Assembly: GCA_028709605.1 (NCBI GenBank)
Contig: JAQVWR010000017.1
Coordinates: forward strand, 1-33,768
DNA: 33,768 bases
DNA from: Proteiniphilum sp.
GTDB taxonomy: Bacteria > Bacteroidota > Bacteroidia > Bacteroidales > Dysgonomonadaceae
Direction: 5' to 3'
The notes beneath the pieces are model-generated. The model was not told where the DNA came from. It made no database searches and saw only the letters and a list, made by a program, of their open reading frames with translations. Numbering within the stretch: position 1 is the first letter of the stretch; every line of letters starts with the position of its first letter. Shown here one piece after another: positions 1 to 33,768 of the stretch. Both the position numbers and the translations under genes were made by a program.

Positions 1-346
1 CTTTCACACGGGCAATCACCTCCTTCACCGAGAAAGGTTTGGAGATATAGTCATCCCCGCCAAGCGAAAAGCCGGTCAGCATATCGTTCTCCCTGTTTTT
101 GGCAGTGAGGAAGATGATGGGAATGCAGTTTCCCTCTTTCCGCAGCTTCTCAGCCATCATAAAGCCCGACATGCCGCCCATCATCACATCCAGGATCAGT
201 AGCTGGTGCAGATCGGTCAACATCGTCAGCGCTTCTTCGGCCGATGCGGCCACATCCGTGATGTACCCCTCCTTTTCAAGGTTAAACTGCAGGATATCAC
301 AGATATCCTTTTCATCATCCACAACCAGTAATCTTTCTTTCATCAT
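1..346 (-). CDS. Response regulator, N-terminal receiver domain (partial, runs off the window)
   Basis: Translating the minus strand from the ATG at 346 gives about 115 residues of a CheY-like receiver domain before the window ends. Visible are the acidic pocket VVDDE (residues 8-12), the phospho-acceptor Asp53 in LILDVMM, the Thr of FLTAK (about 81) and the conserved Lys103 in DDYISKPF. The output domain is outside the window. The start of the conserved helix FSVKEVIARVK fits the OmpR/PhoB type, but that is an inference. A second ATG lies at 343. A TAnnTTTG promoter box sits 52 bases upstream. The gene is divergent from queC and its partner kinase is presumably beyond the left edge. Confidence 0.9.
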   Translation of the reverse strand, partial: MMKERLLVVDDEKDICDILQFNLEKEGYITDVAASAEEALTMLTDLHQLLILDVMMGGMSGFMMAEKLRKEGNCIPIIFLTAKNRENDMLTGFSLGGDDYISKPFSVKEVIARVK

Positions 347-397
347 GCTGCTAAAAAAGGGTTCTCGGTGTAAAAACCGATGAGGCGATCATCAATG

Positions 398-405
398 CAA
401 ATGTA
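398..405 (-). promoter_or_regulatory. Putative -7 promoter box (TACATTTG) for the response regulator
   Basis: The minus strand reads TACATTTG, matching the Bacteroidetes -7 consensus TAnnTTTG. Transcription would begin roughly at 390, leaving a leader of about 45 bases that contains a small hairpin (TCGGT at 365-369 with ACCGA at 376-380). No clear -33 TTG is seen. Confidence 0.5.
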
Positions 406-504
406 CGACATGAATATTACATACACGTTACGAAAAGATTACTTTTTTGTTAAGAAGGATGGTACAAGTGCATCAGAAGATAGGATAAATCGCGGGAATT
501 ATCC

Positions 505-512
505 TATCTTTG
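505..512 (+). promoter_or_regulatory. Putative -7 promoter box (TATCTTTG) for queC-queF
   Basis: TATCTTTG matches TAnnTTTG exactly. Transcription would start near 518-520, giving a leader of about 54 bases, long enough for a small riboswitch. No convincing -33 TTG is visible at the usual distance. Confidence 0.55.
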
Positions 513-534
513 CAATCGGAAAGCAATTGCTTTT

Positions 535-569
535 CTGTGTAGCTTAGGGAACCACATAAAAAACAAAGA
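535..569 (+). promoter_or_regulatory. Candidate preQ1-I riboswitch in the queC leader
   Basis: The leader can fold like a class I preQ1 riboswitch. P1 is TGTG (536-539) with CACA (553-556). The loop starts with U540 and ends with C552, the places of the conserved loop U and the ligand-pairing C. The A-rich tail ATAAAAAAC (556-564) follows. Loop bases 543-547 (CTTAG) can pair with tail bases 564-568 (CAAAG) with one mismatch, keeping the G-C pair that stacks under the ligand in known structures. The tail ends five bases before the queC ATG, so a folded pseudoknot could block translation. The downstream genes make preQ1. P1 is only four pairs, so this is a candidate. Confidence 0.5.
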
Positions 570-572
570 ACA

Positions 573-1241
573 ATGAGAACATACAACCAGGAGGATGCGC
601 TCGTCCTCTTCTCGGGTGGACAGGATTCCACCACCTGCCTCTACTGGGCAAAGCAGCAGTTCCGACAGGTCCATACCCTCTGTTTCACATACGGCCAGCG
701 TCACTCACAAGAGGTGGAGAATGCACGCCGCATCGCAGCGATGACCGCCACCCCGTTCCGGGTGCTCGACGCTTCCATCATCTCCCGGCTGGCACCCAAT
801 TCGCTGACTGACCGCACCATGACGATGGATGAGAAGCAGCCGAAAGGCTCCTATCCCAACACCTTCGTGCCGGGAAGAAACCTGCTGTTCCTCACCTTCG
901 CCGCCACCCTGGCCTATGCAGAGGGGATCCGGCACCTGGTCACGGGTGTCTCGCAAGCCGACTACAGCGGATACCCCGACTGCAGGGATACCTTTATCCG
1001 ATCGGCCAACGCCACGCTCAACCTGGCAATGGACCAACAGTTTGTGATCCACACGCCGCTGATGTGGCGCAACAAGAAGGAGGTGTGGCAACTGGCCGAC
1101 GAGCTGGGAGTGTTCGACTTCATCCGCCATGAGACGCTCACCTGCTACAACGGTATCAAAGCTGACGGCTGCGGTCATTGCCCCGCCTGCCTGCTCCGCC
1201 GCAGGGGGCTGAAAGCCTATCTTGCAGAAAGAGGGCATTAA
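573..1241 (+). CDS. queC: 7-cyano-7-deazaguanine (preQ0) synthase QueC
   Basis: A 222-residue protein with the complete QueC signature. The ATP-pyrophosphatase P-loop SGGQDS is at residues 14-19. Four cysteines at the C-terminus (Cys191, 200, 203, 206; pattern GCGHCPAC) form the zinc site. Known role of the family: ATP-dependent conversion of 7-carboxy-7-deazaguanine and ammonia to preQ0 in the cytosol, in queuosine biosynthesis. The gene is followed after 46 bases by queF, the next pathway enzyme, and is preceded by a promoter box and a candidate preQ1 riboswitch. Length and motifs are normal. Confidence 0.97.
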
Positions 1242-1287
1242 CACCCCGATCGGTTTGATTCATCACCCATCCAATATTCATTCAGCT

Positions 1288-1755
1288 ATGGAAAAGGAGC
1301 AACTTAGCCATTTAGGCAAACAGACGGTATACCGGCAGGATTATGCACCCGATGTACTGGAAGCGTTCACCAACAAGCACCGGAACAATGACTACTGGGT
1401 CACCTTTGACTGCCCCGAATTCACCAGCCTCTGCCCCATCACCGGCCAGCCAGACTTCGCCACCATCCGCATCGACTACATCCCCGACGTGAAGATGGTG
1501 GAAAGCAAGAGCCTGAAGCTCTATCTCTTCAGCTTTCGCAACCACGGAGCCTTTCATGAAGACTGTGTAAACATCATCATGAAAGATCTGATCGGTCTGA
1601 TGGATCCTAAATATATTGAGGTGACCGGCATCTTCACCCCGCGCGGAGGCATCAGCATCTACCCTTATGCCAATTACGGTCGTGCAGGCACGAAGTATGA
1701 AAAGCTGGCCGAAGAGCGGCTGTTTGCTCACTCTATCCCCTCTTTCGGTTTATAG
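1288..1755 (+). CDS. queF: NADPH-dependent preQ0 reductase QueF (short, unimodular type)
   Basis: A 155-residue protein of the short QueF type that reduces the nitrile of preQ0 to the aminomethyl group of preQ1. The T-fold signature [14 protein letters not shown] is present; Cys49 is the residue that forms the thioimide with substrate in this family. The segment [20 protein letters not shown] carries the family's substrate and NADPH contacts. The frame is open from 1222, overlapping queC, but conserved sequence starts only after the ATG at 1288, so that start was chosen. Probably co-transcribed with queC. The last 28 bases overlap the convergent lipoprotein gene. Confidence 0.96.
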
Positions 1756-2525
1756 ATCCTTACCCAGTCAATCAGCAAGTCAGCCGGCAGGTTGGCAGTA
1801 TCGGTATCCTTGTTCAACCGGATGCCGAGGAACAGCTGAAAGTCCTGGGTATCGAAAGGAAACTGCCCCGGCATGTCGGTAAGGATCCGCGGGTACTTAC
1901 GGGTACGAAGGTCATCCACGAAAAAAACCAGGCTGTCGGGGTACTTCTCCACCCCATAGATGCGGTACTGTGTGGGATTCACCCCCACCAATGAGCTGGA
2001 TGGCGGATTTTCGGCCATCCCCCCGGTAGTGGTATATTCGGACGATACCGATTGGTAAATGAACTGATCCAACCCGAAATGTTCCATCAAATCGATCGAG
2101 ATATGCTTCGACCGGTCCGCCGGCAACAACGAAAGAAAGTGGGTGGCTCCTTCAGCGGGATTCACACGAACCTTTACCTCAATACGGGCGACAGCTCCCG
2201 CCTTCAGTCCTCCGCGGGTGATTCCACCCGTAAGAAAGGGCATCGTATCGTTGGGTACCGAATTCTCCATCGCCCGCAACACCAGGTTCCCTTCCTGCGA
2301 TAGATATAAGGCATCATTGCGGCTCATATAACGATCCATCAGTCGTTTTCCCCTGGGTATCTTTGTCCATTCGGTTTCATTCAATCCTTCATCGAAATCA
2401 TCTTCCCAGACCAGCTCCCAGCCTGCACGGAATTTCTCATCGGTCTCTTTCTTCTGACCGGTACAGGAGCACATTCCGGTAAAGAGCAGTGCCGTCAGCA
2501 GCAGCAGTGTCGTATTTTTTTTCAT
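1728..2525 (-). CDS. GH16-like lipoprotein lacking the catalytic nucleophile
   Basis: A 265-residue protein with a lipoprotein signal (hydrophobic stretch then Cys19/Cys21, the latter preceded by Ser). The N-terminal [11 protein letters not shown] matches the opening of glycoside hydrolase family 16 (laminarinase-like jelly-roll), and [10 protein letters not shown] matches its end. The active-site strand, normally E-I-D-I-M-E, reads S-I-D-L-M-E at residues 143-148: the nucleophile Glu is Ser143, while Asp145 and the acid/base Glu148 remain. The Trp-rich segment that normally precedes it is replaced by [10 protein letters not shown]. It may therefore bind rather than cleave glycans; that is inference. 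It overlaps queF tail-to-tail by 28 bases. Confidence 0.8.
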
Positions 2526-2561
2526 GTAGTGATGTTTGTTGTTTCTTTCAAATTGTCATTG

Positions 2562-2569
2562 CAAAAATA
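2562..2569 (-). promoter_or_regulatory. Putative -7 promoter box (TATTTTTG) for the GH16-like lipoprotein
   Basis: The minus strand reads TATTTTTG, a match to TAnnTTTG, 37 bases upstream of the lipoprotein ATG. A TTG further upstream (in GGTTGGAG) is about 25 bases away, longer than usual. Confidence 0.45.
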
Positions 2570-2721
2570 GCAATAATGGACGGTACTGGTTCTCCAACCG
2601 GGCACAATAAGTGTTAAACGAACCGTTCGTCTGATCATTTTTATCCGATATCGGACAAATCCATATCGATGGATCATCGACAAAGAAATACAAAAACCCA
2701 AATGAAAGGGAAACTTTTTAT

Positions 2722-2729
2722 TACCTTTG
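2722..2729 (+). promoter_or_regulatory. Putative -7 promoter box (TACCTTTG) for the aminotransferase
   Basis: TACCTTTG matches TAnnTTTG. The predicted transcription start (about 2735-2737) lies at or after the first in-frame ATG at 2734, which argues that translation starts downstream at 2782 or 2788. Confidence 0.55.
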
Positions 2730-2781
2730 CCCCTTGCTTGCATGCAGGAAAAAAGATCAAAACAGGTTACAGTCAACACGA

Positions 2782-3984
2782 ATGATTATGCCGGAAATTT
2801 CTCAGCGGGGAATAGAGATGCCCGCTTCACCCATACGCAAACTTGCCCCCCTGTCGGATGCCGCCAAGGCACGGGGTATCAAAGTATATCACCTCAACAT
2901 CGGTCAGCCCGACCTGCCCTCTCCCCCCTCGGCACTGGAAGCCATCCGGGGGATCGACCGCACCACGCTGGAATACAGTCCCAGTGACGGGTATCGTTTT
3001 TACCGGGAGAACCTGACGGAGTATTACAAAACATACCATATCGAGCTGACGCCCGAAGAGATTATTGTAACGGCAGGCGGCTCGGAGGCGGTGCTCTATG
3101 CCTTTATGGCCTGCCTCAACCCTGGCGACGAGATCATCGTGCCCGAGCCGGCCTATGCCAACTATATGGCTTTTGCCATCTCTGCCGGCGCAGTGATCCG
3201 CACCCTTCCCTCCACCATCGGGTCGGGTTTCGCCCTGCCTCACATTGATGATTTTGAGCAGCTGATCAATGAGCGGACCAAAGGAATCCTGATCTGCAAC
3301 CCGAACAACCCCACCGGCTATGTCTACACGCCCCGCGAGATGGAACAGATCCGGCAGCTGGTGTTGAAACACAACCTCTACCTCTTCTCCGACGAGGTAT
3401 ACCGGGAATTTATCTACAACGACACCCCCTATGTCTCTGCCTGTCACCTGAAGGGAATAGAAGAGAACGTGGTGCTAATCGATTCGGTCTCGAAACGCTA
3501 CAGTGAGTGTGGCATCCGCATCGGGGCACTGATTACAAAGAACCGCAGGGTGCACGACACGGTGATGAAGTTCTGCCAGGCACGCCTCAGTCCCCCGCTC
3601 ATCGGGCAGATTGCGGCTAACGCGTCGCTGCAGGAGAACGGCACCTATCAGCAACATAACTTCGACGAATACAAGCGCCGCCGTGATTATCTGATTGAAC
3701 GGCTCAACCGCATACCGGGGGTCTACTCCCCTATGCCACAGGGGGCGTTCTACACGCTGGCACGCCTGCCCATTGACGATGCCGATGCCTTTTGTGCCTG
3801 GTGTCTCTCCGATTTCTCCCATGAGGGGCAGACGGTCTTTTTGGCACCCGCTACCGGTTTTTATGTCACGCCGGGATTGGGGAAGAATGAGGTGCGCATC
3901 GCCTATGTACTGAAAAGGGATGACCTGGAGAAGGCGCTGACGGTGCTGGAGAAGGCGCTGGAAGCATATCCGCGCCGAAAATAA
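2782..3984 (+). CDS. PLP-dependent aminotransferase, class I/II (fold type I)
   Basis: About 400 residues. The PLP Schiff-base lysine is Lys238 in SVSKRYSECGIRIG. Other fold-type-I landmarks are NIGQPDLPSP near the N-terminus, TAGGSEAV (phosphate cup), CNPNNPTGY and FSDEVYREF (the Asp that pairs with the pyridine nitrogen). Known role of the family: amino-group transfer between an amino acid and a 2-oxo acid in the cytosol. The substrate cannot be read from sequence; an aspartate or aromatic aminotransferase is plausible. Starts at 2782 and 2788 (MPEISQRG) are both possible; 2734 is disfavoured by the promoter position. The gene is followed after 9 bases by the permease gene, so they probably share a transcript. 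Confidence 0.92.
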   Translation: MIMPEISQRGIEMPASPIRKLAPLSDAAKARGIKVYHLNIGQPDLPSPPSALEAIRGIDRTTLEYSPSDGYRFYRENLTEYYKTYHIELTPEEIIVTAGGSEAVLYAFMACLNPGDEIIVPEPAYANYMAFAISAGAVIRTLPSTIGSGFALPHIDDFEQLINERTKGILICNPNNPTGYVYTPREMEQIRQLVLKHNLYLFSDEVYREFIYNDTPYVSACHLKGIEENVVLIDSVSKRYSECGIRIGALITKNRRVHDTVMKFCQARLSPPLIGQIAANASLQENGTYQQHNFDEYKRRRDYLIERLNRIPGVYSPMPQGAFYTLARLPIDDADAFCAWCLSDFSHEGQTVFLAPATGFYVTPGLGKNEVRIAYVLKRDDLEKALTVLEKALEAYPRRK

Positions 3985-3993
3985 AAGTCAGGG

Positions 3994-5241
3994 ATGAATA
4001 CGGAGCTGTTTATCGCCAGGAGGATCTACAGGGGGGACCGACAGAACAACCAGCGGGTCTCCTCCCCCGCCATACGGATTGCCATCACCGGTATCACACT
4101 GGGACTGGCGGTCATGATCGTGGCGGTGTGCATCATCGTGGGATTCAAGAGGGAGGTGCGCGCCAAGGTGGTAGGCTTCGGCTCCCATATCCAAGTCACC
4201 GCCTTCGACAGCAACCCATCCTATGAACAGACACCCATCGCCTTCTCCAATACACTGGCAGAGATGCTCTCCTCCAATCCGGCCATCAGCCACATCCAGG
4301 AATATATCACCAAGCCGGGCATCATCAAGACCGACACCGATTTCATGGGAGTGGTTCTGAAAGGGGTGTCGCAACGGTACGACTGGACATTCTTCCGAAA
4401 GAACCTGGTGGAAGGGGAGATCATCCATCCCGGCGACACCGCTGCCGGCAACCGGGCCATCCTCTCCCGCGAGATAGCCGACAAGTTGCATCTGAAGCCG
4501 GGCGACAACTTCACCTGTTACTTTGTGCAGGAGCCGGTGCGTGCCCGCCGCTTCACCATCGCAGGCATCTATGAAACCAACTTCGAAGATTACGACAAGC
4601 TCTATGTCATCACCGAAAAAGAGGTGCTCTCCTCGCTCAACGGCTGGGATGCCGACATGGTGAGCGGCATCGAGGTGCTGGTGAGGGACTATGACCGGCT
4701 CGACCAAACCGCACAGAATCTCTTCTTCGAGATGTCATCTTACCGCGACCGGTTCGGCAACGCACTCTATGCCCGCTCCATCAAGGAGATCAACCCTATG
4801 ATCTTCAATTGGCTCAACCTGCTCGACATGAATGTCTGGGTGATCATCTGTCTGATGCTGGTGGTCTCCGGTTTCACCATGATCTCCGGCCTGCTGATCA
4901 TCATCCTGGAGCGCACCAATATGATCGGCATGTTCAAATCGATGGGTGCCCGCGACTTCAGCATCCGCAAGGTGTTCCTCTACCTCTCCGCCTTCCTGAT
5001 CGGACAAGGCATGCTGTGGGGCAACGCGATCGCACTCATCTTCTGCATCTTGCAGGACCATTTCCGATTGCTCAGGCTCAATCCTGCCACCTACTACCTC
5101 TCCTCCGTACCGGTGGATCTCAACCCGCTCTATATCCTGTTGCTCAATGCCGGCACGCTGCTCGTCACCCTGCTGATGATGCTCGGCCCCTCCTGCCTGG
5201 TTGCCCGCATCGCTCCCGCAAAATCCATTCGGTTCGAATAG
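3994..5241 (+). CDS. LolC/LolE-type ABC transporter permease (FtsX-like)
   Basis: A 415-residue inner-membrane protein with MacB/FtsX topology. One transmembrane helix lies at about residues 29-52, followed by a large periplasmic domain. Three helices follow near the C-terminus (VWVIICLMLVVSGFTMISG, VFLYLSAFLIGQGMLWGN and LYILLLNAGTLLVTLLMML). It ends in APAKSIRFE, typical of the lipoprotein-releasing permeases. The family extracts outer-membrane lipoproteins from the inner membrane, powered by the ATPase LolD, which is not in the window. It is probably translated from the aminotransferase transcript. Confidence 0.9.
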   Translation: MNTELFIARRIYRGDRQNNQRVSSPAIRIAITGITLGLAVMIVAVCIIVGFKREVRAKVVGFGSHIQVTAFDSNPSYEQTPIAFSNTLAEMLSSNPAISHIQEYITKPGIIKTDTDFMGVVLKGVSQRYDWTFFRKNLVEGEIIHPGDTAAGNRAILSREIADKLHLKPGDNFTCYFVQEPVRARRFTIAGIYETNFEDYDKLYVITEKEVLSSLNGWDADMVSGIEVLVRDYDRLDQTAQNLFFEMSSYRDRFGNALYARSIKEINPMIFNWLNLLDMNVWVIICLMLVVSGFTMISGLLIIILERTNMIGMFKSMGARDFSIRKVFLYLSAFLIGQGMLWGNAIALIFCILQDHFRLLRLNPATYYLSSVPVDLNPLYILLLNAGTLLVTLLMMLGPSCLVARIAPAKSIRFE

Positions 5242-5295
5242 GTTGTTGTTGAAAAGTCTGTACAGCTGCCTGCTGCTTACCAGAGAAATATTGGC

Positions 5296-5303
5296 TACAT
5301 TTG
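5296..5303 (+). promoter_or_regulatory. Possible -7 promoter box (TACATTTG) directly before sbcD
   Basis: TACATTTG matches TAnnTTTG but lies only 12 bases before the sbcD ATG at 5316, so a transcript from it would be almost leaderless. It may be a chance match, with sbcDC transcribed from further upstream. Confidence 0.3.
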
Positions 5304-5315
5304 AAAAAAATTAAC

Positions 5316-6536
5316 ATGAGAATACTCCACACAGCCGACTGGCATTTGGGAAAACGGATAGATGACTTTCCGCGCCTGGAGGAGCAGCAGGCGGTGATGC
5401 AGGAGATCTGCGAGATCGCGGATCGGGAGGAGGCCGATGCGGTGCTGGTAGCGGGCGACCTGTTCGACACCTTCAATCCCCCCACAGAGGCGGTCGATCT
5501 GCTCTATCAGACGCTGAAGCGACTAACGGCAAACGGCCGCCGCCCGGTGATCGCCATCGCCGGCAACCACGACTCACCCGACCGAATCGAGGCCCCCGAC
5601 CCGCTGGCCCGTGAGTGCGGCATCATTTTCGCCGGTTATCCCCATTCCGTGGTTCCTCCCTTTGCCCTGGAGTCAGGCCTCCGGGTAGTGCAAAGTGAGC
5701 CCGGTTTTCTGGAGCTGAAACTCCCGGGAACAGATATCCCCATAAGGTTATTGCTGACCCCCTACGCCAGCGAGTACCGGCTGAAAACATTCCTGGGTCA
5801 GGAGAAGAGCGAAGAGCAGTTGCGCACCTTGCTGCAGGGACGGTGGCAAGCACTGGCAGACCGCCATTGCGACCGGCGGGGAGTGAACATCCTGGTGAGC
5901 CACCTCTTCATGGTGAGACAAGGAGATGACCTTCCGGAGGAGCCGGAGGAGGAGAAGCCGATCCTGCATGTGGGCGGTGCACAAGCCGTCTACACCTGTA
6001 ATATCCCGGCACAGATACAATATACGGCACTGGGACACCTGCACCGAATGCACTTTGTTGAGAAAAGCCCATCGCCGGTCTGTTATAGCGGCAGCCCCCT
6101 CTCCTACAGCTTTGCCGAGGCGGGGCAGCAGAAATATCTGTTGAGGGTCGACGTGGCACCGGGAGAAACAGCCCAGGTACGGGAGATACCGCTCACCTGT
6201 ATGAAGAAACTGTTGCGGAAAAGAGCCGAGGGCGTCGATGAAGCCCTGCAGTGGCTCTCCGAAAACCAGGATGCCCTGGTAGAGCTGACGATCGTTACCG
6301 ACAGCTTTCTCACCGCAGTGGAACGGAAAGCCCTCTATGCCGCCCACCCCGGTATCGTGGCGATCATCCCTGATGTAACCGATATGGAGAGGCTGATGGA
6401 GAACAGAAAGCAGCAGATCGACCTGAGCCGGGGTATGGAAGCGTTGTTCCGGGATTATTTCCGTCACGAGAAAGGGCAGGAACCCAACGAGGAGATCATG
6501 CAATTGTTCAACGAGATATTGGCAGAAGAAGAATGA
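5316..6536 (+). CDS. sbcD: Exonuclease SbcCD subunit D (Mre11-type nuclease)
   Basis: A 406-residue metallophosphoesterase. Metal-binding motifs are in the expected order: Asp8 and His10 in HTADWHLGKR, Asp48 in VAGDLFD, AGNHDSP (Asn84, His85), then SHLF and LGHLHRMH. YSGSPLSYSF closes the catalytic domain and a C-terminal cap domain follows. With SbcC it forms the ATP-dependent nuclease that opens DNA hairpins and processes blocked ends. The frame can be read from a TTG at 5301, but the conserved N-terminus MRILHTADWH begins at the ATG at 5316. It overlaps sbcC by four bases (ATGA), a sign of translational coupling. Confidence 0.96.
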   Translation: MRILHTADWHLGKRIDDFPRLEEQQAVMQEICEIADREEADAVLVAGDLFDTFNPPTEAVDLLYQTLKRLTANGRRPVIAIAGNHDSPDRIEAPDPLARECGIIFAGYPHSVVPPFALESGLRVVQSEPGFLELKLPGTDIPIRLLLTPYASEYRLKTFLGQEKSEEQLRTLLQGRWQALADRHCDRRGVNILVSHLFMVRQGDDLPEEPEEEKPILHVGGAQAVYTCNIPAQIQYTALGHLHRMHFVEKSPSPVCYSGSPLSYSFAEAGQQKYLLRVDVAPGETAQVREIPLTCMKKLLRKRAEGVDEALQWLSENQDALVELTIVTDSFLTAVERKALYAAHPGIVAIIPDVTDMERLMENRKQQIDLSRGMEALFRDYFRHEKGQEPNEEIMQLFNEILAEEE

Positions 6537-9500
6537 TACCCATACAACTCACCCTGCAAGGACTTTACTCCTATCAGGCAAAACAGACCATCGACTTTAC
6601 CCGTCTCACCTCTGCAGGCCTGTTCGGCATCTTCGGGACGGTGGGCAGTGGCAAGTCCTCCGTCTTAGAGGCGATCACCTTCGCCCTATACGGTCGTACC
6701 GACAGGCTGAACCTGTCGGGTGACAACCGCAACTATAACATGATGAACCTGAAATCGAAGGAGCTGCTGATCGATTTCATCTTTGAGGCAGGCAAGGAGC
6801 AGACCCTCTATCGTTCCACCGTGAGAGGCAGGCGCAACAGCAAGCGGTTCGAGGATGTGAAAACGCTGGATCGTGCTGCCTACAAGATGGAGGAGAAAGA
6901 GTGGCTCCCCATCGGGCAGGAATTATTGGAGGAAGCTGTCGGTCTCAGCTACGAGAACTTCAAGCGAACCATCATCATCCCCCAGGGTCAGTTTCAAGAG
7001 TTTCTCCAGCTGGGCAGCAGCGATCGTACCCGGATGCTGAAAGAGCTCTTCAGCCTGGAAAAGTATGAGCTTTCCTACAAAGTGGGCCTATTGGAGTCAA
7101 AGAACAACGAGCAGAGGCAGCAGCTGGTGGGACAGCTACAGCAACTGGGAGCAGTCGATGAGGAGCAGGTGGCCCAGTATCAGGAACAGCTAAAAGAGCT
7201 GGAGGAGGCGCTCGAGGAGCAGAAGAAGATGCTTGAGGAGCAACTGCAAAAGGAAGAGTATCTACGGAAATTGCAGGAGTTGGTGCACAAAAGCAGCGAA
7301 GCGGAAAAGGAGTACCGTGAGCTGGAGCGGCAGGAGCCCGTCTATCGTGCCCTCGAAAAGAAAATCAGTCGTTACGAACAGTGTCTCTATCGGTTCAAAC
7401 ATCAACTTGATACAATCAGGGAGACAAACCGGAAAAAAGAGGTGAGATCAGCACAGATCGAGTGCGACAGGAAGAGCCTGAGAGAGGAAGAAGCAGCAAT
7501 TGAACAGATTGAGAAGCTGCTCGACGAGATCACACCGGCCTATGAGAAACGGGATGAGCTACAGCAAAAGGCAATAGAACTCTCCCGTCTGCTGCTGATG
7601 AAAAGGGAGGAGACTGACATCGCCAAGGAGAAGATCCGGCTACAAGCAGGTTGCAACTTTCTTGAAAAAGCGACGAAGCAGGCCGACGATCTAAAAACGG
7701 AGAAGCTGCAACGCGAAGAATGTATCAAAAGCCTTCGCAGCAAGATGCCCGACCCGACCCTGCTCTCTGCCATCAAGAGTTGGCATGAGGAAAAAAAGAA
7801 TCTGGAAAAACAGATAGACGAGATCCGAAAAGAGATCGAGAGATATAGCCGTCAGGAGGAAGAGGTGAAGCGTGAACAGACTCTTCTCCTCACTGATCCG
7901 CTGTTTGAAAAGCTGCCGCACGATGCCGGCTACCCTGAATGCGAACAATGGCTGGAGCATAAAAATGAACAGGCGAAAGCACAACAGCGTAAACTGGCAG
8001 AGGAGGAGAATCACCTGCTGGTGAAAGAACGTTTAAAAAGTTTCGCCCGCGATCTGGAAGAGGGACATCCCTGCCCGCTCTGCGGATCAACGCATCATCC
8101 GGAACGCTATCAGAGTGATGGCCAGGAGAAGCAGCTGCAACGCATCGCGGTTGAGAAGAAGAAACTCGAACAGCAACAGAATCATATCGTATCGCTCAGC
8201 AAGCAGATCACGCTGCTCCAGAGCCGACAGCAACAGGCAAAGATCAACCGGGGAGAGTGGAGCGAAAAGAAACAAAAGCTGCAACAACAGATCACAGACC
8301 ATGCCGGGAAGTTTATCTGGGAGAGGTATCGTGCTGAAAAGGAGCTGAACGCAGCTTTCATCGAAGCGAAGGAGATACGGGAGGCACTCAGGGAGCAGGA
8401 GGCGACGCTCTCCAAAACGGCCTCAAAGCTGGAACAGGAGGAGGTCAACAAGGAACGGTACCGCTCAGAGCTGGAGAAGATTCGCACCTCCCTCACGGTT
8501 CACGAGACCACCCTTGCCACCCTCGGGGAGCAGCTCGAGCTGATCACGCCGGAACAGTTTCGGCTAACCGGTGTGGAGGAAATCGAAGAGAAGAGGCAGC
8601 GGCTGCTGGAAGAGCACCAGCATGTTGTGAAGAGGTACGAGGAGAACAGCAGGCTGCTGCAGGAGCGGTTGCGAAGGAGAGACGGGCTGACCGAATCGCT
8701 CAGGATCAACCGCAGGGAGCTGGAGCAGGAGCAATCGGCCATCGCAAGCCTGCAGAAACAGCTTGACGAAGAACTTGCAAAAACCTCTTTCCGGAACTTC
8801 GACGAAGTCAAACAGATCCTCTCTGAAGCAATCGACCTGGAAGCGGAGAAGTTGAAGCTGGCCACCTTCAGCAATCATTTGGTGCGGGGCAGATCAACAG
8901 TCGAACAACTGCGGAAAGAGATCGGCGGGAGGGTGTACCATGCAGACACACACAGGATGCTCCTGGAAAAAATCAACGCGCTCAGGGAAGAGGTGTCACA
9001 AAAAACCATGCGACAGGGAGAAATAAAAGTGCTGCTCAAGAGACTCCGGGAGGATCTGCACCACATGACCATGCTGAGGGAGGCACTCGAGAAGCTGGAG
9101 ACAAGGGGTGAGAACATCCGGACAATGAAGTCGCTCTTCAAGGCGAGCGGTTTCGTAAACTATATCTCCACCGTCTACCTGCAGAATCTCTGCAATGCAG
9201 CCAACGACCGGTTTTTCCGGCTCACGCGACAGAAGCTGAGCCTCGAGATCACACCCGACAACAACTTCCAGGTGCGTGATTTCATGAATGAGGGAAAGGT
9301 CAGGAGCGTAAAAACCCTTTCCGGCGGCCAAACTTTCCAAGCTTCCCTCTCACTGGCGCTGGCACTGGCCGACAACATCCAGCAAATCACTTGCTCCAGC
9401 CAAAACTTCTTCTTTCTGGATGAAGGCTTCGGATCACTCGACAAGGAGTCGCTCAATATCGTGTTCGACACCCTGAAAACGCTGCGCAGGGAGAACCGTA

Positions 9501-9613
9501 TCGTGGGGGTAATCTCCCATGTGGAGGAAATGCAGCAGGAGATAGAGGCACACCTGCGCATCGAAAACGACCCGGAGAGGGGCAGTATCATCCACCGCAG
9601 CTGGGAAGGGTAG
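6533..9613 (+). CDS. sbcC: Exonuclease SbcCD subunit C (Rad50-type ATPase)
   Basis: A 1026-residue SMC-like ATPase. Walker A is GTVGSGKSS (Lys41). Two long Glu/Lys/Gln-rich coiled-coil arms flank the zinc hook CPLC (Cys514, Cys517), almost exactly mid-protein. The ABC signature LSGGQ is near residue 929 and Walker B FFFLDEG near 958-964. The arms pair head-to-head through the hook and the ATPase heads hold SbcD at DNA ends or hairpins. All key residues are intact and the length is normal. The gene is the last of the sbcDC pair; no clear terminator follows, only a small GTTG-AAAA-CAAC hairpin at 9678-9689. Confidence 0.96.
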   Translation: MIPIQLTLQGLYSYQAKQTIDFTRLTSAGLFGIFGTVGSGKSSVLEAITFALYGRTDRLNLSGDNRNYNMMNLKSKELLIDFIFEAGKEQTLYRSTVRGRRNSKRFEDVKTLDRAAYKMEEKEWLPIGQELLEEAVGLSYENFKRTIIIPQGQFQEFLQLGSSDRTRMLKELFSLEKYELSYKVGLLESKNNEQRQQLVGQLQQLGAVDEEQVAQYQEQLKELEEALEEQKKMLEEQLQKEEYLRKLQELVHKSSEAEKEYRELERQEPVYRALEKKISRYEQCLYRFKHQLDTIRETNRKKEVRSAQIECDRKSLREEEAAIEQIEKLLDEITPAYEKRDELQQKAIELSRLLLMKREETDIAKEKIRLQAGCNFLEKATKQADDLKTEKLQREECIKSLRSKMPDPTLLSAIKSWHEEKKNLEKQIDEIRKEIERYSRQEEEVKREQTLLLTDPLFEKLPHDAGYPECEQWLEHKNEQAKAQQRKLAEEENHLLVKERLKSFARDLEEGHPCPLCGSTHHPERYQSDGQEKQLQRIAVEKKKLEQQQNHIVSLSKQITLLQSRQQQAKINRGEWSEKKQKLQQQITDHAGKFIWERYRAEKELNAAFIEAKEIREALREQEATLSKTASKLEQEEVNKERYRSELEKIRTSLTVHETTLATLGEQLELITPEQFRLTGVEEIEEKRQRLLEEHQHVVKRYEENSRLLQERLRRRDGLTESLRINRRELEQEQSAIASLQKQLDEELAKTSFRNFDEVKQILSEAIDLEAEKLKLATFSNHLVRGRSTVEQLRKEIGGRVYHADTHRMLLEKINALREEVSQKTMRQGEIKVLLKRLREDLHHMTMLREALEKLETRGENIRTMKSLFKASGFVNYISTVYLQNLCNAANDRFFRLTRQKLSLEITPDNNFQVRDFMNEGKVRSVKTLSGGQTFQASLSLALALADNIQQITCSSQNFFFLDEGFGSLDKESLNIVFDTLKTLRRENRIVGVISHVEEMQQEIEAHLRIENDPERGSIIHRSWEG

Positions 9614-9725
9614 AAATCGGAGACTGCAGGTTTGCCGGCCTATTGTTCACAACCTGTTGATAATGGGTTCATAAGTTGTTGAAAACAACCACCCGAAATA
9701 TTTGCTTATTTTTGATGACTATTGT

Positions 9726-9733
9726 TATATTTG
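9726..9733 (+). promoter_or_regulatory. Putative -7 promoter box (TATATTTG) for the candidate large ncRNA
   Basis: TATATTTG matches TAnnTTTG. A TTTG at 9701-9704 lies 21 bases upstream and could be the -33 element. The region between is AT-rich. No convincing coding start follows, so the transcript beginning near 9740 would be non-coding. Confidence 0.6.
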
Positions 9734-9739
9734 CAGACA

Positions 9740-10634
9740 ACGACAACGAAACCACATCGTACGAAAAGTACGAACGTTTATAGGAGTTCATTGACATTTT
9801 GTACACGACCGGAAGGATTGCATTCAGGAGATGAGCGGACTTGTCTGATCAGGCTCTATGTGTGTATCGTGATGATAGCTTCCCGCTTTTCATCCCTGCG
9901 CCGAATGACAATTCTACAACACAAAAGTATCTGCAGCTGCCTGTGCACACTGTGCCTGCAAGGCAACAACAGTGATTTCAACGGACAGACTGGCACACAG
10001 AGAGGAGGCGGAAGGTAAAACGGATGTTTCTTTACTGTGACAGGTCATTTAGACGGAGATCTTTTTTCGGGTTTCGGAACTCTCACCGGAAAGATGAAGC
10101 CTGAAAGGAAGATAATGATGGATAAAGATACCGTTGAACAGAGACAGGCCGGTTTCGGGAAAAAGAGGGTTTTACTACATCAGCTGTTTTCGTTCGCGAG
10201 GGCTACTGATGGTAAGAATCTTCGGGGCTGAATACCTTTACACGGAAAAGCGTTTTTTGCGCATCAGCAAAGACAGGTTCTCCTGTGTTTTGCGGGTGCA
10301 TTGCAGAGGCGCCAGTGTATCGATTCTGCTTCACAGTCCGGAAAAACATATCAAACGATTCTGATGTTATCGAAACAATGATATTGTGACTTCACAGAGC
10401 AGCTTTAACAGCCTCAAACACTGTTTCAGACGTTTTTTGAAGTATCTGTACTCTGAAGTATTGCGCCTGCAGGATGGAAACAATAAACCTCCAAGTTTGT
10501 TGATTCTCTGCTGCGTTTCTCCGGGACACGCCTCCCCCGGCATTGCGACTGTAGTGTGCCGATGTGTCCGATCCGTACGGAACGATTTGAACTCCTACCC
10601 TATACAAGAAGCCTCGGAAGACCGGGGCTTTTTT
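9740..10634 (+). ncRNA. Candidate large structured non-coding RNA (about 0.9 kb), family not recognised
   Basis: No reading frame here resembles a protein, yet the stretch has the marks of one transcript: a promoter box at 9726-9733 and a strong intrinsic terminator at 10609-10634. Its two ends pair: TAGGAGTTCA (9781-9790) is the exact complement of TGAACTCCTA (10588-10597), and just inside, GTAC 9801-9804 can pair with GTAC 10575-10578. Local hairpins include 9757-9773 (six pairs, GAAAA loop), 10375-10387 (ACAAT/ATTGT) and a nested stem of GGACAC 10524-10529 with GTGTCC 10564-10569 enclosing CGGCA 10538-10542 with TGCCG 10557-10561. I do not see RNase P, tmRNA, SRP or group I/II intron core motifs. 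Function is unknown. Confidence 0.6.
10609..10634 (+). terminator. Rho-independent terminator of the candidate ncRNA
   Basis: AAGCCTCGG (10609-10617) pairs with CCGGGGCTT (10622-10630), nine pairs including one G-U, with an AAGA loop and a run of six T. On the minus strand the hairpin has no T-run after it, so the signal serves plus-strand transcription. Confidence 0.85.
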
Positions 10635-10641
10635 GTTGCCA

Positions 10642-11071
10642 TCAACTCAGGGTCAGGATCATTCTGTGATCCGCTGCCAGTTTGCGCATGTTAAGAATGG
10701 CATACCGCCTCCACGGTCTCCTCGCACAGAGAGGCGTTGTTGAGCAGGTCTGTCTCGCATTCATCGTTCGAAAGGATGTTCTCATTCTTCTTTTGTCGGA
10801 AATAGTCAATCATCAGGTTATGGGCTATGCGCACCAGCCACGAGCGAAAACGGCCGCTCTCGGCATAACGCCCCTGTTGGATGGTGACAATCGCCTTGCA
10901 GAAGGTCTCCTGAAAGAAATCGTCCGCGAGATTTTTGTTTCGTACCGTGTAGAGGATATAGGCGTAAAGGGTTTGCTGGTGTCTGCCCAAGAGCAGATCG
11001 AACGCTTCATTGTTGCCGCCGGCATACAAAACAACCAACTCCTCATCGGTCATTGTGCTGAGAATATCCAT
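10642..11071 (-). pseudogene. ECF-type RNA polymerase sigma factor, inactivated by an internal deletion in region 4
   Basis: From the ATG at 11071, 126 residues read as a Bacteroidetes ECF sigma factor: TDEELVVLYAGGNNEAF, then region 2 with LADDFFQETFCKAI (core and -10 binding) and FRSWLVRIAHNLMIDYFRQ. Shortly after LCEETVEA the frame stops at 10691, with no region 4. The next bases, read in another frame, give RYAILNMRKLAADHRMIL and then stop at 10642-10644. This is the usual C-terminal tail of these factors, which normally follows the helix-turn-helix. So the -35-binding part, roughly 50 codons by family comparison, was deleted together with a frameshift. Promoter recognition should be lost. 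It lies downstream of the acd terminator, tail-to-tail with the ncRNA. Confidence 0.85.
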
Positions 11072-11159
11072 AGCCTTACTGCTTCACTTGTTATGTGCAA
11101 TGATCGGAGTAAAGTGGACCTATAGGCAATCGATTTTAGCGTTTGTTGTAATTCGGTAA

Positions 11160-11167
11160 CAAAGTAA
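11160..11167 (-). promoter_or_regulatory. Possible promoter of the sigma-factor pseudogene
   Basis: The minus strand has TTTACTTTG, an imperfect -7 box, with a TTG (11188-11190) about 21 bases upstream. It gives a leader of about 80 bases before the ATG at 11071. Confidence 0.35.
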
Positions 11168-11243
11168 AATAAAATAGTGCACAGAAGCAACTCATTAAAG
11201 TTAAATTGGGATTCTTGAGAAGGGATATTGCAAACCAAGTTAA

Positions 11244-11267
11244 AGAGGGACCTGTTACAGTCCCTCT
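11244..11267 (-). terminator. Hairpin terminator after the acyl-CoA dehydrogenase gene
   Basis: AGAGGGAC (11244-11251) pairs perfectly with GTCCCTCT (11260-11267) around an eight-base loop. On the minus strand it is followed by TTTAACTT, a weak T-run. It lies 25 bases past the acd stop and separates the etf operon from the sigma relic. Confidence 0.6.
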
Positions 11268-11291
11268 CACTTTTTCACCTATCCGGTTCCT

Positions 11292-13013
11292 TTACTCTTC
11301 CGTAATTCCGGGTTTGTAATAAGCCATATCCTCGATACGCGACTTGGTGACGAAGTGATAGTTCTTCACCACTTCCACCTGTCCGTAGTGGATGTAAACC
11401 TCGGCGCTACGGCGGAAGAGCGTGGCGTTCCGGTTGGCATCCTGCAGCAACAGATGCCCCATCACCACATGACCGGCACACTCCACCAGGCGACGAGCAT
11501 GGAAATCGAGATAATCCTCATCCTTGGGCGCCGTAACCAGCTCCACTAACTTCTCATACATCTGCGTCATCTCCGACAGTATACGCTTCAGCGGCTCCAG
11601 CTCAGGCGTCACCGGCATCGCCTCATATTCTTTGATGCGCTGCAGATAGGTTCCGGTGGTGACGTGACGGATGGCGGCCACCACCTGTAGTTGCGTAGTT
11701 CCTTCGTAGATATTGGTGATGCGCGCATCGCGATAGAGTCGTTCACACTTGTAGTCCTTCATGTAACCCGATCCGCCGTGCACCTGGATAGCATCGTAGG
11801 TGTTCTGGTTGGCATACTCGCTGCTCATGGCTTTGCCCAGCGGCGTGAAGGCATCGGCAAGTCGGGAATAGTACTTCATCTCGTTCCGCTCTTCGGAACT
11901 CAGCTTGCGTTCCCTGCCGATATCCTCGAGGATCTTGTACATATCCACCAAACGACAGGTTTCGTAGAGCATGGTACGAGCCGCATCGGTCTTTGCGCGC
12001 ATATTGGCCAGCATCTCATACACCGGAGGAAAGTCGATGATAGGCCGGCCAAACTGGCAGCGCTCCCGTGCGTAACCGTATGCTTCACGTACCGCAGCTT
12101 CGCAGATACCAACCGACTGGGCGATGATGCCGAGGCGGGCACCGTTCATCAGCGACATCACATACCTGATCAGTCCCATACGGCGGGTGCCTACCAGCTC
12201 AGCTTTTGCATTCTTGAAGACCAGTTCGCAGGTGGGTGCCCCCTTGATGCCCATTTTATTTTCAATGCGGCGCACGTTCACGCCTCCATTCTTCTTGTCA
12301 TACACAAACATGGAGAGGCCACGGGCATCCTTGGTTCCCTCTTCCGAGCGAGCCAGTACCAGATGGATATCGGCATCGCCATTGGTGATGAATCGCTTCA
12401 CACCGTTCAGGTACCACTGTTTTTCCTCTTCGTTGTAAGAGGCTTTGAGCATTACCGCCTGCAAGTCGGAACCCGCATCCGGCTCGGTGAGATCCATCGA
12501 CATGGTCTCTCCCTGCACGATGCGCGGGAGATAACGTTGCTTTTGCTCCTCATCGGCAAATTCATAGATGGTCTCGCCGCAGTCCTGCAACATCCATATA
12601 TTCTGGAAGCTGGCATCGGCGCGGCTCACGATGTCGGCGCTCATCATATAAGGGACCATGGGGAAGTTGAGTCCTCCGTACTTGCGGTTCAGCCCCATCC
12701 CCATCAGTTCTGCCTTGTTGAGTGCATCGAGGTTTTGTTGTGTGGGAGCAGCGTAGGTCACCCGCCCGTTTTCCACGGTAGGTCCATTCTGATCGACCTC
12801 CTCGGCATTGGGCTCGATGATGTCGGCGCAGATCTCTCCCACCACCGCCAGCACCTTGTCGTAGCTGTCCATGGCATCTTCGAAATCCATCGGTGCATAA
12901 TCATATTTCTCCTTGTCTGCGTAGTTTCTCTCTTTCAGTTCCACGATCCTCTTCATCAGCGGATGGTGCAGGTAATGCGGGAACTGGGGTGTATCGGTAT
13001 AAAAGTTGGCCAT
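11292..13013 (-). CDS. Acyl-CoA dehydrogenase, long form with extra C-terminal domain
   Basis: A 573-residue FAD flavoprotein. It has the order N-terminal helices, middle beta-domain (MDLTEPDAGSDLQ, the FAD/substrate strand) and C-terminal helical domain (ARERCQFGRPI, QVHGGSGYMKDY). The catalytic base position is Glu437 in IYEGTTQLQ. It is about 190 residues longer than the classical type, with a longer N-terminus and about 120 extra C-terminal residues, as in other long acyl-CoA dehydrogenases. The family oxidises acyl-CoA to 2-enoyl-CoA and passes electrons to ETF. The chain-length preference cannot be read. It is third in the etfB-etfA-acd operon, 9 bases after etfA, so its partner flavoprotein is made alongside it. 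Confidence 0.95.
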   Translation of the reverse strand: MANFYTDTPQFPHYLHHPLMKRIVELKERNYADKEKYDYAPMDFEDAMDSYDKVLAVVGEICADIIEPNAEEVDQNGPTVENGRVTYAAPTQQNLDALNKAELMGMGLNRKYGGLNFPMVPYMMSADIVSRADASFQNIWMLQDCGETIYEFADEEQKQRYLPRIVQGETMSMDLTEPDAGSDLQAVMLKASYNEEEKQWYLNGVKRFITNGDADIHLVLARSEEGTKDARGLSMFVYDKKNGGVNVRRIENKMGIKGAPTCELVFKNAKAELVGTRRMGLIRYVMSLMNGARLGIIAQSVGICEAAVREAYGYARERCQFGRPIIDFPPVYEMLANMRAKTDAARTMLYETCRLVDMYKILEDIGRERKLSSEERNEMKYYSRLADAFTPLGKAMSSEYANQNTYDAIQVHGGSGYMKDYKCERLYRDARITNIYEGTTQLQVVAAIRHVTTGTYLQRIKEYEAMPVTPELEPLKRILSEMTQMYEKLVELVTAPKDEDYLDFHARRLVECAGHVVMGHLLLQDANRNATLFRRSAEVYIHYGQVEVVKNYHFVTKSRIEDMAYYKPGITEE

Positions 13014-13022
13014 AATCTTTGT

Positions 13023-14042
13023 CTACTTGGTATTTTTTCTGTAATATTTGATCATCTTCGGAATCACTGTCTCGATATCTCCTGTGATCACATAATCGGC
13101 AATGGCGTTGATGGGCGCATTGGGATCGTTGTTGATAGAGATGATCAGCGAGCTCTCCTGCATGCCCGCAATATGCTGTATCTGTCCCGAGATACCACAG
13201 GCAATATAAAGCTTGGGACGCACAGTGATGCCGGTTTGACCGATCTGGCGTTCATGCTCGGCAAAGCCGGCATCCACAGCCGCACGGGAAGCGCCCACCC
13301 CGGCACCCAAGACGTTGGCAAGCTGATAGAGCAGCTCGAAGTTCTCCTTCGATCCCACCCCGTAGCCGCCCGATACGATGATGGGCGAATTTTTGATGTT
13401 CACTTTCGACTTCTCAATATGGCGGTCGATGATAGAGAGCGCAAAATCCTCCTCCTTCACAAAGTCGGCCACCGGATGTTCAATCACCTCTCCCCTGTAA
13501 TGGGGATCAAAGATCTCCTTCTTCATCACGCCTTCGCGCACGGTAGCCATCTGTGGCCGGTGGTCAGGGTTGACGATCCATGCCACAATGTTACCCCCAA
13601 AAGCGGGACGGATCTGATAAAGCAGGTTTTTATAAACCTTCCCCTCTTTTTTCTCCTCATGGTCGCCGATCTCGAGTGAGGTGCAGTCAGCTGTCAGTCC
13701 GCTGCCCAACGCCGAGGAGACGCGCGGACCCAGGTCACGACCGATGATGGTAGCGCCCATCAGACAGATCTGCGGGTGCTCCTGTTTGAACAGCTCCACC
13801 AGGATGGAGGTATGTGGCAAAGTAGTGTAGGGAGATAAGCGCGGATCGCGGAAGATGTGCAGCCGGTCTACACCGTAGGGGAACACCTGTTCCGCCACGC
13901 TGTCGAGCTGTGCGCCGGCAGCGATAGCCTCCAGCTTGCAACCCACCTGAGCGGCCAGCGATCGTCCCTTGGTAAGAAGCTCCTGACTCACATCGGCTAC
14001 CCTACCCTCTTCTATTTCCAGATATACAAATATATTGTTCAT
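13023..14042 (-). CDS. etfA: Electron transfer flavoprotein alpha subunit
   Basis: About 339 residues. The C-terminal FAD-binding domain shows SGGYGVGSKENFELL, GASRAAVDAG, RQIGQTG and the family signature LYIACGISGQIQHIAGM followed by INNDPNAPI. Together with EtfB it accepts electrons from the acyl-CoA dehydrogenase and hands them on, either to an ETF:quinone reductase-type acceptor or, in bifurcating systems, to ferredoxin. Which applies here is not settled. The frame is open six bases further to a TTG at 14048, but the ATG at 14042 is the likely start. It lies between etfB and acd with short gaps. Confidence 0.95.
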   Translation of the reverse strand: MNNIFVYLEIEEGRVADVSQELLTKGRSLAAQVGCKLEAIAAGAQLDSVAEQVFPYGVDRLHIFRDPRLSPYTTLPHTSILVELFKQEHPQICLMGATIIGRDLGPRVSSALGSGLTADCTSLEIGDHEEKKEGKVYKNLLYQIRPAFGGNIVAWIVNPDHRPQMATVREGVMKKEIFDPHYRGEVIEHPVADFVKEEDFALSIIDRHIEKSKVNIKNSPIIVSGGYGVGSKENFELLYQLANVLGAGVGASRAAVDAGFAEHERQIGQTGITVRPKLYIACGISGQIQHIAGMQESSLIISINNDPNAPINAIADYVITGDIETVIPKMIKYYRKNTK

Positions 14043-14060
14043 GATCAATGTGTAATTGTG

Positions 14061-14933
14061 TTAACCTATGGTGTGATTTGCTATCAACTCTCTCATCAGC
14101 TCGTCGATCTCGGCGTCGCTACCGGTAAGCAGTTTGCTCTCCTTGGCCTGGAAGGAGACGTTCTCGATCTTCTTCACCTTGGTAGGTGAGCCGGAGAGCC
14201 CGCACTGCTGCGGGTCGGCATCCACATCAGCCACGCTCCACTCGGTGAGGTTCAGATAGGGACGGCTGCTGTAGATATCGATATAATCGATATGTTCCAC
14301 CTGCCGCTCCGTGACAGTCTTCGCATGCTTGTACTTCTGCAACAGCTTGGCGTTGCGCGGTCGACAGGGAGCCGCCGAGCCGTTTACGGTGATGAGGACG
14401 GGAAGAGGAGACTCCACCGTTTCTACGCCGTTCTCCAGCCTGCGCTTCACCCTGATGCGTCCCGCTTCCGCCCGTTCAATCGCCTCAGCATAAGTGATCT
14501 GGGGGATCCCCAGTTTCTCTGCGATCTGAGGACCTACCTGCGCGGTATCGCCGTCAATAGCCTGTCGTCCTGAGAGAATGATATCATATGCCCTGATCCT
14601 GCGCACAGCCATGGAAAGCGCATAAGAGGTAGCCAGTGTGTCGGCACCCGCAAACGCCCTATCGGTCAGCAGCACCCCGTCGTCGGCACCGCGGAAGAGT
14701 CCTTCGCGCAGGATCTCAGCGGCTCTGCCAGGTCCCATGGTCAGCAAGGTGATCCGGCTACCGGGATGCTGGTCTTTGATGAGTAACGCCTGCTCCAACG
14801 CGTTCAGGTCTTCGGGGTTAAAGATGGCGGGTAACGCCGCCCTGTTCACTGTTCCGTCGGCTTTCATTGCATCCTTTCCCACGTTGCGCGTATCGGGAAC
14901 CTGCTTCGCCAACACAATAATGTTAAATGACAT
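14061..14933 (-). CDS. etfB: Electron transfer flavoprotein beta subunit
   Basis: About 290 residues. The N-terminus FNIIVLAKQVPDTRNV, the motif NPEDLNALEQAL and the nucleotide-binding segment DIILSGRQAIDGDTAQVGP are diagnostic of EtfB. It forms the heterodimer with EtfA. The frame extends to a TTG at 14942, but the ATG at 14933 is the better start. It is the first gene of the operon, with a TAnnTTTG promoter box about 44 bases upstream. Confidence 0.95.
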   Translation of the reverse strand: MSFNIIVLAKQVPDTRNVGKDAMKADGTVNRAALPAIFNPEDLNALEQALLIKDQHPGSRITLLTMGPGRAAEILREGLFRGADDGVLLTDRAFAGADTLATSYALSMAVRRIRAYDIILSGRQAIDGDTAQVGPQIAEKLGIPQITYAEAIERAEAGRIRVKRRLENGVETVESPLPVLITVNGSAAPCRPRNAKLLQKYKHAKTVTERQVEHIDYIDIYSSRPYLNLTEWSVADVDADPQQCGLSGSPTKVKKIENVSFQAKESKLLTGSDAEIDELMRELIANHTIG

Positions 14934-14976
14934 GTTCTTCAATTATTACAAATGTGTTTGTTTCGAAAGAAAGGAG

Positions 14977-14984
14977 CAAATATA
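14977..14984 (-). promoter_or_regulatory. Putative -7 promoter box (TATATTTG) for the etfB-etfA-acd operon
   Basis: The minus strand reads TATATTTG, an exact TAnnTTTG match, placing the transcription start near 14970 and a leader of about 37 bases before the etfB ATG. No -33 TTG stands out. Confidence 0.6.
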
Positions 14985-15245
14985 CATAAAAAAACGGTGA
15001 GCTCCTCTTTTGCTGGGTACTTTTTCAGAAAATAAAAGGTGGAACCGATCATTAAACCAATGGTCGTCTAAACAGTCAGAATTGTCGCTAAAGATCCTAT
15101 TCCATCAACAGAACGGGGCCGGTAAATGATCATTATGCAACGACACATTACAGGAATCACTGCTTTGCGTTCAGCTCCGGCCGGCGGAAGCAAGGCAAGA
15201 GGATTTCGGAACTCAATAGCCGAGGTAACGAAACAAAAGCATCAT
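14985..15245 (+). other. Divergent intergenic region between etfB and the DUF6340-like gene
   Basis: No gene is supported here. The reading frame of the downstream lipoprotein is open back to 15126, but the added residues are not signal-peptide-like and the lipoprotein signal begins at 15246. Apart from the etfB promoter beside it and small palindromes (AATGATCATT near 15126, CCGGCCGG near 15178) I see nothing notable, and I find no good plus-strand TAnnTTTG box. Confidence 0.5.
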
Positions 15246-16292
15246 ATGAGACATCTCACTCTTTTTCAGATCATCCTTTCGACCATGCTGCTTGTCAGCT
15301 GCTCGGGGATCAAGTACCTGACCGTAGAGACCAGGGAGCCGGCACAGGTTACGCTTCCGTCGAACGTGCTCTCGGTAGCCGTAGTAAACAATGTCGTACA
15401 GCAACCCGATGACACCGGTCATTTCACACAGCGCCTCGGACATTCGGATACAGACAGGGCTAAGGCTTCATCCGACAGTGTTGCCCTGTTTTATACGGAA
15501 GCACTGGCTCAGTTTCTGGAGGAAGAAGATTATTTCCAGCGGGTACACTACTTACCTGATCCGCTCAGAAAAGACACCGACTTTTTCCGCGAAGAACCGG
15601 TCACCCCGGAAACGATGCAGGAAATCAGAAAAAAAACGGGCACAGATGCGATTATTTCACTCGACAGATTGATCATCGAAACCCACAAAAGGGAACTATT
15701 TCATCAACAGGGATACAACTATGCAGATCTGACGGGCAAGATACAATCCGTGATGCGGGTGTATCTCCCCACAATGGAAGGAAAAATCCCGGCGGTACAC
15801 TATACCGACAGTCTCCAATGGGAAGGGTTCGATATACAGGACGACAGGGCATATGCCGAACAGATGCTTCCCTCACGGGAGGAAGCAATGAAATTGCTGG
15901 CCACACGTGCGGCAGAGAAGATAAGCGATGTGTTTGCCCCGCACTGGGAAATGCAGGACAGATGGTACTATACGCTACCCGGTTCACTGATGAGAGAAGG
16001 AGAGATGCATGCCAAAGCGGCGGAATGGCTGCTTGCGATTGAAAAATGGGAAACCTTTTATAACAGAAGCACGCCAAAAAGAGACAAAGCAAAAGCGGCC
16101 AGTAACATCGCACTGGCCTATGAAATGCTGGATGAGATGCAAAAGTCATATGAATGGGCTACCCTGGCCCATCAACTCTTTATGGACTCAACCTCACCCA
16201 ATTCACTGGAGAGAAGAAGGTCTTTATTGTATCAGAATGAGATAGCAAGGCGCATGAGCACCCTCAATCAAATCAACATGAACGATTTGTGA
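15246..16292 (+). CDS. DUF6340-like Bacteroidales lipoprotein, function unknown
   Basis: A 348-residue predicted lipoprotein. The signal MRHLTLFQIILSTMLLVSC puts the lipidated cysteine at residue 19 (lipobox LVSC). The opening IKYLTVETREPAQVTLP and SVAVVNNVVQQP, then the middle KTGTDAIISLDRLII, resemble the uncharacterised Bacteroidetes family DUF6340; the assignment is from memory of the pattern and is moderate. A C-terminal half rich in helices (AKAASNIALAYEMLDEMQKSYEWATLAHQL) looks like a TPR-type pair of helices. The start at 15246 was chosen because it gives a proper signal peptide. It stands alone between etfB (divergent) and rho. Confidence 0.75.
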   Translation: MRHLTLFQIILSTMLLVSCSGIKYLTVETREPAQVTLPSNVLSVAVVNNVVQQPDDTGHFTQRLGHSDTDRAKASSDSVALFYTEALAQFLEEEDYFQRVHYLPDPLRKDTDFFREEPVTPETMQEIRKKTGTDAIISLDRLIIETHKRELFHQQGYNYADLTGKIQSVMRVYLPTMEGKIPAVHYTDSLQWEGFDIQDDRAYAEQMLPSREEAMKLLATRAAEKISDVFAPHWEMQDRWYYTLPGSLMREGEMHAKAAEWLLAIEKWETFYNRSTPKRDKAKAASNIALAYEMLDEMQKSYEWATLAHQLFMDSTSPNSLERRRSLLYQNEIARRMSTLNQINMNDL

Positions 16293-16318
16293 CCCGTCAA
16301 AAGTAAAATAACGGATTC

Positions 16319-16338
16319 AGAGAGATACATTCCTCTCT
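16319..16338 (+). terminator. Weak hairpin after the DUF6340-like gene
   Basis: AGAGAG (16319-16324) pairs with CTCTCT (16333-16338); it is followed by TGGCCTATTTATTT rather than a clean T-run. A second stem (CCCCTT with AAGGGG around an A-rich loop) lies at about 16357-16377. Either could end the upstream transcript. Confidence 0.35.
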
Positions 16339-16406
16339 TGGCCTATTTATTTACACCCCCTTACAAAAAAAAGGGGATAAGTTGTGTTTCTTTTCAAAAA
16401 AAAGAT

Positions 16407-16414
16407 TACCTTTG
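16407..16414 (+). promoter_or_regulatory. Putative -7 promoter box (TACCTTTG) for rho
   Basis: TACCTTTG matches TAnnTTTG, with a TTG at 16382-16384 some 22 bases upstream. It predicts a leader of about 175 bases, containing a seven-pair hairpin (AACAGTA 16428-16434 with TACTGTT 16446-16452). A long leader suits a gene that is autoregulated by termination in other bacteria; that link is inference. Confidence 0.6.
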
Positions 16415-16594
16415 CAGCAGATTCTTCAACAGTACATTGACTCACTACTGTTACTCATTTGCTTTTATTTCAAATAATATATATCCGGTCGTTTTGCTGA
16501 AGTAAGTATGGATTTTCTGAATCCCTTCGGCAAATCGTGCACGATTCTTAACAACATTTCATTCAAAAACCATAACGAATTTTTTCAAATCTAC

Positions 16595-18628
16595 ATGGCA
16601 TACAATATTATTGAGCTTAACGAAAAGCTTACCACCGAATTGCGTGTTCTTGCCAAAGAAATGGGCATCAGACGCCCTGACGCTTACAAAAAAGAGGAAC
16701 TGATCTACAAGATCCTTGATGAGCAGGCTATTGCCGAAACAAAGAAACTGGGCCCCGATCCGGGACCCAAACAAACCAACAGCGGAAGGAAACATTCCGA
16801 CAACACAAGAAATCAGAAGAGCAGGTCCTCGAATAGGAAAACCGGTGCAGGTGGAAATGAAGCAATCAAAAAAGATCAAAAGTCTCAACCCGCCACAGCC
16901 ACACCGGCAACACAGTCTGCACCGACAACACAGTCCACGCCGGCAACACAGTCCACGCCGGCACCGCAAACTGTTCCGTCCAAACAGGCTGAAAAACCAA
17001 AGCCCGCAGAAAAGCCCAGGCTGGTAAAAAAAGAGGATGTTATTGTTAAAAAAAGTGAATTGCCCGCAAAAGAGGGTCTGCATACGGCAACCTCCCAAAA
17101 CAAGCTATCCCCTGAAGCCGACACCAAAAATCCGGTAAAGGCGGAACCCAAAAAAGAGACCGTTGATAAGAAAGAAGAGACAACGGTACCCACCAACCAG
17201 GCTAAAGCTACGGGAAAACCCATCCAACTGGTGTTCCGTTCCTCAAAGCACCGCAACGAAGAAAAGAAGAATACCCCCGCCCCGGTGACGCTTCCACCGG
17301 TGGTGGCCGAAGACCCTACGGCAGAAGTGAGCACACTGTCAGAAAAAGAAGCCCCCGCAACAGGAGGAAAGGTCTCCCTGCAGGACCTGATCGCTCCTTC
17401 GCCGCTGCAACCAAAGCAACAGGGTCCGCAAGGCAAAGGTTACGGACAGCTACAGGGACAGTCCCAGCCACAAAAAGAACAGCCGAAAGAGAAAGATCCC
17501 GGCTATGATTTTGACGGCATTCTCACAGCCATCGGTGTGCTGGAGATCATGCCCGACGGATACGGTTTCCTCCGCTCTTCCGACTATAACTACATGTCTT
17601 CACCCGATGATATCTATGTATCCCAGTCGCAGATCCGCCTCTTCGGTCTGAAAACCGGAGACGTCGTAGAAGGCCCCATCCGGCCGCCCAAGGAGGGTGA
17701 GAAGTTTTTCCCTCTGGTGAAGGTGGACAACATCAATGGCCGCAAGCCGGATGATGTGCGTGATCGTGTACCGTTCGACCATCTGAAACCACTGTTTCCC
17801 AATGAGAAGTTCAACCTCACCAAGGGACACAACGACAACCTCTCCTGCCGCGTGGTGGATATGTTCTCTCCCATCGGCAAGGGACAGCGCGGACTGATTG
17901 TGGCACAGCCCAAGACCGGGAAGACCATGCTCCTCAAGGATATCGCCAACGCTATTGCCGACAACCACCCGGAAGTGTATATGATCATCCTGCTGATCGA
18001 TGAACGTCCCGAGGAGGTGACCGACATGGAACGCAGCGTGAAAGCCGAGGTGATCGCCTCCACCTTCGATGAGCCGGCCGACCGTCACGTGAAGATCGCC
18101 GAGATCGTGCTCAACAAAGCACGTCGTCTGGTGGAATGCGGTCACGATGTGGTGATCCTGCTCGATTCCATCACCCGTCTGGCAAGGGCCTACAACACGG
18201 TTCAGCCTGCCTCGGGCAAGGTGCTCTCGGGAGGAGTCGACGCCAACGCACTGCACAAGCCCAAACGCTTCTTCGGTGCTGCCCGCAACATCGAGCATGG
18301 CGGATCGCTTACCATCATTGCCACAGCGCTTACCGACACCGGTTCCAAGATGGATGATGTGATCTTCGAGGAGTTCAAGGGCACCGGCAACATGGAGCTG
18401 CAGCTCGACCGAAAGCTCTCCAACAAACGGATCTTCCCTTCGATAGATATCATCGCCTCCAGCACACGGCGTGACGACCTACTCCTCTCGGAGGAGACGC
18501 TCAACCGCATGTGGGTGCTCCGCAACTTCCTCTCCGACATGAATTCGGTAGAGGCGATGGAGTTCCTGTTGAACCGCATGAGACGCACTTCCAGCAACGA
18601 GGAATTTCTGATCTCGATGAACGACTGA
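16595..18628 (+). CDS. rho: Transcription termination factor Rho with large N-terminal insertion
   Basis: About 677 residues, against roughly 420 for E. coli Rho. Residues 1-45 are the Rho_N helical domain ([13 protein letters not shown]). Residues about 50-300 are a disordered Pro/Gln/Thr/Lys-rich insertion with an 18-base tandem repeat. The RNA-binding cold-shock-like domain starts near 308 ([14 protein letters not shown]). The ATPase core has P-loop AQPKTGKT (Lys443), Walker [17 protein letters not shown], the Q-loop SGGVDANAL and the R-loop region. Rho is the hexameric RNA helicase that terminates transcripts. The frame is open back to 16508, but conserved sequence starts with [11 protein letters not shown] at 16595. 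A strong terminator follows. Confidence 0.96.
16902..16973 (+). repeat. 18-bp tandem repeat inside rho (about four copies)
   Basis: Four imperfect copies of an 18-base unit (consensus CGCCGGCAACACAGTCCA), each adding six residues of the T-P-A-T-Q-S type to the disordered insertion. The unit is a multiple of three, so copy-number change would keep the frame. Confidence 0.85.
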
Positions 18629-18678
18629 TCCGGAGGATCAGATGCTCTGCACACAGAGCTACCCACCTACAAAAATCG

Positions 18679-18714
18679 AACGCAGCGGCACTGAAGAGTC
18701 CCGCTGCGTTTTTT
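18679..18714 (+). terminator. Rho-independent terminator of rho
   Basis: AACGCAGCGG (18679-18688) pairs perfectly with CCGCTGCGTT (18701-18710), followed by a T-run to 18714. It sits 50 bases past the rho stop and before the convergent truA end. Confidence 0.92.
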
Positions 18715-18762
18715 CACCCAAATACCTGTCAAAAAATTTATCTCATCAATTACCTGATGTCG

Positions 18763-19512
18763 TTATAGCCAAATATCACCGGGATAGGCCACATCCTCCA
18801 GAAAGAGGGCATGACCCGGAACCGAGTCGCCTGCCATTTTTCGATCCCCGGCCTCAATGATACGTCGGAAACCCTGTTCATCGAGCCGTCCCCTGCCCGC
18901 TTCGAGCAGGGTGCCGGTGATGGCGCGCACCATGTTGCGCAGAAAACGGTCGGCAGTGATGGTAAAGATATAGTGATCCCCCCTCCTCTCCCAGTGTGCC
19001 TGATCGATCCGACAGATATTGGTCTTCACGTCGGTGTGCAACTTGCTGAAGCTGGTAAAATCAGCATACTCCTTCAGCACATCGCACAGCCCATTCATCT
19101 GCTCCATATCGGGGTTGAAATGGATCCTGAAGGTCTGTTCATGCTGAAACGGATCCTTGTGGGTGGTGAGGTGGTAGCTGTAGGTGCGCGAGACGGCGCT
19201 GAACCGTGCATGTGCGTCGGGGCGTACCGGACGGATCTCCTGTACGGCAATATCTTTCGGCAGGAAGTTGTTGAGCTTGTGTACCAGCTCTGTCTTTTCG
19301 AAGGGATCGCCATCCCAGTCGAAATGAGCGATCATCCTGCGGGCATGGACGCCGGCATCGGTCCTTCCGGCTCCCGTGATCTTCACCTCCCTGCGCAGGA
19401 TGGTCGACAGCGATACCTCTAACACCTGCTGTACGCCGGTACCATTGGGCTGTGCCTGCCATCCCACATAGTTCCTGCCATTATAGGAAAGGGTCATGAA
19501 GAACCGCGGCAT
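18763..19512 (-). CDS. truA: tRNA pseudouridine(38-40) synthase TruA
   Basis: A 249-residue protein of normal length. The catalytic aspartate is Asp52 in the invariant GAGRTDAGVHA. Other family landmarks are MTLSYNGRNYVGWQ at the N-terminus, ARFSAVSRTYSY, and DRFLRNMVRAITGTLLEAG in the C-terminal half. It isomerises uridines 38-40 in the anticodon arm of tRNAs. It starts 7 bases downstream of the exonuclease gene and is probably the last gene of the dnaN-exonuclease-truA transcript. Confidence 0.96.
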   Translation of the reverse strand: MPRFFMTLSYNGRNYVGWQAQPNGTGVQQVLEVSLSTILRREVKITGAGRTDAGVHARRMIAHFDWDGDPFEKTELVHKLNNFLPKDIAVQEIRPVRPDAHARFSAVSRTYSYHLTTHKDPFQHEQTFRIHFNPDMEQMNGLCDVLKEYADFTSFSKLHTDVKTNICRIDQAHWERRGDHYIFTITADRFLRNMVRAITGTLLEAGRGRLDEQGFRRIIEAGDRKMAGDSVPGHALFLEDVAYPGDIWL

Positions 19513-19519
19513 GGAAGGG

Positions 19520-20290
19520 TTATCCTTTTAATTCTCTTAACCGTATCTGCGTAAGCACCTGTTTGGTGTTGAGCGGGAAATCGCCGTCCATCATCCAGGA
19601 GTAGTAACTCGGTTCTCTGGCGAGCACCTCCGTCACCGGCTTCCCCCTGTGTTTGCCGAAGTTGAACACCTCAACGCCCTTGTCGTTGTAGATGATGCGG
19701 CCGGCGAAGTCGACGTTGTCGTTGAAACTGGAGTAATCCTTCGAGAGCGCCTCCACATCGTTGATCAGATCGGGATAGCGGTCCAGCTGCGACTTGAGCA
19801 CCTCGTAGGTGGCCCGGGTGTCTGCTTCGGCAGAATGGGCATCCTCCAGTTTTTTGTTGCAGTAGAAGGCGTAGGCAGCCTCCAGGGTGCGCTGCTCCTT
19901 CTTGTGGAAGATGATCTGCACATCCACGAACTTGCGCTTGCTCATATCAAAATCGACCCCTGCCCTCAGGAACTCTTCCGCCAGCATCGGCACGTCGAAA
20001 CGGCTCGAGTTGAATCCCGCCAGGTCGCATCCCTCCAGCTGCTCGGCCAGTGAGCGTGCCACCTGTTTGAAGATGGGACAATCTTTCACATCCTCATCGG
20101 TGATCCCGTGGATGGCGGTTGCCTGCGGCGGGATGGGCATTTCGGGGTTGATGCGGCGGGACTTCATCTCCTCTTTCCCGTTGGGATGAACCTTCAGGAA
20201 GGAGATCTCCACGATACGGTCGTGCGTGATATTGATTCCGGTTGTCTCCAGATCAAAGAAGACCAGCGGATTTTTAAGATTTAATTGCAT
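19520..20290 (-). CDS. DnaQ-like 3'-5' exonuclease (DEDDh family)
   Basis: About 256 residues. Exo I is FFDLETTG (Asp13, Glu15), Exo II includes LAGFNSSRFDVPML, and Exo III is the DEDDh type HSAEADTRATYE. An extra C-terminal module with VFNFGKHRGKPVTEVLAREPSYYSWMMDGDF matches the small domain often appended to Bacteroidetes exonucleases. It may be the proofreading (epsilon-like) activity of DNA polymerase III, supported by its position directly after dnaN, or a repair/RNA exonuclease. The frame is open to an ATG at 20308, overlapping dnaN by eight bases; conserved sequence begins with MQLNLKNPLVFFD, so 20290 is preferred. Confidence 0.9.
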   Translation of the reverse strand: MQLNLKNPLVFFDLETTGINITHDRIVEISFLKVHPNGKEEMKSRRINPEMPIPPQATAIHGITDEDVKDCPIFKQVARSLAEQLEGCDLAGFNSSRFDVPMLAEEFLRAGVDFDMSKRKFVDVQIIFHKKEQRTLEAAYAFYCNKKLEDAHSAEADTRATYEVLKSQLDRYPDLINDVEALSKDYSSFNDNVDFAGRIIYNDKGVEVFNFGKHRGKPVTEVLAREPSYYSWMMDGDFPLNTKQVLTQIRLRELKG

Positions 20291-20300
20291 TCGGTTGGGA

Positions 20301-21425
20301 TTAGTCATTCAACATCATCGGCATCAGCAATGTCAGCATCTCCTCATTCTCCTCTTTCTCCACGGGAAGGATCAGACCGGCCCTCGAAGGGTCAGAGAGT
20401 TCAATCCGCACATCGGCAGAAGGGATGTTGTTGAGGATGTCGATCAGGAAGGCAGCCTTGAAGCCAATGTTCATCACATTCCCCTCATAGGTGCAGGGGA
20501 TCATCTCCTCCGCGGCCGTGAGAAAGTCGATATCCTGCGCTGATACCATGATCCTGTCTTCCGACAGCTGGAGTTTTACCAGGCTGATGGCCGGGTTGGA
20601 GAAAACCGCCACGCGCTTGAGTGCGTTGAGCAGCGCCAGACGGTCGATGGTGAAATTGTTCGGGTTGTTCTGCGGAATCACCGAGTTGTAGTTGGGATAG
20701 CGACCCTCCACAAAGCGACACACCATCTGATAGTCACACATGGTGATATAGGCGTTGTTTTCGTCGAAGCGGATCTCCACCGTGCCGCTCTCCCTGGGAA
20801 GAAGGGCCTTCAGCAGGTTAGCCGGCTTCTTGGGCAGGATAAACGACGAGCGGCCTTCACCCTTTGCCTCGGTAGTGGTCACCCGCACCAGCTTGTGGCC
20901 GTCGGATGCCACGAAAGTCACATCATCGGTAGTAATATCGAAGTAGATACCGTTCATCACCGGACGCAACTCATCATCGGCGGTGGCGAAGACGGTGCGG
21001 TTGATTCCCGAGAAAAGGGTATCCGCTTCAAGGGTGATTGACATGAAGTCATCCTTCAGCGGCTTCGGTTCCGGATACTCATCGCCTTTCAATCCTACAA
21101 AATTGTACTTCCCGTTGTGATAATAGATGAACACCTCAAGTGTCTCGTCGTTGATGTCTAAAGTTAGTGGCTGATCGGGCAGTTCGCGCAGCGGGTCGAG
21201 CAGGTTACGGGCGTTGATGGCCAGGCTTCCCTCCCCCTCGGCGCTGTTGACCTCCACCGTCGTCTCCAGGCGTGTCTCGTTATCGGCGGCCGTGAGCGAG
21301 AGGATGTTTCCTTTCAGGTTCAACAGGAAACAATCCAGGATGGGTAAAGTATTCTTGGAGTTGATCACCCTGCTAATGGCTTGCAAATGGCTCAACAGCG
21401 TGGTACTGGATACTACAAATTTCAT
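20301..21425 (-). CDS. dnaN: DNA polymerase III sliding clamp, beta subunit
   Basis: A 374-residue beta clamp of normal length with three similar domains. MKFVVSSTTLLSHLQAISRVINSKNTLPIL opens domain 1, FVASDGHKLVRV is in domain 2, and domain 3 ends in ILPVEKEENEEMLTLLMPMML, which includes the polymerase-binding tail. The dimer encircles DNA and tethers polymerase III. dnaA and recF are not nearby, so this is not the classical dnaA-dnaN-recF arrangement; instead a DnaQ-like exonuclease follows. A promoter box lies 20 bases upstream of the ATG. Confidence 0.97.
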   Translation of the reverse strand: MKFVVSSTTLLSHLQAISRVINSKNTLPILDCFLLNLKGNILSLTAADNETRLETTVEVNSAEGEGSLAINARNLLDPLRELPDQPLTLDINDETLEVFIYYHNGKYNFVGLKGDEYPEPKPLKDDFMSITLEADTLFSGINRTVFATADDELRPVMNGIYFDITTDDVTFVASDGHKLVRVTTTEAKGEGRSSFILPKKPANLLKALLPRESGTVEIRFDENNAYITMCDYQMVCRFVEGRYPNYNSVIPQNNPNNFTIDRLALLNALKRVAVFSNPAISLVKLQLSEDRIMVSAQDIDFLTAAEEMIPCTYEGNVMNIGFKAAFLIDILNNIPSADVRIELSDPSRAGLILPVEKEENEEMLTLLMPMMLND

Positions 21426-21444
21426 GATGCTATCTTTTTTTGAA

Positions 21445-21452
21445 CAAATATA
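21445..21452 (-). promoter_or_regulatory. Putative -7 promoter box (TATATTTG) for dnaN
   Basis: The minus strand reads TATATTTG, a TAnnTTTG match, giving a short leader of about 12 bases. No clear -33 TTG is visible. Confidence 0.55.
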
Positions 21453-21498
21453 GGAAATTATCTTGGAGCGAAGCTGTTTTTTCGCATAATTTTATCGA

Positions 21499-21525
21499 CA
21501 GCGGTCAGCTTTCAGCGGTCAGCTT
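21499..21525 (-). repeat. AGCTGA-type short repeat cluster upstream of dnaN
   Basis: On the minus strand two copies of AGCTGACCGCTG separated by AAA. It belongs with the clusters at 28992, 30827 and 33590 and has the same orientation relative to the downstream gene. Confidence 0.7.
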
Positions 21526-21589
21526 ATGAACGGTTTCGTTGCAATCAGACTACATGCGAACCTTGAATAAACCGACGAACCTGAAAACA

Positions 21590-22486
21590 TTATTTTCTGT
21601 TTCGCGGATGATGTTCAATAATCTCCTGCCGCAGGAAATTCCGGTCCATGTGGGTATAGATCTCGGTGGTCGTGATCTTTTCGTGCCCCAGCATCTCCTG
21701 GATCACGCGGATGTTGGCCCCTCTTTCGAGCAGATGGGTGGCAAAAGAATGACGAAAGACATGAGGACTGATCGTCTTCTGTAAACCAGCCATCTCAGCA
21801 TATTGTTTGATGTAATGAAACACGGTGACACGTGATATGGCCTTTCCGCGCGAACTGACAAAGACGATATCCTCGTGTCCTTTTTGTATATTGATCTGAC
21901 TGCGGTATGGAAGCCAGTTGTGGATCTTCTCAACAGCCGTCTCAGATATGGGTACCAATCGCTGCTTGCTTCCTTTCCCCTCCACCCGGATAAATCCTTC
22001 TTCGGGATAAAGATCCGAAAAGCGAAGGTGGGTGAGCTCAGAGATACGCAAACCACAGCTATACAGCGTTTCGATGATGGCATAATTACGGGTGCCTTCC
22101 GGAGTGGAGAGATCGATGACCCCCAAGAGCGCATCGATCTCTTCGAGGGAAAGCACAACGGGCAGTTTCAAGCCTGTCTTCGGTGTCTCCATCAGTTCCG
22201 CGGGGTTTTCATCACGATAGTGATCCATCTGAAGAAAGCGAAAGAAGGACTTCATTCCCGAAATACAACGTGCAACGGAACGGGGAGAAATGCCGCTGTC
22301 GTGCAGTTCTGCCAGGAACGACTCCAGGTGGTTCTGCTCCACGGTGACAAAGGTGAGTTGACTTGCCTCAAGAAAGGCGATCAGTTTCTGCAGATCGCCC
22401 ATATAGGCATCAATGGTATGGGGCGACAACCCCTTTTCCAGCAACAGGTAACGTCTGTAAGATTCTATGAGCGATTTTTGTGTCAT
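21590..22486 (-). CDS. xerD: Site-specific tyrosine recombinase XerD-like
   Basis: A 298-residue tyrosine recombinase with SAM-like N-terminal domain (YLLLEKGLSPHTIDAYMGDL) and the whole catalytic set: Arg147 (CGLRISEL), Lys171 (GKGSKQR), His242 and Arg245 (HVFRHSFATHLL), His268 (LGHEKI) and Tyr277 (IYTHMD). The length and the cleanly conserved core fit the housekeeping XerD that resolves chromosome dimers at dif, rather than a phage or transposon integrase. The start at 22486 is one base past the kinase stop (TGAAATG), which implies translational coupling. An upstream ATG at 22525 would overlap the kinase by 38 bases and is less likely. Confidence 0.92.
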   Translation of the reverse strand: MTQKSLIESYRRYLLLEKGLSPHTIDAYMGDLQKLIAFLEASQLTFVTVEQNHLESFLAELHDSGISPRSVARCISGMKSFFRFLQMDHYRDENPAELMETPKTGLKLPVVLSLEEIDALLGVIDLSTPEGTRNYAIIETLYSCGLRISELTHLRFSDLYPEEGFIRVEGKGSKQRLVPISETAVEKIHNWLPYRSQINIQKGHEDIVFVSSRGKAISRVTVFHYIKQYAEMAGLQKTISPHVFRHSFATHLLERGANIRVIQEMLGHEKITTTEIYTHMDRNFLRQEIIEHHPRNRK

Positions 22487-22487
22487 T

Positions 22488-24983
22488 TCAGCCTTGAGAA
22501 AACTTTTCCACCCATCCCGTGGCATCCCTCACACTTTCTTTCAACAGGTCCAATATTTCGTCCTTCTCCTGGTCAGTCAAATACTTCTCTTTTTCGAGAC
22601 GGCTCAACAGGAAAGCAAGCCTTCTATTGTCCATCATGCGGAAGAGAGGGAGCATTTTGTGCGACAGATTCGATGCCGCGTGATCATCGTTGTTTTGAAA
22701 ACAGGCTCTCAACAGAGGGATATTGTCGGTCGTTTCATCGATAAATGATTGCAAGATAGCCTTTGACACAATCGGATCCTCCTTTACAAACTCGATCAGT
22801 GCAACAGCACCCTTCGTGGTGTTTTCAGGTGAGACCACCGCAAGACTTTGTTCATCCGGGACAATCTGCAGATGAAGGCGCACGGTTTCAGCCAGATCGT
22901 GAGAGGAGAACGGTTTGGCCAGGTAAGCGGAAAAGCCGGCATCCCGGATATCATCAGCAGAAATATCCGACCGTGCGGTGAGGGCGATCAGAGGGATGGT
23001 GCTGTCCCGCAGGGCAGCCCGCACCTTCTCCACCAGAGTAAACCCGTTGGTGTGGGGCATCTGTATGTCAATGAAGATGATGTCAAATTTCTGATGATTC
23101 AGCAAGGTAATCACCTTTTCAGGATCTCTCTCCGTGACACAATCCATCTTGATCTTTTGCAGCATCTCGGAGATCATCATCAGCTGAGTGATATCGTCAT
23201 CAACGACCAGCACAGAAACCCCCTTCGTGTGGGCAGCAGAACGGTTCTCAACGGGATTGTCCGCTTGCTCCGCCTCAGTCTTCAGGGGCATTTCAACGAT
23301 GAACGATGAACTCTTCTCCTTTTCAGAAATAAGGTGTATCTCCCCTTGCAACACCTCCACAAGGCCTTTGATGATGGCGAGCCCCAAACCGCTGCCCTCA
23401 ATGGGTACGGGATGATCGCCACGGTTGTCGAGACGATAGAACTCACTGAATATCAGCTGCTGTTCTGCTTCATCGATCCCCTCCCCGGTATCGGTCACGG
23501 TAAAGATGAACCAGTCGGAACGATCCCTGATCTCCTCCTGCATGGAAATCGAAATTTTCCCGCGCGAGGTATATTTTACGGCATTGGAGAGAATATTGCT
23601 CATGATCTGTCTGATCACATAAGGGTCGCCATAGCGGATGCTCTTTTCCGGGATCCTGTTCTCCACAGCATAATCCAGCTCTTTATGCATAGCCAGAGGC
23701 CGAAAACTCTGCACCGTCTCTTCGGTAAGGGTATGCAGATCGAACCGGGTCTCTTTCAGCTGCCAGGTACCCGACTCTATCCGATGATAATCGAGCAGGG
23801 TGGAAACCAGACGCAGCACATTGTCACCCGAGTTTTTCATGTTATGCAGAAAACGCTCTCGTTTATCGGGATCATCCTCCTGTTCCATCAGCTCGATGTA
23901 GCCCAGAATGGAGCTCATTGGGGCTTTTATGTCGTGTGAGATGGTGAGCATCAGCTTTTCGCGTGAAGAGAGCAGGTTGGAAATCCGCTGGTGCGATCGT
24001 TCAAGTTCCTTGCGGTAACGCTGGCTTTTGTTGAGATCAACCATAAAGAGGAACCCGAAAATCAGGGCAACCACCACGGCCAGTGTGGAAACCAGAAAGA
24101 GAGTTTGCTGTGAACCGCTGAGAGCCCTCTCGCGGGCCATCACCAGCTGAAGTGTTTTTGTCATCTCCTCCTGTTCAACACCTTTCAGCAACTCATCAAT
24201 ACGAGCGGTTAACATACGGTTGGTTTGGCTCATCACCTCCAGCTGCCGGAGGAAAGCCAGTTCGAACTTTTTCTGACGCTGCAGGTCTAACCTCTCGGAG
24301 TAACGGACCTTATTGATCAGTGTGTCTACCATCACCTTGAACTGGTTAGCGGTGACCTGCGATCGGTTTTCAATCACCAGGGTGGAGTCCTGCGACGCAA
24401 CAAACACGTTTCGCACCCTGTCCAGGAAGCCTTTGCGTCGGCCCAGTACCACACTGGTATCGCTTTCCTGGGTCACGGAAGAATTCAGGTTTCTGCGGGT
24501 CAGAAAATCAGTGATCTCCCTGTTCAAGGCGCGGGGGACATAGGTGCTCTCTATCCGCCTTGTGACCTCCGGAGCAGTACGCATCGAATCGAGCAGGTAG
24601 GCGGCCTGCTGCAGGTTATCCCGTTTCTGTCCGATCAGCAGGCGGATGCTATCCAGCTTAACCGTACGCGACGGATCATCCGTCATCCGCTTCAAAGAAT
24701 CGAGATAGAGACTGATCTCAGGAATAATGGAATCATATTTCAAGAAATACTGACCGGCATTCTTTGCAGTAAACAGGTTCTGTTCACTCTCAATCTCATA
24801 TAATTTTGAAAGTGTGTTCCCCACAAGCAACAGCTCACGATGCTCCTCGTTTCTCAGCCTGTTGTCGGAGAACACCACCAGATTGCGGTAAATGGCCAAA
24901 AGACCGGCGGCCATGATCCCCACAATCAGGATATAGCCGACGATCACTTTCATCCGTATCTTCGATGCTCCCTTATTTTCCAT
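22488..24983 (-). CDS. Hybrid sensor histidine kinase with receiver and Hpt domains
   Basis: About 831 residues. There are two transmembrane helices (about 13-32 and 295-315) around a helical periplasmic sensor of about 260 residues. HisKA follows with His350 in SHDIKAPMSSILGY, then HATPase_c (MSNILSNAVKYT, DTGEGI, GSGLGLAI) and a receiver domain with Asp639 in IIFIDIQMP and the Lys of YLAKPF. A C-terminal Hpt-like domain carries His775 in NLSHKMLP. All four relay sites are present, so phosphate can pass His-Asp-His to an external receiver, most simply the NtrC-like regulator encoded just upstream. The signal is unknown. Further ATGs at 25001 and 24998 are possible starts. Confidence 0.92.
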   Translation of the reverse strand: MENKGASKIRMKVIVGYILIVGIMAAGLLAIYRNLVVFSDNRLRNEEHRELLLVGNTLSKLYEIESEQNLFTAKNAGQYFLKYDSIIPEISLYLDSLKRMTDDPSRTVKLDSIRLLIGQKRDNLQQAAYLLDSMRTAPEVTRRIESTYVPRALNREITDFLTRRNLNSSVTQESDTSVVLGRRKGFLDRVRNVFVASQDSTLVIENRSQVTANQFKVMVDTLINKVRYSERLDLQRQKKFELAFLRQLEVMSQTNRMLTARIDELLKGVEQEEMTKTLQLVMARERALSGSQQTLFLVSTLAVVVALIFGFLFMVDLNKSQRYRKELERSHQRISNLLSSREKLMLTISHDIKAPMSSILGYIELMEQEDDPDKRERFLHNMKNSGDNVLRLVSTLLDYHRIESGTWQLKETRFDLHTLTEETVQSFRPLAMHKELDYAVENRIPEKSIRYGDPYVIRQIMSNILSNAVKYTSRGKISISMQEEIRDRSDWFIFTVTDTGEGIDEAEQQLIFSEFYRLDNRGDHPVPIEGSGLGLAIIKGLVEVLQGEIHLISEKEKSSSFIVEMPLKTEAEQADNPVENRSAAHTKGVSVLVVDDDITQLMMISEMLQKIKMDCVTERDPEKVITLLNHQKFDIIFIDIQMPHTNGFTLVEKVRAALRDSTIPLIALTARSDISADDIRDAGFSAYLAKPFSSHDLAETVRLHLQIVPDEQSLAVVSPENTTKGAVALIEFVKEDPIVSKAILQSFIDETTDNIPLLRACFQNNDDHAASNLSHKMLPLFRMMDNRRLAFLLSRLEKEKYLTDQEKDEILDLLKESVRDATGWVEKFSQG

Positions 24984-25009
24984 GGTGCCAATGTGCATCA
25001 TTGCACGGT

Positions 25010-26308
25010 TTATGTTGAAACGTTATAAAGCTTTATCTTATTGTAGAGCGTTTTCCTGTCAATATTAAGAATGGAGGCAGCCATGGTCTTGTTCCCCTTG
25101 GCAAGCTGAAGCGCTTCCAATATTTTTTCCTTTTCATAGTTTTCTTTTCGCAACTTATACAGCGAATGGATGAGCAGCGGCTTCTGTTCTTTTTTGACCT
25201 CTCCTTTTCCAAACAGCTCCGTCGCGATCCCAACCGATATACAGGGAGTTTCGGTCAGCAGGACAGCCTTAATGATCATGTTCTTCAGTTCCTGCATATT
25301 TCCCGGCCAGGCATAATGATAGAACTGATCCATCAGTTCCGGATCAATTCCCTGTATCTCTTTGTTAAGGATGTAATTGGAGAAAGCAAGGAAGTGGGCA
25401 GTTAATGCAGCGATCACCTCCTTCTTTCCTTTAAGCGTTGGAAGCTCCATGCTGTTTTTCTCCAGGAGGGAATAGAGCTTGGGGATCATCAGTTTCTGCA
25501 ACTCCTCTTTTTTCTTTAAGGAGCTGACGACCACCTGCGTGAAATCATCATCTCTTTTCTGACGAGTAAGGATACCCAGCAGTTCATCCTGCAGATTCAG
25601 ATCCAGCTGCTCGGCGTTACGGATATGCAGAATCCCGCCCCGGGCCTCCCTGAGCTTTTCAATCAACAGCGATTCATCCCCTGCAGAACCTGTTTGCCTT
25701 CGGCTCTCCTCCCTGTCACCAGTGGAGTGATCCATATCCATGATCACCAGCGGTTTGCCCAGATGAAATCCCTTATCATGCAGATATTTCACAGCGGACG
25801 ATTTACCCGTGCCCCTGTTTCCGGTGATCAGCAGATGTGTTTTATGCTCCACCGTGCTGTCCAGATATTTCAACAGCTCGTCATACTCCTTACCGGGCGG
25901 TTTGATCAACTCATTGCAAGAGCGGTCATTGAGCTGTTTATGCTGTTGTATTTTGAACGCCTCATCAATTTTGCGAAAGAAATATTCGGGGTCAATCGGT
26001 TTTGCGATATAATCCGATGCGCCCGATTTCATGGCAGCTACAGCCGATTCAATATCGGCGTAACCGGTCATGATGATCACCAGGATATCGGAATCATATT
26101 TTTTCACCCATGATAAAAAAGTGAAACCGTCAATATCCGGCATTTTGATATCTGCCAGGATCAGATCAAACGGTTGTTCCCTTACCATCTGCTTGGCTAC
26201 ATTCACATCTGTGGCTGTTTCTGCGTTGAATCCTCTTTTGATCAACCAGGACTTCAACATCAAACAGACGGTTAAATTGTCGTCAACAACAAGAAAATTT
26301 CTATTCAT
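25010..26308 (-). CDS. NtrC-like response regulator with degenerate AAA+ domain
   Basis: About 432 residues. The receiver has Asp53 (LILADIKMP) and Lys103 (YIAKPI). The central AAA+ region keeps a Walker A, GNRGTGKS (163-170). The GAFTGA loop that contacts sigma-54 is absent, and the Walker B position reads ILHIRN instead of LFLDE, so ATP hydrolysis and sigma-54 activation look lost. YHYAWPGNMQELKN (the PGN...ELKN segment) and the Fis-type helix-turn-helix (GNKTMAASILNIDRKTLYNKI) remain. It is probably a DNA-binding regulator acting without sigma-54. The hybrid kinase gene follows closely. An ATG at 26317 is an alternative start. Confidence 0.9.
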   Translation of the reverse strand: MNRNFLVVDDNLTVCLMLKSWLIKRGFNAETATDVNVAKQMVREQPFDLILADIKMPDIDGFTFLSWVKKYDSDILVIIMTGYADIESAVAAMKSGASDYIAKPIDPEYFFRKIDEAFKIQQHKQLNDRSCNELIKPPGKEYDELLKYLDSTVEHKTHLLITGNRGTGKSSAVKYLHDKGFHLGKPLVIMDMDHSTGDREESRRQTGSAGDESLLIEKLREARGGILHIRNAEQLDLNLQDELLGILTRQKRDDDFTQVVVSSLKKKEELQKLMIPKLYSLLEKNSMELPTLKGKKEVIAALTAHFLAFSNYILNKEIQGIDPELMDQFYHYAWPGNMQELKNMIIKAVLLTETPCISVGIATELFGKGEVKKEQKPLLIHSLYKLRKENYEKEKILEALQLAKGNKTMAASILNIDRKTLYNKIKLYNVST

Positions 26309-26351
26309 CGTTCCCATAAAAAACTAAACAGATCCGGAGATTCGTTTCAGA

Positions 26352-26735
26352 TCATTCATTGGTCTCTTTCTCTTTCTCTTTTTCTCTTTCCAGTTCCCTG
26401 GGTATCATAACGGCTGCATACAGCATAAAAACGGCTCCGCAAATCATTGCCAACGCCCATTCGTTTCGCTGTCTGAACATCAGATAAGTGGCCACGATCA
26501 TTAGGATACAGGAAAAAAGCTGGAAATGGAACAATCTTTTTCCCCGGATGCTCTTTCCCGGATAAGGAGTGGTGACGGTAAGCACCGAGAAGAGGGCTAC
26601 CGACAGCGTCATGATCCAGGGCGCAACAAAAGGCTCCACTATATAAAGCATAGCAGACAACAAAATAAGCACCCCCGATATACGAAGGAATATATCTTTA
26701 GAGCTATGCATCATATGCTCCACAATGACAGGCAT
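26352..26735 (-). CDS. Small four-helix membrane protein, function unknown
   Basis: A 127-residue protein with four hydrophobic segments (LRISGVLILLSAMLYIVEP, APWIMTLSVALFSVLTV, FQLFSCILMIVATYLMF and WALAMICGAVFMLYAAVMI) and a charged tail of Glu-Lys/Glu-Arg repeats encoded by a hexamer repeat. I recognise no named family. It is 34-43 bases upstream of the regulator gene in the same direction, so it may belong to the same transcript and could be linked to the two-component system. Starts at 26714 or 26711 are also possible. Confidence 0.75.
   Translation of the reverse strand: MPVIVEHMMHSSKDIFLRISGVLILLSAMLYIVEPFVAPWIMTLSVALFSVLTVTTPYPGKSIRGKRLFHFQLFSCILMIVATYLMFRQRNEWALAMICGAVFMLYAAVMIPRELEREKEKEKETNE
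26363..26390 (-). repeat. Hexanucleotide-type microsatellite at the 3' end of the membrane-protein gene
   Basis: Plus strand TCTCTTTC-type repeats (unit CTCTTT, imperfect) encode the REKEKEKE tail. The six-base unit keeps the frame. Confidence 0.7.
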
Positions 26736-26855
26736 CCTTTATACAGATTCACAGATGGTTCAACCTGTTTGATGAAAAAGCCACAAATGTTCAAAAAAAT
26801 CTGATTTTCCAAAATAAAAAACGCTTTGCCCTCTCTAACGGGCTGATGGTTCCTT

Positions 26856-27161
26856 TCATTCCATGATAAAAATATCTTCATTCTCTTTTTTCATGAGATA
26901 ATTCTCACGCGCAAATTTTTCAAGATCTTCATGATTGGATTGGAGTTCATGTAACTTCTCCTTATCTGAATCTGTTTGCTGATGATAATATTCTATCTGT
27001 GCTTTTAGCTCTTTGATCTGTGACTCATAACGGATCCTTTTCGCCACACTGGTGTCACTCAGGAAAAACAACATCACTACCAGCACAATAAGGAACACGA
27101 TCTGATAAGCCGTCAGCCCCAGAATTCGTCTCATGCCGAATATATTTGCGATTTGTTTCAT
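26856..27161 (-). CDS. Septum formation initiator, DivIC/FtsB-like
   Basis: About 101 residues. There is a short cytoplasmic N-terminus, one transmembrane helix (AYQIVFLIVLVVMLFFL) and a periplasmic coiled coil (KRIRYESQIKELKAQIEYY). It ends with ENYLMKKENEDIFIME, the conserved REnylmkkedEdvf pattern of the DivIC/FtsB family. Members bridge FtsQ and FtsL in the divisome. The frame is open to 27197, but that codon overlaps the promoter box at 27197-27204, so the ATG at 27161 is the start. Confidence 0.88.
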   Translation of the reverse strand: MKQIANIFGMRRILGLTAYQIVFLIVLVVMLFFLSDTSVAKRIRYESQIKELKAQIEYYHQQTDSDKEKLHELQSNHEDLEKFARENYLMKKENEDIFIME

Positions 27162-27196
27162 TTGAACCGTTGCACAGAAGAGTTTCTTATACAACA

Positions 27197-27204
27197 CAAA
27201 TTTA
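27197..27204 (-). promoter_or_regulatory. Putative -7 promoter box (TAAATTTG) for the DivIC-like gene
   Basis: The minus strand reads TAAATTTG, a TAnnTTTG match, giving a leader of about 30 bases to the ATG at 27161. Confidence 0.5.
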
Positions 27205-27341
27205 GTACATATTTTCCATTTATTCGAACCATCTCACGGAAATAAATGAAAATATATGGATCCTCCTGCGTACAGATTAAACAAAAAAAAGTACCTTTAC
27301 GCTGTATAGTTTAATTTTAATAATTATTCACATTTATAGAA

Positions 27342-28985
27342 ATGAGGAAATTGTTTTTAACCACGATACTGGTGAAATGTTGTGTATTTGCCGCATTTTC
27401 CTGTACCAATCTGTTGGTCGGCAAAAATGCATCCGTCGACGGTTCAACCCTTATCTCCTATGCTGCCGACTCCTATGGCCTTTACGGCGAACTATACCAG
27501 TGGCCTGCCAGACAATACCGGCCCGGAGAGATGTTAAAGATTTATGAATGGGATACCGGAAAATATCTGGGTACGATACCGCAGGCTCTGCAGACATACC
27601 ATGTCGTGGGCAATATGAATGAACACCAGGTGGCCATCGGCGAAACCACCTTCGGCGGTCGCAGCGAGCTGGCCGACTCCACCGGGATCATGGATTATGG
27701 AAGTCTCATCTATACAACCCTTCAACGAGCCAGGAATGCACGTGAAGCGATCACCGTGATGACCGGTCTGGTTCGGGAGCATGGATATTACAGTTCCGGC
27801 GAATCTTTCTCCATTGCCGATCCGGAAGAGGTCTGGATCATGGAGATGATCGGAAAAGGCGCCGGCAGAAAGGGAGCCGTATGGGTAGCTGTCCGCATTC
27901 CGGACGATTACGTATCAGCGCATGCCAATCAGGCACGCATACAACAGTTTCCGCTCAACGATCCGAAGAATTGTCTCTACTCTCCCGATGTGATCTCTTT
28001 CGCGCGCGAGAGGGGCTATTTCTCGGGGAGCGATGCTGACTTCAGCTTTGCAAAGGCCTATGCTCCGATCGACTTTGGCGCACTGCGCTTCTGTGAAGCC
28101 CGTGTATGGTCGTTCTTCAACAAAGTCAACAGCGGGATGGGACAATATATCACCTACGCACAAGGCAAAAGCACCGATCCCATGCCACTTTACATCAAAC
28201 CCGACAAGAAACTCAGTGCACAGGATATCCAGGAGATGATGCGCGACCATTATGAAGGCACCGAGCTTGACTGGCGTTACGATGCGGGTGCCGGTCCCTT
28301 CCACTCACCTTATCGCTGGTCGCCTCTCACCTTTGAGGTCGATTCCGTGAAATATTGCAACGAACGGCCCATTGCCACCCAGCAGACAGGATTCTCGTTT
28401 GTAGCGCAGATGCGCTCCTGGCTCCCGGCACCCATTGGCGGCATCTTCTGGTTCGGTGTCGACGATGCCGCACAGACGGTTTACTATCCGATCTATTGTG
28501 GTCATACTGAAGTACCACACGAGATGGCAGCAGGCAATGGCGACCTGCTCCATTTCTCCTGGACTTCCGCTTTCTGGATCCACAACTGGGTCGCGAACAT
28601 GGTCTATACCCGATACAGCGACATGAGCGTCGACGTGAAAAAGGTGCAGTCCCGTCTGGAGGAGCAATTCAGAACAGCACAACCGAGGGTGGAACAGAAA
28701 GCCCTGGAGCTCTACAAGCAATCACAACCCGAAGCGGTTCATTACCTTACACAATATACCAATAACCTGGTTAAAGAGGGAGTGACTGAATGGAAGAAGC
28801 TGGGTGAGTACCTGATGGTGAAATATCTCGATGGAGCGATCAAAAAAGAGGAAAACGGGCAATTTAAGCGTAACCCGTACGGGCTCCCTGCCTTTCCTTC
28901 CCGCCCGGGCTACCCGAAGGAATATTACAGGAAAATTGTCGACCAGACCGGGGACAAATATATCGTGCAACCACTTGGTAATTAA
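27342..28985 (+). CDS. Secreted C69-family dipeptidase (PepD-like, Ntn hydrolase)
   Basis: A 547-residue protein. An N-terminal signal sequence of 20 residues ends just before Cys21-Thr-Asn, the start of the C69 family core (CTNLLVGKNASVDGSTLISY). In Ntn hydrolases the exposed N-terminal Cys is the nucleophile, so cleavage after Ser20 would both export and activate it. Further landmarks are NEHQVAIGETTFGGR, SIADPEEVWIMEMIG, and FWFGVDDAAQTVYYPIYCG. The family cleaves dipeptides; here it is probably periplasmic. Upstream is TACCTTTA at about 27290, an imperfect -7 box. With the S46 peptidase in the same window it fits an amino-acid-fermenting lifestyle. Confidence 0.93.
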   Translation: MRKLFLTTILVKCCVFAAFSCTNLLVGKNASVDGSTLISYAADSYGLYGELYQWPARQYRPGEMLKIYEWDTGKYLGTIPQALQTYHVVGNMNEHQVAIGETTFGGRSELADSTGIMDYGSLIYTTLQRARNAREAITVMTGLVREHGYYSSGESFSIADPEEVWIMEMIGKGAGRKGAVWVAVRIPDDYVSAHANQARIQQFPLNDPKNCLYSPDVISFARERGYFSGSDADFSFAKAYAPIDFGALRFCEARVWSFFNKVNSGMGQYITYAQGKSTDPMPLYIKPDKKLSAQDIQEMMRDHYEGTELDWRYDAGAGPFHSPYRWSPLTFEVDSVKYCNERPIATQQTGFSFVAQMRSWLPAPIGGIFWFGVDDAAQTVYYPIYCGHTEVPHEMAAGNGDLLHFSWTSAFWIHNWVANMVYTRYSDMSVDVKKVQSRLEEQFRTAQPRVEQKALELYKQSQPEAVHYLTQYTNNLVKEGVTEWKKLGEYLMVKYLDGAIKKEENGQFKRNPYGLPAFPSRPGYPKEYYRKIVDQTGDKYIVQPLGN

Positions 28986-28991
28986 GAATAA

Positions 28992-29032
28992 AGCTAAAAG
29001 CTGATAGCTGATAGCTGATAGCTAAACACTGA
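28992..29032 (+). repeat. AGCTGAT tandem repeat upstream of the phosphomutase gene
   Basis: AGCTAAA followed by three AGCTGAT units and AGCTAAACACTGAC, ending 15 bases before the phosphomutase ATG. Same family as the other AGCTGA clusters. Confidence 0.8.
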
Positions 29033-29047
29033 CACATAAAAAACTAT

Positions 29048-30802
29048 ATGAATATGGAAGAAGCAACATTACTGGCACAAGTCACTGACAAAGCAATGTC
29101 ATGGCTGAACGGAAACTATGATGCAGAAACGAAGGCAGAGATAACAAGTCTGCTCGGCAATGAAGACAAAAGGGCGTTGATAGACGCTTTTTATAAGGAT
29201 CTGGAATTTGGAACGGGAGGATTACGCGGCATCATGGGAGCAGGAAGCAATCGGATGAACAAATATACAGTGGGGGCGGCCACCCAGGGGCTTTCAAACT
29301 ATCTGAAGAAAGAGTTTTCCGAACTGAAGGAGATCAGGGTGGTGATCGGTCATGACTGCCGCAACAACAGCCGACGGTTTGCCGAGATCACAGCCGGCAT
29401 CTTCAGTGCCAACGGCATCAGGGTATACCTCTTTGAGGATCTGCGTCCTACGCCGGAAGTCTCCTACGCCATCCGCAAGCTGGGATGCCAGAGCGGGATC
29501 ATGATCACCGCATCGCACAACCCGAAGGAATACAACGGCTACAAGGCCTACTGGAACGATGGTGCCCAGGTGCTGGGCCCGCACGACAAGAACATCATTG
29601 CCGAAGTGAACCGCATCTCATCCGTCGATGACATCCTCTTTGAAGGGAACAGCGATCTGATCGAGATCATCGGCAAGGATATGGACAAGGCATTCATCGA
29701 AGAGGTGAAGAAGCTGGTGCTCTCTTCCGAGGCCATCGCCCGTCACCACGACATCAAGATGGTCTACACCCCCATCCATGGGACCAGCAGCACCTTGGTA
29801 CCCGACGCGCTGAAGGCTGTGGGCTTCACCAACATTATCCGGGTACCGGAACAGGATGTGATCAGCGGCGACTTTCCCACGGTGGTCTCCCCCAATCCGG
29901 AGGAGCCGGCCGCCCTCGACCTGGCCATTCGCAAGGCCAGGGAAACGGGTGCCGATCTGGTAATGGGTACCGACCCCGACGGTGACCGCATCGGGACTGC
30001 CATCCGCGACAACGACGGCAACTTCATCCTGGTGAACGGCAATCAGACCATGCTGATTTGCCTCTATTACATCATGACCCGCCGGGAAGAGCTGGGGCTC
30101 CTTACCGGGAAAGAGTTTGTGGTAAAAACCATCGTCACCACAGAGCTGGTGAAAGAGATTGCCGGGAAGAAAGGAATCGAGATCTTCGACTGCTATACCG
30201 GTTTCAAATGGATCGCCGACATCATCCGCAAAAATGAAGGTGTGAAGAAATATATTGGCGGTGGAGAGGAGAGCTACGGCTTTCTGGCGGGGGACTTTGT
30301 CCGCGATAAAGACTCCGTGTCGGCATGCACGCTCTTTGCCGAGATCGCCGCATGGGCCAAAGACAAGGGTAAGAGCCTGTATCAGCTGTTAGAGGATATC
30401 TACTTAGAATACGGTTATTCGAAGGAAGTGGGGATCTCCCTGGTACGCAAAGGCAAAGAGGGTGCCGACGAGATCGAGGCAATGATGAAGAAGTTCCGCA
30501 ACAACCCGATGGAGACGCTGGGCGGTTCACCAGTCACGCTGATCAAGGACTTCGCCCGACTCGAAGCGTTCGATTTTGTGCGCAATGAGCAGGTGGCCTT
30601 GGAGATGCCCACCACCTCCAATGTGCTACAGTACTTCACCGAGGAGGGGACCAAGGTGTCGATCCGTCCTTCCGGTACCGAACCCAAGATCAAGTTCTAT
30701 ATCGAAGTACGCGGATCGGCCAGGACACGCGAAGAGCTGGCACAGGCCGAAACAACAGCCAATGCAAAGATCAGTGCCATCCGGCAGGAATTTGGCATAT
30801 AG
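29048..30802 (+). CDS. Phosphoglucomutase/phosphomannomutase (alpha-D-phosphohexomutase)
   Basis: A 584-residue enzyme of the large cytosolic phosphohexomutase type. The phospho-serine is Ser156 in TASHNPKEYNGYK; the metal loop is GTDPDGDRIG (Asp309, 311, 313). The sugar-binding loop is GGGEESYGF and the phosphate-binding loop RPSGTEPKIKFY near the C-terminus. It interconverts hexose 1- and 6-phosphates, feeding glycolysis and sugar-nucleotide synthesis. Exact specificity is not readable. ATGs at 29048 and 29054 are both possible starts. It may be co-transcribed with mgsA, 85 bases downstream. Confidence 0.95.
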   Translation: MNMEEATLLAQVTDKAMSWLNGNYDAETKAEITSLLGNEDKRALIDAFYKDLEFGTGGLRGIMGAGSNRMNKYTVGAATQGLSNYLKKEFSELKEIRVVIGHDCRNNSRRFAEITAGIFSANGIRVYLFEDLRPTPEVSYAIRKLGCQSGIMITASHNPKEYNGYKAYWNDGAQVLGPHDKNIIAEVNRISSVDDILFEGNSDLIEIIGKDMDKAFIEEVKKLVLSSEAIARHHDIKMVYTPIHGTSSTLVPDALKAVGFTNIIRVPEQDVISGDFPTVVSPNPEEPAALDLAIRKARETGADLVMGTDPDGDRIGTAIRDNDGNFILVNGNQTMLICLYYIMTRREELGLLTGKEFVVKTIVTTELVKEIAGKKGIEIFDCYTGFKWIADIIRKNEGVKKYIGGGEESYGFLAGDFVRDKDSVSACTLFAEIAAWAKDKGKSLYQLLEDIYLEYGYSKEVGISLVRKGKEGADEIEAMMKKFRNNPMETLGGSPVTLIKDFARLEAFDFVRNEQVALEMPTTSNVLQYFTEEGTKVSIRPSGTEPKIKFYIEVRGSARTREELAQAETTANAKISAIRQEFGI

Positions 30803-30826
30803 TTTCATTATTCATGATTCCGAAAA

Positions 30827-30878
30827 AGCTGACCACTGAGAACTGACCGCAGAGAACTGACTGCTGATCGCTGAAAAC
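30827..30878 (+). repeat. Degenerate AGCTGA/AACTGA repeat cluster upstream of mgsA
   Basis: AGCTGACCACTGAG, AACTGACCGCAGAG, AACTGACTGCTGATCGCTGAAA: units of about 14 bases with the core CTGA. It ends about 10 bases before the mgsA ATG. Confidence 0.75.
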
Positions 30879-30887
30879 AACAAAACA

Positions 30888-31346
30888 ATGAGAAGAAAAC
30901 TGACCATTGCGCTTGTAGCGCACGATCACCGAAAAGCCGATATGGTAGAATGGGTGATCTTCAACTCCGACTTTCTGTCGGAGCATCACCTGGTATGCAC
31001 CGGTACTACCGGCAGCCTGGTACGGGAAGCCCTCCATAAAGAAGGAGTACATCCCGAGTTGACCATTATGCACTCAGGCCCAATGGGCGGGGATGCGGAG
31101 ATCGCGGCCATGGTGGTCCGCCAGGAGATCGACCTGGCCGTATTCCTGATTGACGACCTCAATGCGCAGCCGCATGAGGCAGATATCATGATGTTGCTCC
31201 GCCAGTGCCGGGTGCACAACGTGCCGATTGCCTGCAACCGGTACAGTGCCGACCTGATGCTCACGAGCAACCTGTGGGATGACGAGACCTATGTGCCGTC
31301 CCCTCCCAGGTACGAAAAATTCGACAGAGAGCAGATGGGTTTTTGA
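30888..31346 (+). CDS. mgsA: Methylglyoxal synthase
   Basis: A 152-residue protein with the full family pattern: AHDHRKADMV, the phosphate-binding CTGTTGSL, catalytic Asp69 in SGPMGGDAEIA, and FLIDDLNAQPHEADI with His96, then NVPIACN. It converts dihydroxyacetone phosphate to methylglyoxal and phosphate, a glycolytic bypass used when sugar phosphates accumulate. Following a phosphohexomutase, it fits sugar-phosphate balancing. Length and motifs are normal. Confidence 0.96.
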   Translation: MRRKLTIALVAHDHRKADMVEWVIFNSDFLSEHHLVCTGTTGSLVREALHKEGVHPELTIMHSGPMGGDAEIAAMVVRQEIDLAVFLIDDLNAQPHEADIMMLLRQCRVHNVPIACNRYSADLMLTSNLWDDETYVPSPPRYEKFDREQMGF

Positions 31347-31362
31347 CCCCGCTCCTCCTGCA

Positions 31363-31412
31363 ACCGTTGAACCCCTCATTGGCAGCATGCTGCCAATGAG
31401 GGGTTCAACGGT
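31363..31412. repeat. Perfect 50-bp palindrome between mgsA and the S46 peptidase
   Basis: The first 25 bases (starting ACCGTTGAACCCC and ending GGCAGCA) are the exact reverse complement of the next 25, with no spacer. It lies between two convergent genes. On neither strand is the hairpin followed by a T-run (plus: A-run; minus: TTGCAGG), so it is not a classical terminator, though it could still slow polymerase from either side. Confidence 0.95.
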
Positions 31413-31447
31413 AAAAAAAGAGATCTGTCCTTTATGCGACCTGCAGG

Positions 31448-33574
31448 CTATTGACCGATCTTCAGCTCCTCTACAATGTGCGGTGCACCCATCACCTTAT
31501 CGATGACAAAGAGCACGTAACGAATATCCACACTGATGGTGCGCTGCATCTCCGGTTCGAAGAGGATATCTCCGCTCAGTGACTCCCAGTTGCCGTCGAA
31601 GGCGAGCCCGATCAGCTCGGCATTGCCGTTCAGCACGGGGCTGCCGGAGTTACCGCCGGTGATATCGTTGGTGGAGAGAAAGTTAATGCGCATCACGCCG
31701 TGGTTATCGGCATAAGGGCCGAAGTCCCCGGAGCGGATGATATCGAGGATCTCCTGCTGCACGTTGAACTCGGGGTCACCCGGCTTCTGTTTGTCGAGGA
31801 TCCCCTGCGAGGTGGTATAACAATCGTACCATACCGCATCACGAGGCCAATACCCCTCCACGGTGCCATAGCTCATCCGCTGGGTGAAGTTGGCATCGGA
31901 ATAGAAAGTCCTATCGCTGTCCATCTCCGTCAGTGCAGCCATAAACTCCCGTTCACCCCGGAGAATCTTCTCGTAGGCAGGCATCATCTGTCCCGACAAC
32001 TCATAGCCCATATCGGCAGTAGATAACGCCAGCTTCATCGCCGGATCCTTGGTCAGCTCCTGCGTATCGGCACTCTTCAGCAGTTCCAGCAGTTTTTCCA
32101 GAGAGGTGAACCGCGAGTGGGCAAAGAGCCAGTCGGCATACTGCTCATAGTCCCCCCCGAAGAGGGAATCGATCTGCTGATAGATATCGGGATGATACTG
32201 TTCAGGTACCCGCTCGGCATATAGTTTCATCAGTACCGGCAGTACCTTCCGGTCGAGTTTCGGTTCATAGTTCTTATACGATTCGATCAGGCGGTCGTTG
32301 ATAAACGCCTGTTTGTCCTCCTCCGTACCTTCTGTATCGAAACGAAGGATAGTGTTGGCAAAGCGGATCAGCTCAATTCCGTTGTTAAAAATCTCCAGGA
32401 AGTAAGTTGTATAGCGGGCCAGTTCATCGGAAGCGACATAAGCTTCCCGGAGAGAGACCAGGGTGCTATCATATTTTTCCCTGTGCCGTGCATCGCTCTC
32501 AATCCATGCAGCCAGCCTTGATTCCAGGGCCTCTTTTTCTGGCAGCACCCCCAGCCTGGTCAGCGCCTCATTCATCCCCATGGAGTTTTTCCAATAGTTG
32601 GAGCTGCCGGCAAACTTGCTGGCGTACTTGATGCGGATGGTGTCGTTTTGCGTCATGGCATCCCACCAGATCGCCTGTTTTTCTCCCCGCACCTCGATGC
32701 GCGGTTTGTTCTCCGACTCCATGCGCTGGCGGATACCCCAGGAGGAGAGGTAACGCTGTGTGCTTCCAGGGTATCCCACGGTCATGGCATAATCGCCTTC
32801 CACCACCCCTGCCAGTGACACCGGCACTACATATTTTGGCTGATAAGGTACGTTCTCCGTGCTATAGTTCGCCGGACGGTTGTCCTTTCCGGCATAGACG
32901 CGGAACACGGAAAAGTCACCCGTATGGCGGGGCCACATCCAGTTGTCGGTATCACCGCCGAACTTACCCACCGAGGAGGGAGGGGCTACCACCATGCGCA
33001 CATCACGGAACAGGTCATAAAGCACGATGTAATACTTGTTGCGGGAGAAGAAGGGGATCACCCGCGCGCGGGTGAAGGGATCATTCTCATACTCGCGGAT
33101 CAGCTCATTGGAAATGGAGTCGATAGCCAGCTCGCGCTGTGTCTCACTTAACACCTGCGGCACATGGGGAACGATGCGGTCCGTCACATCCTGCATCGAC
33201 CGGAGAAAAGAGACGGTCAGCCCGTCGGCATACAGCTCTTCCGACTTGCTGGAAGCCGCAAAGCCATCTTTCAGGTAATCATGCTCCACGGCACTCAGTT
33301 GCTGGATGGCTCCATATCCGCAATGGTGATTGGTGAAGATCAGTCCTTCCTCCGATACGACCACGCCGGTACACCCTCCGCCAAAGATCACCACAGCATC
33401 CTTGAGCGACGGGTTCTTTTCACTGTACAGCCGGTCTGCAGGAAAGGTAAATCCCAACTCCTGCATACGGGCAATATTCTCCCGGTTCAGCTCCTTGAGG
33501 AGCCACATACCTTCATCGGCTCTCGCCGTCAACGCTACAACGAGGATTGCAAGCGATAAGAAAAGTTTTTTCAT
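31448..33574 (-). CDS. S46-family dipeptidyl-peptidase, DPP7-like
   Basis: A 708-residue exported serine peptidase with signal peptide MKKLFLSLAILVVALTARA cut before Asp-Glu-Gly-Met-Trp. The triad is His84 (TNHHCGYGAIQ), Asp220 (HTGDFSVFRVYA) and Ser643 (GGNSGSP). The N-terminal DEGMWLL motif anchors the substrate amino group in this family. At the specificity position 18 residues after the serine it has Gly661 (FDGNWES). DPP7 has Gly there, while the acid-specific DPP11 has Arg, so removal of dipeptides with a hydrophobic second residue is expected. It acts in the periplasm. Its start is 16 bases after an AGCTGA-type repeat cluster. Confidence 0.95.
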   Translation of the reverse strand: MKKLFLSLAILVVALTARADEGMWLLKELNRENIARMQELGFTFPADRLYSEKNPSLKDAVVIFGGGCTGVVVSEEGLIFTNHHCGYGAIQQLSAVEHDYLKDGFAASSKSEELYADGLTVSFLRSMQDVTDRIVPHVPQVLSETQRELAIDSISNELIREYENDPFTRARVIPFFSRNKYYIVLYDLFRDVRMVVAPPSSVGKFGGDTDNWMWPRHTGDFSVFRVYAGKDNRPANYSTENVPYQPKYVVPVSLAGVVEGDYAMTVGYPGSTQRYLSSWGIRQRMESENKPRIEVRGEKQAIWWDAMTQNDTIRIKYASKFAGSSNYWKNSMGMNEALTRLGVLPEKEALESRLAAWIESDARHREKYDSTLVSLREAYVASDELARYTTYFLEIFNNGIELIRFANTILRFDTEGTEEDKQAFINDRLIESYKNYEPKLDRKVLPVLMKLYAERVPEQYHPDIYQQIDSLFGGDYEQYADWLFAHSRFTSLEKLLELLKSADTQELTKDPAMKLALSTADMGYELSGQMMPAYEKILRGEREFMAALTEMDSDRTFYSDANFTQRMSYGTVEGYWPRDAVWYDCYTTSQGILDKQKPGDPEFNVQQEILDIIRSGDFGPYADNHGVMRINFLSTNDITGGNSGSPVLNGNAELIGLAFDGNWESLSGDILFEPEMQRTISVDIRYVLFVIDKVMGAPHIVEELKIGQ

Positions 33575-33589
33575 AAGTTGTTCTAATTA

Positions 33590-33629
33590 GCGGTCAGCTT
33601 TCAGCTTTCAGCAGTCAGCTTTCAGCTAT
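33590..33629 (-). repeat. AGCTGAAAGCTGAC-type repeat cluster upstream of the S46 peptidase
   Basis: On the minus strand AGCTGAAAGCTGAC, TGCTGAAAGCTGAA, AGCTGACCGC: about 14-base units. It is followed further upstream by an AT-rich repeat of the TAATGAATAATGAG type (about 33640-33669). Confidence 0.8.
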
Positions 33630-33666
33630 GCTTGTTGATTATTAATTATTCATTACTCATTATTCA

Positions 33667-33768
33667 TTACTTAAAATATTTCCCGATGAAAGGCCATTGT
33701 CTCAGCGGCAGCTCTCTCTTTACCATCACGACGAGATAGAAGCCTACCAGCAGGGTGTTGATCACCAG
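33667..33768 (-). CDS. C-terminal end of a membrane protein (partial)
   Basis: The last 33 codons of a minus-strand gene: a hydrophobic segment LVINTLLVGFYLVVMV then KRELPLRQWPFIGKYFK and a TAA at 33667-33669. The pattern of a terminal helix followed by a short basic tail fits polysaccharide flippase-type (MATE/Wzx) proteins, but too little is visible to name it. Confidence 0.65.
   Translation of the reverse strand: MVINTLLVGFYLVVMVKRELPLRQWPFIGKYFK

Follow-up and report, generated by a model that had tools for sequence, protein, structure and literature searches.

A predicted large structured RNA with paired ends and a boxA-like segment on Dysgonomonadaceae chromosomes

We analysed 33,768 nucleotides of a Proteiniphilum sp. 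contig (JAQVWR010000017.1; this whole stretch is the window below), in which a first-pass annotation had proposed a structured RNA in a gene-sized gap. The gap follows an sbcC-like gene (6533-9613) with SMC_N and SbcC_Walker_B, which is itself preceded by a calcineurin-like phosphoesterase gene, sbcD-like by position. Downstream lies a convergent, truncated sigma-70 region-2 gene. As far as sequence can tell, the gap holds a free-standing, non-coding and highly structured RNA, and the description of it as such a predicted transcript was largely right. Its features are collected in Table 1. Three of them, the boxA-like segment, the phased DNA boxes upstream and the conserved core, go beyond the first-pass annotation.

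Table 1. Features of the predicted RNA gene, in window coordinates
Feature	Position	Strand	Basis or remark
Whole large structured RNA (predicted transcript)	9740-10634	+	fold z -6.19, source-genus homologues
Four 11-bp phased DNA boxes: TTGTTCACAAC, CTGTTGATAAT, GGGTTCATAAG, TTGTTGAAAAC	9643-9686	+	5' of promoter
Bacteroidales-type promoter: TTTG (-33, 9701-9704) and TATATTTG (-7, 9726-9733)	9701-9733	+	sequence
5' hairpin TCGTAC-GAAAA-GTACGA	9757-9773	+	sequence; stem letters covary in relatives
Closing (terminal) helix, 5' strand	9781-9804	+	partner 10575-10597
boxA-like element GTTCATTGACATTTTG	9786-9801	+	overlaps 5' strand of closing helix
Conserved junction core, 144 model positions, 33 pairs	10323-10463	+	covariation, 44 sequences
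Closing helix, 3' strand	10575-10597	+	partner 9781-9804
Intrinsic terminator AAGCCTCGG-AAGA-CCGGGGCTT and T run; nine-pair stem	10609-10634	+	sequence

The promoter of the TAnnTTTG form foreseen in the annotation is in place, with a TTTG further upstream, and so is the nine-pair terminator stem with its T run. The same promoter form was found in 28 of 29 loci inspected, the exception being L019 with TATATTTT. In 28 of 29 loci checked by eye, all but L024, the closing 3' strand is followed by a G+C-rich hairpin with a T run. Promoter, closing helix, core and terminator are retained across the homologues, with helix-to-helix lengths between 567 and 1190.

Most homologues have, 5' of the promoter, three to four boxes of the TTGTTNANAA form at 11-bp spacing. 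Phased boxes of the TGTTGATAA type presumably resemble DnaA boxes, and those of the window may be read as DnaA-box-like or UP-like. When seven genomes were searched with the box pattern (at most two mismatches) it was present at the RNA locus in six and at one other place, in G013; the reversed pattern, used as a control, gave 0 matches. With only one other place in the seven genomes, a regulon of such boxes was rejected. An oriC at the RNA was also rejected, as 20 samples of 12 kb from G015 gave no clear skew switch at 1.98 Mb in what is a noisy and weak test.

The annotation had seen no plausible protein here, and we found none either. Two listed ORFs, of 98 and 102 aa, overlap the region; both extend beyond the RNA boundaries and neither is conserved. 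Among the five closest sequences there are 7 to 16 indels per pair, with lengths of 1, 2, 3, 7 or 91-95; no pair has more than one whose length is divisible by three. ORFs of at least 25 aa are mostly interrupted in one or more of these close relatives. The sole exception is a 33-codon frame on the minus strand (9849-9950), open in all five, which has a frame-shifting indel and differing ends among them; a check of 10 further loci showed no counterpart. On the indel pattern and the lack of a conserved frame, a protein-coding region or a pseudogene was rejected; the homologues vary in length without frame conservation and do not look like a coding or decayed gene.

The plus strand of the RNA region folds with a z of -6.19 and the minus strand with a z of -2.00, and in both cases 0 of 20 shuffles were as stable. 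Across all 34 folded homologous sequences, the source included, z ranged from -1.6 to -8.3 (15 shuffles each). These are 34 of 40 sequences extracted; L011, L013, L014, L032, L033 and L131 were left out, mostly for a wrong start chosen by the promoter finder, and L001, with the same fault, was retained. The terminal helix is within the minimum-energy fold of 32 of the 34, the source's own among them, and the two sequences without it are those that had been given a wrong 3' end. In the full-length fold of the five close relatives, 30 of 295 pairs have a double change, two of them in the 5' hairpin, and 68 have at least one mismatch.

The pairing of the two ends over 10 bp, as first proposed, is exact: TAGGAGTTCA (9781-9790) is the reverse complement of TGAACTCCTA (10588-10597). 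The helix extends inward, where TTTTGTAC (9797-9804) pairs with its partner, and the suggested GTAC/GTAC extension (9801-9804 with 10575-10578) was confirmed. Both closing ends were located in 43 of 47 loci; in L018, L030, L022 and L157 an end is missing or was not found. Since G[AG]ACTCC and GAGTTC[AT]TTG[AG] served as the words for locating the ends, GGAGTTC/GAACTCC is fixed, and the pairs inside the words are selected and are not independent evidence. In the 43 loci the pair adjoining GGAGTTC is A-U in 19, U-A in 16, U-U in 6 and U-G in 2. Further along, each position of TTTTG is paired in 41 to 43 of these loci, and the pair after that stretch is U-A (23), C-G (12), U-G (7) or U-U (1).

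The first alignment of the conserved core contained 29 sequences and 33 pairs, with double changes at 8. Covariance model R1 was built from this alignment, and a second model, R2, was also made. A larger set of 44 sequences (A3) omits L030 (contig end), L130 (core equal to that of L129) and L134 (no RNA). In A3, 97.7% of the paired cells pair, compared with at most 42.7% when the partner is slid. Double changes are present at 18 of the 33 pairs; shuffles gave 9.1, and none of 500 attained the observed number. A3 was aligned to the model, so these pair counts lean towards it. In one lineage a core helix has changed to ACAAC/GUUGU where others have ACUUC/GAAGU. Covariation of the helices, which the annotation had left to be checked, is thus seen as compensatory changes in both the core and the closing helix. 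We also noticed a 30-bit match of R1 to the antisense of the core in L126 (3990-4130, +). The main stem being nearly self-symmetric, it is probably a mirror match, and a stricter E-value excluded it from A3.

A chance structure in a decayed gene, or in an untranslated leader or trailer belonging to sbcC or some other gene, would also suit the intergenic position, and one-kilobase gaps can harbour pseudogenes. Against the covariation of core and closing helix, the z-scores in 34 sequences, the RNA's own promoter and terminator, and upstream genes that differ between species, this explanation is hardly credible. The comparison establishes a conserved non-coding structure in which a closing helix and a junction core lie between a predicted promoter and a terminator.

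Homology search across Bacteroidales, another step outlined in the annotation, found homologues in related genera that are conserved as RNA. At the DNA level 35 of 61 genomes have matches, 34 of them among the 37 source-genus genomes; the one elsewhere (G040) is weak and covers the terminator only. R1 matches 45 of 101 family genomes from 6 of 15 genera, once per genome. These are 35 of the 39 genomes listed as the source genus and 10 in five other genera. GGAGTTC and G[AG]ACTCC ends were seen around all ten cores outside the source genus (L124-L133), and all ten except L124 have the TAnnTTTG promoter. Neither the DNA search nor R1 found a copy in the source-genus genomes G005, G014 and G030, so some species may do without the RNA. 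When R1 and R2 were run over 393 genomes of the order only the source and G116 matched; this search used strict filters with 8 candidates scored per genome, and weak relatives may be missed. A BLAST match in G073 was dropped as unsupported by R1. In genus g30 the 5' end of the RNA and the promoter are present at L155 and L157, and the 3' end also at L155. The core model had no match there, and a filters-off search of L155 reached at most 8.5 bits. The g30 locus is a diverged or core-swapped version of the RNA, with L155 having the whole layout without a detectable core.

An exact 22-letter pattern of the 5' end, searched across 84,980 species with one genome each, gave 33 loci, labelled Proteiniphilum, Fermentimonas, Petrimonas, Bacteroidales, Bacteroidetes, Porphyromonadaceae and Dysgonamonadaceae. 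P. acetatigenes DSM 18083 is among those carrying the RNA. Phage and plasmid records gave no match with a 341-base query, and two exact RNA patterns were absent from viral contigs. We describe it as a chromosomal RNA gene with one match per genome, of a family that we infer to be Dysgonomonadaceae.

One of the 33 pattern loci, L041, is in a MAG labelled Prevotellaceae; there the pattern matches not the RNA but one end of a region that bears an integrase. At 1313-2565 (-) it has an rve_3 region with inverted ends (CAGGAGTTCATTG..) closely resembling the RNA 5' end, by chance or by shared origin; Pfam gave nothing for a second ORF, of 134 aa. The RNA might have arisen from a mobile element, its closing helix being the former terminal inverted repeats, as the integrase-core ORF of L041 (rve_3, E 9e-11) is between CAGGAGTTCATTGAAATTTTGTACATTTT and a near complement, close to the RNA 5' end. 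Such descent is quite improbable when each of the 45 genomes has a single match, as has the source genome, and no transposase gene was seen inside the RNA. Moreover, a chance match of the pattern in 257 billion bases is not improbable (rough estimate ~0.2).

The neighbours of the RNA were inspected by eye in 14 loci. A MacB/FtsX-like permease gene is directly upstream in 7 and a convergent gene for a 197-aa sigma-like protein is next downstream in 9, with Pfam assignments made on the L129 copies only. In G035 the RNA does not adjoin its permease gene. Search words found no RNA copy beside the permease gene in G005, G014 and G030 or in the tried genomes of genera g26, g27, g28, g34, g35, g37 and g38. 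The ECF sigma-factor gene of the window (10691-11071, -) encodes 126 aa, compared with 197 aa in relatives. About 164 bases of the relatives are missing from it and the frame shifts before region 4, through a real deletion or an assembly fault. The convergent order in the 9 loci would fit a cis-encoded regulator of this neighbouring gene. However, the RNA does not overlap the sigma gene and a terminator lies between them, several ORFs intervene in G015 (L037), another gene follows in L125, and in the window an apparently intact RNA stands beside a broken sigma gene. We regard a cis-regulator as very improbable.

The first-pass annotation had spoken of a large ornate RNA of no recognised family, and a long, non-coding, covarying RNA with closed ends is what we find. 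The Rfam covariance-model search that it recommended gave no family at the curated score: Rfam 15, with 4227 families, had 0 matches in the window or in 12 homologous loci (79452 bases). At E values up to 10 there were 10 weak matches, far below the cut-offs and none of them OLE, GOLLD, ROOL or raiA, all of which we take to be in Rfam 15. Its remark that RNase P and tmRNA core motifs are missing also stands. RF00010 is matched by a separate gene in all six genomes searched, the source included, for which reason a divergent RNase P RNA was rejected, and ARAGORN finds no tmRNA in the window. For 6S RNA, RF00013 had no match anywhere in six genomes; in a control it matches 5 of 14 genomes, Bacteroides not among them. 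No title or abstract opening in our literature search describes the RNA, with preprints and most subscription papers outside that search.

OLE, GOLLD and ROOL have paired ends and a variable periphery, and OLE has a dedicated partner gene. The new RNA is likewise long, free-standing, structured and non-coding but is a member of none of them, and unlike OLE it has no dedicated partner gene that we could see. Phages and prophages are the described carriers of GOLLD, as of ROOL (PMC12286853), whereas the new RNA has ordinary chromosomal neighbours and was absent from viral contigs by its two patterns. The raiA motif or ModT RNA, with Bacillota named among its phyla (PMC11706538), is also a structured RNA that forms its own gene; the new RNA has no Rfam match.

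For the E. coli rrn operons, boxB, boxA, boxC and a leader-trailer helix have been described, and boxA is given as necessary and sufficient for factor recruitment (PMC10250234). The RNA resembles an rRNA operon leader in having a stem-loop, a boxA-like element and an end-to-end helix in the same order. It differs in that no rRNA is enclosed, the boxA-like element overlaps a helix strand and there is an own terminator. Of 47 loci, 35 carry the 5' segment GTTC(A/T)TTGACATTTTG in exact form, 19 of them with the A and 16 with the T. Another 10 have one or two other letters and 2 lack it at contig ends; these counts are affected by the same word selection as the helix ends. The T variant shares 13 of 16 letters with the family's rrn element GATCTTTGACATGATG; the A variant, which is the commoner one and that of the window, shares 12 of 16 and has CATTG where rrn has CTTTG.

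The rrn elements were examined in 24 of 37 16S loci (14 genomes), with 4 second copies and 9 partial ones omitted. G[AT]TCTTT[AG] is in the leader of 22, L210 and L213 being without it (only 173 bases of the L213 leader were available), and G[AT]TCTTTGAC[AG]T follows the 16S in 22, without L207 and L210. Leaders of the source genus carry GATCTTTA, and the closer match to the RNA segment is the element after the 16S. The pattern G[AT]TC[AT]TTGACAT has 0 occurrences on both strands in 240 kb of a relative. What the sequence shows is the resemblance of the conserved 5' segment to the family's rrn elements; that the segment is a boxA, and that in Bacteroidales these rrn elements themselves act as one, we infer.

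Part of the segment belongs to the closing helix, so base pairing or a different binder could account for its conservation. The RNA may then be real and the segment no boxA but a helix strand and a protein- or RNA-binding site, with no antitermination needed. This is a tangible possibility, if short of an even chance, and it would agree with the departure from the rrn element of the A variant, to which 19 of the 35 exact segments belong, and with the different letters of the source-genus 16S leaders. On the other hand, TTGACAT runs on past the paired GGAGTTCW in rrn-like letters, and the similar element after the 16S and the empty background in 240 kb also speak for a boxA.

Judging from the sequences compared, we think it rather probable that the large RNA is made by a Nus-type antitermination complex and has its ends paired, with a scaffold role included in this reading. 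As boxA does in rRNA operons, the boxA-like segment would load RNA polymerase with NusB/S10-type antitermination factors, and antitermination would let the long untranslated transcript escape Rho. The ends would pair like the rRNA leader-trailer helix, so that the domain is closed, the ends are protected and the core is free to fold. The mature RNA would probably act in trans as a scaffold that binds proteins or itself; this step is the weakest and draws on the layout only. With similar reserve, binding or assembly may take place at the core, and the middle, which varies in length, may form a peripheral domain. That it is an rRNA-like extra large RNA, produced by the ribosomal antitermination machinery, with leader-trailer closure and assembly into a dedicated RNA or ribonucleoprotein particle of one family, we consider unlikely.

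Few large structured bacterial RNA families are known and most are without known function. The RNA described here matters in that it is chromosomal, is present in the named strain P. acetatigenes DSM 18083 and has a strong covariation model. It also gives a lead, open to testing, on how untranslated RNAs of this length may be transcribed.
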